Assembly: GCA_900318085.1 (NCBI GenBank)
Contig: ONJF01000001.1
Span: 1-64,000 of the forward strand
DNA length: 64,000 nt
Reading direction: 5' to 3'
Source: an uncultured Bacteroidales bacterium
Lineage (GTDB): Bacteria > Bacteroidota > Bacteroidia > Bacteroidales > F082
Position 1 is the stretch's first letter; each line of letters starts with the position of its first letter. Positions 1 through 64,000 of this stretch are shown piece after piece. The position numbers and the translations under genes were made by a program. The notes beneath the pieces were generated by a model that saw nothing but the letters and a program-made list of their open reading frames with translations, did no database searches and had not been told where the DNA came from.

Positions 1-116
1 ACCACCACCTCGTTAAGTACTTCGTACTTCGTGGTGTCATACACCACTTCATTGTTTTGAGCATTCACATTTGCCGCGAATAACAATGCGGCGACAACAA
101 AAGAAAATCTTTTCAT
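1..116 (-). CDS. N-terminus of a probable TonB-dependent outer membrane receptor (thiamine-related), partial
   Basis: Only the first 38 codons are present; the gene runs off the left edge. The start codon is at 116-114. A signal peptide of about 20 residues (MKRFSFVVAALLFAANVNAQ) is followed by a short acidic stretch ending VLNEVVV. This resembles the LxEVVVTGTR segment at the start of the plug domain in Bacteroidetes TonB-dependent receptors (family knowledge). The leader carries a TPP riboswitch, and in Bacteroidetes such switches commonly control thiamine outer membrane receptors with PnuT. I therefore infer a thiamine or thiamine-pyrophosphate receptor. The barrel itself is not visible, so another secreted thiamine-linked protein cannot be excluded. 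Confidence 0.6.
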   Translation of the reverse strand, partial: MKRFSFVVAALLFAANVNAQNNEVVYDTTKYEVLNEVV

Positions 117-164
117 CTCTTGAGCTTTTAGTTTAATAAAATGTGAAGGGGAATGCTTGAATCT

Positions 165-257
165 ATCCAATCCCTACGCCGGCATTACCCGGATCAGGTT
201 AGAGGGTATGTTCTCAGCCTTTTCACCCTGCCGAAGCAGGGAAGGCACCCCTTTGTA
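165..257 (-). promoter_or_regulatory. TPP (THI element) riboswitch
   Basis: On the minus strand the conserved THI blocks occur in order: GGGGTGCC (251-244), a P3 hairpin (CCCTGCTTCGGCAGGG), CTGAGA (217-212), ACCC, then CCTGATCCGGGTAATGCC (about 198-181) and GCGTAGGGA (179-171). This matches the canonical TPP aptamer. It sits about 50 nt upstream of the receptor start at 116, so it should repress that gene when thiamine pyrophosphate is abundant. No clear transcription terminator is visible between aptamer and start, so control may act on translation. Confidence 0.95.
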
Positions 258-266
258 ATTCTGCGG

Positions 267-274
267 CAAAAATA
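267..274 (-). promoter_or_regulatory. Bacteroidetes -7 box for the riboswitch transcript
   Basis: TATTTTTG on the minus strand lies directly upstream of the TPP aptamer, placing the transcription start about 5 nt before it. No clear -33 TTG is seen. Confidence 0.6.
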
Positions 275-306
275 CAGCTTTTTTCGGAACGCTGATAAAA
301 AAGTGT

Positions 307-314
307 TATTTTTG
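307..314 (+). promoter_or_regulatory. -7 box for the four-helix-bundle gene
   Basis: TATTTTTG on the plus strand is 23 bp upstream of the start at 338. It is divergent from the riboswitch promoter. Confidence 0.55.
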
Positions 315-337
315 CTGACAAAACAAAGGCACATGAG

Positions 338-1075
338 ATGCAGATTAATAGGTTTGGATATTATTGGCTGGATACATGGGTGATGGCCAATGTCATACAA
401 TTGGCTACGCAAGACTTTTGCGCCCGCAATCTCAACCACATCAACGACCCTTGCGGGCGGCAGTACGACCAAATGACACAGGCGGCACGGTCTGTTCCCG
501 CCAATATTGCTGAAGGCAATTCGCGTCATTCAACTTCAAAAGAAACTGAAATGCGTCTCACGGATGTGGCTCGTGCAAGTTTGGCAGAACTAGCCAACGA
601 CTATGTGAATTGGCTCATGCGACATGAGGAGATTCCATGGTCGGTGAAGTCAGAAGAACACCAAAATGTAAGCAATATCCCCCTCGACCGACCCACTTAT
701 AAAGACGACGTGCAACACCTCAGCAGCATTCACATCCTGAAGCAGAAGCACAAGTTTGATGCATGGCTTTGCTCCAAAAACTCAATGACAGAAGCCAACT
801 GTTTGCTTGTCCTTTGCAATCGCCTCATTATGATGCTGGGCAAACAAATTGAGAACCAACTTGAGGCATTCAAAGAAGAAGGGGGCTTTGCTGAAGCATT
901 GTCAGCTGAAAGGCTAGCCTGCAGGGCGGAGCAAAGTGCTCAAAACGATGCTCCCATTTGTCCAAAATGCGGTAAGCCGATGATAAAGCGTATGGCAAAA
1001 AAGGGTAAAAACGCTGGTAATGCCTTTTGGAGTTGCTCAAGCTATCCAGAATGTGATGGAACAAGGAGCATTTGA
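338..1075 (+). CDS. Four-helix-bundle protein with C-terminal topoisomerase-type C4 zinc finger
   Basis: This 245-residue protein has two parts. Residues about 5-165 match the 23S rRNA intervening-sequence/S23 four-helix-bundle family, with the hallmark segments QMTQAARSVPANIAEGNSR and TSKETEMRL. Residues about 205-245 form a C4 zinc ribbon of the topoisomerase I type (CPKCGKPM...FWSCSSYPECDGT). The combination matches the family usually annotated as 'four helix bundle suffix domain' proteins in Bacteroidetes. The role is unknown; nucleic-acid binding is an inference from the zinc ribbon. The start is supported by the -7 box at 307-314 and by homology beginning right after it. It is monocistronic and convergent with the next gene. 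Confidence 0.85.
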   Translation: MQINRFGYYWLDTWVMANVIQLATQDFCARNLNHINDPCGRQYDQMTQAARSVPANIAEGNSRHSTSKETEMRLTDVARASLAELANDYVNWLMRHEEIPWSVKSEEHQNVSNIPLDRPTYKDDVQHLSSIHILKQKHKFDAWLCSKNSMTEANCLLVLCNRLIMMLGKQIENQLEAFKEEGGFAEALSAERLACRAEQSAQNDAPICPKCGKPMIKRMAKKGKNAGNAFWSCSSYPECDGTRSI

Positions 1076-1100
1076 CAATTCCGGTAGATTCTTTCGTAAT

Positions 1101-1130
1101 ATCGTAATGACGGAATAACGACATTACGAT
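1101..1130. other. Inverted repeat between convergent genes
   Basis: ATCGTAATG (1101-1109) and CATTACGAT (1122-1130) form a 9-bp stem with a 12-nt loop between the stop codons at 1075 and 1147. It could end transcription in both directions, but there is no strong T tract. Confidence 0.35.
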
Positions 1131-1146
1131 AATCACAAGGAGATGA

Positions 1147-2238
1147 TCAAAAACCTATTAGATAACACAAATACCCGCAAACTGCCGCCACCAAGGCATT
1201 AACTATCTTTGCTTTCAAGAAACTTCTTTTGCTCTCGGCGAGCAAAGGCAACGAGGCATGACCGTCCTGTGAGATGGAGCTGGCCAACAGCACCGAGAAG
1301 GGCACTGTGCCCGTGGCAAACAAGGTGACAAACAGCAAATGCGGCCCCGACTCTGGGATGATGCCCACCAAGACGGCCAACAGGATCATCCACGGGATGT
1401 TGTTGCTGATAAGGGTTTCAATGTCAAAGTAATGCAGCCCGACCTGGATGATAAACAAGGCACCGAAGGTCCAGAGGAAGATGCTCAAGAAATGCTTGCG
1501 GATGATGTGTTCCCAGAGGTGCTCCTTGACGACATGCTCGGGTGCCGTGGCGATGAACCACACTACGAAGAGGCTCACTACGGCGAAGATGAGGTTCATC
1601 CAGTATTCGTCGAAGATATTCAGCTGGGTGTGGACGGCTTCCTCGTGTTCATGTTCGTGCTCCAGCATGCCGAAGGCGAGGGCAGCGATGAACAGGATGA
1701 CGCCAAGCAGCAGGGCGATACGCTCTGCGCTGGCGTGGCGCATGTTGCGGAACGATGCTTTCTCAGGTTGGTGCGTCTCGTCATGGTGGTCTTCGTCATG
1801 GATCTGGTAGCCGTCCTCGCAGCCTTCGTGGTGGGCTTCGTTGTTCGACTTGGAGAACCTGTCCACCAGCCATCCCACGAGGATGGCGATGGCGAACAAG
1901 ATTGCCATCAGTAGCAGGGCCTCCTTGGGAATCATGGCAAGCATGACGAAAGCTTCGTCGCCCGATGAGGCAATCATCATGGCGATCAAGGCGCCGAAGC
2001 TCAACAGCTTGTGCGAATACATCGACACGGCGGCAAAACCGCCCATACAGCCGGGGATGATGCCCAAACCCGCGCCCAAAACCACTTGTCCGAAGCGGTT
2101 TTGACGTAGCCGCGAGAACCATTTCCCGTGAGAATGGATGTTGACATACTCGATCATCAGCATCATAATAATCACCAGACCAGTGATTAAGACGCTGTTT
2201 CTCAGCACATCCAAAAACAAATGCAAAAACTCGTGCAT
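1147..2238 (-). CDS. ArsP_2-family heavy-metal/manganese permease-like membrane protein
   Basis: This integral membrane protein (363 residues from the ATG at 2238) has about ten predicted hydrophobic segments. It resembles the 'putative manganese transporter / 10TM heavy-metal exporter' family (ArsP_2). Conserved small-residue patches such as GIIPGCMGGFAAV (about 60-75) and GIIPESGPHLLF (about 290-300) look like paired re-entrant transport motifs. Two His/Asp/Glu-rich loops (around HHEGCEDGYQIHDEDHHD and EHEHEHEE) could bind metal ions. An upstream in-frame TTG at 2259 would add 7 residues, but the ATG is preferred. The substrate is inferred from the family only. The gene is divergent from rimM. 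Confidence 0.75.
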   Translation of the reverse strand: MHEFLHLFLDVLRNSVLITGLVIIMMLMIEYVNIHSHGKWFSRLRQNRFGQVVLGAGLGIIPGCMGGFAAVSMYSHKLLSFGALIAMMIASSGDEAFVMLAMIPKEALLLMAILFAIAILVGWLVDRFSKSNNEAHHEGCEDGYQIHDEDHHDETHQPEKASFRNMRHASAERIALLLGVILFIAALAFGMLEHEHEHEEAVHTQLNIFDEYWMNLIFAVVSLFVVWFIATAPEHVVKEHLWEHIIRKHFLSIFLWTFGALFIIQVGLHYFDIETLISNNIPWMILLAVLVGIIPESGPHLLFVTLFATGTVPFSVLLASSISQDGHASLPLLAESKRSFLKAKIVNALVAAVCGYLCYLIGF

Positions 2239-2272
2239 GGGTCGAAAAATGAGCCGCAAAAATAATAATTAT

Positions 2273-2280
2273 TATCTTTG
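2273..2280 (+). promoter_or_regulatory. -7 box for rimM-trmN6
   Basis: TATCTTTG matches the TAnnTTTG consensus. It lies 174 bp upstream of rimM, so the transcript would carry the inverted repeat at 2326-2412 in its leader. Confidence 0.55.
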
Positions 2281-2325
2281 CACCGAAAAAGAAATAGGAT
2301 CGGGATAACGAAACCTATCCTTTAA

Positions 2326-2412
2326 GCGTCATTGCGGACCTGATCCGCAATCTCCTGAACATTGGGCTGTCCTTCTTGTGCAGGAGATGGCGGATGTCCC
2401 TCCGCCATGACG
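2326..2412. repeat. Long inverted repeat with mini-hairpins in each arm
   Basis: The left arm (2326-2357) begins GCGTCATTGCGG and ends ATCTCCTG. The right arm (2381-2412) begins CAGGAGATGGCGG and ends CCGCCATGACG, its approximate reverse complement. Each arm contains its own small palindrome (GCGG...CCGC and GGCGG...CCGCC). A related copy of one arm is at 28262-28292. It lies in the rimM leader. Confidence 0.8.
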
Positions 2413-2454
2413 AAAGGGAAGGAGTAGTTCTTCTCGGTCAGTTATCGGTGAAAT

Positions 2455-2979
2455 ATGAAAAAAGAAGATTGTTTTTACCTCGGCAAGATCGCCAAGACCC
2501 ATGGCCTGAAAGGGGAGGTGACCATTAAACTGGATGCCGACGACCCTTCAGCATACCTCGAAATGAAGCATTTCTTCCTCGAAATCAACAAGGTGCTGAC
2601 GCCTTTCTTTGTGGAGAAGATAACCCCGAATGGCGACAAGTTCTTTGTCCAAGTGCAGGACATCAAGACTGTCGAACAGGCACAGAATCTGGTGGGAAAG
2701 TCCGTGTACTTACCTTTGGAAATGCTGCCCAAGTTAAGTGGCAAGCAGTTCTATTATCATGAGATCGTGGGCTTCACGGTGGTCGACACGGAGAAGGGAG
2801 AGCTGGGCCCCGTCACCGAGGTGCTGGAATATCCCACACAGGCCATTCTACAGGTGATGAAGGACAAGAAGGAGGTTCTCATCCCGATTTTGGAACAAGT
2901 GATCCAGAATGTCGACCGCGACAAGAAAGTCCTCACCATCACTGCCCCCGAAGGCTTGATCGACATGTACTTGCAATGA
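2455..2979 (+). CDS. rimM: Ribosome maturation factor RimM
   Basis: This 174-residue protein has the normal RimM length. The N-terminal RimM barrel starts with the typical LGKIAKTHGLKGEV segment (residues 9-22), and the C-terminal PRC-like barrel includes FYYHEIVGF and LIPILEQVIQNVD. RimM binds S19 in the 30S head and assists 16S rRNA processing and late 30S assembly. The stop overlaps the start of trmN6 by 4 bp (ATGA), so the two are probably translationally coupled. Confidence 0.95.
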   Translation: MKKEDCFYLGKIAKTHGLKGEVTIKLDADDPSAYLEMKHFFLEINKVLTPFFVEKITPNGDKFFVQVQDIKTVEQAQNLVGKSVYLPLEMLPKLSGKQFYYHEIVGFTVVDTEKGELGPVTEVLEYPTQAILQVMKDKKEVLIPILEQVIQNVDRDKKVLTITAPEGLIDMYLQ

Positions 2980-3689
2980 CCGACGCGCGCCCATTCCACT
3001 TCAAGCATTTCAGCCTCTTCCATCATCGCTCGACGATGAAGGTGGGGACGGATGCCATATTGTTGGGGCGCTGGACCGAAGTCAGGCCGACGGATGTGGT
3101 ACTGGATATTGGCACAGGCTGTGGTCTGCTGCCGCTGATGCTATCGCAGAAAGGTGTGGCTCACGTGGACGCCGTTGACATCGACAAGGCCTCTATTGAA
3201 GAGGCGACGGTCAACTTTGAGGCCTCGCAGTGGCGCGAGCATCTGAAGGCTTTTTGTGTCGATATCGTTGATTTCTATACGGAAAAGAAATACGACCTCA
3301 TCGTCTCCAATCCTCCTTATTTCAACCGTTTCTCGAAATGCGACTCGGAGCGGAAGAGTCGTGCAAGGCACAATGACGCAGGCTTGTCATACGCTACGAT
3401 ATGCCATGAGGTCGGTCGTTTGATGCAGCCTGATGGGCGTTTTGCCTTGGTGCTGCCCGCCGATGTGTCAATGGAGTTTCTGGATACCGCGGAGCGTAAC
3501 GGCCTTTATCTTCACAAAAGGATGACCATTGTGCCAATAGCGGGGAAGGAGCCCAACCGTGTCAATCTGGAATTGGGTTTCGAAAAAAGCAATAATGTAT
3601 TCGAGGAAACCTTCGTCATCCGTGATGAAGACAAGCGTTTCACGGCGCAATACAATGAATTCCTGAAGGATTACTATCTAGGCCTTTAA
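2976..3689 (+). CDS. trmN6: tRNA1(Val) A37 N6-methyltransferase (TrmN6/YfiC family)
   Basis: This 237-residue class I SAM-dependent methyltransferase has motif I DIGTGCGLLPLM (about residues 45-56), an acidic motif II (VDAVDID) and the N6-adenine signature NPPYF (about residue 112). The N-terminal FHFKHFSLFHHRSTMKVGTD is typical of the YfiC/TrmN6 group, which methylates A37 of tRNA1(Val). It overlaps rimM by 4 bp, giving a two-gene RNA/ribosome maturation operon. A related RNA N6-adenine methylase specificity cannot be excluded. Confidence 0.9.
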   Translation: MTDARPFHFKHFSLFHHRSTMKVGTDAILLGRWTEVRPTDVVLDIGTGCGLLPLMLSQKGVAHVDAVDIDKASIEEATVNFEASQWREHLKAFCVDIVDFYTEKKYDLIVSNPPYFNRFSKCDSERKSRARHNDAGLSYATICHEVGRLMQPDGRFALVLPADVSMEFLDTAERNGLYLHKRMTIVPIAGKEPNRVNLELGFEKSNNVFEETFVIRDEDKRFTAQYNEFLKDYYLGL

Positions 3690-3690
3690 T

Positions 3691-3720
3691 CTCTAAACTC
3701 TACACTCTAAACTCTCAACT
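3691..3720. repeat. Heptamer array (CTCTAAA type)
   Basis: Four 7-bp units in register: CTCTAAA, CTCTACA, CTCTAAA, CTCTCAA. It fills the whole gap between the convergent stop codons at 3689 and 3719. Relatives are at 31929, 47849 and 52323. Confidence 0.8.
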
Positions 3721-4576
3721 ATTTCTTCGTCACTTCCTTATTCGCCTTGGCACGGCGTTCGTTGAACATGTATACCACCCTCAATGTCAAGGTCTCGTTG
3801 TATTGGTGTTGAAGTGGCTGCACACGGCGGTCGTCGATCTTCAGGTGGGTCTCGGCCTGGTCCTTATAGAAGAGGCGTGTGCGGATGGGCACCAGCGAAT
3901 ACTGGTAGCGTAGTTCGGCGTGGATGCCTTCCCAGATACGCACTCTCAAGTCGGCGCAGATGCTGAAATCGTGGGGGCGGTAGCTGACCGAGTTTTCGAT
4001 GACAGAAGGGACCTGTGTCTCGATGTCCTCGGTTTGGGAGTAGCCGGCTTGTGAAATATAATCGCTAAGTTCATATATGTCTTTGACCTTGCTGATATCG
4101 GGGAAGTTGGGGTTGTCCTCCCTCCAGTGCAGGTTGCCGTCGCCGATGGCGATGGCGGTGGGGATGCCATTGGTCGCCTCCTTTAGTCCGACCAAACGGC
4201 CGTAGGAGACACCAAGACCGACGCTGAAGCGGTCCTTGTCGGTCAGATAGACCATGACAGGCACTTCGGCGTAGTTGAGGCGCAGGTCGTAGGTGCCGGT
4301 ATAGAGGCCGAGATGCTGGTTGATGGAGTCGCCCTTATAGGCGCCTTTTTGGCCGAAGAGTACCTCAAGCCCGACATCCATCCAACTCGTGATGGGTACC
4401 AAGGCTCCGGCGCCAGCGTGGACGCCAAAGCGTCTGAAGGCATAGCATTCGTCGCCGTCGACTTGGGTGGTGTTGCCGCCTACAAACACCTCGCCTTTGA
4501 CGATTTGGGCATGGAGCAGGGTAGGAGTGGCACAGGTGAAGGCCAGCAAAAGGGCAAGTATTCTAAATCGTTTCAT
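3719..4576 (-). CDS. Outer membrane beta-barrel protein (porin-like)
   Basis: This 285-residue protein has a signal peptide (MKRFRILALLLAFTCATPTLLHAQ, cleavage near residue 24). The mature part alternates aromatic and polar residues in short strands: GVHAGAGALVPI, MDVGLEVLFGQKGAY, LNYAEVPVMVYL, FSVGLGVSYGRLVGL. It ends with LTLRVVYMF followed by a short basic tail. This fits the OMP beta-barrel (PorT-like) group common in Bacteroidetes. The specific function is unknown. A TAATTTTG box upstream (4634-4641) suggests its own promoter. It lies downstream of, and on the same strand as, a C10 protease. Confidence 0.75.
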   Translation of the reverse strand: MKRFRILALLLAFTCATPTLLHAQIVKGEVFVGGNTTQVDGDECYAFRRFGVHAGAGALVPITSWMDVGLEVLFGQKGAYKGDSINQHLGLYTGTYDLRLNYAEVPVMVYLTDKDRFSVGLGVSYGRLVGLKEATNGIPTAIAIGDGNLHWREDNPNFPDISKVKDIYELSDYISQAGYSQTEDIETQVPSVIENSVSYRPHDFSICADLRVRIWEGIHAELRYQYSLVPIRTRLFYKDQAETHLKIDDRRVQPLQHQYNETLTLRVVYMFNERRAKANKEVTKK

Positions 4577-4633
4577 TTTCGTTTCGTTTGGGTAGATAAC
4601 TTGATTGTCTCGCTTTTATTGCGAAACAGCATG

Positions 4634-4641
4634 CAAAATTA
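4634..4641 (-). promoter_or_regulatory. -7 box for the outer membrane barrel gene
   Basis: TAATTTTG on the minus strand is about 58 bp upstream of the start at 4576. Confidence 0.45.
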
Positions 4642-4652
4642 CAAATTCATTT

Positions 4653-7100
4653 TCAATTGAGGTGTTGCCCGGTGATGTTGTATCGTTTCCCATCCTTGAT
4701 GATGATGATTTGGCCGTCTTCAAGCACTTTTTGGACTTGTTGTTGAGGCACTTCTAAGCCGTCGTTTTCATCGATGCCGTAGTCCGTCTTCTCGATGAAG
4801 TCGGACCAGATGATTTCTGATTCTGTGCCGTTGAAATAAACTTCACTGATGCCGAAACGATAACCTCCTGCAATCGCATTATTCCAAGAATGGTCGATGA
4901 AAGACGTTCCTGTGACCTGGTCGGCAAGCATCACGATGTTTCCTTCGCTGTCGCTACGATATAGATTATAGTGCTTGATTCGAGCGAGGTGACAATCAAT
5001 TTCAAAAATACTGATGACACTGCTTTCTAAATTGTAATTGTATGAGGTAACAAACAGGGCGTCCTTGCCTTCGTATTTTCCAATGCAAGCGCTTCCAATG
5101 AGAGTTGAGTAATTCAATGGAGCCATGTAAAGGTCGTTGAAGCTTCCGTCGTAGGTGCTGTAATTTCTAACAGTACGGTTGCCAACTATCAATAAATGTA
5201 AATTGCCGTCTTCGGCGATGATGCTGCCAAATCCTTTAATATTTGCGGTTGACAATATAACTCCGTCGCATATCATTTCGCCTTGGCGGTTAACAAGCTC
5301 TATTTTTTTGAGGAGAAACTCTTTTAACCAGAAACTGTCGTTTGTAGCATCGTATGCACAATAATCAGGTCTATAGTTCATGTTAATGCTGTCCACTATG
5401 GTTTTGTGGGTAAAGTCGGTTAAATAAAGATACAAGGAGTAAATGCGGTTATTCCCGAAATAAATAGAACTGCCGTCGCTTGTTATGTTGAGGGCATACA
5501 CGTCTTCTAGTTCAAACAAATCTACCAAATCGCCATTCGAGGTGTATTTCCTCAGTACTGAAAATGGTTTTCCCAAGTCATCGTATCTGTTATGATGGGT
5601 ATAAAGGTATTCGCCATCTGTGGTCAGACTTCCCACCTCTCCGCTGATGTCCAATTGTTTCAAAAGGTTCCATTCATGGATGCTGTCATAGTTCCATGTC
5701 AAGTTGACGTATGGGCTGTTCACGTCGTTCGTGTCGGGTGCATGTAATGCTTGTATTTCCTTAAGGGGCTTAAGAGAGAAGTGTGCTTCGACGTCGTTGA
5801 TGTCGGCATTGACCACAAACGAGTATGACCTGTTGTAGGAAATGATATTCTCGCCTTTCTTCCAGTAACTAAACGTACTGTTGCCGTTAGGCACTGCAGT
5901 AAGCGTGCATTGCTCACCGATATGGTATTCGCCGGAGCCTTCAACGGTACCAAGGGTGGGCGGATAAGCCGTGGCAGAGACTGTCCAGGGCTCGTATTGG
6001 GGATTGATGTCGAAGATAGCGAAGTTTCTCTCGTTGAAGCTGTATCCGATGGGATCCAGGTTTCCCAAGGCGAAATAACCATTGGCACATCCCCAACCCC
6101 AGTTGAAGTGCAGCAGGTCGTTGTCGTCGTATCCGTCGCAAACGAAGGCATGGCTGCCTTGGTCGCCTTTGCCTCCATAATACACTGGTTGCTGTAAGTC
6201 GAGACAGGCCCTTAGCATAGAAATCCATACTTCGTCGCTGTAATTACTGCGTGATTCGAAATGGAGACGCCTTGAATAATTGAAATAACGTATCAGCGCT
6301 TTAGGAACGTCATGTGATTCAGAGCCAGAGCCATTTGATGTGTATTTCATGTCCACTGCAACGCCGCAATGGTACAGCAGTGTGGCCACGGCCTCAATCT
6401 CGGCCTCACTTGAGTTGTCGGTCAGTGAATCGGGCATGTGCTCCCAATCGTAAGTGGTGTTGCCGAAGTCAGCCGATAGGGTGGTGCCGGAAAGGGTGTA
6501 GGAATGAGCACCCCAGCCTGTGGAGGGATAGCCCCAATAATGCATGATCTGTCCCATGGCCACGGCAACGCAACCCACCTCGGCATGGTCGCAGGGACCG
6601 GTCATGGTGGGGCAGAGGCTGTTGTAGAGGCAGCCTTGATGCCATTTCTCGGTCAGCAAGGGCCCGACTGTTTTGGTGGATTTGCTTTCGTTGAGTCGAC
6701 CTGTGGCTTTCACGAGTTCCCATTGCTTTGCTGTGCCCTTGTCTGCAATGATTTGGTTTTCGATGCCATATTGTATTCTTGATACAAAATCGAGCAAGTG
6801 GTCCTCCATCTGCATGGGAATGTCATTCGGGTCGAAGCGGCCTTCGTGGGAATAGCCGATGATGGGTGTCTCGCAGTCGTCGGCAGCCACGATGACGAAG
6901 CCGTCGTCGGTGTTGAAGACATAGAATGCAGCAATATTTTGGTCCGTTTGGTAAGTGGAGACTAATTGCACATTGCTTGCTCCCATGAACTTGGCGGCGA
7001 CGGATTGCGCTATTTGCAAGTCAACAGGATGAGCAGTTAAAGTATGATGCAACCCGAAAACAGCAATGATAAGAGAAAGAATATTTGTCAGTTTATTCAT
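4653..7100 (-). CDS. Secreted C10-family (streptopain-like) cysteine protease, paralogue 1
   Basis: This 815-residue secreted protease has a signal peptide (about 1-23), then a Spi/propeptide-type domain (24-110, with GFVIVAADD and PIIGYSHEG). The peptidase C10 domain carries Cys177 in EVGCVAVAMGQIMHYWG, His317 in GSHAFVCDGY, and the oxyanion/Asn-Trp region FNWGWG (332-337). Next come an InlB-type bacterial repeat (about 365-445) and a long beta-propeller-like region. The C-terminus ends in a short conserved tail, IIKDGKRYNITGQHLN. Residues are in the order expected for streptopain and interpain. It probably degrades host or dietary protein outside the cell. It is closely related to the protein at 12949-15336. 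Confidence 0.9.
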   Translation of the reverse strand: MNKLTNILSLIIAVFGLHHTLTAHPVDLQIAQSVAAKFMGASNVQLVSTYQTDQNIAAFYVFNTDDGFVIVAADDCETPIIGYSHEGRFDPNDIPMQMEDHLLDFVSRIQYGIENQIIADKGTAKQWELVKATGRLNESKSTKTVGPLLTEKWHQGCLYNSLCPTMTGPCDHAEVGCVAVAMGQIMHYWGYPSTGWGAHSYTLSGTTLSADFGNTTYDWEHMPDSLTDNSSEAEIEAVATLLYHCGVAVDMKYTSNGSGSESHDVPKALIRYFNYSRRLHFESRSNYSDEVWISMLRACLDLQQPVYYGGKGDQGSHAFVCDGYDDNDLLHFNWGWGCANGYFALGNLDPIGYSFNERNFAIFDINPQYEPWTVSATAYPPTLGTVEGSGEYHIGEQCTLTAVPNGNSTFSYWKKGENIISYNRSYSFVVNADINDVEAHFSLKPLKEIQALHAPDTNDVNSPYVNLTWNYDSIHEWNLLKQLDISGEVGSLTTDGEYLYTHHNRYDDLGKPFSVLRKYTSNGDLVDLFELEDVYALNITSDGSSIYFGNNRIYSLYLYLTDFTHKTIVDSINMNYRPDYCAYDATNDSFWLKEFLLKKIELVNRQGEMICDGVILSTANIKGFGSIIAEDGNLHLLIVGNRTVRNYSTYDGSFNDLYMAPLNYSTLIGSACIGKYEGKDALFVTSYNYNLESSVISIFEIDCHLARIKHYNLYRSDSEGNIVMLADQVTGTSFIDHSWNNAIAGGYRFGISEVYFNGTESEIIWSDFIEKTDYGIDENDGLEVPQQQVQKVLEDGQIIIIKDGKRYNITGQHLN

Positions 7101-7120
7101 CTTAAAAGGTGTTTTGGGCG

Positions 7121-7151
7121 CAAAAATAGGTGCTTTATTTTAAAAAAGCAA
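7121..7151 (-). promoter_or_regulatory. Promoter of C10 protease paralogue 1
   Basis: A -33 TTG (7151-7149) and a -7 TATTTTTG (7128-7121) are separated by 20 bp. This is the best full match to the Bacteroidetes promoter in this part of the window. Confidence 0.7.
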
Positions 7152-7163
7152 GTGTTTTTATGT

Positions 7164-8510
7164 TTATCGTCCGCTCAAATCATGGTACCGACGGCGGGCG
7201 GAGAGGTAGGTGATCTGTCGGTCGGTGATGGCATTTTTGGCCTGCAAAAGCAGCGCGTGGGCCTCCAACACATCGGTGATGGTGTTCATGCCGGCGCGGT
7301 AGTTGAGCTCGGCGAGGCGGTAGTTCTCTTGGGCCATGTCAAGGGCTGACTTGTCGGATTGCAACAAGGCATCGGCTTCCACCATTTGGTTGTAGGCCTG
7401 CTTTACCTGCAAGCCCATCTTCTCGGTCAGGTCTTGCTGCATCAACTCCGCTTCGCGGATGGCGATGTCGTGCTCTTTCAGCTTGTGCGAGGTCTCCCAC
7501 CACTGCGACAACGGAATCGACACTTGGGCCAGGGCGATGGCGTTGGCTTTGTATCTGCGGATGAGAAAACCGTATGCGAATGTGCCACCTACGCCGACTT
7601 GGGGTAAGGCTTCTCCCAAAGTCAGTTTCTTGCGTAGTCGCTCCGCGTCGACCTGAAGTTGCAGAAGCTGATGCTCTGGCCGGACGAAGTCTTCGTTGAC
7701 GACAGAGAGTGTTGGGTTGGATGCGAAACCGGCAGTGTCGAGGGTCAAACCCGCTTCGGGGTATTCTATACCGATTTGCTGGCAGAGCAGTTGTGAGGCC
7801 AAGACGATGCCGTTGCCGAGTTGCATCTGCTTGGCTTTCAGTTCGTTTTGCTTCAAAGAAAGACGGAGTTTGTCGCTTTTGGTGATGAGGCCGGCTCTCA
7901 AAGCCACATCAACGATGCGTTCAAGGCTGTCGGTGAGTGCAAGCGCCGATTCCAAGGTATGCACTTTGTCCTTCAAGCCCAGCACAAGGTAATAGGACGA
8001 CTCGATGTTTTCGAGCATGTCGCGCTCCGAGACCTCGGCTTTCAGTCGGGCAGCTTCGACACCGACATTGGCCAGTCTGTTGCCGTTCATGATGCGTCCG
8101 CCAGCATATACGGGCACCAAGGCGGTGGCATTCACGCTGTGACCTGCTTGCATGAGATTGATTTCAGTCGGCAATCCCATATTGAGGCCTTCAGGGTCGT
8201 TCAGCGAGGTGATGAGTGCTGAAAGAAAAGCGCTCAAGTCATCGTCTTGAATGTCGTTGATGCCAAATTCGATAAAAGGACGGGCGGAAAAAAAGCCTAT
8301 GGAGGAAATCGACACTTGTGGGAAGTACTTGGTGAAGACCTGTGCCTTGACCTGCTGCGCTTTCTCGATTTCCAGCTGGGCGGTCTGCATCTGCACATTA
8401 TTAGCCTTGGCCAAGGCGAAGCAAGAGTCGAGCGTCAGCACTGGGGTTTGGGCTTTTGCCCCTGTGATCAATAGGGCAAAGAGTAGGATGATGATATGGC
8501 TTTTATTCAT
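7164..8510 (-). CDS. TolC-family outer membrane efflux protein
   Basis: This 448-residue protein has a signal peptide (about 1-20, ending TGAKAQ). It has the duplicated OEP coiled-coil organisation: long helical segments with LALTDSLERIVDVALRAGL and QENYRLAELNYRAGMNTITDVLEA, the latter a signature near the end of the second repeat. It forms the outer membrane exit duct for the RND pump encoded just upstream. Its start overlaps the pump stop by 4 bp, so translation is coupled. It is the third gene of the adaptor-pump-duct operon. Confidence 0.92.
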   Translation of the reverse strand: MNKSHIIILLFALLITGAKAQTPVLTLDSCFALAKANNVQMQTAQLEIEKAQQVKAQVFTKYFPQVSISSIGFFSARPFIEFGINDIQDDDLSAFLSALITSLNDPEGLNMGLPTEINLMQAGHSVNATALVPVYAGGRIMNGNRLANVGVEAARLKAEVSERDMLENIESSYYLVLGLKDKVHTLESALALTDSLERIVDVALRAGLITKSDKLRLSLKQNELKAKQMQLGNGIVLASQLLCQQIGIEYPEAGLTLDTAGFASNPTLSVVNEDFVRPEHQLLQLQVDAERLRKKLTLGEALPQVGVGGTFAYGFLIRRYKANAIALAQVSIPLSQWWETSHKLKEHDIAIREAELMQQDLTEKMGLQVKQAYNQMVEADALLQSDKSALDMAQENYRLAELNYRAGMNTITDVLEAHALLLQAKNAITDRQITYLSARRRYHDLSGR

Positions 8511-11500
8511 GACTGTGCGTTGTTTTCGTCGTTTTTGTTCTTTTCTTCGTTGCGTTTGTCGCGTTCTTCAAGACGGTCGAGGAAGCGTTGGTTGGCTTTC
8601 TTCAAGCGGTTCTGGTCGCGTTCGCCCGCGTCAAAGGCCAGGCAGTAGGCCACGGGCAGGACGGTGACGACGAGAGGGAAGGTGAAGATGGTGCCGAAGC
8701 AGATGACCACGCCCATAGGCTCCCAGAGCAAGGTCTTGGCTATGATCATGGGGATGACCCCCAAGGCAGTGGTGGCCGAGGTGAGGAAGATGGGCCTCAT
8801 GCGGCGCAGACCGGCTTCGTAGGCGGCATCGTGCACGGCGATGTGCTCTTTGGCCTGTATCTCGCCAGCATAGTCGTACATGATGATGGCATTGCGTACG
8901 ATGATGCCAATGAGGGAGATGACACCCAACAAGGCAGTGATCGACAGGTCGAGGCCAAACAACCACAGACCGAACATGGCGCCGAAGACACACAACAGCG
9001 AGACGGATATCGAGAGGAAGGAGATGCCGATGCGTTTGTAATGTATGATCAAGACGATGAACATCACCACGATGGCTGCCATGATGGACATGAGCAGCGA
9101 TGGCATGGTTTCCTTGGTAATAGCCATGGAACCGCCTTCTTCGACGACGACATCTTCGGGGATGTCGAGCGTGTCGAGGTATTCTTGGGTTTTCTTGAAT
9201 TGCTCCAACTGTCCGCATCCTGGCATGACATCAGCCATCACGGTGATGCAACGGCGTCCGTTGCGGTGGGTCATGTTGTCGTGTTGGAAACGAGGATGGA
9301 TATCGGCCACTTGGCGTAAAGGCACCCAAGTGCCAGGAATCGAGGTGGGTACCAGCATTTCGCCTATGCCCTCATAGTCGATGTCGTGCAGGCCTTCGGT
9401 ATAGATGGTCGTAGGCAGGTTGTAGCCGCTTTCCCACATGGAGACCATCTTGTTGCCCGAAAGGGCACCCGACAGGTAGACCGAGAGCACGGCTTGCGTC
9501 ACGCCAAGGCGGTTGGCCTCGTCCATGTTCAGGTCCACTTCCACGATTTCTTCAGTGCCGTCGTAGTCGGAATGGACGAAAAACAGGTCGGGGTTTCGCT
9601 TCATGCAGGCGATGAGTGAGTCCTTGATGGGTTCAAGCTTGTCGTAGTTGTCGCCCATGATGTAGTACTCCATAGGCGCATTCACCACCTGATAGTCCAT
9701 CTGCTTGAAGCGGATTTGCGCCATTGGGAAGTGGTTCTCGTATTTCTGCGAGTATTCCTTCATCAGCGCCTTGGTGGCTTTCTCCGATTCGGTGATGACG
9801 ATAAACTGCGCATACGCCGGGGTGGGCATGGGCTCGGGGGAATAGGTTATGTGGAAACGAGGTGAGGCCATGCCAATGAAAGAGGTGACGGATTTCACGC
9901 GCTTGTCGGCCAGCAGGATTTTGGTCAGGGAATCAGCGACCGACTCGGTCTCGCTGATGGAACTGCCCGAAGCGAGATGTACCTCCACAGCAAAGCTGTC
10001 GCGCTCAGCCTTGGGCAGCATCTGGATATTGATGCGAGTGAGGAAAAACACGCCGATGGCCACGGATATGACAGAAACGATGATGGTGCCCCATTTGTGG
10101 CGGAAGCAGAGGTCGAGGAGTTTCTTATAGGATTTTTGTAGGGCATCGAAGAACTTGGATTGGATCTTCTCCAATTTCGAGCGTTTCTTGGGGTCAGAAG
10201 GTCCGATGATTCTGGCCGAAAGGTAGGGAATCACCCAGATGGCGTAAAGGAAACTGCACGAGAGTGTGATGAAGATGGCCCAAGGGAACATGTTGATGAA
10301 ATCGCCCATATTGGTGCCTTTCATCAAGGACAGCATGGGAAAGAACATGAAGGAAATGGAGCAGGTGGCGATGAGCATGGAGGTCATCAGGCTCTTGGTG
10401 GAGACGGCCGCGGAATACCAGCGGGAATGTCCCGAGTTGAGCATGTCGGTATAGCCGTCGATGACCACGACGGAGTCGTCCACGATCATGCCGAGCACGA
10501 CGATGAGGGCCGCCAAGGTGACGGTGTTCAACTCTATGCCTAATAGGTACATGATGGCCCATGCCGCCGCGATGCAGACGGGCACCGAGGTGGAAGAGAC
10601 CAAGGCCGTGCGCAAGGGGAAGAGGAAGAGCATCACCAGGATGACGATGATGATGGCTTCGATGAGGTCTTTCAGGAAAGAATGCACCGATTTGTTGACT
10701 ACCACAGGTTGGTCGGTGATGCGGTGCACATTGATGTCGGGAGGCGCCGTGGCGAGGAAGGTCTCAATCTCTTTGTTGACTTCTTCGCCGAAGGCCACCA
10801 CATTGTGCCCCGGTCGCATCTCCATCGAGAAGATGAGGCATTGGTTGCCGTTGACCAAACTGTCGGAATATTGGATGTATTGCGATGCCTCTTGGTAGCG
10901 TCGTTCGAGTCGGGCCACGTCGCGCAGGCGGATGACTTGTCCCGTGGCAGGGTCAGAGAAGACGATCAGTTCCGAGAGTTCGTAGATGTCGCTGTAGGGG
11001 ACATTCACGTGGATGACTGCCGAGCCGTCATGGTTGTCGGCCTTGCCGGTGATGGTTCGTAGGCTATGGGCGGCCAATTCTGCCGTAATCATCGAAGGCG
11101 ACACTGCGTATTGGGTCATACGGGTGGGGTCCATATAGATGGCGATTTCTTCTTTCTGTTCACCCACGATTTTGATGTTGCCCATCGTCTCGATGTTGCG
11201 AAGACGCTCCGAGAGGCGGTCGGCGAAGTCGCGCAGTTCGCGAGGCGAGCGTTGGTCGCTCTCGATGGCGAGGAGCAGGGAAGAAGCGTTGCCGAAGTCG
11301 TCGATGACCGCTGTGGTCAATACGCCTTGAGGCAGGTCGGTCTTTTGGAACAGTTCCAGTCCTTGGCGCATGCGTGACCAAGTCATCTTGGCGTCTTTGG
11401 TGTCGTTGACCAACGAGACGAAGACGAGCAGCACACCGTCTTTGGATTGCGAATAGGTCTTGGTCTTGTTCACGTCACTGAAGGTGAACAGGTATTGCTC

Positions 11501-11713
11501 GACGGGCTTGGCCACCCGTTGTTCGATTTCGTCGGCGGTGGCACCGGGGTAGATGACGGCTACCACGCCAATGCGGATGGTCACGTCGGGGAACTCGTTT
11601 TTCTTGAGCTTGGGCAGGGAGAGGAAACCAAACACAACAATGATGGCCATGAAGAAGAACACGAGTTTGTAGTTCCTCATCGCGCCTTCAACGATATTTC
11701 TTTTTTGAGCCAT
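8507..11713 (-). CDS. RND-family inner membrane efflux pump (AcrB/MMPL-like)
   Basis: This 1068-residue protein has the usual RND length. It has two sets of six transmembrane segments, each preceded by a large periplasmic loop. The proton-relay motif GMIVDDSVVVIDG, with paired Asp near residues 411-412, is intact in TM4. The second half carries GIIVRNAIIMYDYAGE and MRPIFLTSATTALGVIPM. The last 40 residues are highly charged. It probably exports drugs, bile acids or similar compounds with the adaptor and TolC; the substrate cannot be read from sequence. The second half resembles the HAE1/CusA-like 'efflux RND transporter permease' group of Bacteroidetes. Confidence 0.92.
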   Translation of the reverse strand: MAQKRNIVEGAMRNYKLVFFFMAIIVVFGFLSLPKLKKNEFPDVTIRIGVVAVIYPGATADEIEQRVAKPVEQYLFTFSDVNKTKTYSQSKDGVLLVFVSLVNDTKDAKMTWSRMRQGLELFQKTDLPQGVLTTAVIDDFGNASSLLLAIESDQRSPRELRDFADRLSERLRNIETMGNIKIVGEQKEEIAIYMDPTRMTQYAVSPSMITAELAAHSLRTITGKADNHDGSAVIHVNVPYSDIYELSELIVFSDPATGQVIRLRDVARLERRYQEASQYIQYSDSLVNGNQCLIFSMEMRPGHNVVAFGEEVNKEIETFLATAPPDINVHRITDQPVVVNKSVHSFLKDLIEAIIIVILVMLFLFPLRTALVSSTSVPVCIAAAWAIMYLLGIELNTVTLAALIVVLGMIVDDSVVVIDGYTDMLNSGHSRWYSAAVSTKSLMTSMLIATCSISFMFFPMLSLMKGTNMGDFINMFPWAIFITLSCSFLYAIWVIPYLSARIIGPSDPKKRSKLEKIQSKFFDALQKSYKKLLDLCFRHKWGTIIVSVISVAIGVFFLTRINIQMLPKAERDSFAVEVHLASGSSISETESVADSLTKILLADKRVKSVTSFIGMASPRFHITYSPEPMPTPAYAQFIVITESEKATKALMKEYSQKYENHFPMAQIRFKQMDYQVVNAPMEYYIMGDNYDKLEPIKDSLIACMKRNPDLFFVHSDYDGTEEIVEVDLNMDEANRLGVTQAVLSVYLSGALSGNKMVSMWESGYNLPTTIYTEGLHDIDYEGIGEMLVPTSIPGTWVPLRQVADIHPRFQHDNMTHRNGRRCITVMADVMPGCGQLEQFKKTQEYLDTLDIPEDVVVEEGGSMAITKETMPSLLMSIMAAIVVMFIVLIIHYKRIGISFLSISVSLLCVFGAMFGLWLFGLDLSITALLGVISLIGIIVRNAIIMYDYAGEIQAKEHIAVHDAAYEAGLRRMRPIFLTSATTALGVIPMIIAKTLLWEPMGVVICFGTIFTFPLVVTVLPVAYCLAFDAGERDQNRLKKANQRFLDRLEERDKRNEEKNKNDENNAQS

Positions 11714-11728
11714 AGTATTCGTTTTTTT

Positions 11729-11799
11729 GACTGCGGGACTGCGGGACTGCGGGACGATTTAAGAGTCTCGCAGTCCCGTAGTCCCGCGGTCTCGTAGTC
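11729..11799. repeat. Octamer array and its complementary array
   Basis: The left arm (11729-11755) is 8-bp units of CTGCGGGA in register. The right arm (11765-11799) is TCTCGCAG, TCCCGTAG, TCCCGCGG, TCTCGTAG, the degenerate reverse complement. It sits inside the RND operon between adaptor and pump. A second member is at 31073-31148. Confidence 0.85.
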
Positions 11800-11831
11800 A
11801 CATGTTTTTGAGTTTATTCATTGCCAATCCG

Positions 11832-12851
11832 TTAAAACGATACTTTGGATCCGTTGTAGAGTTTCTGGTAGCCTGCCGTGATGATGGTATCGCCGCTTTG
11901 GAGGCCGCTGTCGACCATCACGCCGTTTTTCACGAAGCCGCCCACCTTGATGTTGCGCCGGTAGGCCTTGCCGTTTTTCACGGTCCACACGTCGGCGCCT
12001 TCAGGCATGGTCAGTACGCACGAGGAAGGGACCACGATGCCCGACGCTTCCGAAAGCGAGAGCTTGATTTTGGCCACCATGCCGGGGAGGATGTCCTTGT
12101 TTGCGACAGGCACTTTGGCTTTGATGGTATAGGTGTGTCCCATGGGATTGGAGACAAACGACTTATCGATGATCTCGATGGTCTTGGTCAGGTTGTTCAA
12201 GCCGGGGAAAGTGGCTTCGGCCTGGTCGCCCACCTGGATGATGCCGATTTCCTTTTCGGGGACGGAGAACTCAACGATCATCTTGTTCATGTCGATGATA
12301 CGGCAGAAAGGGGTGGAGGGGAGCAGGTTCTCACCCGTGGTATGTTCTTCCATGCTGATGAAGCCTTCTTGGGGCGCACGCAAGGTGCATTCGTTCAGCT
12401 GCTTGCGTGTCGTGATCTCGGTTTGTCTGGCTTTTTCGAGGTCGGTCTCCATCTGCACCCATCGCACGTCGGGGATGCCGCCTTCGTCATGCACTTGCTT
12501 CAGGCGGTTGTAGCCGTCTTCGGCTTGGTTGAGGGTGGCCAGGGCCGCGTCATGGATGCTTTTGGCCGAAGTCTCGTCAACACGGGCAATCAAAGCGCCT
12601 TTCTTGACATGTTGCCCGTTTTTGACATAGACACCCGTCAATTTGCCGCCCAAAGGAAACGAAACTGGGAGCTCCATCTCGCTCTTGGTGGTCCCGACAT
12701 AATTGCGCAAATTGTTGTCGTCGGTTTGCGAAATGACACTGATCTCAACGGGAATGGTGGGGTCGAAGGTTTGCTTTTGTGCTTTCTTTTTGCCACATCC
12801 CAGAAGAAGGAATGGGATGAGCAATAAACAAATGGTTCTATATCGCATCAT
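11832..12851 (-). CDS. RND efflux periplasmic adaptor lipoprotein (HlyD/MFP family)
   Basis: This 339-residue membrane-fusion protein starts with a lipoprotein signal: the lipobox LLLGC puts the acylated Cys at about residue 19. It then shows the lipoyl/barrel half-motif GKLTGVYVKNGQHVKKGALIARVD (about 70-93), a coiled-coil hairpin, and the returning half TLRAPQEGFISMEEHTTGENL. A beta-barrel and membrane-proximal domain follow. It bridges the inner membrane pump and TolC. It is first in the operon; the 118-bp gap to the pump is filled by the octamer repeat. Confidence 0.92.
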   Translation of the reverse strand: MMRYRTICLLLIPFLLLGCGKKKAQKQTFDPTIPVEISVISQTDDNNLRNYVGTTKSEMELPVSFPLGGKLTGVYVKNGQHVKKGALIARVDETSAKSIHDAALATLNQAEDGYNRLKQVHDEGGIPDVRWVQMETDLEKARQTEITTRKQLNECTLRAPQEGFISMEEHTTGENLLPSTPFCRIIDMNKMIVEFSVPEKEIGIIQVGDQAEATFPGLNNLTKTIEIIDKSFVSNPMGHTYTIKAKVPVANKDILPGMVAKIKLSLSEASGIVVPSSCVLTMPEGADVWTVKNGKAYRRNIKVGGFVKNGVMVDSGLQSGDTIITAGYQKLYNGSKVSF

Positions 12852-12870
12852 AGTGAAAAACTTTAATGCG

Positions 12871-12878
12871 CAAAAATA
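12871..12878 (-). promoter_or_regulatory. -7 box for the RND operon
   Basis: TATTTTTG on the minus strand is 20 bp upstream of the adaptor start at 12851. Confidence 0.6.
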
Positions 12879-12948
12879 AGGAAATAATAAACATTGTTTC
12901 CCGAAAAGAGTATTGTGTCTGCAAAAAAAGAGATTAAAAGCTTCGGTG

Positions 12949-15336
12949 TCAATTCAATTGCTGTCCTGAAACATTGTATCGTTTTCCGTCCTTGACGATG
13001 ACGATGTGGCCGTTTTCAAGCAGTTTTTTTACGGTTGGACCTTCTGGCTCATCGTGGTTTTCGTTGGTTCCGAAGTCATTCTTCACGATGGGGTCGGACC
13101 AGATGATCTCCGACTCGACGCCGTTGGCAAAGACTTCGCTGATGCCGAATCTGTATTCGCCGGCGAGGGCGTTGCCCCAAGTCTCGTCGAGGTATGACAT
13201 TCCAGCGACATTGTCGGCCAGCATCACGGCGTTGCCTTCGCTGTCGGCACGATAGATGCGGTAGCTCACGATTTGTTCAAGTCTGCATTTGATTTCATAA
13301 ATGAGAATGGAGTGGTCATTGGCAACGAACATGGCGTCTTTTCCGTCGTATTTTCCGGTGCAAGCCCCCAGCCCGAAGGTATAGTCCCAACCTGGATCCA
13401 ACAATGGGCGGTCAAGTATGGTATTATTGGTGATGTCATAATCATAGATCCCTGATTCTCTTGTGAATAAAAGATGCGGGCTCCCGTCTTTAGCAGTAAA
13501 ATATCCCCAACCAAAAGTGTAATCAGGTAACGCCGGACTGGATTGTATGAGTTGGCCTTGACGGTCATAAAGTCTGGTTAGGTTATTCTTTTCGAGCCAA
13601 AAGCCGTCATATTCGGGGTCGTAAGTGATATCACCAAACCAGTTGCCGATTGTTAAGCTGTCGATAATCGTTTTGTTGTCGAGGTCAACCTGATATAGCA
13701 GTTGAAGTGCGGAATGGGAAGTGTTGCAATAGAAGTAGGTTCCGTCGTAATCCAAGCCAACGGCGTCAAAGTCGTTTCTTAAGTTGAACTGTTCCACCAA
13801 GTCTCCGTTCATGGTGAATTTGCCAAACGCGAACGGAGGAGTGTTCCATTCAGCGTATGTGACATATATGTACTCGCCGTCGGTGGCCACTCCACTGCCT
13901 TCCTCATTGAGGTCAAATTGTTTCAAGAGGGTCATCTCGGTATCGGCGCGGCTCCACGAAAGTCTCACGCTTGTGCTATTTGGATTATTCGCTTCTGGTG
14001 AATAGCTTGCCGTGATTTGTCCGATAGGGCGGCAACAGAAGACGGCCTCGATATTTATGGTGTCATTTTCAACCGCGAAAGTGAACGATGGGTCGTTGGA
14101 GATGGTCCGCCCTTCTTTTTTCCAACAATAGAAATCATGGTCGTCAGTAGGGAAAGCGGTAAGTGTGCACGAATCGCCGATATGGTATGCTCCCTCACCT
14201 TCGACGGTGCCTGCGTCGGATGGAGACACGGAGGCATTCACGAGACAAGGATCGTATTGCGGGATGATGTCGAGAATGGCATAGTTGTTATTGTTGAAAT
14301 TGAATCCGATGGGGTTCAAGTTCCCTATGGCAAAATAGCCATTGGCGACGCCCCATCCCCAGTTGAAATGGAAAAGTCCGTCGCTGTCGTATCCGTCGCA
14401 GACGAAAGAGTGGCCACCACTGCCATACCCGACATATTGTATGGGCTGGCGTAAGTCAAGGTTAGCCTTCAATAGCGAACTCCATTCTTCATTGCTGTAA
14501 CTCGATCTTTTTTCCTTGTGGATCTGCCTTGAATAATCGAAATAGCGTCTCAAGGCTTTGGGTACATCATCTGTGCTGGCGTTTGAACCGCTGGTGCCAT
14601 ATTGCATATTCACCGCGATGCCACAATGGGACAACAAAGTCGCCACGGCCAGAACCTCGGCTTCGCTTGAGTTTTCGGTCAGCGAATCGGGCATGTGTTC
14701 CCAGTCGTAGACGGTGTTGCCGAAGTCCGCCGCGCCATAGGGATAGGAATGGGACCCCCAACCTTTGGCCGGATAGCCCCAATAGTGCATGATTTGCGCC
14801 ATGGCCACGGCCACGCAGCCCACCTCGGCATGGTCGCAGGGACCGGTCATGGTAGGGCAGAGGCTGTTGTAGAGGCATCCCTGCTCCCACATTTCGGTCA
14901 ATAGAGGTTCAACGGCCTTGATTGACTTGCTTTCGTTGAGCCTGCCAGTGGCCTTCACCAGTTCCCATTGCCTTGCTGTGGCTTCGTCTGCCTCAATATG
15001 GTTTTCGATGCCGTATTGTATCCTTGCCACGAAATCCTGGAGATAGCCTTCCATCTGTACAGGCACATTGTTTGGATCGAAGCGGCCTTCGTGGGAATAG
15101 CCGATGATGGGCGTCTCGCAGTCGTCAGCAGCCACAATGACGAAGCCATCTGAGGTGTTGAAGACATAAAAGGCGGCGGCGCCATTGCCCGTCCGATAGG
15201 TGGCTGTAAGTTGCAAATCGTGGGTGCCCATATAGCGGGAAGCGATGGCTGTGGCGGTTTCAAGGTTGACGGGATGTGCCAAGGCGCACATTGTCAACCC
15301 GAAAACGGCAAGGCAGAGTAAAAGGATACGTTTCAT
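12949..15336 (-). CDS. Secreted C10-family (streptopain-like) cysteine protease, paralogue 2
   Basis: This 795-residue paralogue of the protein at 4653-7100 has the same domain order: signal peptide (1-20), Spi-like propeptide, C10 catalytic domain with Cys173 (EVGCVAVAMAQIMHYWG) and His309 (GGHSFVCDGY), FNWGWG, an InlB-like repeat, a propeller-like region and the tail IVKDGKRYNVSGQQLN. The ATG at 15336 is chosen; an in-frame TTG three codons upstream would only add MSH. It begins 19 bp after the tex stop with no visible promoter, so it may be read from tex. The two copies are close but not identical, which suggests an old duplication. Confidence 0.88.
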   Translation of the reverse strand: MKRILLLCLAVFGLTMCALAHPVNLETATAIASRYMGTHDLQLTATYRTGNGAAAFYVFNTSDGFVIVAADDCETPIIGYSHEGRFDPNNVPVQMEGYLQDFVARIQYGIENHIEADEATARQWELVKATGRLNESKSIKAVEPLLTEMWEQGCLYNSLCPTMTGPCDHAEVGCVAVAMAQIMHYWGYPAKGWGSHSYPYGAADFGNTVYDWEHMPDSLTENSSEAEVLAVATLLSHCGIAVNMQYGTSGSNASTDDVPKALRRYFDYSRQIHKEKRSSYSNEEWSSLLKANLDLRQPIQYVGYGSGGHSFVCDGYDSDGLFHFNWGWGVANGYFAIGNLNPIGFNFNNNNYAILDIIPQYDPCLVNASVSPSDAGTVEGEGAYHIGDSCTLTAFPTDDHDFYCWKKEGRTISNDPSFTFAVENDTINIEAVFCCRPIGQITASYSPEANNPNSTSVRLSWSRADTEMTLLKQFDLNEEGSGVATDGEYIYVTYAEWNTPPFAFGKFTMNGDLVEQFNLRNDFDAVGLDYDGTYFYCNTSHSALQLLYQVDLDNKTIIDSLTIGNWFGDITYDPEYDGFWLEKNNLTRLYDRQGQLIQSSPALPDYTFGWGYFTAKDGSPHLLFTRESGIYDYDITNNTILDRPLLDPGWDYTFGLGACTGKYDGKDAMFVANDHSILIYEIKCRLEQIVSYRIYRADSEGNAVMLADNVAGMSYLDETWGNALAGEYRFGISEVFANGVESEIIWSDPIVKNDFGTNENHDEPEGPTVKKLLENGHIVIVKDGKRYNVSGQQLN

Positions 15337-15355
15337 ATGGCTCAATAATGCGTTC

Positions 15356-17488
15356 TTATAGTTTCATGGTTAAACTGATTCTGTTTCGGTTCACATCCAC
15401 TTCCAAGACCTTTACGCGTACCTTCTGGTTAAGGTGCACCACCTCGTTCGGGTCTTTGATGTAATGGTCGGCCATCTGGCTGATGTGGACGAGGCCGTCT
15501 TGGTGCACGCCGATGTCGACAAAGGCACCGAAAGCTGTGATGTTGGTGATGATGCCGTTGAGGGTCATCCCGACACGCAAGTCGTTGATGGTGCGTATGT
15601 TCTTGTCGAATTCGAAGGCCTCGAAGGTCTTACGCGGGTCGCGGCCAGGTTTGTCCAACTCGGTGAGGATGTCATTGATGGTTTCCAAGCCAAAATGCTC
15701 TTCTACAAACTCTTCCGGCTTGATTCGGGCGATGAGTTCCTTGTTGCCGATGAGGTCTTTCACTTTCACGCCCAGTTTCTTGGCCATCTTTTCCACGATG
15801 TGGTAGCTCTCGGGATGGACGGCACTCTGGTCCAAGGGGTTGTCACCATTATGGATGCGCAGGAAGCCGGCGCATTGCTCGAAGGCTTTGTCGCCGAGGC
15901 GTGGTACGCCATAGAGTTGTTGGCGCGTCTTGAAGCCGCCGATTTCGTCGCGGTAGTGGACGATGTTGTATGCCAATGTGGGCCCCACACCGCTGACATA
16001 TGACAACAGCTGTTGGCTGGCGGTGTTGAGCTCCACGCCGACGGCGTTCACGCAACTCTCCACGGTCTGGTCAAGGCTCTCGCTGAGTTTCTTTTGGTCC
16101 ACATCGTGCTGGTACTGTCCCACGCCGATGCTCTTCGGGTCGATCTTCACCAACTCGGCCAGCGGGTCCATCAGTCGGCGTCCGATGCTGACCGCGCCGC
16201 GCACGGTGATGTCGTAGTCGGGGAACTCGTCGCGGGCGATTTTGGAGGCGGAATACACCGAGGCGCCGCTCTCGCTCACCATCACGGCCATCAGGTCGCG
16301 GTCGAACTTGATGGAGCGGATGAAGTCCTCGGTCTCGCGTCCCGCCGTGCCGTTGCCGATGGCGATGACCTTGATTCTATAGGCATCCACGAGGCTCTTG
16401 ATCTTGCGCATGGCACCCACCGTGTCTGACTTGGGCGGGTGGGGGTAGATGGTTTCATTGTGGAGCAAGGCACCTGTCTCACTTAAAACCACCACTTTGC
16501 AGCCCGTACGGAAACCTGGGTCGATGGCAAGGACGCGCTTCTGGCCCATAGGGGCGGCGAGGAGCAGCTGCTTAAGGTTCTCGGCGAAGACGCGGATGGC
16601 GGTCTCGTCGGCCTTCTCCTTATAATAATTGCGTATCTCGGTCTCGATGGATGGTTCAAGCAGGCGTTTCCATGAGTCGGCGATGGCCTCGCGCACGAGT
16701 TCGGAGGATTCGTTGTCATTCTTCAGGAAGATGCTCTCCAAAGAATTGAGCACAAAGTCATCGTCCACTTTGATTTTCAGCTTCACCATGCCTTCTTCCT
16801 CAGCACGGAACAGGGCAAGGAGGCGATGTGAGGGTGCCTCGGAAATTGGCTCGCGGAAGTCGAAATACTGCTGGTAGGTCTTGCCTTCCTCTTCCTTGCC
16901 TTTGACCACGGCGGAGCTGATGTCGCCCTGCATGTGGAAGATCTTACGGATGCGGTTGCGCCCGTTGATGTTCTCCGAGACCCATTCGGCCATGATGTCC
17001 TTCGCGCCTTGCAGGGCTTCCTCGATGTCGTTAACGCCCTTGCCTGCGTTGACATAACGCGCTGCGAGGCGGTCCACCATATCCACGTTCTGCGCCATGA
17101 TTTGTGCGGCAAGCGGCTCCAGACCTTTCTCGCGGGCGATGGCGGCGCGGGTGCGGCGTTTGGGTTTGTAGGGCAAATACAAATCCTCAACTTCCTGCAA
17201 GGTCTTGGCGTTCAGTATCTTTTGTTCCAGTTCAGGCGTAAGTTTCTCCTGCTCGCGGATGGAGGCGATGACGCTTTCTTTGCGTTTTTGCAGTTCGGTG
17301 AGTTGCTCGAGGCGTTTCTGCACAGCGGCCACATTCTCTTCGTTCATCGTGCCTGTCATTTCCTTGCGGTAGCGGGCGATGAAGGGGATGGTGGCGCCTT
17401 CGTCGAAGAGGCGAATGACATTGGCCACATGATGAGCGGCGAGGTTGAGTTCTTGCGCGATTTGCGGGGTGAAGTCTATGTTTTGCAT
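15356..17488 (-). CDS. tex: Tex family RNA-binding protein (S1 domain)
   Basis: This 710-residue protein has the normal Tex length. It has the N-terminal HTH region, the YqgF/RNase H-like fold with LAIDPGFRTGCKVVVL (about 318-333), helix-hairpin-helix pairs (SYVSGVGPTLAYNIV), and a C-terminal S1 RNA-binding domain (about 640-710, GIITNITAFGAFVDIGVHQDGLVHIS). Tex is a conserved nucleic-acid-binding factor linked to transcription and RNA metabolism. The start at 17488 is chosen because homology begins at MQNIDFTPQ; an in-frame upstream ATG would read through the AATGCGG repeat. The TAATTTTG box at 17509-17516 supports this. Confidence 0.93.
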   Translation of the reverse strand: MQNIDFTPQIAQELNLAAHHVANVIRLFDEGATIPFIARYRKEMTGTMNEENVAAVQKRLEQLTELQKRKESVIASIREQEKLTPELEQKILNAKTLQEVEDLYLPYKPKRRTRAAIAREKGLEPLAAQIMAQNVDMVDRLAARYVNAGKGVNDIEEALQGAKDIMAEWVSENINGRNRIRKIFHMQGDISSAVVKGKEEEGKTYQQYFDFREPISEAPSHRLLALFRAEEEGMVKLKIKVDDDFVLNSLESIFLKNDNESSELVREAIADSWKRLLEPSIETEIRNYYKEKADETAIRVFAENLKQLLLAAPMGQKRVLAIDPGFRTGCKVVVLSETGALLHNETIYPHPPKSDTVGAMRKIKSLVDAYRIKVIAIGNGTAGRETEDFIRSIKFDRDLMAVMVSESGASVYSASKIARDEFPDYDITVRGAVSIGRRLMDPLAELVKIDPKSIGVGQYQHDVDQKKLSESLDQTVESCVNAVGVELNTASQQLLSYVSGVGPTLAYNIVHYRDEIGGFKTRQQLYGVPRLGDKAFEQCAGFLRIHNGDNPLDQSAVHPESYHIVEKMAKKLGVKVKDLIGNKELIARIKPEEFVEEHFGLETINDILTELDKPGRDPRKTFEAFEFDKNIRTINDLRVGMTLNGIITNITAFGAFVDIGVHQDGLVHISQMADHYIKDPNEVVHLNQKVRVKVLEVDVNRNRISLTMKL

Positions 17489-17508
17489 AGTTTCAATAAT
17501 TAAAGGCA

Positions 17509-17516
17509 CAAAATTA
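17509..17516 (-). promoter_or_regulatory. -7 box for tex
   Basis: TAATTTTG on the minus strand is 20 bp upstream of the chosen tex start. Confidence 0.55.
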
Positions 17517-17527
17517 AGGAAAAAAAC

Positions 17528-17661
17528 AATGCGAAATGTGGAACGTAAATGTAGAATGCTGAATGCGGAATGCTGAAATTGCAGATTCAACGAAGTCAAT
17601 GACGGCGATATCCAGCGTCGCTTTGCGCCATTCCGCATTCATAATTTCACATTCCGCATTC
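17528..17661. repeat. Heptamer array (GAATGCN type) and complementary array
   Basis: GAATGCT/GAATGCG units lie at about 17553-17576, and the reverse-complement units CATTCCG, CATTCAT, CATTCCG, CATTCAA at 17628-17661. The divergent tex and small-membrane-protein promoters flank it. Sister elements are at 38593 and 57392. Confidence 0.85.
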
Positions 17662-17672
17662 AAAAAAATTAC

Positions 17673-17680
17673 TATCTTTG
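17673..17680 (+). promoter_or_regulatory. -7 box for the small membrane protein
   Basis: TATCTTTG is 18 bp upstream of the ATG at 17699, immediately after the heptamer element. Confidence 0.6.
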
Positions 17681-17698
17681 CAGCAAATTGTAACAATT

Positions 17699-18007
17699 AT
17701 GTCCATATTAGTCTTTCTCTTCGGATTGTTGGCGGGCTGTCTTTTGGCAGTCATCGTCGGTTTGATTGGCTCACATCGCCGCATCGGTTTCGGTTGGGCC
17801 TTCCTGCTTTCAGTAGTGACTTCACCCATCATTGGCCTTATTGTGACATTGTGTACGCCCAAGTTGGAAACCAAAGACCGCAAATGGGGCTGTCTAGGTA
17901 CGCTGATCGGCATTGTGATGTTGGTGCTTCTTGTCATGGTGGTGCTCATGTTGTTGCCTGACTTGTACGAACAATTGCAGTCGTGGTTCCAATCCTTGAA
18001 ATCTTAA
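17699..18007 (+). CDS. Small membrane protein of unknown function
   Basis: This 102-residue protein has three hydrophobic segments: residues about 1-22 (SILVFLFGLLAGCLLAVIVG), 31-52 and 68-90. A short polar tail follows. I do not recognise a family and assign no function. The ATG at 17699 is preferred over an in-frame upstream start at 17678 because the -7 box at 17673-17680 overlaps the earlier one. It is followed by about 200 bp of repeat-rich sequence. Confidence 0.65.
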   Translation: MSILVFLFGLLAGCLLAVIVGLIGSHRRIGFGWAFLLSVVTSPIIGLIVTLCTPKLETKDRKWGCLGTLIGIVMLVLLVMVVLMLLPDLYEQLQSWFQSLKS

Positions 18008-18049
18008 GTGATGAGGGGCTTTAGTGACATATTCAACGCTGGATTACGA

Positions 18050-18156
18050 GACTATGACTTGTGACTATGACAATGACTGCTTCAATCAAGGGTTGAAACT
18101 TCAAACCTCCTGTTAAAGCAGTCATGGTCATGGTCAATGGTCATGGTCAAAAAGTC
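18050..18156. repeat. GACTATGAC-word array and complementary GTCATGGTC array
   Basis: The left side (18050-18080) has repeated GACTATGAC-like words; the right side (18118-18156) has GTCATGGTCATGGTCAATGG-type words, roughly the reverse complement. Units are less regular (6-9 bp) than in the other arrays. It fills most of the 199-bp gap before the HAD gene; nothing else is recognisable in the gap except the -7 box at 18188-18195. Confidence 0.65.
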
Positions 18157-18187
18157 CAGTGTCCCGAAATAAAAAGGAATAGCAGTC

Positions 18188-18195
18188 TAATTTTG
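18188..18195 (+). promoter_or_regulatory. -7 box for the HAD gene
   Basis: TAATTTTG is 11 bp upstream of the ATG at 18207. Confidence 0.5.
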
Positions 18196-18206
18196 AAAAG
18201 TTGTTC

Positions 18207-18806
18207 ATGATAAAAAACCTAATCTTCGACTACGGCGGTGTGCTCCTCGACTGGAACCCGCATTACCTCTATGATCCTTATTTCGGCGATGTGGACAAGG
18301 CCGAATGGTTCCTCACCCACATCTGCACCTACGAGTGGAATGCCCAGCACGACAACGGTAAACCCATTGCGGAAGGCGTTACGGAACTCATCGCCGAGCA
18401 CCCCGAATGGAAGAAGGAAATCGAGCTGTATTACGGTGAGTTCATGAAGATGATGGGCGGACAGATTCCTGGCATGGAGGAATATGTCAAGGAATTGAAA
18501 TCCAAAGGTTTCTGTGTGTTTGGCTTGTCCAACTGGTCGGAAGAAACCTTCTCTTTAGTGCGGCCGGTCTATCCTGTCCTCAATCTCATGGAGGACATGG
18601 TGATCTCGGGCATCGAGCGGGTGATGAAGCCCGACCCGAGGATTTTCCAACTGGCCTTGCTACGCTTCGGCATCAAGGCAGAGGAGACGATGTTTATTGA
18701 TGACAACCCGAATAATGTGGCGGCGGCGAATGCTTTGGGCATCACGGGGATATTGTTTGAGGGGAAAGAGAAACTGGAGGAAGTGCTAAATAAACTGTTG
18801 TGCTAA
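18207..18806 (+). CDS. HAD-family hydrolase (phosphatase, YihX-like)
   Basis: This 199-residue haloacid dehalogenase superfamily protein has motif I IFDYGGVLLDW with the nucleophile Asp8, motif II as FGLSNWS (about 107-113), a Lys in VMKPDPRIF (about 140), and motif IV MFIDDNPNNVAAANALG (about 160). A helical cap lies between motifs I and II, as in YihX-type phosphatases of small phosphorylated metabolites. Motif I has DYG rather than DxD, which is common in this subgroup. The ATG at 18207 is preferred over a TTG two codons upstream. The substrate is unknown. Confidence 0.85.
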   Translation: MIKNLIFDYGGVLLDWNPHYLYDPYFGDVDKAEWFLTHICTYEWNAQHDNGKPIAEGVTELIAEHPEWKKEIELYYGEFMKMMGGQIPGMEEYVKELKSKGFCVFGLSNWSEETFSLVRPVYPVLNLMEDMVISGIERVMKPDPRIFQLALLRFGIKAEETMFIDDNPNNVAAANALGITGILFEGKEKLEEVLNKLLC

Positions 18807-18835
18807 TAAATACTTGGTTCATATTTTATTATGGG

Positions 18836-18887
18836 TTTTTGCAACTTTTTTCCACTGTTTCAACACCATTTTTGCAACTTTTTTCCA
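18836..18887. repeat. 19-bp direct repeat pair
   Basis: TTTTTGCAACTTTTTTCCA occurs at 18836-18854 and again at 18869-18887, start to start 33 bp. It lies in an AT-rich gap just before the orphan lipoprotein. Confidence 0.8.
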
Positions 18888-18929
18888 AAAACAAGGATTC
18901 TATATTGTCGTTTTTTAGGAATAAATGTG

Positions 18930-18937
18930 TATTTTTG
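18930..18937 (+). promoter_or_regulatory. -7 box for the orphan lipoprotein
   Basis: TATTTTTG is 49 bp upstream of the ATG at 18987. Confidence 0.5.
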
Positions 18938-18986
18938 CTGAAAAAAATCAAAACACTTATAAATCAAACAGATTACATAATCACCT

Positions 18987-19532
18987 ATGAAAAATAGCAT
19001 TTATGTCTTTTTATGCTTTGTGATGTTTTTTCCATTTTATGGGTGTAAGAATTCATGGAGTGATTTAGTGGATGAAGTTTTGAACTCAAAAGAAATAGAA
19101 CAAGGGTATGGGAAACCACGAACAACATTTTATACATGTTTGTTTTCTGATAGAGATCCTCGGATTCCAATAGTTAATCCCGTAGAAATGTATAAAGATG
19201 AAGAATTGGGTTGGACTTTGCGAACAATAGAATTAAATGGAGATGATGCTTGTGGAGATTATCATCAAATTGACCTAATGTTTGGAGATAGTTTGAATTT
19301 ATATTTCCATAAGAAAGAAATATCGTATTCCGTAAATGGTATGAGTTTTAATGATTCTGAACAATGGTTTTTAGTACAACTTCTTGAAAAGAAACTTGTT
19401 GTTTTTTCGGAAAAAGAATTTTTTTTGCAAAAAGTTGGAAACGAAGTATTTGAAAAAATGATACCTCCTGATATGTATTATGAAAGGTTTTGTGAAGATG
19501 CAAATTTATTGCCTTGGATTCCAGATAAGTAA
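18987..19532 (+). CDS. Orphan lipoprotein of unknown function, AT-rich
   Basis: This 181-residue protein has a signal peptide ending FFPFYGC; Cys20 is a likely lipobox cysteine. The mature part is polar, with many Asp, Glu and aromatic residues, and I recognise no domain. Its base composition is clearly more AT-rich than the genes on either side, with many AAA, TTT, GAA and ATT codons. This suggests recent acquisition or relaxed selection. It ends 18 bp before nnr and could be co-transcribed with it. Confidence 0.65.
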   Translation: MKNSIYVFLCFVMFFPFYGCKNSWSDLVDEVLNSKEIEQGYGKPRTTFYTCLFSDRDPRIPIVNPVEMYKDEELGWTLRTIELNGDDACGDYHQIDLMFGDSLNLYFHKKEISYSVNGMSFNDSEQWFLVQLLEKKLVVFSEKEFFLQKVGNEVFEKMIPPDMYYERFCEDANLLPWIPDK

Positions 19533-19550
19533 TATGTAAAAAGAACGGTT

Positions 19551-21059
19551 ATGAAAATCCTCTCAGTCAATCAAATCCGCGAAGCGGACAAATACACGAT
19601 AGAGAACGAACCCATCGAGTCCGTCGACCTGATGGAACGGGCGGCCACGAAAGTCTTCGAATGGCTCTATCGTCGTGCGCCGCGCGACAAGACCATCAAG
19701 ATCTTCTGCGGCATGGGCAACAATGGCGGCGACGGCCTCGTGGTGGCCCGACTGCTCAATGAGCAAGAGATTGTCCCGCAGGTGTTTATGGTGCGCTACT
19801 CGGATAAGATGAGCCACGACTGCGAGGTGAACTACTACCGCCTCGTGAACGAAACCAAGGTGCCGATGTTCGACATCCTCACCGAGGACGACTTCCCGAA
19901 AGTCGATGCCAACGATGTGGTGGTCGACGCCATCTTTGGCTCGGGCCTCAACCGTCCGCCGCAGGGCATGGCCGCCGACCTGATTGCCTACCTCAACCAA
20001 AGCAAGGCCATCCGTGTGGCCATCGACATCCCTTCGGGACTCTTCGCCGACGAGCCCAGTGCCTTAGGCTTCATCTTCAAGGCCGACTACACGCTGACTT
20101 TCCAGAACCCCAAGTTGGCTTTCCTGCTGCCCGAAAACGACCCGTATGTGGGCCGCTTCGAGGTCTTGGACATCGGTCTGCACCCGCGCTATTTGGAAGA
20201 GGTGGAGACCAACAACCTGTTGACCGTCAAAGCGATGGTGAAACCGATACTGCACAACCGCACGAAATACTCTCATAAAGGCACATACGGTCACGCTTTG
20301 CTGATTGCTGGCTCCGAAGGCAAGACGGGCGCGGCTTTATTGGGCGCGAAAGCCTGTCTGCGCACGGGTGTGGGATTGTTGAGCGTACATCTGCCCAAGG
20401 TGGCCCAACTGCCTTTGCAGACCGCCATCCCCGAGGCGATGATTGATGGTGATGATTCCGAAACCTGCTTCTCATCGTTTGGACATCTGGATGCCTATAC
20501 CGCAGTGGGCGTAGGTCCAGGCTTGGGCAAGGCGGATGACACCGTCCGCGCCTTGAAACGACTTATTCAAGAAGTGCAAGTGCCGCTCGTCATGGATGCC
20601 GACGCCTTGAACATCCTCTCCGACAACCCCACTTGGCTGCCCTTCCTGCCTGCCAAAACGATACTGACTCCCCATCCCAAGGAGTTTGAACGCTTGGTGG
20701 GCAAGACATCGACCTCGTTCGAGCGCCTTGAGAAGCAAAGGGAATTAGCCATCAAACACGACCTCGTCGTCATTGTGAAAGGCGCACATACCTCGGTGGC
20801 GATGCCCAACGGCACCATCTTCTTCAACACCACGGGCAATCCTGGCATGGCCACGGCAGGCAGCGGCGACGTTTTGACGGGCATCATCCTATCGCTTTTG
20901 GCGCAGCGCTATTCGCCCGAGGAAGCCGCCGTGTTGGGTGTCTATCTCCACGGCCTCGCAGGCGACCTTGCTGCCGACGAGATAGGGCAGGAGGCTTTGA
21001 TTGCTTCTGACATTTCGGAGCATCTGGGGAAGGCATTCTTTTCGCTTCGCTCAAAGTAG
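19551..21059 (+). CDS. nnr: Bifunctional NAD(P)HX epimerase / ADP-dependent NAD(P)HX dehydratase
   Basis: This 502-residue protein is the usual bacterial fusion. The N-terminal YjeF epimerase domain (about 1-215) has FCGMGNNGGDGLVVARLL. The C-terminal ribokinase-like dehydratase domain (about 225-500) has LIAGSEGKTGAALLGAKA, VMDADAL, ILTPHPKEFERL and the nucleotide-site motif GNPGMATAGSGDVLTGI. Together they repair hydrated NADH and NADPH, a cytoplasmic housekeeping function. Both halves look complete. Confidence 0.95.
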   Translation: MKILSVNQIREADKYTIENEPIESVDLMERAATKVFEWLYRRAPRDKTIKIFCGMGNNGGDGLVVARLLNEQEIVPQVFMVRYSDKMSHDCEVNYYRLVNETKVPMFDILTEDDFPKVDANDVVVDAIFGSGLNRPPQGMAADLIAYLNQSKAIRVAIDIPSGLFADEPSALGFIFKADYTLTFQNPKLAFLLPENDPYVGRFEVLDIGLHPRYLEEVETNNLLTVKAMVKPILHNRTKYSHKGTYGHALLIAGSEGKTGAALLGAKACLRTGVGLLSVHLPKVAQLPLQTAIPEAMIDGDDSETCFSSFGHLDAYTAVGVGPGLGKADDTVRALKRLIQEVQVPLVMDADALNILSDNPTWLPFLPAKTILTPHPKEFERLVGKTSTSFERLEKQRELAIKHDLVVIVKGAHTSVAMPNGTIFFNTTGNPGMATAGSGDVLTGIILSLLAQRYSPEEAAVLGVYLHGLAGDLAADEIGQEALIASDISEHLGKAFFSLRSK

Positions 21060-21065
21060 TTTTTT

Positions 21066-21203
21066 CACGCAGAATCCGCAGAATCCGCAGAACCTGCCGG
21101 ACGCAAACTTGGCGTCGCTTTGCGCTTCATATAGTTCTGCGGATTCTGCGTGCGTAATTACACGCCGCATCGCGATTCATAATAGTTCTGCGAATTCTGC
21201 GTG
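21066..21203. repeat. 9-bp word array (CGCAGAATC) with complementary copies
   Basis: CGCAGAATC units lie at 21068-21093 in a 9-bp register. Reverse-complement copies with GTTCTGCGGATTCTGCGTG are at 21134-21152 and, with one change, 21185-21203. It fills the gap between nnr and the MATE gene. Confidence 0.85.
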
Positions 21204-21214
21204 AGATAAATTCC

Positions 21215-21222
21215 TATCTTTG
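21215..21222 (+). promoter_or_regulatory. -7 box almost on top of the MATE start codon
   Basis: TATCTTTG ends only 4 bp before the ATG at 21227, so the transcript start would be at or next to the start codon, suggesting a leaderless mRNA. Confidence 0.6.
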
Positions 21223-21226
21223 CCGC

Positions 21227-22555
21227 ATGATTAAAACCACCGTTTCGAACCGCGAGATCTGGCGCATCGCTTACCCCATCATGTTGGGCAACCTTGCGCA
21301 GACCATCATCACCTTCACCGACACCGCTTTCTTGGGTCACCTCGGCACCATCGAGCTGAGTGCCTCCATGATGGCAGGCTTGTATTATTTCGTCTTCACC
21401 ACCTTGGCGATGGGCTTTGCCGTAGGCATACAGATCTTCATCGCGCGACGTTATGGCGAGGGCAACTTCAGCAAGATTGGCGTGGTGTTTCAGCATGGGG
21501 CAGTGTTTGTGCTCGGTTTGGGCATCTTGCTGTTCAGTATCCTATTCTTCTTCAGCCATAGGCTGTTGCATGTCATCATTGAGTCGGAAAACATTTATGC
21601 GGCGGCTAACGAATATTTGAAATTCAGGCAGTTCGGCATTATGTTCGTGGTGTTCAACTTCCTGTTCCGCTCCTTCTATGTCGGCATCAGCAGCACCCAG
21701 GTCATCACCTTTTCGACCATCATCATGGCCGTGGTCAACATCTTCTTTGACTGGGCCTTGATCTTCGGCCACGTGGGTCTGCCCGAGATGGGCATCGGTG
21801 GCGCGGCTTTGGCTTCGTTGTTGGCCGAAATCACGGCGTTTTTCTTCTTCTGGATTTACACCTACATCAAGATACCGCATGAGGAATACGGCATGTTCCG
21901 TTGGCACAAGTGGCAGCCTGCCTTGATGGGCGACATCCTCAAGGTAGCCTTCCCGAGTATGATCCAGCGCCTGTTCTCGTTCGGTGCCTGGTTCATCTTC
22001 TTCGTCATGATCGAGAAGATGGGAGAGACTGCCATCGGCGTCTCGTCGGTGGTCCGAAGCACTTATATGATCCTCATCATCCCGGGCATTGCCTTTGCCT
22101 CGACTGCCAACACTCTGACGAGCCGCATCATCGGTGAAGGCAAGAGTAACGAGGTGATGCCGAGCGTATGGAAAGTGGTGAAAAACAGTTTTTTATGCTC
22201 ATTGGTATTGGTCATCATTGTTGCGATTATCCCGCATCTCGTCCTTCAGATTTACACGGACGATGTCGCTTTGGCACAGGCGGCCATCCCTTCGGTGTAT
22301 GTGATCTGTGTAGCCACTTTGTTGGGCGCTTTCTCCATGACCTTTTTCGAGGCTGTCTCGGGCACAGGCAACACCACGGCGGCCATGGCCTTGGAGTTTG
22401 GCATCCTCATCATCTACATCATCTATGTTTTCCTGATGTCGAAGACCTCCACCATCGCCGGCGTGTGGACCGCCGAGTGGGTCTACAACATCTCCATTGG
22501 CTTGATTTCGCTGGTCTATATTTGGAAGGCGGACTGGGGGAGGAAGCGGATTTGA
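21227..22555 (+). CDS. MATE-family multidrug/toxic compound exporter
   Basis: This 442-residue protein has about 12 transmembrane segments in two MatE repeats. Characteristic segments are IAYPIMLGNLAQTIITFTDTAFLGHLG (about 15-40) and AFPSMIQRLFSFGAWFIFF in the second half. The family exports cationic compounds by Na+ or H+ antiport across the inner membrane. The start is fixed by the -7 box ending at 21222. It is bordered on both sides by intergenic repeats. Confidence 0.93.
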   Translation: MIKTTVSNREIWRIAYPIMLGNLAQTIITFTDTAFLGHLGTIELSASMMAGLYYFVFTTLAMGFAVGIQIFIARRYGEGNFSKIGVVFQHGAVFVLGLGILLFSILFFFSHRLLHVIIESENIYAAANEYLKFRQFGIMFVVFNFLFRSFYVGISSTQVITFSTIIMAVVNIFFDWALIFGHVGLPEMGIGGAALASLLAEITAFFFFWIYTYIKIPHEEYGMFRWHKWQPALMGDILKVAFPSMIQRLFSFGAWFIFFVMIEKMGETAIGVSSVVRSTYMILIIPGIAFASTANTLTSRIIGEGKSNEVMPSVWKVVKNSFLCSLVLVIIVAIIPHLVLQIYTDDVALAQAAIPSVYVICVATLLGAFSMTFFEAVSGTGNTTAAMALEFGILIIYIIYVFLMSKTSTIAGVWTAEWVYNISIGLISLVYIWKADWGRKRI

Positions 22556-22565
22556 GGTTGGTTCA

Positions 22566-22657
22566 CGGAGGTTACCTCCGATGTGGTTAGGATGCGCTGA
22601 CGCTTTTGGTAGACGGAGGTTGAAACCTCCGATGTGGTAGGACCGTCCCTTCGGGAC
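22566..22657. repeat. REP-like palindrome cluster A
   Basis: Three palindromes in the MATE-cobB gap: CGGAGGTTACCTCCG (22566-22580), CGGAGGTTGAAACCTCCG (22614-22631) and GTCCCTTCGGGAC (22645-22657). The first two are each followed by GATGTGGT. Related palindromes surround the transposase at 24692-25153. Confidence 0.85.
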
Positions 22658-22698
22658 TTTGCTTAATGTGAAAGAGTACGATTTTATGCATATTTATG

Positions 22699-22706
22699 TA
22701 TCTTTG
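22699..22706 (+). promoter_or_regulatory. -7 box for cobB
   Basis: TATCTTTG is 29 bp upstream of the ATG at 22736. Confidence 0.6.
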
Positions 22707-22735
22707 CAAAATCTAATCAGACCTGATTTTCTATT

Positions 22736-23443
22736 ATGCGACAAAAACTAGTAGTCTTCACGGGTGCCGGTATCAGTGCTGAAAGCGGAATTCCTACATT
22801 TCGTGATGCCAATGGTATGTGGGGAAAATACGATGCCATGAAGTTGGCCAGCGTAGAGGGTTTTGAGGAAGACCCACAGGCGGTGCTCGATTTCTACAAT
22901 GCCCGTCGGAAAAACCTGTTGGAAGTGGAGCCGAACCATGCACATCGTGTTTTGGCGGATTTGGAAAAACAATACGATGTGACTATCATCACCCAGAATG
23001 TGGATAATCTTCACGAAAGGGCTGGCAGTAGCAAGGTGCTGCATTTTCACGGTGAGTTGAGCAAGGTGACCTCATCGCGCAATCGCCTCGACCCCAATTG
23101 CATCAAGGAATATCCGCTTGATGTCCCCATTCGATTAGGTGACAAAGCCGCCGATGGTTCGCAACTGCGGCCTTATATCGTATGGTTCGGCGAGTATGTC
23201 GACGGTATGGAATTGGCAGAGTATTGGGTTCAACAAGCCGACATCTTCGTTGTCATCGGCTCTTCGTTGGTGGTATATCCGGCGGCTGGATTGGTCGAGT
23301 ATGCCCCAAGTGAGATTCCCAAGTTCCTGATTGACCCGAAAGATTTGAAAGGAGGCCTACCGGCTGGATTCCAGCATATTAAGGCGAAGGCGGTGGAAGG
23401 GGTGGATGAGTTGGTGAGGAGGTTGGAAGAATTGGGAAAATAG
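22736..23443 (+). CDS. cobB: Sir2-family NAD-dependent protein deacylase (CobB-like)
   Basis: This 235-residue sirtuin has the NAD-binding GAGISAESGIPTFRD (residues 9-23), the NAD/catalytic TQNVDNLHERAG and the active His in LHFHGEL (about 104). The C-terminal GSSLVVYPAAGLV completes the Rossmann fold. The Zn-binding CxxC pairs of classical CobB are absent: the small domain has one lone Cys (PNCIKEYP). Bacteroidetes CobB-like proteins often lack them, as far as I recall. It removes acyl groups from Lys side chains in the cytoplasm. The next gene starts 30 bp later and may be in the same transcript. Confidence 0.88.
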   Translation: MRQKLVVFTGAGISAESGIPTFRDANGMWGKYDAMKLASVEGFEEDPQAVLDFYNARRKNLLEVEPNHAHRVLADLEKQYDVTIITQNVDNLHERAGSSKVLHFHGELSKVTSSRNRLDPNCIKEYPLDVPIRLGDKAADGSQLRPYIVWFGEYVDGMELAEYWVQQADIFVVIGSSLVVYPAAGLVEYAPSEIPKFLIDPKDLKGGLPAGFQHIKAKAVEGVDELVRRLEELGK

Positions 23444-23473
23444 TGAAGTTTTATCGCTATAAAAACTGATGAT

Positions 23474-24661
23474 ATGGAAACAACTCTAAAAATGCTAGAA
23501 TCTATCTCAAAACTTTACGAACAAGAGAAGAAAGTGGAAGAAAAGAAACGAGAAGAAGGTGAATTCTTTAATGTGTTCAATACAATTGGTTTGCGGACGG
23601 AAGAAGTGCGGCTGCACTCTGCTTTTATTGCTGAGTTGCTAAATCCTAAAGGTTCTCATGGATTGTCTCAACTTTTCCTTCAGGCTTTTTTGGAAGTGAT
23701 AGGTGTGCAGGACGATTATTTTGATTATCGTCGTTGCCCATGTGGTATTATTACTGAACGTTGGATTGGCCCTAAGACTGAAATAAAGGGCGGACAGATA
23801 GATATCATTATCGAAGATGGTAAACACGCCATCATTATCGAGAATAAAATCTATGCTGGCGACCAGACAAACCAAATGCTTAGGTACAACAATTATGGCA
23901 GGAAGAAGTTTCCTGATGGGTATAAACTCGTGTATCTAACCCTTGATGGACATGAGCCAGATAAATGTTCGTTAGGAAATGCTAAATTTGACTATGACAC
24001 TATCTCTTATGAGAATGAAATTAGTAAATGGCTCGAAAAATGCTATACCATTTCGGAAGGAAAGCCTTTGGTTCAATCCGTAATAAAGCAATATCATGAA
24101 CTTGTCAAACAAATCACCAATACAGATATGGATACGAAGTATAAAGAAGAACTTTTGTCTATAATGCTTTCTCCTGAAAATACCATTGCTGTAAGTGAAG
24201 TGTTGAAACTTCAAAATGAATGGATAGGAAGATTATTCGATAAGTATATTTGGGAGCCCTTAGAAGATTATGCTAAACAAATGAATATGAAATTTGGAAA
24301 ACAATGTGAATATGGAGAAGGAGGAGCTTGGATTTATCGAGAGGAATGGAAGTTTTATGGAGTATTTATTTGGACTGATAGAAAAAACGATTGGTATAAT
24401 ATGTATGTGGGCGTAAGTTGGTATGAGACCCCCAAAAAAGGAAGTACTATAAAAACAACAGATTATCAAAAGTTAAATTGCCTTTCGGAGAGCCCATGTC
24501 ATGGTTGGCCTTATGGATTCGAATATCTTCAAAACACGATTCGTAATTGGGATTATAATATAACAGAGGAAATAATTCAAGGGAAAGTATTTGATTACAT
24601 CAAGAAAAAGTTCGAGGAAATGATTTCTGAGATTGACGAGTTGCAATTAAGGATGCCATAG
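23474..24661 (+). CDS. PD-(D/E)XK nuclease superfamily protein (PDDEXK_4-like)
   Basis: This 395-residue protein has a coiled-coil-like charged N-terminus (about 10-30). The nuclease core has Asp110 in GGQIDIIIEDG and the Glu123-x-Lys125 pair in AIIIENKIYAGDQ, the classical D...ExK motif. Glu in RTEEVRLHSAFIAELLNP (about 43-57) is typical of the PDDEXK_4 group. The C-terminal third (KKYIW-rich, many aromatics) has no recognised domain. The gene is more AT-rich than its neighbours, especially after 24100, and lies between cobB and REP repeats, consistent with horizontal transfer. The role is unknown; DNA processing or defence is possible. Confidence 0.8.
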   Translation: METTLKMLESISKLYEQEKKVEEKKREEGEFFNVFNTIGLRTEEVRLHSAFIAELLNPKGSHGLSQLFLQAFLEVIGVQDDYFDYRRCPCGIITERWIGPKTEIKGGQIDIIIEDGKHAIIIENKIYAGDQTNQMLRYNNYGRKKFPDGYKLVYLTLDGHEPDKCSLGNAKFDYDTISYENEISKWLEKCYTISEGKPLVQSVIKQYHELVKQITNTDMDTKYKEELLSIMLSPENTIAVSEVLKLQNEWIGRLFDKYIWEPLEDYAKQMNMKFGKQCEYGEGGAWIYREEWKFYGVFIWTDRKNDWYNMYVGVSWYETPKKGSTIKTTDYQKLNCLSESPCHGWPYGFEYLQNTIRNWDYNITEEIIQGKVFDYIKKKFEEMISEIDELQLRMP

Positions 24662-24665
24662 TTCA

Positions 24666-24682
24666 GACGGTTTCAACCTCCG
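24666..24682. repeat. REP-like element B
   Basis: GACGGTTTCAACCTCCG lies just after the nuclease stop and just before the end of the transposase. It shares its sequence with elements at 25341 and 25410. Confidence 0.8.
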
Positions 24683-24691
24683 ATACCCGCC

Positions 24692-25153
24692 TCAATCCGT
24701 CTCAAACGCCCACCGTTCATCATACTCAATGCCTGCCTCATCAAGGAGCTGCTTGTATTCGTCTCTCCAGTCGGTGCGGTGGTGGTGCTCCGCTTGGGTG
24801 CGGATATATTGCGCAACTCGGTCTATACCTCTGTAATCCACCGAGAAGGCCCCATAGCCTGCCTGCCAGCAGAAGCCCTCGTAATACTGTTCGTCCAATG
24901 TCTTGATCCACTTGCTGCTGTAGGCCTTGATCCTCTTCACGAAGTCGGACAAGGAGATGGTCTTGGGCAACGAGGTGAGGATGTGGACATGGTTGCCGAT
25001 GCCACCGATTTCGACGGGTATGCCATCCATGTTGCGGATGACACCTCCGATGTATGCAAACACTTTTCCAAGATCCTCGTTGTGTATCTCCATGCTATGA
25101 TACTTGATGTGGAAGACGATATGGATGTCGTTTCTTGCGAGTGAGCTTCCCAT
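24692..25153 (-). CDS. IS200-like REP-associated tyrosine transposase (RAYT)
   Basis: This 153-residue Y1 transposase has the HUH motif as GNHVHIL (about residues 54-60) and the presumed catalytic Tyr in QAGYGAFSV (about 98). It starts MGSSLARNDIHIVFHIK, typical of IS200/REP transposases. The ATG at 25153 is chosen; a longer frame starting at 25240 would read through the REP repeat in the leader. The family binds stem-loop REP sequences and cuts next to them. Here the same kind of repeat flanks the gene on both sides, so it is probably the enzyme that mobilises or once mobilised these elements. Confidence 0.85.
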   Translation of the reverse strand: MGSSLARNDIHIVFHIKYHSMEIHNEDLGKVFAYIGGVIRNMDGIPVEIGGIGNHVHILTSLPKTISLSDFVKRIKAYSSKWIKTLDEQYYEGFCWQAGYGAFSVDYRGIDRVAQYIRTQAEHHHRTDWRDEYKQLLDEAGIEYDERWAFETD

Positions 25154-25176
25154 GATGGTTGAGTTTGTGTGGTCAA

Positions 25177-25219
25177 GGGGATTGAAATCCCCGTAGAAGT
25201 CGGGTCGTCCTTTCAGGAC
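25177..25219. repeat. REP-like palindromes in the transposase leader
   Basis: GGGGATTGAAATCCCC (25177-25192) and GTCCTTTCAGGAC (25207-25219) lie between the promoter and the start of the RAYT gene. They could fold in the mRNA and act in autoregulation; this is an inference. Confidence 0.75.
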
Positions 25220-25239
25220 TCTGCACTGACTCCAGAGCA

Positions 25240-25247
25240 CAAAAGTA
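25240..25247 (-). promoter_or_regulatory. -7 box for the RAYT gene
   Basis: TACTTTTG on the minus strand is 86 bp upstream of the ATG at 25153, so the leader would carry the two palindromes. Confidence 0.5.
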
Positions 25248-25314
25248 GGAAAACTCTATGAATTGTGTAGGTTGTTCTATAAAAGATTTCTCACTATTTC
25301 CAACGTAAAGCCAA

Positions 25315-25428
25315 GTCCTGAAAGGACGATAAGAAACCATCGGACGGTTTCAACCTCCGCAACTAAAGAAGGTCTCAAGTAGGCAGAAAAAAGGACGCCC
25401 CTATCATATCGGACGGTTTCAACCTCCG
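25315..25428. repeat. REP-like cluster C
   Basis: GTCCTGAAAGGAC (25315-25327), then CGGACGGTTTCAACCTCCG twice as exact 19-bp copies (25341-25359 and 25410-25428). They are 69 bp apart and in the same orientation as element B. The gap 25241-25441 holds nothing else recognisable. Confidence 0.85.
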
Positions 25429-25441
25429 CAAAAACGAAAGC

Positions 25442-26176
25442 TCATCTCAACCTCATCCAAACCACCAAAGGCCGATGGTCGGAGGCCTCAGGCTCGTCGA
25501 TGACCAGGGAGCCGATGGCTTCTGCGCAGCCGTTGAAGGCGGCGACGTAGTCGATGCACTCTATGGGCTCGTCGGCAGGGTAGGTGGCCTCATCGCCAGT
25601 AAGGACGGTGAAATGCTGTGTCATCACCTCGAGCAATTCCGAGTCAGGGGTGTCGTTCCAGTCGCCAACAAGAAGGAAAGGCTTCTGCCATTGTTGGGCT
25701 TCTTCCACGATGAGCGGGACCGATGCCAAGCGTTGCGCCTTGTCAAGGTCGAGATGGGTGCAGGCAATCACATAATCTTCCAATTCTGCTACTAAAAGCA
25801 CACGGGGCTCTTCGCCAGGCAAGGGAATGCGTTTGGTACTCACTGGCATTTCGCGAGAGAGGATGCCCACACCATACAAGCCGCCGTTGAATTCGATGGC
25901 AGCCCCAAAGACCGGATGGTAACCTGTACGGCTAGCCAACTCACCCAGTTGGTCACGATTTCCGCTTCGTCCTGTCATGCTGTCCAGCTCCTGAAGGGCA
26001 ACCACATCGGGCTGTTGTTGGACAATCACTGCGGCTGTTCGGTCGTAGTCTATCACCAAGTCCATGCCCGCGCAATGGCGCACGTTGTAGCTCATGATTT
26101 GTAGCTGCTGGTTTTGCCCAAGGGAGACCAAAGTCATGCCTAACAGCAATGCGATCAAAACGACGAACTTTCTCAT
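25442..26176 (-). CDS. Secreted endonuclease/exonuclease/phosphatase (EEP) family protein
   Basis: This 244-residue protein has a signal peptide (about 1-20, ending VSLGQ). The EEP fold residues are in order: Asn in MSYNVRHC (about 30), metal-binding Glu in VALQELDSM (about 63), catalytic Asp-Asn in LVGDWNDTPDSE (about 170), and the final DH pair in EASDHRPLVVW (about 232). Such secreted enzymes in Bacteroidetes hydrolyse phosphodiester or phosphomonoester bonds in nucleic acids, sphingolipids or inositol phosphates; the substrate is not determined. It has its own -7 box at 26200. Confidence 0.85.
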   Translation of the reverse strand: MRKFVVLIALLLGMTLVSLGQNQQLQIMSYNVRHCAGMDLVIDYDRTAAVIVQQQPDVVALQELDSMTGRSGNRDQLGELASRTGYHPVFGAAIEFNGGLYGVGILSREMPVSTKRIPLPGEEPRVLLVAELEDYVIACTHLDLDKAQRLASVPLIVEEAQQWQKPFLLVGDWNDTPDSELLEVMTQHFTVLTGDEATYPADEPIECIDYVAAFNGCAEAIGSLVIDEPEASDHRPLVVWMRLR

Positions 26177-26199
26177 ATCTGGATGAGGTTTTTCTGCGT

Positions 26200-26207
26200 C
26201 AAAGATA
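26200..26207 (-). promoter_or_regulatory. -7 box for the EEP gene
   Basis: TATCTTTG on the minus strand is 23 bp upstream of the start at 26176. Confidence 0.55.
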
Positions 26208-26290
26208 CAAAAAATTACAAAATAGCGGTATGTAACTCTGTTTTTGATGTATTTCTGACTATTTTCCTATTCGTTGTAAACCAATAACAT

Positions 26291-26340
26291 ATCCGACAGC
26301 AAACGACAACAAACGACTACTGTCGACTACAAACGTTTGT
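26291..26340. repeat. Decamer array upstream of the BECR-like gene
   Basis: Five 10-bp units in register: ATCCGACAGC, AAACGACAAC, AAACGACTAC, TGTCGACTAC, AAACGTTTGT. Four share a CGAC core. The one-helical-turn spacing, 58 bp upstream of the next start codon, would suit a regulator binding site; it may also be another short-word array. Confidence 0.55.
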
Positions 26341-26397
26341 TCAACGGCTTACTCTTGACAGACTCCGTTACTTTGCAGCATCAAAATCGAAAGTGCT

Positions 26398-26856
26398 ATG
26401 ACGGACAAAAAACCATTCAACAAAGAACAATCAATCAAGATTCCATTTTCGGAATTGGTGGAACTAATTAATCAAAAGTGCGACTACAAGTTTGCCATAA
26501 TTGACAATGATGTTGATGACGAATTGATGGCTTTGGCCAAGAAAGAAGGTATTGATCTAACGGGCTACAAGCATGTGATTGAAACAAGCGGGACCTGCCA
26601 TTCGCAAAACCGACACGGGGAGAATAGTAAAGATAGGGTACCATTAACCGTGGAGGATTATTTCCTTATCCCTTACATTATCAAAAACAGAGATGCGGTG
26701 ATTATTTCTCCGTCTTTGACAAGGATACACAAAAACAGAGTATTCATTTACGAAAAGAAGATTGGTAATCAATATGTCTATGTGGAAGAAATCAGAAGAG
26801 GAAGAAACAAAAGTTTGGCTTTTCAATCCCTTAGAAAGAGAAAAGCCCCCGAATAG
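26398..26856 (+). CDS. Stand-alone BECR-fold (PBECR-type) nuclease-like protein
   Basis: This 152-residue protein seems to be a single domain. Residues about 50-148 fit what I know of the phage-associated barnase/EndoU/ColicinE5-D/RelE-like (BECR) nucleases: YKHVIETSGTCHSQNRHG with His68 and His73, then PLTVEDYFLIPYIIKNRDAV, two beta-strands and a basic end, KSLAFQSLRKRK. These domains are normally found inside large phage or toxin polyproteins. No phage gene or immunity gene is visible beside it. The stop codon lies inside a terminator hairpin. Nuclease activity is inferred, not shown; a dead or repurposed domain is possible. A weak -7-like TTACTTTG is at 26368-26375. Confidence 0.55.
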   Translation: MTDKKPFNKEQSIKIPFSELVELINQKCDYKFAIIDNDVDDELMALAKKEGIDLTGYKHVIETSGTCHSQNRHGENSKDRVPLTVEDYFLIPYIIKNRDAVIISPSLTRIHKNRVFIYEKKIGNQYVYVEEIRRGRNKSLAFQSLRKRKAPE

Positions 26857-26953
26857 GAGGCTTTAAAGCGTTATCGCGGAGGGTGTCATGCCGAAGCCAG
26901 TCCCTTACGTCTTGATAGTCCGCTGTTTTTCTATCCGTTTCCGCGACCAACCG
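26840..26953 (-). ncRNA. Candidate small RNA (about 110 nt) convergent with the BECR-like gene
   Basis: A full promoter (TTG, 18-bp spacer, TATTTTTG; 26986-26958) reads leftward into a region with no open frame and ends at the hairpin at 26864-26842. The predicted RNA can fold: GTCGCGGA pairs with TCCGCGAT (8 bp, closing stem), and inside it GATAG pairs with CTATC, with a GGC-TTCG-GC loop region further on. I do not recognise a known family (not tmRNA, SRP or RNase P). It covers much of the 328-bp gap between the BECR-like gene and recA; the rest, apart from the recA -7 box, shows nothing. Confidence 0.45.
26842..26864. terminator. Bidirectional terminator hairpin
   Basis: AAAGCCCCC-GAATA-GGAGGCTTT forms a stem with one mismatch. 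It ends the BECR-like gene on the plus strand and the candidate small RNA on the minus strand. Confidence 0.7.
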
Positions 26954-26957
26954 TCTG

Positions 26958-26986
26958 CAAAAATACAACTTTTTCATAATATGCAA
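26958..26986 (-). promoter_or_regulatory. Promoter of the candidate small RNA
   Basis: -33 TTG at 26986-26984 and -7 TATTTTTG at 26965-26958, spacer 18 bp, on the minus strand. No protein gene lies downstream before the terminator. Confidence 0.6.
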
Positions 26987-27036
26987 GTCTCATCGAGAAA
27001 AATAACCAAAAATAACGTCATCATGTCAAAAATTAC

Positions 27037-27044
27037 TATTTTTG
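27037..27044 (+). promoter_or_regulatory. -7 box for recA
   Basis: TATTTTTG is about 140 bp upstream of recA. The intervening leader is AT-rich with a few AATTCAAC-like words; no SOS box is recognised. Confidence 0.4.
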
Positions 27045-27184
27045 TCCCTTATTAATGAATCGCGCGTTAAGCGTCTCGTGAACCGCGTCAGAATAATCTT
27101 GAAATTCAACAATTAAACAAATCGAAGATTCAACGTAGTTAATTCAACAAATAAACAATCAACAATCTAAAAACCCCCACAATC

Positions 27185-28213
27185 ATGACTACAGAAAAAA
27201 CACAAGAAGAAGCTGCAAAACTGAGGCAGGAGAAACTGAAGGCTTTGGAAGCCACATTAGGAAACATCGAGAAGAGCTTTGGCAAGGGAAGCATTATGCG
27301 CCTGGGCGCCGAGGCCGAGAAGATGGAGAGCATCTCCACCGGCTCCATCGGCCTGGACTACGCCCTCGGCGTAGGCGGTCTGCCGAAAGGCCGTATCATC
27401 GAGATTTACGGTCCTGAGAGCTCGGGTAAGACGACGCTGGCCCTCCACGTAGTGGCCGAGGCCCAAAAGAAGGGTGGTATCGCTGCCTTCATCGATGCGG
27501 AGCATGCCTTCGACCGTTTCTATGCCGCCAAACTCGGCGTGGACGTGGAGAACCTCCTCATTTCACAACCTGACTATGGTGAGCAAGCCCTCGAAATCGC
27601 AGAGAACCTCATCCGCTCTGGCGCCATCGATGTTATCGTCGTCGACTCCGTCGCAGCCCTTACGCCCAAGAGCGAAATCGAAGGCGAGATGGGCGACAGC
27701 AAGATGGGTCTCCAAGCCCGCTTGATGAGCCAAGCCATGCGTAAGCTTACCGCCACCATCAACAAGACGGGCTGCGTCTGCATCTTCATCAACCAGCTGC
27801 GCGAGAAGATCGGCGTGATGTTCGGCAACCCCGAGACCACCACGGGTGGTAATGCCCTGAAGTTCTACAGCTCCGTGCGTATCGACATCCGCAAGATCAG
27901 CCAGATTAAGGATGGCGAGAACGTCATGGGTAGCCGCGTGAAGGTGAAGGTCGTCAAGAACAAGGTGGCCCCGCCGTTCCGTAAGGCCGAATTCGACATC
28001 CTCTATGGTGAAGGCATCTCTCGTTCAGGCGAAATCGTTGACCTCGGCGTGGAGATGGGCATCATCAAGAAAAGCGGCTCGTGGTTCAGCTACGGCGACT
28101 CCAAGCTCGCCCAGGGCCGCGACTCGGTTAAGAAACTCATCGAAGACAACCCGGAACTTGCCGACGAACTCGCTGCCAAGATCTTTGAGGCGTTGGAGAA
28201 GAGTGAAGAGTAA
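27185..28213 (+). CDS. recA: Recombinase RecA
   Basis: This 342-residue protein is full length. It has Walker [13 protein letters not shown] (about 75-86), Walker [13 protein letters not shown], the L1/L2 DNA-binding loops, with [18 protein letters not shown] and [14 protein letters not shown], and the C-terminal domain. It catalyses ATP-dependent strand exchange in homologous recombination and drives the SOS response. The first 25 residues are charged, as in other Bacteroidetes RecA. It is followed by a repeat element, so it is probably monocistronic. Confidence 0.98.
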
Positions 28214-28339
28214 TTTGGCTTCTGGCCTTTGGCCTTTGGCTTCTGGCAGCTTCAACCGAGTACGTCATTGCGGGCTTGACCCGCAATCTCCTAAATGCGG
28301 CGGAGCTGCCAGCAGCCAAGAGCCAGTAGCCAGTAGCAA
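28214..28339. repeat. Heptamer array (TTGGCNT type) enclosing a CGTCATTGCGG element
   Basis: The left arm (28214-28250) has 7-bp units TTGGCTT, CTGGCCT, TTGGCCT, TTGGCTT, CTGGCAG. The right arm (28305-28339) has GCTGCCA, GCAGCCA, AGAGCCA, GTAGCCA, GTAGCAA, the reverse-complement family. Between them (28262-28292) is a copy of the CGTCATTGCGG...CCGCAATCTCCT element also found at 2326. Confidence 0.85.
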
Positions 28340-28352
28340 AACAAAAACAACA

Positions 28353-29387
28353 ATGAAAAACAAATCCATCCTATTTCTCGGCCTGCTGCTGGCCCTCTTT
28401 GCTTGCAACAACACGCCAAAGCCAGAACCGGAACCAACGAATCAAGAACCTACGGCTCATGTCACGGTGAACGAGGCCATCCAGCTGCTTTCTGACTCCA
28501 TCGCCATGGATAGCACCAACGCGCGCCTTTATGTCAGCCGCGCCAAAGCCTACTTTGCCACTGAACAAGTAGGACAGGCCATGGTTGACATCAACAAGTC
28601 GCTGCAACTCGACCCCAATAACCTTGACACCTATCTCTTGTTGGCCGATGTGTATTATGCCTTGGGTGACCAAGACAACATTTCTGCGACGCTCAACAAG
28701 GCGGTGGAAATCAATTCGTTGGATGCTCGTCCCTTGGTGAAGCTTGCCGAACTGAACCTGCTTCAGCAAAACTTCAACCTCGCTATCGGCTATGTCGACA
28801 AGGCCTTGGGGCTGTCTTCGTACAACCCTCGCGCCTATTTTGTGAAAGGCATGTGCTATATGGCCGCCAAGCAAGACACGGTCAGTGCGCTGAAGAACTT
28901 CCAACTCGCTGCCGAGCAAGATGCCACTTTCTACGATCCCGTTGAACAAATCAGTCGTATCTATGCCACACAGCAGCCGCCTTACACCGCCGACTACCTG
29001 CGCAAGGCACAGCAGCAGTTTCCCGACCAACCCACGGCACGCTATGAATTAGCGCTTTACTTGCAAAGCCATGGCGAACCCGAAGAGGCCCTTCGTCATT
29101 ACGACACCCTGCTGATGCTGCGTCCCGACAACTACATCGTGCTCTTCAACATCGGATATGTCAACTATGTATATCTCGAAAACAATGAGGTGGCTTTGGA
29201 CTATTTCAACCGTTCGTTGGAGGCCAACCCCAAATACATTGACGCCTATTACAACAAAGGTCGCGTGCTCGAGCAGATGGGCAACTACACCCAAGCCAGC
29301 GAGATCTACAAGGAGATCCTGAAGTTGCAGCCTGACTACCGCTTGGCCGTCGATGCCATCAACAGAATACAGAGAGAAACCGAATAA
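28353..29387 (+). CDS. TPR-repeat lipoprotein
   Basis: This 344-residue protein has a lipoprotein signal: MKNKSILFLGLLLALFAC, with Cys18 in the lipobox and a Pro/Glu-rich linker after it. It then has about eight tetratricopeptide repeats, for example AYFATEQVGQAMVDINKSLQLDPNN, PLVKLAELNLLQQNFNLAI and AYYNKGRVLEQMGNYTQASE. TPR proteins usually scaffold protein complexes; the partner is unknown. The ATG at 28353 is chosen because the signal peptide begins there; a longer frame reaches back into recA and the repeat. Confidence 0.88.
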   Translation: MKNKSILFLGLLLALFACNNTPKPEPEPTNQEPTAHVTVNEAIQLLSDSIAMDSTNARLYVSRAKAYFATEQVGQAMVDINKSLQLDPNNLDTYLLLADVYYALGDQDNISATLNKAVEINSLDARPLVKLAELNLLQQNFNLAIGYVDKALGLSSYNPRAYFVKGMCYMAAKQDTVSALKNFQLAAEQDATFYDPVEQISRIYATQQPPYTADYLRKAQQQFPDQPTARYELALYLQSHGEPEEALRHYDTLLMLRPDNYIVLFNIGYVNYVYLENNEVALDYFNRSLEANPKYIDAYYNKGRVLEQMGNYTQASEIYKEILKLQPDYRLAVDAINRIQRETE

Positions 29388-29404
29388 CCTCTATTACTGC
29401 CATT

Positions 29405-31072
29405 ATGCTTCAAATCTATTGTCTCAACAACCGAACCACTAAAGAGTTCAAGGAAGGGACGACCTTGCTTGAGATGCTGCCAGAATTCGACTTCGACAGG
29501 CCTTATCCTATCGTCTCGGCCAAGGTTAACAATGTCTCTCAAGGTCTGAAGTTCCGAGTATACAATAGCCGCGATGTGGAGTTTCTTGACCTTACACACC
29601 ACACGGCACGTCTGGTCTATTTCCGCTCGTTGGGCTTCCTTCTCTACAAGGCGGCACAAGACCTCTTCCCAGGTAGCAAGTTGAACATGGAGCATCCCAT
29701 CTCAAAGGGGTGCTTCTGCCGTATCAAGAAGAGCGATGGTATGATTCTGGACGCTAATGACGTCGCTGCCCTTAGGGTGAGGATGAGAGCCATCGTGGCA
29801 GACGACATCCCTTTCCACCGCCATGAGGCCCGCATCGAGGAGGCTATCAAGATGTTCGGTGATATGGGACAGGAGGATAAGGTCAAACTGATGGAAACTA
29901 GTGGCAAGGCCTATACGGACTACTACACTTTGGAGGATACGGCTGATTATTACTATGGAAGACTGGTGCCTTCTACTGGATATCTCAACATTTGGGACAT
30001 CGAAGCCTATCGCGACGGCATCTTGATGCGTATTCCCGACCGCGACCACCCTGACCGTCTGGCCGAGATGCAAGACCAGCCAAAGACCTTCGAGATACTC
30101 TCGGAGAGCCTGAAGTGGAACGACATCATGGGATTGAGCACTGTGGGCGATGTCAACTTGGCCTGCCAGAGCGGCAAGGCACGCGAACTGGTGCAGGTAG
30201 CCGAGGCCTTGCAGGAGAAGAAAATCGTGCAGATTGCTGAAGAGATTGACCGTCGTTATCACAGTGAGAACCCTGTGCGTTTGGTCCTTATAACAGGTCC
30301 CAGCAGCAGCGGTAAGACCACCTTCTGTAGCCGTGTGAGCATCCAACTGATGGCCTGCGGACTGAAGCCTATCTCGTTCTCGACGGATGACTACTTTGTC
30401 AACCGCGTGGATACACCCAAGCTGCCCGATGGCACTTATGATTTCGACAACTTCGATACCGTCGACCATGCCGCCTTGGAGCGAGACTTGATTGCCTTGC
30501 TGAAAGGGGAGGAGATTGAGGTGCCCGAGTATAATTTCGTTACGGGCATCCGCGAATACAACGGCAAGAAGCTGCAACTCAAGGAGGGCTCGGTGTTGTT
30601 GCTCGAAGGCATTCATGCCTTGAATCCCATGTTGACCGAACAGATTCCTGAGTCGGCCAAGTTCCGCATCTTCATCTCTACCTTGACCAGCACGGGTTTG
30701 GATGACCACAACATCATCCCCACCGACGACAACCGCCTTTTGCGACGCATCGTACGCGACTACAACAAAGGGGCTTTCACGGCTCGAGAGACCATCAGCC
30801 AATGGGCTAGTGTGCGCGATGCCGAGGAGAAATGGATCAATCCCTATCAGGAGAATGCCGACGTGATGTTCAACTCGGCCTATCTGCTTGAGTTCGCCGT
30901 CATGCGCAACCATGCAGAGAGCATTTTGGCCACCGTGCCGAACAACTGCCCCGAATACACCGAGGCGCACCGACTGTTGCGTTTCTTGCATTATTTCACG
31001 CCCGTCTCCGACAAGGAGATACCGGCCACATCCATGCTGCGCCAGTTTATCGGTGGCAGCAGCTTTATGTAG
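29405..31072 (+). CDS. Nucleoside kinase (uridine kinase-like) with TGS/ThrRS-like N-terminus
   Basis: This 555-residue protein is fused. Residues about 1-60 resemble a TGS domain; about 60-250 resemble the threonyl-tRNA synthetase second additional domain. The C-terminal kinase domain has the P-loop TGPSSSGKTTF (about 296-306) and SFSTDDYFVNR, typical of uridine/phosphoribulokinase-type kinases. This architecture is usual for the 'nucleoside kinase' family of Bacteroidetes and Firmicutes. It phosphorylates a nucleoside, likely uridine, in salvage. It starts 17 bp after the TPR gene, so it is probably in the same operon. Confidence 0.85.
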   Translation: MLQIYCLNNRTTKEFKEGTTLLEMLPEFDFDRPYPIVSAKVNNVSQGLKFRVYNSRDVEFLDLTHHTARLVYFRSLGFLLYKAAQDLFPGSKLNMEHPISKGCFCRIKKSDGMILDANDVAALRVRMRAIVADDIPFHRHEARIEEAIKMFGDMGQEDKVKLMETSGKAYTDYYTLEDTADYYYGRLVPSTGYLNIWDIEAYRDGILMRIPDRDHPDRLAEMQDQPKTFEILSESLKWNDIMGLSTVGDVNLACQSGKARELVQVAEALQEKKIVQIAEEIDRRYHSENPVRLVLITGPSSSGKTTFCSRVSIQLMACGLKPISFSTDDYFVNRVDTPKLPDGTYDFDNFDTVDHAALERDLIALLKGEEIEVPEYNFVTGIREYNGKKLQLKEGSVLLLEGIHALNPMLTEQIPESAKFRIFISTLTSTGLDDHNIIPTDDNRLLRRIVRDYNKGAFTARETISQWASVRDAEEKWINPYQENADVMFNSAYLLEFAVMRNHAESILATVPNNCPEYTEAHRLLRFLHYFTPVSDKEIPATSMLRQFIGGSSFM

Positions 31073-31148
31073 GACGTGAGACTACGTGACTTCGGGACTT
31101 CGAGACGTAATCAAGTCCCGCAGTCCCGTGTCCCGCAGTCTCGGAGTC
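31073..31148. repeat. Octamer array (ACTTCGGG type) and complementary GTCCCGCA array
   Basis: The left arm (31073-31106) reads GACGTGAG, ACTACGTG, ACTTCGGG, ACTTCGAG. The right arm (31115-31148) is GTCCCGCA, GTCCCGT, GTCCCGCA, GTCTCGGA. It belongs to the same word family as 11729-11799. It lies directly upstream of nadE. Confidence 0.85.
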
Positions 31149-31169
31149 AAAAACAAAATATTAAACAAT

Positions 31170-31919
31170 ATGAATACTTTCGATCCCAAAAAAGTAAAAG
31201 ACCAAGTCGTGCAATGGATCCGCGACTGGTTTGAAGTGAACGGAAAGGACTGCAACGCCGTCATCGGCATCTCGGGTGGCAAGGACAGCAGCGTCGTCGC
31301 CGGTCTCTGTGTCGAGGCCCTCGGCGTGGACCGCGTCATCGGCGTGACCATGCCCAATGGCGTGCAACCCGACATTGACGACAGCATGAAACTCATCAAC
31401 CATCTGGGCATCCGCCATTGCTGTGTCAACATCGGCGACACCTATAATACCTTGATCGCCGCTGTAAAGGAGCAACTTGGCACTTTGGATGCCGAGGTCA
31501 GCCGTCAAACTACGATTAACCTGCCGCCGCGTCTGCGTATGAGCACTTTGTATGCCGTCTCGCAGTCGATGAACGGCCGTGTGGCCAACACCTGCAACCT
31601 CTCCGAGGACTGGGTAGGCTATTCGACACGCTATGGCGACGCTGCTGGCGACTTTGCTCCTTTGGGCGGACTCACCGTACAGGAAGTCAAGGCGATAGGG
31701 AAGGAGTTGGGTCTGCCTATTGAGTTGGTGGAAAAGACCCCGTCGGATGGCCTCACGAACAAGAGCGACGAGGACAATCTCGGTTTCACATACGCCGTGT
31801 TGGACAACTACATCCGCACTGGTGTCTGCAACGACCCCAAGACCAAGGCCTTGATTGATCACAAGCACATCACCAACCTCTTCAAGTTGCAGCCGATACC
31901 GCATTTCGAGATGAAGTGA
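31170..31919 (+). CDS. nadE: NAD+ synthetase (ammonia-dependent)
   Basis: This 249-residue protein has the pyrophosphatase loop GISGGKDSS (residues 33-41) and NLSEDWVGYSTRYGDAAGDFAPLGGLT, the NadE signature region. It lacks the glutamine amidohydrolase domain, so it uses ammonia. It amidates deamido-NAD to NAD+ in the last step of NAD synthesis. Start 31170 is chosen because the conserved start MNTFDPKKVK begins there; an upstream in-frame extension would be repeat-encoded. Confidence 0.95.
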   Translation: MNTFDPKKVKDQVVQWIRDWFEVNGKDCNAVIGISGGKDSSVVAGLCVEALGVDRVIGVTMPNGVQPDIDDSMKLINHLGIRHCCVNIGDTYNTLIAAVKEQLGTLDAEVSRQTTINLPPRLRMSTLYAVSQSMNGRVANTCNLSEDWVGYSTRYGDAAGDFAPLGGLTVQEVKAIGKELGLPIELVEKTPSDGLTNKSDEDNLGFTYAVLDNYIRTGVCNDPKTKALIDHKHITNLFKLQPIPHFEMK

Positions 31920-31928
31920 AGCCATCTT

Positions 31929-31960
31929 CACTCTAAACTCTCAACTCTAAACTCTCAACT
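31929..31960. repeat. Heptamer array (CTCTAAA type)
   Basis: CTCTAAA, CTCTCAA, CTCTAAA, CTCTCAA in exact 7-bp register, directly upstream of the thioesterase start at 31964. Confidence 0.8.
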
Positions 31961-31963
31961 AAA

Positions 31964-32359
31964 ATGTTCTCTTGTCCGATACAAATCCGCATGAGCGACC
32001 TCGACCCGTATAACCATGTCAATAATGGGGCGCAGTGCAACTTTTTCGACATGGGCCGAAGCCGCTACTTCGAGCATGTCTTCCAGACACCCATCGACTG
32101 GCTCACTTTCAAGTATGTCCTCGTCCATGTGGATCTCGATTTCCGTAAGCCTGTGTTGTTTCACGACCCCATTGTATGTGAAAGTCACGTCCTCGAGATA
32201 GGCAACTCCAGCTTCAAGATGGAGCAATGCCTGAAAGATGCTGATACCGGTGAGGTCAAGACTTTATGTCATGCCGTGGTCGTCTATTTCGACCGGGAGG
32301 CAAACAAGTCGGAGCGGATACCCGATGCCGAAAGGGAAAAAATGATGCATGCCGACTAA
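31964..32359 (+). CDS. Acyl-CoA thioesterase, hotdog fold (YbgC/4HBT-like)
   Basis: This 131-residue protein has the single hotdog domain of the 4-hydroxybenzoyl-CoA thioesterase group. It shows SDLDPYNHVNN (residues 11-21), with Asp14 in the usual catalytic position, and VLVHVDLDFRKPVLFHDPI. It probably hydrolyses acyl-CoA or acyl-ACP thioesters; the chain length is not readable. It starts 4 bp after a heptamer array. Confidence 0.85.
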   Translation: MFSCPIQIRMSDLDPYNHVNNGAQCNFFDMGRSRYFEHVFQTPIDWLTFKYVLVHVDLDFRKPVLFHDPIVCESHVLEIGNSSFKMEQCLKDADTGEVKTLCHAVVVYFDREANKSERIPDAEREKMMHAD

Positions 32360-32362
32360 CCC

Positions 32363-36369
<4,007 letters not shown>

Positions 36370-36382
36370 CTAATTATATCTC

Positions 36383-37633
36383 TTACCATTCCACGGGCAT
36401 ACGCTGCACCGGCATCGTCATGCACCGGGCACCACCGCCGCCACGCGAAAGTTCGTTGCCCTCGAAGGCAACGATGCATTTCCGGACCTTGTTCACATCC
36501 ACCTTGTTGTTGGCCACATCCGATGCGGTGAGGATGTTGAACCCCGCCTTGTTCAAGGCTTCCAAGGTGTGTTGGTTGCGACCGTAGCCGATGAACTTGC
36601 CAGGCTCGAAGCAGAAGAAGTTGCAGCCGCTGTGCCATTGCTCACGGGCCGCCCAATCATTGTTTCTATTGCCACAATACACAGGCTCCAAGTCGATGCC
36701 GAGCTCTTTCAGTCCAGCCAGCAGGTCGGGAACTTCCTTGCCGACTGCCTTTTGCCCGTCGACGGTGATGTGGAAGGTCTTGTAGGCGCTGTTCATGATG
36801 ACGGGCTCGTAGATCATGCACTTGTCGACATCGAGCATGGTGAACACCATGTCGAGATGGATGAACGACTCGGGTTCCAAGGGCAATTCCTGGAAAATCA
36901 AATGTTTTACGCCGGGCTTGGTCTTCAGATGCTCCACCAAAGCTTCCACACCATGCATGTTGGTGCGTGAGCCCAGACCGCAAATCACCACATCGTCGCG
37001 GATAATCTGCACATCGCCGCCTTCCACTGTTCCTTCGCCATGGGTGTCATAGTTAAGTGCTGGGTTAATCACCTTGGTATCAAACAAGGGATGCAGGTTG
37101 TAGATACTATTGAGGATGATGCACTCGCGTGCACGCACCGTGGTGGCCATATTGCTGATCATGATGTTGTCGAACATCGTGAACGAAGCGTCACGCATGA
37201 AGAAGAGGTTGGGAATGGGCAGCAGGGCATACGGGTCTTTGTTGATGAATGTGACATCTTCGAGACGGACACCTTCAATCAACTGACGCGAGAGGTCCTC
37301 TGCTGGCAACGCCTTGAGGTAGGCGGCCAAGAAGCCTTTGTCCTCTACCTTGCAGATGCGTTCGACAAGGCTGTTCTTGACATTCTCATCATGCAAGATG
37401 TCGGTGAGCAGGTCGGCGACCTCATGCACCTGCGTCACTTTTTGTAATACTCTTTTGAAATATCCGTATTCCTTTTGCGCGACTTGCATATTCAAAATGT
37501 CGCTAAAGAGGAAGGTGTGGGCGTTTTCGGGGGTCACTTTTTCCAACTCGGGACCGGGCATGTGAATCAGGACATGCTGGAGTTTTCCGATCTCTGAGTT
37601 AACACTGACATTGATTCCTTCTTGTGAATCCAT
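36383..37633 (-). CDS. arcA: Arginine deiminase
   Basis: This 416-residue protein has the normal ADI length. It has VLIHMPGPELEKVTPEN, FLFSDILN, a Glu/His catalytic core with EGGDVQIIRDD (about 200), ESFIHLDMVFTMLD (about 262) and the nucleophile Cys404 in LSRGGGGARCMTMP. It converts arginine to citrulline and ammonia. No arcB or arcC is beside it, so in this genome it stands alone; it may serve acid resistance or arginine catabolism. It has its own -7 box (37691). Confidence 0.95.
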   Translation of the reverse strand: MDSQEGINVSVNSEIGKLQHVLIHMPGPELEKVTPENAHTFLFSDILNMQVAQKEYGYFKRVLQKVTQVHEVADLLTDILHDENVKNSLVERICKVEDKGFLAAYLKALPAEDLSRQLIEGVRLEDVTFINKDPYALLPIPNLFFMRDASFTMFDNIMISNMATTVRARECIILNSIYNLHPLFDTKVINPALNYDTHGEGTVEGGDVQIIRDDVVICGLGSRTNMHGVEALVEHLKTKPGVKHLIFQELPLEPESFIHLDMVFTMLDVDKCMIYEPVIMNSAYKTFHITVDGQKAVGKEVPDLLAGLKELGIDLEPVYCGNRNNDWAAREQWHSGCNFFCFEPGKFIGYGRNQHTLEALNKAGFNILTASDVANNKVDVNKVRKCIVAFEGNELSRGGGGARCMTMPVQRMPVEW

Positions 37634-37690
37634 AAAAGGTGATTTGGTGAAACAATAAGAGCATGGTCATGCCGTGCTCCGAATAGGTTG

Positions 37691-37698
37691 CAAAGATA
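37691..37698 (-). promoter_or_regulatory. -7 box for arcA
   Basis: TATCTTTG on the minus strand is 57 bp upstream of the start. A small hairpin (GAGCAYGG...CCRTGCTC, about 37661-37681) lies in the leader. Confidence 0.6.
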
Positions 37699-37773
37699 CG
37701 AATTTTCTCGTGAATCCAAATGAAAAATGTCGAAAAACGAAAGGGAAGAGGGACGATAACGCTTAAGTCGTTG

Positions 37774-38556
37774 TCAATCATCTGACAAGGAGACATCCTC
37801 GTCCATGTTGTAAGCCCTGAACTGCAGTTTCTCGGGCTGGTGGATGTTGAGGTACAAAGGCTCGATCTTTTCTGTGCCCCAGTTGCCGACTAGGGTGGCT
37901 TCGGCGGTAAGAACCTTAAGTTCTTCGAGGAATTCGCTGCGTGGGATGGTGTATGCCCCCAAACTCATCAGGTGGGAGGTCTCTTGCTGGCAGTCGATGA
38001 GCTTAAAACCATGCTTCTGCAAGAACTGGTGCAAGTGGTAGAAGGCTACCTTGGAGGCATCGGTGACCGTGTGGAACATCGACTCACCAAAGAAGACCTG
38101 CCCGATGGAAACGCCGTACAGGCCACCTACCAACTCGCCATCCAGATAGGTCTCGAAAGAATGGGTGATGCCCAATTCATGCAGCTCACAATAGGCATCC
38201 ACCATCTCGTCCATGATCCACGTCCCGTATTGGTCCTTACGGGGTGTCTCTGCACAGTGCAGCATCACCTCGCGGAAATTGGTGTCGATTCTCACCTCGA
38301 ACTTTCCTGATTTCAGTGTGCGCCGTAACGACTTGCTCACGCGCATCTCGCCCGGACGGATGATGAGACGTGGGTCGAGCGACCACCACAACAGTGGCTC
38401 ATTCTCGCTGTACCATGGGAAGATGCCGTTGGCATAGGCCACGATGAGGCGCTGGGGCGAGAGGTCACCACCAAAGGCCAGCAGGCCCTCCTCGTTGGCA
38501 CGGTCGGCCGGAGGGAAGAAGCAGTCGTCGTCGTTGAGTTGATATAGAATGTTCAT
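37774..38556 (-). CDS. aat: Leucyl/phenylalanyl-tRNA-protein transferase
   Basis: This 260-residue protein starts MNILYQLNDDDCFFPPADRA, with GLLAFGGDLSPQRLIVAYANGIFPWY (about 24-50) and HSFETYLDGELVGGLYGVSIGQVFFGESMF (about 136-160), the family signatures. It adds Leu or Phe from tRNA to N-terminal Lys/Arg of proteins, marking them for ClpAP in the N-degron pathway. The ATG at 38556 is preferred; a longer frame to 38652 would be encoded by the heptamer element. Confidence 0.95.
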   Translation of the reverse strand: MNILYQLNDDDCFFPPADRANEEGLLAFGGDLSPQRLIVAYANGIFPWYSENEPLLWWSLDPRLIIRPGEMRVSKSLRRTLKSGKFEVRIDTNFREVMLHCAETPRKDQYGTWIMDEMVDAYCELHELGITHSFETYLDGELVGGLYGVSIGQVFFGESMFHTVTDASKVAFYHLHQFLQKHGFKLIDCQQETSHLMSLGAYTIPRSEFLEELKVLTAEATLVGNWGTEKIEPLYLNIHQPEKLQFRAYNMDEDVSLSDD

Positions 38557-38573
38557 GTCGATGAAACAATGTG

Positions 38574-38581
38574 CAAAAATA
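38574..38581 (-). promoter_or_regulatory. -7 box for aat
   Basis: TATTTTTG on the minus strand is 17 bp upstream of the aat start. Confidence 0.6.
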
Positions 38582-38592
38582 GGAATTTTTTT

Positions 38593-38674
38593 GAATGCTG
38601 AATGTGGAATGCTGAATGCTGAATGCTGAATGAAGGGAAACACATTCCTCATTCAGCATTCATAATTCCGCATT
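38593..38674. repeat. Heptamer array (GAATGCT type) and complementary array
   Basis: GAATGCT, GAATGTG, GAATGCT, GAATGCT, GAATGCT, GAATGAA (38593-38634), then CATTCCT, CATTCAG, CATTCAT, AATTCCG, CATT (38643-38674). It lies between the divergent aat and truA promoters. Confidence 0.88.
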
Positions 38675-38685
38675 AGTTTTTTCTC

Positions 38686-38693
38686 TATTTTTG
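38686..38693 (+). promoter_or_regulatory. -7 box for truA
   Basis: TATTTTTG is 19 bp upstream of the truA start at 38713. Confidence 0.6.
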
Positions 38694-38712
38694 TGCCTTC
38701 AAACAGGAGTAT

Positions 38713-39603
38713 ATGCCCCGATATTTCATCCATCTAGCCTACAACGGCAGCCGTTACCATGGCTACCAGATCCAACCGCATTCCAACAGTGTGCAGGAGA
38801 CTGTCGAGCAATGCTTGAGCCTCAAGTTGGGCCAGTCGGTCTCCATCACAGGCTGTGGCCGCACCGACACGGGCGTCCATGCGCGCAACTACTATGCCCA
38901 TTTCGACATAGAGAGGGAAATTGTGGATACGGTGACGTTGGCCCATCAGATGAATGCCTTCCTTCCCGAAGATATCGTCATCTATAAGATATGGCAAGTC
39001 GCTCCAGAGATGCACGCCCGCTTCGATGCTGTCTCGCGAACCTACCATTATTACATCACGCGCACGAAGAATCCCTTCCATGTCAACGATGCCTTTTTCC
39101 TATACGGTGATTTGGACATCGACAAGATGCAGCAGGCGGCCGATATGCTTTTTGAATATGAGGACTTCACGAGTTTCTCGAAGGTGCATACCCAGGTGAA
39201 GACCAACAACTGCAAGATTATGGAGGCGCGTTGGTTTGAGCAGGATGGGCTGTTGGTGTTTCGCATCAAGGCGGATCGTTTTCTGCGCAACATGGTGCGA
39301 GCCATCGTAGGCACTTTGTTGGAGATAGGGAAGGGACGCATGACCCTGGAGGAGTTCCGTGCCGTCATCGAACGCAAGGACCGCTGCGAGGCCGGCACCT
39401 CTGTACCTGCGCATGCATTGTTCTTAGAAGAAGTGGAATATGAAAAGGGAGATTCCCTTGCAGGGAATGGAGTGAGATGTGGTGCTTTATGGCGGCGGCA
39501 AAAGGACCTAACGAATTGTGAACAGCATGAGGCCGCCGCAAATAAAACGATGGAACAACTTCCATTCCCCGAAGGGGAATCTCATCAATCTTTAAATCCA
39601 TAA
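38713..39603 (+). CDS. truA: tRNA pseudouridine(38-40) synthase TruA with repeat-encoded C-terminal tail
   Basis: This 296-residue protein has the TruA fold: the catalytic Asp52 in GCGRTDTGVHAR, KVHTQVKTNN and FLRNMVRAIVGTLLEIGKGR. The enzyme isomerises U38-U40 in tRNA anticodon arms. A normal TruA of this group ends near residue 245 (FLEEVEYE). Here about 51 extra residues (246-296) follow, encoded by the inverted-repeat element 39449-39583 and the following AATCTTT array. The tail has no recognisable domain. The atoE gene starts 36 bp later. Confidence 0.93.
   Translation: MPRYFIHLAYNGSRYHGYQIQPHSNSVQETVEQCLSLKLGQSVSITGCGRTDTGVHARNYYAHFDIEREIVDTVTLAHQMNAFLPEDIVIYKIWQVAPEMHARFDAVSRTYHYYITRTKNPFHVNDAFFLYGDLDIDKMQQAADMLFEYEDFTSFSKVHTQVKTNNCKIMEARWFEQDGLLVFRIKADRFLRNMVRAIVGTLLEIGKGRMTLEEFRAVIERKDRCEAGTSVPAHALFLEEVEYEKGDSLAGNGVRCGALWRRQKDLTNCEQHEAAANKTMEQLPFPEGESHQSLNP
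39449..39583. repeat. 135-bp inverted-repeat element inside the truA 3' end
   Basis: GAGATTCCCTTGCAGGGAATGG (39449-39470) is the near reverse complement of 39562-39583 (CCATTCCCC...GGGGAATCTC). Each arm is itself a palindrome. Inside, GGCGGCGGC (39491-39499) pairs with GCCGCCGC (39532-39539). It has a MITE-like or REP-like shape without a visible transposase. Confidence 0.75.
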
Positions 39604-39638
39604 TCTTTAAATTTTGAATCTTTAAATCTTAAATCCCA
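39587..39638. repeat. AATCTTTAAAT-type 7-8 bp word array
   Basis: ATCTTTAAATCC, AATCTTTAAATTTT, AATCTTTAAATC, TTAAATCCC in roughly 7-8 bp register, ending 2 bp before the atoE start. It also holds the truA stop codon. Confidence 0.65.
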
Positions 39639-39639
39639 A

Positions 39640-40989
39640 ATGTTCCAAAAACTCATCCGCTTTTGCGTCAAACTCGTCCAAAAATATCTTCCAGAGCCTT
39701 TCATCTTTGCCGTAGTATTGACCCTATTGGCCTTCATCATCGCGATGCCCATTTGCAAGCAGACACCCCTTGAGGTGGTCGAGCATTGGGGCAACGGCGT
39801 GTGGTCACTGCTGGCCTTCGCCATGCAGATGGCTTTGGTCCTCGTGACGGGATCTGCCTTGGCTGCAGCGCCGTCCATCAAGAAAGGCATAAGCGCTTTG
39901 GCAAGTCTGCCCAAGACTCCCGCAGGAGCCATCGCCTTGGTGACCGGTATTTCAGCCTTGGCATGTTGGCTCAACTGGGGCTTTGGCCTCATCGTAGGCG
40001 TTATCTTTGCCAAGGAGATCGCCAAGAAACTGCGTGGCGTCGACTATCGTCTGCTCATCGCATCTGCCTACAGCGGCTTCGTGGTGTGGCATGCCGGTCT
40101 TTCGGGCTCCATCCCGTTGACGATGGCTACGGCCACCTCCAACCTTGAGAAGGTCACACAAGGCGCGTTGGTCGATCCTGTTCCCATCACCCAGACGGTC
40201 TTGGCGCTGCCCAACCTGCTTATGGTGGTGGCTGTCATCGTGGCCATCGTGGTAGTCAACACATTGATGCACCCCAAAGGCGAGCATGTGGTGGCCATTG
40301 AGCCCTCATTGCTTTTCGAGGAGGAACCGAAACCTGCTCCGAAGCCTACCACGCCTTCCGAGAAGTTGGAGAACAGCCGTGTGTTGTCATGGATTATCGC
40401 TTTGTTGGGCCTTTCTTATCTGGTCATCCACCTTTTCTTCAAAGGTGGCACCTTCGACCTCGGGTCCGTCATCATGTTGTTTTTGTTCTTGGGTGTCATC
40501 TTGCACGGCACGCCGCTGGCCTATGTCAGGGCTTTCGGCCAGTCGGTGGGCGGTGCAGCCGGCATTTTGTTGCAGTTCCCCTTTTATGCGGGTATCATGG
40601 GCATCATCACGGGCGTGGGAGCCTCGGGTATCTGCTTGGGAGAGGTCATCAGCAATGCTTGTGTCTCTATTTCCACGCCAAAGACCTATCCGTTGTTCAC
40701 CTTCTTCTGTGCAGCCATCCTCAACATGTTTGTACCGTCGGGTGGCGGTCACTGGGCCATCCAGGCCCCCATCATGTTCACGGCAGGTGCTACCTTGGGC
40801 GTGGCTCCGGGCTTGACGGGCATGGCCATCTCATGGGGTGATGCCTGGACCAACCTCATCCAGCCTTTCTGGGCCTTGCCGGCACTGGCCATAGCAAAGC
40901 TTAATGCAAAAGACATCATGGGCTTCTGCATCATCGATTTGTTCGTAACGGGATTGATTATCTGCGGTGGCTTGCTGCTGTGGGCTTAG
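39640..40989 (+). CDS. atoE: Short-chain fatty acid transporter (AtoE family)
   Basis: This 449-residue membrane protein has about 12 hydrophobic segments. It has the AtoE signatures FCVKLVQKYLPEPFIFAVVLTLLAF, WNWGFGLIVG-type loop (residues about 105-115, LNWGFGLIVGVIFAKEIAKK), and the MFVPSGGGHWAIQAPI motif near residue 370. The family imports acetoacetate or butyrate-type short-chain fatty acids across the inner membrane. It directly follows truA. In a gut anaerobe it could import or export fermentation products. Confidence 0.9.
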   Translation: MFQKLIRFCVKLVQKYLPEPFIFAVVLTLLAFIIAMPICKQTPLEVVEHWGNGVWSLLAFAMQMALVLVTGSALAAAPSIKKGISALASLPKTPAGAIALVTGISALACWLNWGFGLIVGVIFAKEIAKKLRGVDYRLLIASAYSGFVVWHAGLSGSIPLTMATATSNLEKVTQGALVDPVPITQTVLALPNLLMVVAVIVAIVVVNTLMHPKGEHVVAIEPSLLFEEEPKPAPKPTTPSEKLENSRVLSWIIALLGLSYLVIHLFFKGGTFDLGSVIMLFLFLGVILHGTPLAYVRAFGQSVGGAAGILLQFPFYAGIMGIITGVGASGICLGEVISNACVSISTPKTYPLFTFFCAAILNMFVPSGGGHWAIQAPIMFTAGATLGVAPGLTGMAISWGDAWTNLIQPFWALPALAIAKLNAKDIMGFCIIDLFVTGLIICGGLLLWA

Positions 40990-41540
40990 AAGGTGTCCAT
41001 GCCGTCCCATATCACGAGGTCGTGGCGCACATAGCCGACCTTGTCATTTACCTTGATTTTATACCATTCGTCGGTCTTGCCTAAACAAGGGTATGTCTCA
41101 GGGACATAGTTGGGGTCAAAAGAGATTTGGCCTATGACTGTCGATTCCAAGTTGGGTTGCTGCCGTATGTTGACATTTTTGCGTTGCGTGTAGAGGATGC
41201 CTTGTCCGTCTTTGGCGCGGAAGGTGACGATTTTGTTGCCAATCTTCGACACTTCTGAGTCATCTTGCACTGAAATGGTATAAGTGTTGGCATTGTTACT
41301 TACCAAGCGACCGACGACATTGCCGTGCCTGTCGACCACCATCTCCATCGTGTCCACCGAAGCGGGCTTGATGCCGTGGTAATCGTCGACATGCTTCTTC
41401 TGTTTTGGTTCTTGTGGCGTCTCCTCAACAGCGGTGGTGTCGGTCGGTACGATTTCGTTTTCGCTGGTCTTACCATTTCCACAAGCCATCAACAAGGCCA
41501 TGGACAACACGTAGATGACGGAAAAAGCAAATCTCTTCAT
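40986..41540 (-). CDS. SH3-domain lipoprotein
   Basis: This 184-residue protein has a lipoprotein signal (LLMACGN, Cys20) and a Pro/Glu/Thr-rich linker to about residue 55. A bacterial SH3 (SH3b) domain follows at about 110-184, with YTQRKNVNIRQQPNLESTVIGQI and KVGYVRHDLVIWDGMD. SH3b domains bind cell-wall peptides or other peptides; the partner is unknown. Its stop overlaps the convergent atoE stop region by 4 bp. Confidence 0.78.
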   Translation of the reverse strand: MKRFAFSVIYVLSMALLMACGNGKTSENEIVPTDTTAVEETPQEPKQKKHVDDYHGIKPASVDTMEMVVDRHGNVVGRLVSNNANTYTISVQDDSEVSKIGNKIVTFRAKDGQGILYTQRKNVNIRQQPNLESTVIGQISFDPNYVPETYPCLGKTDEWYKIKVNDKVGYVRHDLVIWDGMDTF

Positions 41541-41567
41541 AAGGCTTCATTGTTTGAAATGTCACCG

Positions 41568-41575
41568 CAAAAATA
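41568..41575 (-). promoter_or_regulatory. -7 box for the SH3 lipoprotein
   Basis: TATTTTTG on the minus strand is 27 bp upstream of the start; a TTG lies at 41592-41590. Confidence 0.5.
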
Positions 41576-41629
41576 AGGGTTTTCTTGTACAATACGCCTC
41601 AAAAGGGCCACTTTTTTTCTAGCGAGGAC

Positions 41630-41664
41630 AAAGAAAAAAGCAAGGCCGTTACCAGTCTTGCTTT
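41630..41664 (-). terminator. Terminator of tRNA-Met
   Basis: On the minus strand, AAAGCAAG...CTTGCTTT (41664-41637) is an 8-bp stem followed by a T-rich run. It comes directly after the tRNA 3' end. Confidence 0.75.
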
Positions 41665-41668
41665 AACG

Positions 41669-41742
41669 TAGCGGGAATGAGAATTGAACTCATGACCTCC
41701 GGGTTATGAATCCGACGCTCTAACCTGCTGAGCTATCCCGCC
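41669..41742 (-). tRNA. tRNA-Met (CAT anticodon)
   Basis: The minus strand folds as a complete cloverleaf: acceptor GGCGGGA (41742-41736) with TCCCGCT, D-arm AGCTCAGCAGGTTAGAGC, anticodon loop TTCATAA, and the T-arm GAGTTCAATTCTC. The discriminator is A; CCA is not encoded. The CAT anticodon and features suggest an elongator Met tRNA, but an Ile2 (lysidine) type cannot be fully ruled out by eye. Confidence 0.92.
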
Positions 41743-41755
41743 GTCTTTCGGGGTG

Positions 41756-41785
41756 CAAAAGTAGACATTTTTTCGTTACGGTCAA
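41756..41785 (-). promoter_or_regulatory. Promoter of tRNA-Met
   Basis: -33 TTG (41785-41783) and -7 TACTTTTG (41763-41756), spacer 19 bp, on the minus strand, 14 bp before the tRNA. Confidence 0.65.
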
Positions 41786-41820
41786 CAAAAATGCGGAAAA
41801 AAAGTTTTTCTGCCCTTTTT

Positions 41821-41894
41821 CGTCATAGCGAGCGGAGCGAAGCAGTCCGGAAATTAAGTTTTCATTTTGGACCGCTTCGTTCCTCGCAGTGACG
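41821..41894. repeat. 26-28 bp inverted repeat
   Basis: CGTCATAGCGAGCGGAGCG... (41821-41848) and its approximate reverse complement ...TTCCTCGCAGTGACG (41869-41894), with an AT-rich loop of 20 nt. It lies in the gap between the tRNA and the phospho-sugar mutase stop. Confidence 0.85.
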
Positions 41895-41905
41895 TTTACC
41901 GTTTG

Positions 41906-43636
41906 TTATTCAGTTAATTCCTTGGCCGCCTGCTCCAGTTTGGCGTCAAGTGTCTTGATGGCTGCTTCGAGACCGTTCGAGGCGTCGCCCTTCATGCTGA
42001 AGTAGAACTTGATCTTCGGCTCGGTGCCCGATGGACGGATGGTGATCTTCGAACCGCTCTCGGTGAAGAACTGCAGCACATCGCTCTTGGGCAAGGTGAT
42101 GGGCGTGACCTTTCCAGTGGTGAGGTCTTTGGCTTCCTGTAGCTTGTAGTCGCGGGTCTCGATGACCTTCTCGCCAGCGATGACGCTGGGCGGTGTGGTG
42201 CGGAATTTGGCCATCAAAGCCTTGATTTCCTCGGTTCCGCTGATGCCTTTCTTGGTCAGCGAGACGAGTTTTTCCTTGTAGAGACCGAACTCTTTGTAGA
42301 TGTCCATGAGCAGCTGGTAGAGTGTCTTACCTTGCTCGGCAGCCCAAGCCGCTGCTTCGGCCACCATGCTGGTGGCGATGACGGCATCCTTGTCGCGGAC
42401 GAAATCGCCGGCCAGATAGCCGTAGCTCTCTTCGCCGCCGCCGATGAACTGTTTCTTGCCTTCGAGTTCAAGGATCTTGTCGGCGATGTACTTGAAGCCG
42501 GTCAACACATCGTAGCGATCCACGTTGTATTTCTTCGCCATCTCGAAGATCAGCTCGGTGGTGACGATGGTCTTCACGATATATTCCTTGCCCGTGAGCT
42601 TGCCCAGTTCCTTCCAGCGCGTCAGCAGGTAGTAGACGAAGAGGCTGCCAGTTTGGTTGCCGTTGAGTAGGATGAACTCGCCTTTGTCATCCTTTATGGC
42701 GATGCCCACGCGGTCGGCATCAGGGTCGGTGGCCATGACGAGGTCGGCGTTCACCTCTTGGGCCTTCTTCACGGCTAAAGCCATGGCGGCAGGCTCCTCG
42801 GGGTTGGGTGACTTCACGGTGGGGAAGTTGCCGTCGACGACCATCTGTTCCTCCACGCAGTAGACGTTCTCGAAGCCTTTGCGCTTCAAGATCTCGGGCA
42901 CCAGGCGGCGACCCGTGCCATGGATGGGCGTGTAGACGATGCGCATGTCTTTGTGCTTCTTGATGAGGTCGAGCGAGAGGGAGAGGCCGTAAACCTTCTC
43001 TAAATAGATGTCGTCGAACTTCTCGTCCAGAACGGTGATGAGGTCGGGGTTGCGCTTGAAGTTGACCATCGAGGGATCGGTGATCTTTTCCACCTCGGCG
43101 ATGACGTTCTTGTCGTGTGGGCTTACCAGCTGACCACCGTCGTTCCAATAGGCCTTGTAGCCGTTATATTCCTTGGGGTTGTGAGAGGCGGTGACCATCA
43201 CGCCGGCATCGCATTTCATTTCGCGTACGGCGAACGAAAGCTCTGGAGTGGGGCGGAGGCAGTCGAAGATGTAGACCTTGATGCCGTTAGCCGACATCAC
43301 GTCAGCGGTGACGTTGGCGAAGGCGGGGCTGTTGTTGCGGCCGTCGTAGGAGATGGCGACGCTGAGGTCTTTCTTGCCGGGATGCATCATCTTGATGTAG
43401 TTGGCGAAGCCTTGGGTGGCCATGGCCACGGTGTAGATGTTCATGCGGTTGGTGCCGGCACCCATGATGCCGCGCAGTCCGCCAGTGCCGAACTCGAGGT
43501 TGCGGTAGAAGCTTTCCACCAGCTCGTTCGGGTCGTTGTCGAGCATGTTTTGCACGCTCTTTCTCGTTTCTTCATCGTATTGCTCAGTGAGCCACGATTT
43601 TGCTCTTTCGATGATTTTAGGGTCGATGTTGTTCAT
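41906..43636 (-). CDS. Phospho-sugar mutase (phosphoglucomutase/phosphomannomutase)
   Basis: This 576-residue protein has the alpha-D-phosphohexomutase domains in order. Phosphoserine is Ser151 in GVMVTASHNPKEYNGYK, the metal-binding loop is ATDPDADRVGIA (about 300), the sugar-specificity loop is GGGEESYGYLAG (about 400), and the phosphate-binding RPSGTEPKIKFY (about 535) closes it. It interconverts glucose-1-phosphate/6-phosphate or the mannose pair, feeding cell-envelope sugar synthesis. It follows rfbD on the same strand after a 94-bp gap with a tandem repeat. Confidence 0.93.
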   Translation of the reverse strand: MNNIDPKIIERAKSWLTEQYDEETRKSVQNMLDNDPNELVESFYRNLEFGTGGLRGIMGAGTNRMNIYTVAMATQGFANYIKMMHPGKKDLSVAISYDGRNNSPAFANVTADVMSANGIKVYIFDCLRPTPELSFAVREMKCDAGVMVTASHNPKEYNGYKAYWNDGGQLVSPHDKNVIAEVEKITDPSMVNFKRNPDLITVLDEKFDDIYLEKVYGLSLSLDLIKKHKDMRIVYTPIHGTGRRLVPEILKRKGFENVYCVEEQMVVDGNFPTVKSPNPEEPAAMALAVKKAQEVNADLVMATDPDADRVGIAIKDDKGEFILLNGNQTGSLFVYYLLTRWKELGKLTGKEYIVKTIVTTELIFEMAKKYNVDRYDVLTGFKYIADKILELEGKKQFIGGGEESYGYLAGDFVRDKDAVIATSMVAEAAAWAAEQGKTLYQLLMDIYKEFGLYKEKLVSLTKKGISGTEEIKALMAKFRTTPPSVIAGEKVIETRDYKLQEAKDLTTGKVTPITLPKSDVLQFFTESGSKITIRPSGTEPKIKFYFSMKGDASNGLEAAIKTLDAKLEQAAKELTE

Positions 43637-43680
43637 ATTGTTGATATTTTGTCGTGTTATACTCTTTGTGCAGCGGCTTG

Positions 43681-43730
43681 CGCCGCCTGGCAGGGACTGA
43701 CGTCGCCTGGCAGGGACTGACGTCGCCTGC
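43681..43730. repeat. 20-bp tandem repeat, 2.5 copies
   Basis: CGYCGCCTGGCAGGGACTGA at 43681-43700 and 43701-43720, plus a 10-bp partial copy. It ends immediately at the rfbD stop codon. The rest of the 94-bp gap is unremarkable. Confidence 0.85.
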
Positions 43731-44603
43731 TTACTGGTGTGTCGCCCCTACGGGGCTCAATTCTTCCATGCACTTCACCAAACTATCCCTCCACTCCGGG
43801 ATTTCGATTCCTGCATATTCCTTAATCTTGCTCAAATCCAGCACGCTATAAGCAGGTCGTTTGGCTTTGGTGGGATATTGGTCGGTCGTTATCGGGTTCA
43901 CTTTGCAGGTCTTCCCGCCGATTCCCATGATGGCGGTGGCGAAGTCATGCCAGGTGATTTGTCCTTCGTTGGTGAAGTGGAAGGTCTCGTGGACTTCGTT
44001 CTTGCCGTTTTTGTTGAGCAACGCCATCAACGCTATGGCGAGGTCATGAGCCCAAGTAGGACAGCCTTTTTGGTCGGCCACCACGTTGATTTCGTCTTTG
44101 GTGTCGCCCAGCATGAGCATGGTCTTCACGAAGTTCTTGCCCACGGAGGAGTAGAGCCATGCCGTGCGTACAATCATGTAGCTGCAACCACTCTCTCGGA
44201 TGAGGCGCTCGCCTTCGGCCTTGGTGCTGCCGTAGACCGACTTCGGGTTGATGGGGTCGTCCACCCGATATGGCTCGTTGGCATCGCCGCCGAAGACATA
44301 GTCGGTGGAGATGTGGATGAGCACGGCGTCGTGCTTTAGGCATGCGTCGGCCAACACCTTGGGCGCAAAGGCATTGATGAGGGTGGCTAGCTCAGGCTCG
44401 TCCTCGGCCTTGTCGACAGCGGTATAGGCAGCGCAGTTGATGCAGGCGTCGATGTGGTTGGCCTCAAAACAAGCTTCTACAGCGGCTTTGTTGCAGATGT
44501 CCAAGGTGTCGACATCGGTAAAAAACCACTGATGTTCTGCACCAGCTAGTTTTTGTAATTCTGTTCCCAATTGGCCTTTGCAGCCTGTGACTAATATGTT
44601 CAT
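43731..44603 (-). CDS. rfbD: dTDP-4-dehydrorhamnose reductase
   Basis: This 290-residue SDR-type reductase has the NAD(P)-binding TGCKGQLGTELQ (residues 6-17), the HISTDYVFGG region (about 97-106) and the catalytic Tyr124-x3-Lys128 in SVYGSTKAEGERL. It makes dTDP-L-rhamnose, the last step of the Rml pathway for surface polysaccharide. The other rml genes are not in the window. It lies 11 bp downstream of the DUF3078 gene, on the same strand. Confidence 0.93.
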   Translation of the reverse strand: MNILVTGCKGQLGTELQKLAGAEHQWFFTDVDTLDICNKAAVEACFEANHIDACINCAAYTAVDKAEDEPELATLINAFAPKVLADACLKHDAVLIHISTDYVFGGDANEPYRVDDPINPKSVYGSTKAEGERLIRESGCSYMIVRTAWLYSSVGKNFVKTMLMLGDTKDEINVVADQKGCPTWAHDLAIALMALLNKNGKNEVHETFHFTNEGQITWHDFATAIMGIGGKTCKVNPITTDQYPTKAKRPAYSVLDLSKIKEYAGIEIPEWRDSLVKCMEELSPVGATHQ

Positions 44604-44614
44604 TTCAAATGGTT

Positions 44615-45862
44615 TTAGAATTTATGGATAAAGGCTATGCCCAGCGACTCCTTGAACTGGAGCTTGGGCACGTTGTCGACAACAGTCTCCACGCCTTCGA
44701 TGGTCTCATAGACGGGGAAGGTGGTGTTGTGGTCGTATTTCAAATGGACGAAGAGGATGGTCGACAAGTATTTGGTGATGTAAAAGTTGATGGTGTTTTC
44801 CCAGTTCACATCGAGGCGTAGACGGTCGTCGTCGCGACGCTCAATATAATTATAAAAGGTGTTGAGCATCGTGGTGTAGGTGATGTTCTTGTAGATGGGA
44901 CGCTTGTAGTTGACGATGACATTGACGCCGATGGCGGGGGCGACGTGTTCACCAGGAATCCACAAACTGTCCTGATCGTAATAGCCTTTCTTAACACCGA
45001 AAGATCCCTTGTCGGCCAGTTCTTGGTTCATCACGAAGGTGACTTTGCCGGCCAAGGGACTCATGTAGATTTGGAAGCACTCGTCCTTGGTCTTGTAAGA
45101 GTAACCGGCCGATACGGTAAGATAGGCAGGGGCAAAGAACCCCGAAATCACGGTGGAGTCGTTAGGGTATTTGTAGCCGTTGGCGAACTGGGTGCTGAAT
45201 GTGGCCACCATGGAGAGGTTCCATTGCGTTTTGCTATCGAACGTGAGGGCATAGGTGAGGTCGATTTTGTCATCCTGTTTTTCAACACGTTTTCGGTCGG
45301 CAAATCGTGCGATGCCAAAGGCGAAATTTCCCGTCAGCTTTTGCTCAAAGGTCCTGATATGGTAGACGAGGCTGAAGTTGGCAAAGGCTTTTCCTGCAAA
45401 AGTATTCTCTCCGCCTGCAGCCCAATTGGAAAGGGCCAGTTGGTTGAGGTTCAGCCCGTAAGCTCCGTCGAACGAAAGGCGTTTGCTGAGAATGTCGATG
45501 ATGTTTTCCTTGGGTCTTGGACCATCGGGACGCTTGGGCGCGAGCGAGTCCAGGTGGCGATTGATGGCCGCCAACTCGCTATCGATGGCCATATGTTCGC
45601 TTTGGGCTTCCTCAAGGTGTCGGTTCATCACATTGATGGTGTTCTCTATCTGCAACAAGTCTTGGTCCACTTGGTATTGCTGTGCGATGAGTGACTGCTT
45701 GATGCGGATGAGCTCGAGGGTGCTACGGCAAATGGAGTCGATTTTAGGCGTAAAAAAACCGTATCTTTCTTGCCCGAAGAGGGAAGAAGAAACGGTTGTT
45801 GATATGAAAATCAATAAGATAATGAATAAATGCCTAAAAGTACACCTCATTAGGATGGTCAT
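44615..45862 (-). CDS. DUF3078-family secreted protein
   Basis: This 415-residue protein has an N-terminal signal anchor (about 8-30) and a coiled-coil-like helix (about 40-95). The DUF3078 barrel region follows with the signature QLALSNWAAGGENTFAGKAFANFSL (about 140-163) and many strand-turn repeats to the C-terminus LQFKESLGIAFIHKF. Family members are outer membrane or surface proteins of Bacteroidetes with unknown function. Two starts are possible (45862 or 45850); the -7 box at 45876 allows the longer one, with a very short leader. Confidence 0.85.
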   Translation of the reverse strand: MTILMRCTFRHLFIILLIFISTTVSSSLFGQERYGFFTPKIDSICRSTLELIRIKQSLIAQQYQVDQDLLQIENTINVMNRHLEEAQSEHMAIDSELAAINRHLDSLAPKRPDGPRPKENIIDILSKRLSFDGAYGLNLNQLALSNWAAGGENTFAGKAFANFSLVYHIRTFEQKLTGNFAFGIARFADRKRVEKQDDKIDLTYALTFDSKTQWNLSMVATFSTQFANGYKYPNDSTVISGFFAPAYLTVSAGYSYKTKDECFQIYMSPLAGKVTFVMNQELADKGSFGVKKGYYDQDSLWIPGEHVAPAIGVNVIVNYKRPIYKNITYTTMLNTFYNYIERRDDDRLRLDVNWENTINFYITKYLSTILFVHLKYDHNTTFPVYETIEGVETVVDNVPKLQFKESLGIAFIHKF

Positions 45863-45875
45863 CGTTTTCCAATCG

Positions 45876-45883
45876 CAAAGTTA
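45876..45883 (-). promoter_or_regulatory. -7 box for the DUF3078-rfbD transcript
   Basis: TAACTTTG on the minus strand is 13 bp upstream of the first ATG. Confidence 0.5.
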
Positions 45884-45923
45884 TGCGATTTTTATGAGAA
45901 AAACGCAACCTTATGCCAATTTA

Positions 45924-46646
45924 TTACGCTTCGTCGAGCGAAATCTTGTGGTTGGTCTGGTAGAGGTGCTTCTTGACATTGTCATATTGGTACGATATCT
46001 TGGTCCAGATTTCTACGCTTTTCTTGATGCCGAGGATGCGTTTCGTTGTGGTGCGAAGATCCTCGCCGAGGCTATGGTAGATGCTGCCCGATATGCCTAT
46101 ATAGAACGGGCGCGCGCATTCCTTGCAGATGCGCATGGCCTTATAGATGCAGGAGCCGAACCAAGCGAAGTGCTCTGTGCCATTGTCTGACTGGGTCTTG
46201 GTGCCCATAATGTGTCCGTGGTCGATACCCATAGCGAATTCGAATCCAGGAATGGTGTCGAACTGGCTCTTGAAGTCCTCGCTGAGGGCGTGCGACACTT
46301 TCAATGCACCTTTGACGGCGGAGTGAAAGGTCTCTTCCTTGCCAGGATAAACGACCAAGAAAGCATTGGGAGCATAGCTGTTGACAAAGGCTCCCGTGTG
46401 TTCGGCGATGGCGTTAAGCACTTCCGAAACCATCGTGTAGCCTTGTGCCATCTTTCGCCGACCGTGCTCTTTAAGGATGTAGGGCACGTTCCTGATCTCT
46501 AGATAGATGATGGAGGCTTCCATGTATAGCCCCGACACTCCCAGGTCTATCTGGGAGGCATCATTGATATCCTTTGTCTCCTTGTAGTTGAATTCTTCTA
46601 AAGCGTAGGAGGATAACTTCTCGCCCAATGACTCAGTCCAACTCAT
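45924..46646 (-). CDS. Degenerate class III nucleotide-cyclase-like protein
   Basis: This 240-residue protein looks like a single class III adenylate/guanylate cyclase-type domain: EASIIYLEIRNVPYILKEHG (first strand-helix), TGAFVNSYAPNAFLVVYPG (second), FAMGIDHGHIMGTK and WFGSCIYKAMRICKECARP. The two metal-binding Asp are not seen: the first position is Glu in YLEIRN, and the second (usually GD) is replaced in PNAFLVVY. Cyclase activity is therefore unlikely; a regulatory or nucleotide-sensing role is inferred. It starts 12 bp after yebC, so it is probably in its operon. Confidence 0.6.
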   Translation of the reverse strand: MSWTESLGEKLSSYALEEFNYKETKDINDASQIDLGVSGLYMEASIIYLEIRNVPYILKEHGRRKMAQGYTMVSEVLNAIAEHTGAFVNSYAPNAFLVVYPGKEETFHSAVKGALKVSHALSEDFKSQFDTIPGFEFAMGIDHGHIMGTKTQSDNGTEHFAWFGSCIYKAMRICKECARPFYIGISGSIYHSLGEDLRTTTKRILGIKKSVEIWTKISYQYDNVKKHLYQTNHKISLDEA

Positions 46647-46658
46647 GGCAATAGGTTT

Positions 46659-47387
46659 TTATTCCATATTGGTGTAGACGGCTTGCACGTCTTCGTCCTC
46701 ATCGAGTTTGTCGAGGAACTTCTCGATTTCCACCATCTGTTCGTCAGTGAAGCTGACGGTCTGGTTGGGGAAACGCTGCAGGTTGGCCTTCACGATGTTG
46801 ATCTTGCGCTCTTCGAGGGCGTCGTGCATGGTGCCGTAGTCGGTCCAGGCGGTGTAAACGGTGGTCGTGGTGGTGCCTTCCTCTTCGTCGGTCTCGGTCA
46901 CGATTTCGTCCAGACCGAAGTCGATGAGCTCGAGCTCCAGTTCGTCCTTGTCCATGCCAGCGGGCATCTCGATCTCGAAGACGGCCTTACGGGTGAACAT
47001 GAACTCCAGCGAGCCGATGGGCAGGAACGAGCCGCCGCACTTGTTGAAGTACGACTTCACATTGGCCACGGTGCGCGTAGTGTTGTCGGTGGCGCATTCC
47101 ACCATGCATTGGATGCCGAAGGGGCCTTTGCCTTCGTAGGTGATTTCCACGAGGTTGGCGGCATCCTTATCGGTGGCGCGCTTGATGGCGGCATCGATGT
47201 TGTCCTTGGGCATGTTCTCGGCCTTGGCGTTTTGGATGGCCTGGCGGAGTTTAGGGTTCATGTCCGGATCGGGACCGCCTTCCTTGGCAGCGATGGTAAT
47301 CAGTTTTCCGAGTTTAGGGAACACTCTTGACATATGTCCCCATCTTTTCAGCTTGGCCGCTTTGCGGTATTCAAATGCTCTTCCCAT
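46659..47387 (-). CDS. YebC/PmpR family regulator
   Basis: This 242-residue protein has the complete three-domain YebC fold. It starts MGRAFEYRKAAKLKRWGHMSRVFPKLGKLITIAAKEGGPDPDMNP, with KAENMPKDNIDAAIKRA (about 54-70) and DFGLDEIVTETDEEEG (about 151). YebC proteins act as transcription regulators and, as more recently proposed, as translation factors at proline stretches. It is followed by the cyclase-like gene. Confidence 0.93.
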   Translation of the reverse strand: MGRAFEYRKAAKLKRWGHMSRVFPKLGKLITIAAKEGGPDPDMNPKLRQAIQNAKAENMPKDNIDAAIKRATDKDAANLVEITYEGKGPFGIQCMVECATDNTTRTVANVKSYFNKCGGSFLPIGSLEFMFTRKAVFEIEMPAGMDKDELELELIDFGLDEIVTETDEEEGTTTTTVYTAWTDYGTMHDALEERKINIVKANLQRFPNQTVSFTDEQMVEIEKFLDKLDEDEDVQAVYTNME

Positions 47388-47419
47388 ATTTAGATTTTTA
47401 GATTTTTAATTTTAGGGTG

Positions 47420-47427
47420 CAAAAATA
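47420..47427 (-). promoter_or_regulatory. -7 box for yebC
   Basis: TATTTTTG on the minus strand is 32 bp upstream of the yebC start. Confidence 0.55.
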
Positions 47428-47488
47428 ATAAAACGCCACGAATTGACGTATTTTCTGACCAAAAATCTTCACTTTTGCCGTTTTCGTT

Positions 47489-47496
47489 TATTTTTG
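47489..47496 (+). promoter_or_regulatory. -7 box for the phosphatase-like gene
   Basis: TATTTTTG is 18 bp upstream of the ATG at 47515. Confidence 0.55.
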
Positions 47497-47514
47497 CAGT
47501 GCGAAATTAGCGTA

Positions 47515-47847
47515 ATGAGAATACTGGTACTCACCAAGACGGATGATTGCTGTGGCCCGATGGCAGCAGCCTTTCTGCGTGATTATTCACCTACTATTGA
47601 GGTGGTATCGGCGGGGAAAAATCCAATGGAATCCGTTGATTCAATGGTGGTTGCAGTGATGAAAGAGTGTTTGATAGACTTGTCGGAATATGTGCCGAAA
47701 GCAGTCTCTGAATTGGACATGACCACTTTTGACCAAGTGTACGAATGCCCCGATTCGCCGTGTCCTGCAACGATGGAAACCTGTCGTGCGTTGAGAGATT
47801 ACATCAAGAACGAGACCTATCTGTTCTTCAAACAAACCCAACCCTAA
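47515..47847 (+). CDS. Low-molecular-weight phosphatase-like protein with degraded P-loop
   Basis: This 110-residue protein resembles the LMW protein-tyrosine phosphatase/arsenate reductase fold: MRILVLTKTDDCCGPMAAAFLRDY...VVSAG, then VPKAVSELDMTTFDQVYECPD. The catalytic loop CxxNxCRS is replaced by TDDCCGPM, lacking the phosphate-binding Arg and Ser. It is also shorter than the usual 140-155 residues. It may be inactive or a binding protein. The ATG at 47515 is preferred over the in-frame upstream start at 47443, which would precede the promoter. Confidence 0.65.
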   Translation: MRILVLTKTDDCCGPMAAAFLRDYSPTIEVVSAGKNPMESVDSMVVAVMKECLIDLSEYVPKAVSELDMTTFDQVYECPDSPCPATMETCRALRDYIKNETYLFFKQTQP

Positions 47848-47848
47848 T

Positions 47849-47896
47849 CTCTCAACTCTCAGCTTTTAACTGACTCTAAACTCTAAACTCTAAACT
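47849..47896. repeat. Heptamer array (CTCTAAA type)
   Basis: CTCTCAA, CTCTCAG, CTTTTAA, then CTCTAAA three times. It fills the gap between convergent stops and overlaps the LuxR stop codon. Confidence 0.8.
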
Positions 47897-48488
47897 ATTT
47901 ATACACTTCATTCTCATCAATCAAGTTATTCAACAAAGCATAGACGGTGAGCCCCGACACCGATTTGATGCCGGTCTTGCGTGTGATGTTTTTGCGGTGC
48001 GAGATGACGGTGTGGATGGAGATGTTCATCTGGTCGGCGATTTCCTTGTTCATCATGCCTTTGGCCACGGCCACCAGCACGTCGATTTCACGTTTTGAGA
48101 GCTCCACATCCTCGTTTTTCTCCGTTTTGTCGCAATTCCTCTCAATCTGACTGATCTTGTTGAGGATTTTCAGTTTCGAGTCGTTGAGTTCGATGATAGC
48201 ATCGTAAGGCTTTAGCAAGGAAGGCTCTATATAGGTGGTGACAAAGGCGATGACGCAAAGTTGTGGGTGTTCCTTGACGAGTTGCGAAGGCAAGTTGCGA
48301 TCCGTATGTCCCAGTAGATTAGGGTTGATGATGAGCAGGTTGGCGTCGCAGGCGATGATTTTCTCCTCGATGGGTTCGGGCGTGTCGATGCGTGCCACCA
48401 CGTCGCATCCCGCTATGCCTTGAAGGATGTCGTACAAGCCGGTGGTGAGGATCTCTGAAGCCTCGCAAATGATGATGCGGTTACTCAT
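47895..48488 (-). CDS. LuxR-family response regulator with non-phosphorylatable receiver
   Basis: This 197-residue protein has an N-terminal receiver-like domain (about 1-115). The usual phospho-Asp position is Asn (LLIINPNLLG) and the acidic pair near the start is CEASE. A C-terminal LuxR/FixJ HTH (about 132-190) has LSKREIDVLVAVAKGMMNKEIADQMNIS and HTVISHRKNI. It binds DNA but is probably controlled by something other than phosphorylation. It overlaps the hemerythrin gene by 4 bp (ATGA), so the two are co-translated and may form a sensing pair. Confidence 0.85.
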   Translation of the reverse strand: MSNRIIICEASEILTTGLYDILQGIAGCDVVARIDTPEPIEEKIIACDANLLIINPNLLGHTDRNLPSQLVKEHPQLCVIAFVTTYIEPSLLKPYDAIIELNDSKLKILNKISQIERNCDKTEKNEDVELSKREIDVLVAVAKGMMNKEIADQMNISIHTVISHRKNITRKTGIKSVSGLTVYALLNNLIDENEVYK

Positions 48489-49177
48489 GGCTTGGCGTTT
48501 TCAAGGGATTCGACGAAGGGGATGAGGATATGCTCTTCGATGCGCGAGTGGGCGGTGAGGTCGGCGGAGAGTTCCATGATGTCGGTCGCGATGCAAATGC
48601 GCTCGGAAGGTAGGATGTCGCCCGGTAGGTATTTGATGAGGATGTTGGTCATGTCCTCCAGGGTGTCCTCAATGTTGCTGTGGTTATGACGGAACTGGTC
48701 GATGCTGTAGTCTGTGTGATGGCCTTGGCGCAGTGCGGCGATGTAAGGGAACACCACCTCGTCCTCGTATTTGAAGTGCTTCACCATCTCACGCTTGTAT
48801 TCGTTATAGAAATGCTCGAGCATGTTGCCGTATTTTGGTCCGGCAGCCTCGATGATGCGGCTCAAATGCATCTCAATATGCGGGAAATGCTCGTCGAGAT
48901 AAGCACGATGCGAAGCGCTGAGGTAGGTGAGGAGACTGTCAAGGTCAGCGTCGTCGGGGTCTGTCATACGTGTTGAAATGTCATGGTCGAGGTGGAGCAG
49001 ACACACCTGCAGGAAGAGACGCGTGCTGATATGGTTCTGACGGCACACTTCGTCGACGCTGCGGTCACCGAATCCGAGCTGGATGCCGAAACGCGACAAT
49101 AGGGGCAGTAGTGTGGGATGCTCGGCGATCAGTTCATATAGTTTTGAGCTCTCTGAAAAGAATGCGGCTTTGTTCAT
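48485..49177 (-). CDS. Hemerythrin-domain protein
   Basis: This 230-residue protein (start at 49177) has a DUF542/RIC-like N-terminus (about 1-60, with QLGFGDRSVDEVCRQNHI). A hemerythrin domain follows with iron ligands spread as HxxxD and ExxxH pairs: DEHFPHIEMHL, HFKYEDEVVFPYI, QFRHNHSNIEDTL and HSRIEEHILIPFVESLE. It resembles RIC/ScdA-type di-iron proteins involved in iron-sulfur cluster repair or O2/NO sensing. Start 49177 is chosen over an in-frame TTG at 49201. It is translationally coupled to the LuxR regulator. Confidence 0.85.
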   Translation of the reverse strand: MNKAAFFSESSKLYELIAEHPTLLPLLSRFGIQLGFGDRSVDEVCRQNHISTRLFLQVCLLHLDHDISTRMTDPDDADLDSLLTYLSASHRAYLDEHFPHIEMHLSRIIEAAGPKYGNMLEHFYNEYKREMVKHFKYEDEVVFPYIAALRQGHHTDYSIDQFRHNHSNIEDTLEDMTNILIKYLPGDILPSERICIATDIMELSADLTAHSRIEEHILIPFVESLENAKP

Positions 49178-49198
49178 GTAAGTACATGTTTTGAATTG

Positions 49199-49206
49199 CA
49201 AAAATA
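49199..49206 (-). promoter_or_regulatory. -7 box for hemerythrin-luxR
   Basis: TATTTTTG on the minus strand overlaps the T-rich end of the rpsP terminator, 22 bp upstream of the hemerythrin start. Confidence 0.5.
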
Positions 49207-49238
49207 AAAAAAAACCGCCCTCAAGAGAGCGGTTTTTA
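49203..49238 (-). terminator. rpsP terminator
   Basis: AAAACCGC (49211-49218) pairs with GCGGTTTT (49229-49236); on the minus strand it is followed by a long T run. It lies 24 bp after the rpsP stop. Confidence 0.85.
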
Positions 49239-49262
49239 TGCGATTTGATGAAAATTCGCGGT

Positions 49263-49847
49263 TTAGGCTTCAGCAGGAGCTTCGGCTTCGGCGGCCGGGG
49301 CCTCTTCGACAGGGGCTTCCTCAGTGGCAGCTTCGGCGGCGGCTTCAGCAGCAGCTTCGGCCTCGGCAGCCTTCTTGGCTTCCATCTCGGCGAGTCTCTT
49401 CTTGGCGAGCTCGGCGGCGCGGGCCTCGTTCACTTGCTTTTCAGCATCCAGACGGCTCTTCTTTTCGCCACGGACCTTCTCTTCGTTAGCCTTCACGATA
49501 CCAGCCAACTTGGCTTCCTTCTCCTTCATCCAGTTCTGGAACTTGATTTCGGCTTGCTCCTCCGTCATGGCGCCTTTCTGCACGCCGCGCATCAGATGAT
49601 ACTTCATCATGACGCCGGTCTTGCTGAGCAGCGAACGGGCGGTGTCGGTGGGCTGAGCGCCAACGCTGTACCAATACAAAGCTCTGTCAAAATTGATCTT
49701 GATTTGAGCCGGATCGGTGAGCGGGTTGTAGGTGCCTAATTTCTCAATGAATTTACCATCACGTGGTGAGCGAGAGTCGGCAACTACGATGTGATAGAAG
49801 GGTTGACCCTTCTTGCCATGTCTTTGCAATCTAATCTTTGCAGGCAT
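49263..49847 (-). CDS. rpsP: 30S ribosomal protein S16 with long Ala/Glu-rich tail
   Basis: This 194-residue protein starts [20 protein letters not shown], with [20 protein letters not shown] (about 25-44): the standard S16 core (about 80 residues). Then comes a helical, Lys/Glu-rich stretch (about 85-140) and a low-complexity Ala/Glu tail (about 140-194, [15 protein letters not shown]). Long acidic-alanine tails are common in Bacteroidetes S16. It is a primary 16S binder in the 30S body. It has its own terminator and promoter. Confidence 0.95.
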
Positions 49848-49908
49848 AATTTAATGTTTTAAGTTGATTATGAATGAATTAACTAAAACCTACCCGAGGT
49901 TTCGGCTG

Positions 49909-49916
49909 CAAAAGTA
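49909..49916 (-). promoter_or_regulatory. -7 box for rpsP
   Basis: TACTTTTG on the minus strand is 61 bp upstream of the rpsP start. Confidence 0.5.
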
Positions 49917-50030
49917 CTACTTTTTGTTGGAATGGCAATCCCTGACAGCAATTTTTTTTCTTTATGGCCTTGTAATTTAAGCAGCTAGCCTATGCTTCGT
50001 TTCGTTTCTTTGATGGGACAATAACAATCT

Positions 50031-50049
50031 TGTCATGATTTACATGACA
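50031..50049. promoter_or_regulatory. Palindromic operator candidate upstream of the CDF gene
   Basis: TGTCATGATTTACATGACA is a perfect 7-bp inverted repeat with a 5-nt spacer, ending 26 bp before the -7 box at 50075-50082, across the -33 region. The position and symmetry fit a dimeric repressor or activator site (metal- or redox-linked). Which regulator binds is unknown. Confidence 0.5.
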
Positions 50050-50074
50050 TAGGTCGTTGATTCTAGAAAAACCG

Positions 50075-50082
50075 TATTTTTG
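50075..50082 (+). promoter_or_regulatory. -7 box for the CDF gene
   Basis: TATTTTTG is 22 bp upstream of the start at 50105. Confidence 0.6.
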
Positions 50083-50104
50083 CGCGCTTTTTTATTGAGA
50101 TGAA

Positions 50105-51004
50105 ATGAAACAAATTAAGGATAGGGAAAAAGAAGTCTATAAGGTGACCCTTTGGGGCAGTCTGGTCAATGTGGTGCTGGTGGTGTTCAAGTTTGTGGCA
50201 GGCATTGTCGGACATAGTTCTGCCATGATTGCTGATGCCGTTCATTCGGTGTCGGATTTCGCCACGGATATCATTGTTTTGGCTTTTGTGCGCATCAGTC
50301 ACAAGCCCAAGGACAAGTCGCACGACTATGGCCACGGCAAGTTCGAGACCTTGGCGACCACGCTTATAGGCATCGCCCTCTTTGCCGTCTCGGTGGGGAT
50401 CTTCATCGATGGGGCGAAAAAGATCATGGTCTGGGCCAAGGGAGGAGAGTTGCCACAGCCTGGATGGCTCGCACTGGCGGCGGCCTTGGTCTCCATCGTG
50501 TTAAAAGAGCTTACCTTCCAATACACCAAACGCAAAGCTGAACAATTGGACTCGCAGGCCATGAAAGCCAATGCATGGCACCATCGCAGCGATGCCTTGT
50601 CGTCCATTGGAACGGCCATCGGCATCGGCGGCGCCATCCTTTTGGGTGAGCGCTGGACCGTGCTCGACCCCATCGCTTCCATCGCCGTGGGCGCACTCAT
50701 CGTAAAGGTGGCTGTCGACCTACTCAAGAATGGCATGGACGAGTTGATGGAGAAGTCGCTACCCGAAGAGGTGGAGAATGAGATTCTGGACATCGTGAGG
50801 CACGTGCCTGGCGTCAAGGAACCCCATGACCTCTGCACCCGACGTATCGGTAACCACTATGCCATCGAGATGCATATCCTTATGGATGGCGACATCCCGC
50901 TCAAGGAAGCCCATGACAAGGCCACCGAGATGGAACGCCTGCTCAAGGAACGCTATGGCGAGGAGACGCACATCTCCATCCATGTGGAGCCGGAAGAAGA
51001 ATGA
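50105..51004 (+). CDS. Cation diffusion facilitator (CDF) metal exporter
   Basis: This 299-residue protein has six transmembrane segments and the CDF metal site: ADAVHSVSDFATD in TM2 (His/Asp, about residues 41-53) and HHRSDALSSIG in TM5 (about 159-169), plus the HDYGHGKFETLAT loop. The cytoplasmic ferredoxin-like C-terminal domain (about 215-299) includes HVPGVKEPHDL. It exports Zn, Fe, Mn or similar cations using proton antiport. A palindrome over the promoter (50031-50049) suggests regulated expression. No co-regulated gene is visible. Confidence 0.92.
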   Translation: MKQIKDREKEVYKVTLWGSLVNVVLVVFKFVAGIVGHSSAMIADAVHSVSDFATDIIVLAFVRISHKPKDKSHDYGHGKFETLATTLIGIALFAVSVGIFIDGAKKIMVWAKGGELPQPGWLALAAALVSIVLKELTFQYTKRKAEQLDSQAMKANAWHHRSDALSSIGTAIGIGGAILLGERWTVLDPIASIAVGALIVKVAVDLLKNGMDELMEKSLPEEVENEILDIVRHVPGVKEPHDLCTRRIGNHYAIEMHILMDGDIPLKEAHDKATEMERLLKERYGEETHISIHVEPEEE

Positions 51005-51013
51005 GAATCTCCT

Positions 51014-52150
51014 TTATTTTATTTGCACCTTGCTGATACTCCAGCTCTGTCCGTTGTAGGCTTTTACAAGATAGAGTCCTGAAGCCAATTCGGATACATC
51101 GATAGTGTGACGTTTTCCGTTGGCTTGACCTTGCATGACAGTCTGTCCGTTCATGTCGATAAGCTCATAACGGTTCATGCCGTCAAGGCTAATTGTCATC
51201 TCGCCTTGGGTGGGGTTGGGGTAGACGGTCATCATGTCGGTGACGGGGGCATCGTGTTGAGGAACGCCTTCGAAGGCACCATATTCAAAGATGTAGTCGC
51301 AGACATAGATGAGTTGTCCACCGTCGTTGGCAGCCTCCCAAGCATAGCTGATGGGACGGTTGGCGAATGGGTCCCAAGTGTAGTTGGGCTCCGGATGATA
51401 GGGTAGGAGCACATGGTTGATGGTGCAGGCCTCATCGTAGGTGTATGACACGCGTTCGGCGAGCTGTCCGTTGGAGTGCTTTTCGCGTTGCTTGCAGTTG
51501 CCGTTGGCGTCGAATAGCCTGTCGACGCTGGAGTCAGGCACCCAGCCGTTGCTCCAATAGGCATGTGTCTCATTGGTGCAGTTGCCGGCTTCATCGTAAG
51601 TATAGGTGGCGAGGGCTGAGTTGGACCATCCCGTGCCACCCCAAGCGTCGTTGTATTCTTCGAGGAGTTGCGTGCAGAGCCCTTCCCCGTTGTAGGTATA
51701 TGTGCCACGCATGAGCAACGTGCCGCCAAGGGTCATCTCATAGTTGGTGAGCAGGTCACCATCATAAAAATAGGTGTAGATGCCTTGTAGCTCGAATCCA
51801 CTGCCCCAGTCGTTGTAGTTGGTGCGGGTGATGCGGTGGTTGTCGTCATCGTATGTGTAGGTGATGTAGCTCGGGAAGATCCACTCGTTGTTGTAGTATT
51901 GGAAGAAGTCGATGCGGATTATGTTACCGCGCTCGTCGTAATAGAGAGAGTCGATGAGGTCGTCTATTTCGCCGCCCGTGTTGGAGATGGAATGGTAGGA
52001 TTCCAGCAGGTTGTCGGCGTTGTAGTAGAACTGTATCTGGTCGACTCCATCGTCAGAATAAAAGCGGTCGAGGAAATAATCTTGCGCCATGGCTGCGCGG
52101 CAGGAGAGCAAGGCGATGGTGATGAGGAAGAGGTGTTTGAGGTTTTTCAT
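51014..52150 (-). CDS. Secreted YD-repeat-like protein with T9SS type A sorting domain
   Basis: This 378-residue protein (start 52150) has a signal peptide ending CRAAMAQ. The middle (about 25-285) consists of many short repeats with the pattern YxYDxxGNxxR/NxT, for example YYDERGNIIRI, YTYDDDNHRITR and YTYDEAGNCTNE, reminiscent of YD/RHS repeats. The C-terminus (about 300-378) is a T9SS type A sorting domain: VYPNPTQGEMTISL...YELIDMNGQTVMQG...GLYLVKAY. It is probably exported through the T9SS and held at the surface. The function is unknown. Confidence 0.85.
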   Translation of the reverse strand: MKNLKHLFLITIALLSCRAAMAQDYFLDRFYSDDGVDQIQFYYNADNLLESYHSISNTGGEIDDLIDSLYYDERGNIIRIDFFQYYNNEWIFPSYITYTYDDDNHRITRTNYNDWGSGFELQGIYTYFYDGDLLTNYEMTLGGTLLMRGTYTYNGEGLCTQLLEEYNDAWGGTGWSNSALATYTYDEAGNCTNETHAYWSNGWVPDSSVDRLFDANGNCKQREKHSNGQLAERVSYTYDEACTINHVLLPYHPEPNYTWDPFANRPISYAWEAANDGGQLIYVCDYIFEYGAFEGVPQHDAPVTDMMTVYPNPTQGEMTISLDGMNRYELIDMNGQTVMQGQANGKRHTIDVSELASGLYLVKAYNGQSWSISKVQIK

Positions 52151-52180
52151 GATGGCTGTGTTTTTTCGGTTATGATGAAG

Positions 52181-52188
52181 CAAAAATA
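52181..52188 (-). promoter_or_regulatory. -7 box for the YD-repeat gene
   Basis: TATTTTTG on the minus strand is 30 bp upstream of the ATG at 52150, which supports that start over an in-frame upstream one. Confidence 0.6.
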
Positions 52189-52282
52189 CATATAATTGTT
52201 GACAGTGCAAGATATTTGGCTGTTGTTTAATTGTTGATAAAAAATTCTTCCTTTCCCCCTTGCCCCATACCCAAAAACAAAT

Positions 52283-52290
52283 TATCTTTG
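52283..52290 (+). promoter_or_regulatory. -7 box for dnaE
   Basis: TATCTTTG is 66 bp upstream of dnaE; the heptamer array lies between them. Confidence 0.55.
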
Positions 52291-52322
52291 AACCCCGAAA
52301 ATTCGAGCAGAAATCCTCCCAG

Positions 52323-52351
52323 CTCTAAACTATAAACTTTACACTCTCAAC
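52323..52351. repeat. Heptamer array (CTCTAAA type)
   Basis: CTCTAAA, CTATAAA, CTTTACA, CTCTCAA in 7-bp register, ending a few bases before the dnaE start. Confidence 0.75.
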
Positions 52352-52356
52352 TGATT

Positions 52357-55300
52357 ATGTTTTTAGTCTTCGATACAGAGACCACTGGTCTTCCCAAAAA
52401 CGATAACGCCCCGCTGACCGACTTCGACAACTGGCCACGCATGGTGCAACTGGCTTGGCAGATCCATGACGAAAAGGGCCGCTTTGTGGAGAACCACAAC
52501 TATCTCGTTCAGCCTGACGGCTTTGTCATCCCCATCGATTCCAAGATGGTGCATGGCATCTCCACCGAACACGCCTTGAAATACGGCAAGCCGCTCAACG
52601 AGGTGCTCGACCTGTTTATGATTTCCGCCGCCAAAGCCAAATACCTTGTCGGTCACAATATCAACTTCGACCTCAACGTGTTGGGCTGCGAGTTCCTGCG
52701 TTGCGGTCGCGAGAATCCCTTGCGCCGCTGGCAAATCATCGACACCTGCACGGAGAAGACGGCCGAGTTCTGCCAGTTTCCTGGCGGCAAGGGCGGTAAG
52801 TTCAAGCTGCCGCGCCTAGGAGAGTTCCATCACCTGTTGTTTGGCGAGTATTTCGATTCGGCTCATAACGCATGTGCCGACGTAGAGGCCACGGCCCGTG
52901 TCTTCCTCGAACTGATCCGTCGTGGTGTGTTGGATGAGACCGACCTGCATGTCGATGCCCAGTTCATCGAAGACTTCAAGGCCGCCAACCCCGATGTGAT
53001 ACAACCCGCTGGCATCAAGGTGGAGGCGAACTTTGACGAGGAGGAAATAGGGGAGGAGGAGCCCGAAATGGGCAACTATATTCCGCAACACTTCACGCAT
53101 CTGCACGTCCACTCGCACTATTCCATGCTCGATGGCATGTCGAAGGTACCCGACCTGGTGGCCAAATGCAAGAAAAACGGCATGTATAGCCTCGCCCTCA
53201 CCGACCATGGCAATATGTTCGGCATCAAGGATTTCGCCGATACGGTGAACAAGGAGAACGGTAAGGTGAAAGACGCCATCAAGGAACAACAGGCCATTAT
53301 CGAGAAGCCAGAGTCTACCGAGGAGGAAAAGATCGCTGCGCAAGAGCAAATCGAAAAGCTGAACAAGCAGTTCTTCAAGCCGATCTTCGGCATCGAGACC
53401 TATTGCGCCCCCATCAGTATCGACAAGCGTGATGGCCGTCAGGACCGTGGCTGGCATCTCATCTTGTTGGCAAAAAACAAGACGGGCTATCACAGCCTCT
53501 GCAAATTGAGTTCCATCGCCTACACTGAAGGTTTCTATTATAATCCCCGCATCGACCATAGCTTGCTTGAAAAATACCATGAAGGCTTGATCTGTAGCTC
53601 GGCTTGCCTCGCAGGTGAGGTGCCACAGAAAATCATGAATGGTGACATGGAGGGGGCCGAAGCCTCGATACGATGGTTCAAGGACCTCTTTGGCGAAGAT
53701 TACTATCTTGAGGTACAACGCCATAAGACCGACAAACCCGGTGGCGACACCGAGGTGTATGAACGTCAGAAAGAGGTGAACAAGATTATCTTTGATTTGG
53801 CGAAGAAATATGAGGTCAAGGTCATTGCCACCAACGATGTCCACTTTGTGGAGGAAGAACACGGCGAGGCCCATGACCGTCTCATCTGCTTGAGCACGGG
53901 CAAAGACTTCGATGACCCAACGCGTATGCACTACACCAAGCAGGAATGGCTGAAGACGCCCGAAGAGATGGGACGTATCTTCTCCGACCATCCCGAGGTG
54001 CTGGAGAACACACAGGAGATTGTCGACAAGGTGGAAGCCTACAGCATCGACTCCGACCCTATCATGCCCAAATTCCCTATCCCCGAAGACTTTGGTACCG
54101 AGGAGGAATACCGACAGAAATTCACCGAGGAAGACCTGTTCAACGAGTTCACCCGTGATGAGCATGGCAATGTCGTCATGAGCCAGGAGGATGCCGAGAA
54201 GAAGGTGCAGAAGTTGGGCGGCTACGACCGTCTCTACCGTATCAAGCTCGAAGCCGATTATCTGGAAAAACTGACATGGGAAGGCGCACACAAACGCTAT
54301 GGAGAGGAGCTTACCGACGAGCAGGTGGAGCGTATCAAGTTTGAGCTGCATGTGATGAAGACCATGGGTTTCCCAGGCTACTTCCTCATCGTGAGCGATT
54401 ATATCCGTGCCGCCCGAGAAGAATTGGGCGTTTCGGTGGGTCCTGGCCGTGGATCGGCGGCTGGCTCCGTTGTGGCCTATTGCTTGAAAATCACGGATTT
54501 GGATCCGTTGAAATATGACTTGCTGTTTGAGCGTTTCCTCAATCCCGACCGTATCTCGTTGCCTGATATCGATGTCGACTTCGACGACGATGGTCGTGAG
54601 CGTGTGCTCAATTGGGTGACCAAGAAATATGGCGTTGAAAGGGTGGCGCATATCATCACCTACGGCACGATGGCGGCCAAGTCAGCTATTCAGGATGTGG
54701 GTCGTGTGCAAAAGGTGCCATTGGCTGTGGTGAACGAGATCAAGAGCTTCATCCCGGATCGTAGCTTCGACGAATCTTTGGTGAAGGCTGTGGAAGGCAC
54801 ATTGCCGAAGAAAATGCCCAAGGTCAACCTGAAAAACTGCTATAAGTATGTGCCTGAATTGAGGGAGCGTCTCAATGGCGCCGACCCCAACATCGCGTCA
54901 ATGCTTGTTTATGCTGAAGAACTGGAAGACACCAATAGGCAGACAGGCATCCACGCTTGCGGCGTGATCATCGGCGCCGACGACCTGACCAATGTGGCTC
55001 CCGTGGCCACAGTGGAAGACCGTGAGACCAAGCAAAGGGTAGTGGTCACCCAATACGACGGCCATGTCATCGAGACGGTGGGCCTCATCAAGATGGACTT
55101 CTTGGGCTTGAAGACACTGACCTTAATTAAGGATGCATTGCGTAACATCAAGAAGACGCGCGGCATCGATGTCGACATCGACCATATTCCTATCGATGAC
55201 AAGGCTACCTACGATTTGTATTCTGCTGGCAACACCATCGGCACGTTCCAGTTTGAATCGCCTGGCATGCAGAAATACCTTCGCGAGCTGCAGCCTTCGG

Positions 55301-56982
55301 TCATCGGTGACATCATCGCTATGAACGCCCTTTATCGTCCCGGCCCGATGGACAACATCCCCGACTTCATCGCGCGTAAGCAGGGAAGGCAGGAAATCAA
55401 GTACGATTTCAACTGCATGGAAAAGTACCTGAAGGACACCTATGGCATCTGCGTGTATCAGGAGCAGGTGATGTTGCTCTCCCGCGAGTTGGCCGACTTT
55501 ACCAGAGGTGAGTCTGATACCTTACGTAAAGCCATGGGTAAGAAGCAGTTGGCCAAGATGGAGGAACTCTATGGCAAGTTCATGAAACAAGGTGTGGCCA
55601 AACTGACGGTGACCGAGAACCTTCCCGAAGAAGAGGTACGCAAACGCCTCGAAAAGATTTGGGAGGAGTGGAAGAAGTTCGCTTCCTATGCCTTCAACAA
55701 GTCGCACGCGGCTTGCTACAGCTGGGTGTCGTACCAAACGGCTTATCTCAAGGCACACTATCCCGCCGAGTTCATGGCAGCGGTGCTCAACAACGAATTG
55801 GGCGACATCAAGAAGGTCAACTTCATGACCGAGGAATGCAAGCGCATGAAGATTGCTGTACTAGGTCCTGATGTCAATGAGTCGGAATACACCTTCTCCG
55901 TCAACGACAAGGGTGAGATTCGCTATGGCATGGGTGGCATCAAGAATGTGGGCGAGGCCGCTGTGGCTGGCATCGTGGCAGAACGTGAGGCCAACGGCAA
56001 GTTTAAGGATTTTGGCGACTTCCTGATTCGCGTGGCCGACAAGGGACTCAATGTCAGAGCTTTGGAAAGCATGGGAATGGCAGGCTGCTTCGATAGTTTC
56101 AGAGGCTTCCATCGTGCCATGTTGTTCTATGTCGCGCCCAATGAGTCGTCGCCATTCTCCGAGAAGGCCATGCGCATGGTGGCTTCGTATAACGAACGCA
56201 AGAATTCTTCGCAGATGGACCTCTTCGGTTTCGGTGACGAGGGTGGGGCAGAAGAAACCTTCAACATGCCTTTGCCGCAATGCGAGCCTTGGTCGAAAAT
56301 GCGGGAACTGGAGATGGAAAAAGCGGCCTTGGGCTTCTATATCTCGTCGCATCCTATGGAGGTCTACCACCTACCCATCAGATATTTCGCCAATTGTAAC
56401 CTGGAGACCATGCAGTTGGCCATGATGGATATGGAGAAGAATCAAGGTAGGCCGGTACGGGTGGCGGGACAAATCACCAGGTCGGAAGAGTTCCCCACCA
56501 AAAACAATCCTCAAAGCAAGTACGGACGCTATACCATCGAAGATCAGCATGGAACGTTTAATTTCATGCTGTTTAGGGAGAATTTCTTGAGATTCAACGA
56601 TTTGCTGAAGGTGAATGAGTATGTGATGCTTTATGGCACGCTGTCGAAACCCTATCCCAAGAAAAATGGCGACGAGGTGATCCCGCCAACGTCTTTAGAG
56701 GTGCGCATCAACGACGTGAAGTTGCTCGACACCTTGATGGGTACTACGAGCAAAACGGTTTACATCAAGCTGAATGTCGCCAGGATGGGTAAGGAGGACG
56801 TGGAAGAATTCGTCAAGGTGATTAAGGATAATCCTGGAAAACAGAACTATAGGATCCATGTCTTTGACGCGAAGCGGTCGTGCAATTTGTCTCCCGCCCA
56901 AGGTTCCATCGATGCGCAAGAAGTGTTGCCGTTGCTGGAAAAAGAACCCTTTAGGCGTTTCGTGGAATTTGATTTGAGGTAA
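52357..56982 (+). CDS. dnaE: DNA polymerase III alpha subunit with N-terminal DnaQ-like 3'-5' exonuclease
   Basis: This 1541-residue protein joins two enzymes. Residues 1-190 are a DEDDh proofreading exonuclease with Asp6 and Glu8 (FDTETTG), Asp105 (HNINFDLNVLG), His170 and Asp175 (AHNACADVEA). After an acidic linker (about 222-240) comes the PHP domain (HLHVHSHYSMLDG from 249; LTDHGNMFG about 281). The polymerase III palm has PDIDVDFDDDGRERV (from residue 736), then the fingers, a tandem HhH and an OB fold (RVAGQITRSEEF). It replicates the chromosome; the fused exonuclease could proofread in cis. A typical Bacteroidetes DnaE is about 1250-1280 residues, so the extra length is the exonuclease. 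Confidence 0.95.
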   Translation: MFLVFDTETTGLPKNDNAPLTDFDNWPRMVQLAWQIHDEKGRFVENHNYLVQPDGFVIPIDSKMVHGISTEHALKYGKPLNEVLDLFMISAAKAKYLVGHNINFDLNVLGCEFLRCGRENPLRRWQIIDTCTEKTAEFCQFPGGKGGKFKLPRLGEFHHLLFGEYFDSAHNACADVEATARVFLELIRRGVLDETDLHVDAQFIEDFKAANPDVIQPAGIKVEANFDEEEIGEEEPEMGNYIPQHFTHLHVHSHYSMLDGMSKVPDLVAKCKKNGMYSLALTDHGNMFGIKDFADTVNKENGKVKDAIKEQQAIIEKPESTEEEKIAAQEQIEKLNKQFFKPIFGIETYCAPISIDKRDGRQDRGWHLILLAKNKTGYHSLCKLSSIAYTEGFYYNPRIDHSLLEKYHEGLICSSACLAGEVPQKIMNGDMEGAEASIRWFKDLFGEDYYLEVQRHKTDKPGGDTEVYERQKEVNKIIFDLAKKYEVKVIATNDVHFVEEEHGEAHDRLICLSTGKDFDDPTRMHYTKQEWLKTPEEMGRIFSDHPEVLENTQEIVDKVEAYSIDSDPIMPKFPIPEDFGTEEEYRQKFTEEDLFNEFTRDEHGNVVMSQEDAEKKVQKLGGYDRLYRIKLEADYLEKLTWEGAHKRYGEELTDEQVERIKFELHVMKTMGFPGYFLIVSDYIRAAREELGVSVGPGRGSAAGSVVAYCLKITDLDPLKYDLLFERFLNPDRISLPDIDVDFDDDGRERVLNWVTKKYGVERVAHIITYGTMAAKSAIQDVGRVQKVPLAVVNEIKSFIPDRSFDESLVKAVEGTLPKKMPKVNLKNCYKYVPELRERLNGADPNIASMLVYAEELEDTNRQTGIHACGVIIGADDLTNVAPVATVEDRETKQRVVVTQYDGHVIETVGLIKMDFLGLKTLTLIKDALRNIKKTRGIDVDIDHIPIDDKATYDLYSAGNTIGTFQFESPGMQKYLRELQPSVIGDIIAMNALYRPGPMDNIPDFIARKQGRQEIKYDFNCMEKYLKDTYGICVYQEQVMLLSRELADFTRGESDTLRKAMGKKQLAKMEELYGKFMKQGVAKLTVTENLPEEEVRKRLEKIWEEWKKFASYAFNKSHAACYSWVSYQTAYLKAHYPAEFMAAVLNNELGDIKKVNFMTEECKRMKIAVLGPDVNESEYTFSVNDKGEIRYGMGGIKNVGEAAVAGIVAEREANGKFKDFGDFLIRVADKGLNVRALESMGMAGCFDSFRGFHRAMLFYVAPNESSPFSEKAMRMVASYNERKNSSQMDLFGFGDEGGAEETFNMPLPQCEPWSKMRELEMEKAALGFYISSHPMEVYHLPIRYFANCNLETMQLAMMDMEKNQGRPVRVAGQITRSEEFPTKNNPQSKYGRYTIEDQHGTFNFMLFRENFLRFNDLLKVNEYVMLYGTLSKPYPKKNGDEVIPPTSLEVRINDVKLLDTLMGTTSKTVYIKLNVARMGKEDVEEFVKVIKDNPGKQNYRIHVFDAKRSCNLSPAQGSIDAQEVLPLLEKEPFRRFVEFDLR

Positions 56983-56988
56983 TAAAAG

Positions 56989-57018
56989 TTGCGATTTGAG
57001 AAAAAATTGCTATCTTTG
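56989..57018 (+). promoter_or_regulatory. Promoter of the thioredoxin gene
   Basis: TTG (56989-56991), 19-bp spacer, TATCTTTG (57011-57018), 51 bp upstream of the start. Confidence 0.7.
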
Positions 57019-57069
57019 CACTCCTAAACTGAAAAATAGAACTGAAATCAACTTAAACAGACTACAATT

Positions 57070-57390
57070 ATGGCAGTAATTCAAATGACTGACGACCGTT
57101 TCGAAGAAGTCGTCCTGAAATCGGAACTCCCTGTGATGGTGGACTTTGGCGCCACTTGGTGCGGCCCCTGCAAAAAGGTCGAACCCATCGTTGAAGAACT
57201 CTCTGAAGAATATGAGGGCAAGATGATTGCCGTGAAATGCGACGTCGAGGAATGCCCTGGCACCGCCGGCAAATATGGCATCATGAACATCCCCACCGTC
57301 CTTTACTTCAAGGGTGGCGAGCCTGTCGACAAGAACGTTGGCGCCGCTCCCAAGAAGGTGTTCGTGGAGAAACTGGAGAAATTGTTCTGA
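57070..57390 (+). CDS. trxA: Thioredoxin
   Basis: This 106-residue protein has the redox motif WCGPCK (Cys31, Cys34) and the cis-Pro region MNIPTVLYFKGGE. It reduces disulfides in cytoplasmic proteins. It is a full-length classical thioredoxin with its own promoter. It is followed by a heptamer element, so co-transcription with DUF58 is not certain. Confidence 0.95.
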   Translation: MAVIQMTDDRFEEVVLKSELPVMVDFGATWCGPCKKVEPIVEELSEEYEGKMIAVKCDVEECPGTAGKYGIMNIPTVLYFKGGEPVDKNVGAAPKKVFVEKLEKLF

Positions 57391-57391
57391 A

Positions 57392-57462
57392 AATGCTGAA
57401 TGCGGAATGTGGAATGCTGAATGATTAGCATTCCTAATTCCGCATTCCTAATTCCGCATTCC
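57392..57462. repeat. Heptamer array (AATGCGG type) and complementary array
   Basis: Left arm: GAATGCG, GAATGTG, GAATGCT, GAATG (57392-57423). Right arm: CATTCCT, AATTCCG, CATTCCT, AATTCCG, CATTCC (57429-57462). It ends 2 bp before the start codon of the next gene. Confidence 0.88.
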
Positions 57463-57464
57463 AT

Positions 57465-58400
57465 TTGGACTTTTCAATCGATAGGAACCGGCTGACGCAA
57501 TTCGGCAGCTTGGAGTTCTTGGCACGTCAAATCGTGGAGGGATTCATCACGGGTTTACACAAGAGTCCCTTCCACGGTTTTTCTGTTGAGTTCGCCGAGC
57601 ATCGCCTTTATAACACGGGCGAGCCCATCCGTCATATCGACTGGAAACTCTATGGCCGCACGGAGAAACTCTTCGTCAAGCGTTACGAGGAAGAGACCAA
57701 CCTGCGCTGTCAACTGGTCATTGACCAAAGCTCGAGCATGTGCTTTCCTGTGAGGCAGAAGGTCGACTTCGAGCATCCCAACAAACTCTTTTTCTCCATC
57801 TATGCCGCTGCCTCGCTCATGGAGCTGATGCGTCGCCAACGCGATGCCGTGGGCCTCGACTTGTTTGACGAGACGATAGCGTTTCATGAACCAGCCAAGT
57901 CATCCAATGTGCATAACAAGTTGATCTATACCGAGCTGGAGAAACTGATTGACACCTATGACAAAAACAACCGCAAGACGACCTCAACACCGCAGTGCCT
58001 TCACCAGATTGCAGAGATGACGCACCGCCGCAGCCTTGTGGTCATCTTTACCGATATGCTTGACGGCCTCGACGACTACAAGCCGATGTTCGAGGCGTTG
58101 GAGCATTTGAAATACAACAAACACGAAGTCATCCTGTTCCATGTCTTCGACAGCAATTTGGAGCAGAATCTGGACTTCGAAAATCGCCCGTACCGTTTCG
58201 TCGATTTGGAGTCGGGCGACACTTTGAAACTCAATCCCGTTGAGGTTCAGGAGGCATATAAGAAGGTTATGACTGAACGCAAGGAAGCTCTGCTGCGCCA
58301 TTGCTACCAGTACCAAATCGACTACGTTGAGGCCGATATTAATAAGGACTACAACCAGGTCTTGACGAGTTACTTAATCAAAAGAACAAAACTGCATTAA
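57465..58400 (+). CDS. DUF58-family protein (von Willebrand A-like)
   Basis: This 311-residue protein has the DUF58 signature GEPIRHIDWKLYGRTEKLFVKRYEEETNL (about 49-76) and a VWA-like metal site in VIDQSSSMCF (about 87-96). Such proteins in Bacteroidetes are usually encoded beside MoxR ATPases and BatA/BatB; here the partners are not visible. No ATG or GTG is available; the apparent start is TTG at 57465, only 2 bp after the repeat array. The next gene begins 2 bp after the stop, so the two are likely one operon. Confidence 0.82.
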   Translation: MDFSIDRNRLTQFGSLEFLARQIVEGFITGLHKSPFHGFSVEFAEHRLYNTGEPIRHIDWKLYGRTEKLFVKRYEEETNLRCQLVIDQSSSMCFPVRQKVDFEHPNKLFFSIYAAASLMELMRRQRDAVGLDLFDETIAFHEPAKSSNVHNKLIYTELEKLIDTYDKNNRKTTSTPQCLHQIAEMTHRRSLVVIFTDMLDGLDDYKPMFEALEHLKYNKHEVILFHVFDSNLEQNLDFENRPYRFVDLESGDTLKLNPVEVQEAYKKVMTERKEALLRHCYQYQIDYVEADINKDYNQVLTSYLIKRTKLH

Positions 58401-58402
58401 TC

Positions 58403-59953
58403 ATGAAACGCTTTGCAATCACTGTGCTGGCGGTATTCGCCTTCATACTCTCACTTCGTGCGCAAGTGCATATCCAGGAAATGACTAATTATGAGCCTGT
58501 TGGGCGTAATTTGTTGAACCAAAGGGAAATCATCGCCTTTAAAGAGACTTTTGACGTCACAATCCAACGCGCCGATTTCGATTCGGTTACGAATACGGTA
58601 CTGCTCACTTTGAAAGATGAAGTTGGAAAAGATGAGAAGATTGTCGATTCAGGCATCTGTCACGCGGTGTTTTTCGACCTTGAACTAAATGAGTTGAAAT
58701 GGAGGAAGAAATACTATAGGAATGAAGAGCTTTACATCAAGCGAGGCCCTATGGTCTTTAAAGTCAAAGAAAACGACTTCTTTTTGGCTGACGCGGAGAC
58801 AGGCGAAGAACAGTTTAAAATTGGGACTGGCATGTGGCCTGTGTATTTCGATACAGAAGAAGGTTGGATGATTTGTATGACTGGTATGAAGGGCTTGGGC
58901 AGTAGGCGAAATCTATGTAGAATCGATTTGAAATCTAGGTCGCGGATTTGGGAGCGTGACGTCAAATCGGCTCAGGAGTTTGAGATGTCAACGAAGCTGA
59001 ACGATTCAACATTACTCTTCGTTGGCGATGGTCTCTATTCGGTGAATATCAACAATGGCAAAGGCTGGCGTTTGGAAACGAATATGAAAGAAGTGAATAA
59101 TGGCTATGGCGTATATGGCATGGCTTTTGGCATGACTTCTTCAGTCAGGGTTTGTTCTAATCCATATGTGGATGGTTCTGATATCTATATTGCTGGCATT
59201 AAAAGGCTTATAAAAGTCGATCGTAACGGCAAAGAGTTATGGTATGCGAGATTGCCGGAAAAAAAGACCAGTCTCTCAAGGCTGTTTGCCACTAAAGATT
59301 ATTTGCTTATGGTCAATATGGGCTATGCACCTCACTCATACTCTTTCTATTATACATATCTGGGCAAATGGGGTAAACCTTTTTTGGCAGCGTACGACAA
59401 GAAAACGGGAAAGAATGTGTATATGCACGAACGTAAAAAATATGCGGATTTTATCAAGGATGTGGAGTTTAGGGATGATGATGCCTTGTTCTTGCTTTTT
59501 GCTGATAAGGATGGGCACCAGTCGGTTGAGAAATATCAGGCAAACACGGGTGCACTAGTGGGCAGAAAGGAAGTGCCGCCGGTGGTGATTCAGTCATCGG
59601 GCAGTATGAATGCTTTTGTCGGCTCCGATGTTTGTGTCAAGAAGGACAACCAGTTTGTCCACTTAGCTGAAATGGACACGGTTGGCGTTTATGTGGTTTG
59701 CGACAATGGGGTGCTCCACCTTGATGGCGGTTTGAAGAGCACGGATTTTATCAGTTTCAATGATTTGTTTGTCTATAATGGCAAATATGGCGATTTGCGT
59801 TTTTATTCTCATGGTAAGGAGACGGTCGTTGTGGACGGTGAGGATAGGGAAGTGGCGACACTCGATTTTCCCGATGTATTTTGCACCGAGTCACAGATAT
59901 ATAGCATTAAAGACAAGTCGTTGTATGTGATTAACAAGGAGCAGCTTTATTAA
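58403..59953 (+). CDS. Secreted PQQ-like beta-propeller protein of unknown function
   Basis: This 516-residue protein has a signal peptide (MKRFAITVLAVFAFILSLRAQ; cleavage after the Gln). Repeated motifs of the type KVDRNGKELWYARLP, AAYDKKTGKNVYMHERK and RIDLKSRSRIWERDV are typical of PQQ/WD-like propeller blades. It has no recognised catalytic site. It follows DUF58 after 2 bp and ends at a strong terminator, so it is probably the last gene of that operon. The function is unknown. Confidence 0.72.
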   Translation: MKRFAITVLAVFAFILSLRAQVHIQEMTNYEPVGRNLLNQREIIAFKETFDVTIQRADFDSVTNTVLLTLKDEVGKDEKIVDSGICHAVFFDLELNELKWRKKYYRNEELYIKRGPMVFKVKENDFFLADAETGEEQFKIGTGMWPVYFDTEEGWMICMTGMKGLGSRRNLCRIDLKSRSRIWERDVKSAQEFEMSTKLNDSTLLFVGDGLYSVNINNGKGWRLETNMKEVNNGYGVYGMAFGMTSSVRVCSNPYVDGSDIYIAGIKRLIKVDRNGKELWYARLPEKKTSLSRLFATKDYLLMVNMGYAPHSYSFYYTYLGKWGKPFLAAYDKKTGKNVYMHERKKYADFIKDVEFRDDDALFLLFADKDGHQSVEKYQANTGALVGRKEVPPVVIQSSGSMNAFVGSDVCVKKDNQFVHLAEMDTVGVYVVCDNGVLHLDGGLKSTDFISFNDLFVYNGKYGDLRFYSHGKETVVVDGEDREVATLDFPDVFCTESQIYSIKDKSLYVINKEQLY

Positions 59954-59992
59954 TAGGTGCAATTGGCTGGTTGATACTAAGGCAATGAAACA

Positions 59993-60022
59993 AAAAAGTC
60001 CGAGAGTTCTCTCGGACTTTTT
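59993..60022. terminator. Bidirectional terminator
   Basis: AAAAAGTCCGAGAG-TT-CTCTCGGACTTTTT is a perfect stem with A and T tracts. It lies between the convergent stops at 59953 and 60066. Confidence 0.9.
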
Positions 60023-60065
60023 GTTTCCCCGAAGGGAGGAAAAATTACTTACCTAACTATATATA

Positions 60066-63000
60066 TTACATTACTAAAACTTTCACGGAGACGCGGCTCT
60101 GGTTGTTTTCCATACGGATGACGTAGATTCCAGTGGCCAGGTTGTGGCTGATGCGTTCGGTGCTGCCTGCGTTGATTTGCTTTTGCATCACCGGTTGGCC
60201 GAGGACGTTGTAAACCGTCATCATGTAGTGCGCGTTGTCACCATTCTCAATTACGAATTCGTGGTTGGCACTCAACACCGTCACATTGGCTTCGACATTG
60301 TCGTCCACGCCGTCGTCGGTGAGGTCGATGAAGATGGGCTCGTCCAAGCCTGCGCTCGGGTTGCTGGTGTTGGCATTGGGATGCCATTGACCATTCTCGG
60401 TGTGGTATGTGTTGATGACATTGCTTTCCATGTCCACAATCATGATGGTGTTGATGCCATCCTTGTTGTTGTTGGGAAGGATGCCGCCAAACCAACCGTC
60501 CTTGCCAGCCACCAATTCCTTGTAGAAGTCGGCGTATTGGTTGATGCCAGCATAGTCGACGCCTGTGGTCTCAATGCTGGTGGAATAGATTGGACGTTCG
60601 TCTTCGGCATCGGCATGAAGCATTGCGAAGGTCATGGCCGGCTCGTTGCTCTTTGCGTAGAAGGCCGTGCCTTGGTAAGCGTCGCGTTCTGTGCCGAAGT
60701 TGAGCACGGTGGCATAGTCGTATGAGGTGAAGATGTTTTCAACCGTAGTGCCGTCGTTGCCGTCGTTGATGCGGACGCGGAGGTAGACCTCGTTGCCGGG
60801 CGTGAAGCGGGCGTTGGCCGTAGGCTCGTTGATGAACCAAACGAGGGCGATACCGTCTTCGTCGGTGGTGAACTCACCATAGCCGCCTTCTGTCGACAAG
60901 CTCGGGCTGGTGCTGCGGTAGAAGCCTTCAACATTGGCATAGATAACATTACCGGCACCAGCGGTCTCGGGACCATCGTTCGAGTCGACAAACTGGTTCA
61001 CATAGCGGTAGGTGGTCTCGGGTGCCAGATTGTAGAGATAGGCAGCCACGGCTACAGGCACGCGATTGTTGTTCGACCCGTTGTTGCCTTGGATGTAGTA
61101 AGGCATCATCGCGATCATAGCAGGTTCGTCCTCGCTGTGGACTGTGCCAGTCACGTTGACCTCGGTGGTGGCTTCACCGCCTTCGTGGCTGATGGTACCT
61201 GTGTAAGTGTCAACGTCAAGGCCTTCCACAAGGCGGACATAGATGGTCACAGGTTGGTCGATGAGTTCGCCGTCGGCGTATTGGACATACAACGTCGTGA
61301 AGAAGTCTTCGTCATCCAATGAGATTTCGAAGTTTTCGCTGGCCGTCAAGGTCACGTCGCCTTCTCCCACCAGGTTGGAACCCGTCAGAGTGTAGCTCTG
61401 TGAATTCGACGGGCCTTCGCCTTCAATATAGTCGAGGCCATTAATTGTATTAGGTGTGGCCGTCAAGGTCGGGTTGGCGCCGACACTGCCCGAGACGAGC
61501 AGGATGTTGTCAACCTCCCACGCGGCGGCTTCATTTTCGTCGCAAATGTACTTGAAGGCAATGTAGCAGTTGTTGCCGTTGAATTCGTCGAGGGTAATGT
61601 CGCCCGACTCGGTCCAGGCCCAGCTGCCAGATGAGAGTTCGCAAGTCAGGGGTTCCCAGTTGGCTGCGTTGGGGTCGGTGCCATCGTAGTCATTGGAGAA
61701 GAGCACCTCGATGGCGGGGCCAGTGTAGTTCATGGCGGTGATGAAGGTCAGCACTACGTCGCTGTAGCTGTCGAGGTCGAAAGCGGGCGAGATGAGCCAG
61801 TCTTCGTTGGCGCCGTGGTTATAGCCGTTCATGTAGGCGTAGTGGTTGCCGCTGTGTTCGGCAATGGTCCATTCGGCATCTTCGCCTTCCACATTGACTT
61901 GTGTCCAGCCGTGCCAATCCTCTTCCCAGTCTTGGTTGAAGATGATGACGAGGTCGTTTTGGATCACATATTCGGCGCTGACGACGGGGCTGTCATTGTA
62001 GCCTTCCTTCTCGGCGTAGGCCCAGAGGGTCATGCTCTCGTCGACGGTGATGGCTTCTTCATATTCCTCCCAAGGACCGTTTTCAGAATCAAGGCTGTAA
62101 TAGATGGTTGCGTCAGCGGTGGCACAAGTGATGGTCACGTCTTGGGTCTCATAGTAGGTACCTGCACCAGGTGTGAAAACAGGTGCTGCCACTGTCGGAG
62201 TGGGCGGGACGCCACCTTCGCCTTGCATGAAGATGTCGAGGAAGAAGTTGTACTCGCCGTTGGTCATGTTGCTAGTGGCATAGGCTTTCACGATGCTCTC
62301 CGTGTCGGTGACACGCAAAGCCATGGCACGGGTGTCGGTGGTGGCATTGATGATATTGAATCCGAAGTATTCGGGTACCAAGCTTTCAGGAGCCGAGACG
62401 CCTGTGGTAATCGTCCAGAGGGTCTTCTCACCGTTCAATACGAGGTTGGTGCCGCTGTTGCCGTAACCAATCATGTCACCGTTGGCATTGGTGAAGGTGT
62501 AGCCGTCGGCGGTGACGTCGACTGTCCAGTAATAGCTGTCCTCATCGCCAAGGATGCTGGCGGGGATGATTTCATCGCTACCGTTCATCTCGCTGGTGAA
62601 CTCGGTGGTGGTGAGCTTGCCGCTCGTCGGGGTGTTGGCGATGGCGAGGTAAGCGTCGGCCGTCTCGTTGTAGCGGGCGGCGAGGATGACGCGGTTGCCA
62701 GCCACAAGAGCGCTGACATCGCTGATGCGCACGTAGTCGTCGCCAGGCACAGGCTCAGCGGTGACATTGCCGCTGCAGGTCACTTCGATGTCATCGACAT
62801 CGGCGCAGGTGATGGTGATGTCTTCGTCGTTGTATTCACCCACGGCAAGTCCGGCTTTCAGGCGGACATAGATGACGGCGCCGTCAATGGTGCCATTGTC
62901 ATGACTCAGCGTAAGGCTGCTTTGGGCAGTGAAGTCGTCGCCTGAGAGCAACGAAATCTCATAATCGGTGGCTTCGGCGATGACGACGTTGCTGTTCAGG

Positions 63001-64000
63001 TTGAGGCCGCTGACGGTGAAGCTCTGCTCGGCAGAAGGACCGTTGCCTTCGACGTAGGTGAAACCTGTCAGGGCAAGCGGGGTGACGGTGACGACGGCCT
63101 CTGAGGTCTGGCCAACGAGCATAATGTCGTCGACTTCCCAACCGGCGGCCTCTTCATCTGTGCTGGTGTACTTGAAGCCGATGTAGCACTCGGTGCCGCT
63201 GAAGCTGCTCAGGTCGATGTCGCCCGATTCAACCCAGGTCCAGCTGCCTGTCGAGAGGGCGCAGGTCAAAGGCTGCCATGTGGCAGCAGATGGGTTGGTG
63301 CCGTTGTAGTTGTTCGAGAAGAACACCTCGATGTCGGGACCAGTATAGTTCTTTGCCGTACTGAAGGTCAGCACGGGGTTGCTGTAAGCGTTGAGGTTGA
63401 AGGCAGGGGAGATGCACCAGTCTTCATTGGCATGTGCCGCACCGCTGCTGTAACCGTTGGCATAGGCGTAGTGGTTGCCTTGGTGGGTGGCCACGGTCCA
63501 TTCCATCTCGCCATCCACACTGACGAAGGTCCAGCCGTTCATTTCGCCTTCCCAGTCTTGGTTGAAGATGGTGACCACACCCGATTGGATGGTGTAGGTG
63601 GCGCTGGCGACGGGGCTGTCGTTGTAGCCTTCCTTGGTGGCATAGGCCCAAATGGTCATGCTTTCGTCAACGGTGATGGCTCCGTTATAGGTTGTCCAAG
63701 GACCGTTTTCCGAAACTGTGCTATAGTGTATGGTGGCACCGTCGGTAGCACAGGCGATGCTCACGCTTTGTTCTTCGAAATAGGTGCCGCCTTCGGGGGT
63801 GAAGGTAGGCGTGGCCACGGTGGGAACAGGCGGCTCACCGCCTTCGGTCTTCACGAAGAGGTCGAGGAAGAAGTTGTAACCGCTACCACCCATGTTTTGG
63901 GTGTGATAAGGGCCGAAGTTATGGCTGCTGTTTAAAGCGAAGGCCCTAACATCGTTATTGACATTGTTGATGACAAAACCAGTATAGTTGGGCACCATAG
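60066..64000 (-). CDS. Giant T9SS surface protein with duplicated modules, partial
   Basis: At least 1310 codons are visible and the gene runs off the right edge. The Met at 63998 is internal: the segment MVPNYTGF aligns with LVPEYFGF about 547 residues later. Modules in order (approximate): chitobiase-type C-terminal repeats at 62-135 and 603-672 (ATIHYSTVSENGPW, ATIYYSLDSENGPW); choice-of-anchor J-type domains (136-297, 673-835; IFNQDWEGEMNGWTF, IFNQDWEEDWHGWTQ) and Ig-like sandwiches (298-415, 836-930). A Calx-beta/Ig-like run to about 1230 follows. The C-terminus (HYMMTVYNVLGQPVMQKQ...GIYVIRMENNQSRVSVKVLVM) is a T9SS type A sorting domain. It is probably a cell-surface adhesin or glycan-binding protein. 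Confidence 0.88.
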   Translation of the reverse strand, partial: MVPNYTGFVINNVNNDVRAFALNSSHNFGPYHTQNMGGSGYNFFLDLFVKTEGGEPPVPTVATPTFTPEGGTYFEEQSVSIACATDGATIHYSTVSENGPWTTYNGAITVDESMTIWAYATKEGYNDSPVASATYTIQSGVVTIFNQDWEGEMNGWTFVSVDGEMEWTVATHQGNHYAYANGYSSGAAHANEDWCISPAFNLNAYSNPVLTFSTAKNYTGPDIEVFFSNNYNGTNPSAATWQPLTCALSTGSWTWVESGDIDLSSFSGTECYIGFKYTSTDEEAAGWEVDDIMLVGQTSEAVVTVTPLALTGFTYVEGNGPSAEQSFTVSGLNLNSNVVIAEATDYEISLLSGDDFTAQSSLTLSHDNGTIDGAVIYVRLKAGLAVGEYNDEDITITCADVDDIEVTCSGNVTAEPVPGDDYVRISDVSALVAGNRVILAARYNETADAYLAIANTPTSGKLTTTEFTSEMNGSDEIIPASILGDEDSYYWTVDVTADGYTFTNANGDMIGYGNSGTNLVLNGEKTLWTITTGVSAPESLVPEYFGFNIINATTDTRAMALRVTDTESIVKAYATSNMTNGEYNFFLDIFMQGEGGVPPTPTVAAPVFTPGAGTYYETQDVTITCATADATIYYSLDSENGPWEEYEEAITVDESMTLWAYAEKEGYNDSPVVSAEYVIQNDLVIIFNQDWEEDWHGWTQVNVEGEDAEWTIAEHSGNHYAYMNGYNHGANEDWLISPAFDLDSYSDVVLTFITAMNYTGPAIEVLFSNDYDGTDPNAANWEPLTCELSSGSWAWTESGDITLDEFNGNNCYIAFKYICDENEAAAWEVDNILLVSGSVGANPTLTATPNTINGLDYIEGEGPSNSQSYTLTGSNLVGEGDVTLTASENFEISLDDEDFFTTLYVQYADGELIDQPVTIYVRLVEGLDVDTYTGTISHEGGEATTEVNVTGTVHSEDEPAMIAMMPYYIQGNNGSNNNRVPVAVAAYLYNLAPETTYRYVNQFVDSNDGPETAGAGNVIYANVEGFYRSTSPSLSTEGGYGEFTTDEDGIALVWFINEPTANARFTPGNEVYLRVRINDGNDGTTVENIFTSYDYATVLNFGTERDAYQGTAFYAKSNEPAMTFAMLHADAEDERPIYSTSIETTGVDYAGINQYADFYKELVAGKDGWFGGILPNNNKDGINTIMIVDMESNVINTYHTENGQWHPNANTSNPSAGLDEPIFIDLTDDGVDDNVEANVTVLSANHEFVIENGDNAHYMMTVYNVLGQPVMQKQINAGSTERISHNLATGIYVIRMENNQSRVSVKVLVM

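Follow-up and report, generated by a model that had tools for sequence, protein, structure and literature searches.

The STRR of cyanobacteria are built from particular word classes, and a 1997 paper is said to have described them in RNase P RNA. Intergenic direct repeats of the heptamer TAACTGA have been reported from Beggiatoaceae, Cyanobacteria, and five Bacteroidetes (MacGregor 2015, PMC4679880, as far as its accessible text goes). Arrays that face their own complement are known from Xanthomonas. According to the accessible text of Rehm et al. (2015, PMC4692102), GGGAATC heptamer arrays form inverted repeats as 70 and 75 convergent pairs in two Xanthomonas; these pairs are intergenic, lie near stop codons, seldom fall between divergent genes, and are mostly transcribed, and the single or inverted-pair type of an array is usually kept between the two. 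The same text describes few inverted pairs among the GGGGA(T/C)T repeats of Nostoc.

Three further systems bear on the exchange of such sequences. In the P6b stem of the Nostoc trnL(UAA) intron, heptamers of Class I (TDNGATT) or Class II (NNTGAGT) face their complements, and the accessible part of Kaasalainen et al. (2015, PMC4476775) describes classes that repeatedly replace each other while the fold stays, with stem length varying by seven-nucleotide repeats. The GTAG- and CGTC-tagged REP and BIME sequences are intergenic palindromes that follow genes in co-directional or convergent arrangement and are presumed to work at the RNA level (Di Nocera et al. 2013, PMC3733652); single REPs span 20 to 40 bp and carry a terminal tag, and GTAG types are linked to RAYT in the accessible sections of that paper. 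Finally, dimorphic and polymorphic small variable segments have been proposed to arise through replacement by recombination (Touzain et al. 2010, PMC2884548, accessible text).

We analyzed a window of 64,000 nucleotides from a rumen Bacteroidales genome, in which a pair of facing word arrays takes up the entire gap that separates a thioredoxin stop codon from a DUF58 start (Table 1). Judged by its nadE protein, the nearest named relatives of this genome are uncultured metagenome bins of Bacteroidales or Bacteroidia, many of them titled as ruminant material. The upstream arm reads AATGCTG/AATGCGG/AATGTGG/AATGCTG/AATG; after a short spacer, the downstream arm reads CATTCCT/AATTCCG/CATTCCT/AATTCCG/CATTCC. 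This element, at 57391, had no match in plasmid and phage collections. We read it, with a probability of roughly 0.55, as an example of small dispersed intergenic hairpin elements of about 60 to 180 nt whose families interchange at junctions and that have a role at the 3' end of mRNA. In one large class of these elements, the arms are degenerate arrays of 6- to 9-nt words facing their complements. Below, W denotes the window sequence, L numbers denote loci of relatives or further loci of the own genome, and G numbers denote genomes of the same genus.

Table 1. Features of the focal junction and other elements in the window (positions in nucleotides from the start of the window)
Feature	Position	Strand	Remark
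5' arm of focal element, degenerate GAATNNN heptamer array	57392..57423	+	Directly after thioredoxin stop codon
3' arm of focal element, complementary NNNATTC heptamer array	57428..57462	+	Stops 2 nt before DUF58 start
Slot (entire stop-to-start segment)	57391..57464	+	In 60 congeners: same family, unrelated hairpins, or nothing
Thioredoxin gene (PF00085), upstream of slot	57070..57390	+	
DUF58 gene (PF01882), downstream of slot	57465..58400	+	
GACTGCGG octamer array against its complement	11729..11799		Same gap: TCAGCNN arrays in four congeners, 13 nt in one
GAATGCx heptamer array against its complement	17528..17659		56-nt inner stretch with GCGTCGCTTTGCGC
GACTAT(G) 6-7 nt array against its complement	18050..18150		Gap of 0 nt in relative L018
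CGCAGAATC nonamer array against its complement	21066..21152		L009: same family, matching changes in both arms
TGGCCTT heptamer array against its complement	28214..28341		A GTCATTGCGGGCTTGACCCGC palindrome is nested inside; relatives hold other hairpin families
GACTTCGG octamer array against its complement	31076..31148		Four relatives have palindromes of GTAG or CCTGAGC type, six have 18-31 nt
TGAATGC heptamer array against its complement	38592..38674		Divergent gap; no such array in L009, L014
REP-type double hairpin	32360..32439	+	CGTC-type hairpin in its place in L015, L019
Direct ACTCTAA heptamer array	3687..3720		Convergent gap; in relatives various palindromes, GACTATG facing arrays, or little
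ACTCTAA array, direct only, no complementary arm	31930..31960		
ACTCTAA array, direct only, no complementary arm	47849..47896		

The layout itself is of a known kind; what is new is how many families there are and, most of all, that unrelated hairpins are exchanged at one junction. STRR, which the earlier note had named as the nearest analogue, share with these arrays tandem degenerate heptamers in intergenic, dispersed positions, and period 7 was found in 21 of 35 arrays here, but the Xanthomonas inverted pairs and the Nostoc P6b stem are closer. As in Xanthomonas, degenerate heptamer arrays face each other near a stop codon. However, in Xanthomonas and Nostoc each genome has a single G-rich type of word, which the accessible text examines with a view to G-quadruplexes, whereas we found about ten families with periods of 6 to 9, most without G-tracts. 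By inspection, GAATGCx, GACTATG, TGGCCTT, and CGCAGAATC arrays lacked regular GGG, and GACTGCGG units do give GGG. The swap of unrelated hairpin families at one orthologous junction seen here was not met for Xanthomonas or Nostoc in what was accessible of PMC4692102. The P6b stem resembles the focal junction in that the word class is exchanged while the fold is kept, yet it is one stem with two classes in a group I intron, and here many intergenic junctions carry many families. No tRNA-Leu group I intron was found in the window, where the only Rfam matches above threshold were a TPP riboswitch (RF00059, 154-262 on the minus strand) and tRNA.

Word-array hairpins are, like REP and BIME sequences, intergenic palindromes after genes, but they show neither a terminal tag nor a RAYT link. 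Many of the non-array palindromes that share slots with the arrays do resemble GTAG- and CGTC-tagged REPs, the assignment of single sequences being our own. Small variable segments are similar in that one locus, with conserved flanks, can hold differing short sequences; in the accessible text of PMC2884548 they are unconnected with hairpins or word arrays, unlike the segments described here. The earlier note had known of no Bacteroidales equivalent. We likewise found no description of facing arrays in Bacteroidales in the literature searched, although the TAACTGA arrays of five Bacteroidetes qualify that claim: they too are intergenic heptamer arrays, but direct ones, mostly just upstream of starts, with one indirect repeat in the genome studied (PMC4679880, accessible text). 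A search of the literature with the letters of the CGTCATTGCGAGG palindrome found no paper.

To characterize abundance, we sampled 861 kb of the 3.24-Mb genome (the window and 40 further stretches), a sample that is not random because its contigs had come up as sequence matches in an earlier search. Genes were modeled with a simple hexamer caller written for this analysis, and the gaps it predicted make up 8.7% of bases. Defining a strong inverted repeat by an ungapped score of at least 13, we counted 129 in the sample and 1 in a Markov-2 control modeled on it. The large majority (105) lay in predicted gaps and 24 elsewhere; five Markov runs on gap sequence yielded 0 to 3. Among these 105 gap repeats, 65 stood between co-directional, 30 between convergent, and 10 between divergent genes. 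The word-array type, for which the periodicity of the arms had to exceed the 99th percentile among shuffles of their letters, accounted for 35, the last few of which are doubtful, with a period of 7 in 21, 9 in 7, 6 in 4, and 8 in 3. By eye, the other 70 resemble terminators and REP-like palindromes. In addition, TRF (period 6 to 10, score of at least 30) found 17 arrays in the 5.65 kb of predicted gaps of the window, with both arms of a single site counted in some cases; 20 Markov-2 runs gave a mean of 0.9 and a maximum of 3. The arrays are more frequent than chance, and the layout is genome-wide. Because 41 of 80 genus genomes, this one included, carry a GAAT facing array, an assembly artifact, a possibility raised by the earlier note, is ruled out.

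Facing arrays had been claimed at seven sites in the window, although eight were listed, and all eight hold facing arms. At six of the window positions (11729, 17548, 18050, 21066, 28214, and 38601) the ungapped score was 15 to 20, and site 31073 scored 12.0 with an MFE z of -5.3. The strict register of 7 to 10 bp held in part: the word arrays are real, but facing arrays have periods of 6, 7, 8, and 9 that are not strictly kept. At 18050, for example, the register is mostly 6 nt with one-base slips, and the one 10-nt array (26294) is direct only. Likewise, the constant layout of array, spacer, and complement was borne out genome-wide, but the words, said to differ from site to site, recur as about ten families. 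The proposal that arm length moves in word steps was supported: G070 lacks one 6-nt word in the first arm and G019 lacks one in the second, and word-unit steps in length also separate W from its near relative G042.

Arrays are placed close to the gene they follow. Between co-directional genes, their median distance is 5 nt to the preceding stop codon and 19 nt to the following start, and 21 of 25 are nearer to the upstream gene. Inverted repeats as a whole were rarer in divergent gaps of at least 60 nt (10/80 versus 75/285, P = 0.01); arrays alone were not significantly so (5/80 versus 29/285, P = 0.38). With a ribosomal-protein contig as the reference, codon adaptation of the upstream gene was higher at co-directional hairpin gaps (0.715, n = 59) than at hairpin-free gaps of 30 to 300 nt (0.661, n = 217; P = 6e-5), a comparison in which gap length was unmatched, and arrays alone gave a similar value (0.718, n = 25, P = 0.007). 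Downstream genes did not differ between hairpin and hairpin-free co-directional gaps (P = 0.86). The link with codon bias could instead arise from elements inserting close to strongly transcribed genes.

As stable hairpins located behind stop codons, with 25 arrays between co-directional and 5 between convergent genes, the elements might be intrinsic transcription terminators of unusual make-up. We regard this as improbable. A run of at least five T's within 12 nt outside the stem stood beside 1 of 35 arrays, compared with 8 of 70 other inverted repeats, and including the outer 8 nt of the arm left the arrays at 1/35 and raised the others to 21/70. Since U-tracts are mostly absent, the arrays are not ordinary intrinsic terminators. 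Moreover, the co-directional genes that they separate directly adjoin each other in relatives.

The arrays fall, grouped by eye, into recurring families that include GAATGCx, GACTGCGG, GACTAT, GACCCT, TGGCTAC, TTAGCCA, TCAGCNN, CGCAGAATC, AAAACC, and others. The order of arms in the GAAT family is fixed: the GAAT array precedes the ATTC array in the 41 genus genomes, and the opposite order was seen once, in one genome. In the phylum as a whole, 21 of 395 genomes, counting the own one, carry the GAAT facing array, and their variable triplets differ. Two families have loops in common. In our sample, the CGCAGAATC loops of three loci were pairwise 0.69 to 0.84 identical, against shuffled-triple means of at most 0.61, and the AAAACC loops of three loci 0.63 to 0.75 identical, against at most 0.59. 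Several GAATGC loops contain GGCGCAAAGCGAC-like letters by eye. Families thus recur across loci, two of them with common loops, and the elements therefore look dispersed; they look as if copied as units of arms plus loop.

Within an arm, the variable triplets are homogenized (identity of 0.29 versus 0.13). Between the arms of one element, triplets matched better than with shuffled partners in GAAT elements of other genomes (0.243 versus 0.119, n = 40 elements, 0 of 2,000 shuffles as high), which are not fully independent because some are orthologues; this match may reflect species-level word usage. In the own genome, the two arms matched no better than those of different elements (0.104 versus 0.147, n = 15). 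Arm-to-arm coevolution was accordingly discarded there, the arms of one element matching no better than others' in those 15. GACTATG orthologues differ by few changes, which leaves little scope for reading covariation. By eye, W and G042 differ in CGG/CCG versus CTG/CAG usage in both arms.

These patterns bear on whether an array and its reverse complement are made on the spot by slippage and template switching, without dispersal or function. Homogenization within arms, gains and losses of single words, the paired CGG/CCG and CTG/CAG usage, and the arm match outside the own genome are what such local production would leave. However, families recur at many loci, two share a loop at non-homologous loci, the arm order is fixed, and own-genome arms match each other no better than chance, and we consider an origin of this kind very improbable. 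Dispersed elements, as we prefer to read them, can still have been reshaped in place: they would spread as units, arms and loop together, by some copying route, after which slippage would lengthen, shorten, and homogenize each arm.

Evidence for exchange comes from the thioredoxin-DUF58 junction, which we surveyed in 61 species (W and 60 congeners) out of the 99 genomes of the genus; distant relatives are under-sampled in this census because genomes were picked by sequence match. The junction was empty in 16 species (at most 2 nt or gene overlap in 15, 11 nt in one) and held at least 30 nt in 45. Folding was strong (MFE z < -2) in 42 of these 45, with a median of -7.6; the exceptions were G023, G061, and G054. 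Facing word arrays of eight families filled 27 junctions: 9 GAATGC, 8 GACTAT, 3 GACTGAG-like, 2 TCAGCAG, 2 AGTTAAA, and 1 each of GACACGG, CGCAGAT, and GAGAATT. Palindromes of five other types filled 16 (in 4, 4, 3, 3, and 2 species), the two-species type including G061 with a 36-nt piece only. There was one direct array only (G054) and one 38-nt remnant (G023), so that the 45 filled slots include one plain direct array and two short pieces, the latter with z of -1.2. State labels were assigned by eye, including G095 to GACTGAG, G087 to GCGGGCTTGACC, and G061 to CGTCATTGCGAG.

On a tree of the thioredoxin and DUF58 genes, two genes that may themselves recombine, the 16 states (14 sequence types, empty, and remnant) required at least 31 changes, and occupancy, filled or empty, at least 11. 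G018 and G089, on end branches of 0.012 each, carry a CCTGAGC and a GAATGC hairpin, respectively, between almost identical flanks. The whole stop-to-start segment can differ between nearly identical flanking coding sequences, and the stop codon can switch along with it, being TAA or the TGA inside a TGACTAT word. When filled and empty sister junctions were compared by eye, no clear target-site duplication, a mark of MITEs, was seen; the stop codon and leader differ too. Replacement via recombination between conserved flanking genes would be a plausible route.

Other junctions of the window behave similarly. At gap 28214, 9 of 10 relatives are filled by three unrelated types, with z < -3 in all 10 filled sequences, W included. 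TGGCCTT-type arrays occur in W, L009, L010, L014, and L017, a CGTC-type palindrome in L011, L013, L015, and L018, and a CCCCCTT hairpin in L012; L016 has 3 nt. The L015 sequence has an ungapped score of 0 and yet folds with z < -3. Gap 11714, matched in 7 of 30 genomes, holds arrays of two families: W, G042, and G031 have the GACTGCGG type, whereas G021, G070, G016, and G096 have TCAGCNN. G024 has 13 nt, and the six filled relatives have z of -3.0 to -5.0. Gap 32360, chosen as a control, folds and exchanges as well, with a REP-type pair in five and an unrelated CGTC-type hairpin in two. Gap 3690 is looser, with many types and z < -2 in 10 of 17 relatives with at least 30 nt. At gap 31073, W and 4 of 10 relatives are filled and six relatives have 18 to 31 nt; folds are weaker (z of -1.7 to -5.3, below -3 in three of the five long sequences, W included). 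At gap 22556, both relatives seen carry a CGGAGGTTGAAACCTCCG pair and W has no inverted repeat. Array hairpins are thus one class within a larger interchangeable set, to which REP-like palindromes found in these orthologous gaps also belong.

Other gaps stay free of hairpins. The gap 5' of the thioredoxin gene (56983) had no inverted repeat in any of 10 relatives and a median z of +0.6 over 11 sequences, and the tight junction 29388, of 7 to 25 nt, had neither hairpin nor inverted repeat in 10 of 10 relatives. At gap 12825, the fold was absent in two relatives. Folding was also weak at gaps 37634 (median z of 0.1, three sequences), 47325 (-0.4, four), and 26177 (-1.9, three). At gap 4577, none of 17 relatives reached z < -2; by eye, G065 has a GACTTCGG-type facing array inserted there (whole 195-nt gap, z of -1.3), and G091 has a longer, different sequence. 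Positions 4577-4652 and most orthologues seen share a conserved run like GGATTAACTGATTT...TTTTATTG...GCAAAAATACAAA, which is probably a promoter region.

What could keep a hairpin at some junctions and not at others? By analogy with REP and BIME sequences, a hairpin in the mRNA could protect or mark the 3' end of a well-expressed upstream message and uncouple that message from the next gene, as is thought for REP/BIME. Any family might then serve, because on such a view only the fold matters, and whole stop-to-start segments may be exchanged through recombination between the conserved flanking genes. A stronger form, which we put forward tentatively, is that certain junctions are selected to carry an mRNA hairpin of about 60 to 180 nt and are refilled by any at hand, so that the fold would be inherited and the letters would not. 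On this reading, more than a dozen unrelated families, many of slippage-prone words, interchange within a few percent divergence.

It is also conceivable, though short of an even chance in our estimate, that junctions such as this one are neutral hotspots, where mobile or copied hairpins insert widely, are retained only just behind stop codons at places that lack a promoter, and later get deleted, a matter of tolerance and not benefit. The alternation of filled and empty states at the focal junction fits such turnover, and the 16 of 61 species with an empty slot can evidently do without the hairpin. Gaps 56983 and 4577, which are hairpin-free, have a conserved and promoter-like appearance, the array of G065 entered even the latter, and two families share their loops. 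Against tolerance alone, junction 29388 is hairpin-free in all 10 relatives while the focal junction is filled in 45 of 61; codon bias is associated with upstream but not downstream genes; and just one direct array and two short pieces occur among the 45 filled slots.

Whether hairpin elements with a role at mRNA ends or neutral insertions are at work matters beyond this junction. If the fold is kept while letters swap, an entire layer of operon structure would escape homology-based RNA searches, and function would be underestimated from intergenic conservation; the 61 natural variants of one junction are a ready-made experiment on the effect of an intercistronic hairpin. If the process is neutral, the turnover of tiny dispersed elements can be followed here with unusual clarity, and the question is then what copies them.

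Y1 transposases are candidates, with word-array hairpins as relatives of RAYT-mobilized REP and BIME sequences. Y1_Tnp matches occur in 57 of 80 genus genomes, and their number correlates with GAAT-array counts, which in the 80 genus and 395 phylum genomes are overlapping matches rather than distinct elements (rho = 0.53; 0.35 as a partial correlation on genome size; presence, Fisher P = 0.001; kinship ignored). Nevertheless, 21 Y1 domains (6 from the own genome and 15 from seven congeners) had no word array among the inverted repeats listed up to 900 bp away (five loci listed none), and REP-type or other palindromes appeared instead. By inspection, the 35 array elements had no common tag and lacked GTAG or CGTC, and G063 has arrays and no Y1 match. 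We therefore rejected the RAYT/Y1 transposase as the mover, correlated as it is, since the flanks of Y1 genes carry other palindromes; we give mobilization of this kind very little credence. No mobilizing enzyme for the array hairpins was found.

The window has one Y1 match, a RAYT-like gene at 24692-25240 on the minus strand, and a facing CGTCCTTTCAGGACT palindrome pair lies beside its start (25205-25329). The same pair adjoins Y1 genes of G021 and G031 (L239 and L245). At 43684-43729, CGCCTGGCAGGGACTGACGT is present in 2.3 copies, and it may be the REP family of another own Y1 gene because a similar CAGGGACTCACGTCGCCTG pair flanks that gene (L234).

Several other features were noted among the arrays. 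In G063, the facing arrays are of GAATTAA/GAATGAA words, and the words listed are unlike those of the own genome, a difference that looks like species-wide word drift. Loops of TGGC-type elements (window 28214, L100 1088, and L106 16036) hold nested palindromes of the GGAGATTGCGG... type or similar, one hairpin family inside another. A-rich direct arrays of the AACAATT type without a complementary arm stand right before starts (slot ends of L120, L122, L124, and L126; window 27144-27167) and are perhaps translation leaders. Finally, L139 contains a very long GAATG element (829-986) with about fifteen words on its 3' side, partly alternating GCG and GTG in a 14-nt higher-order repeat.
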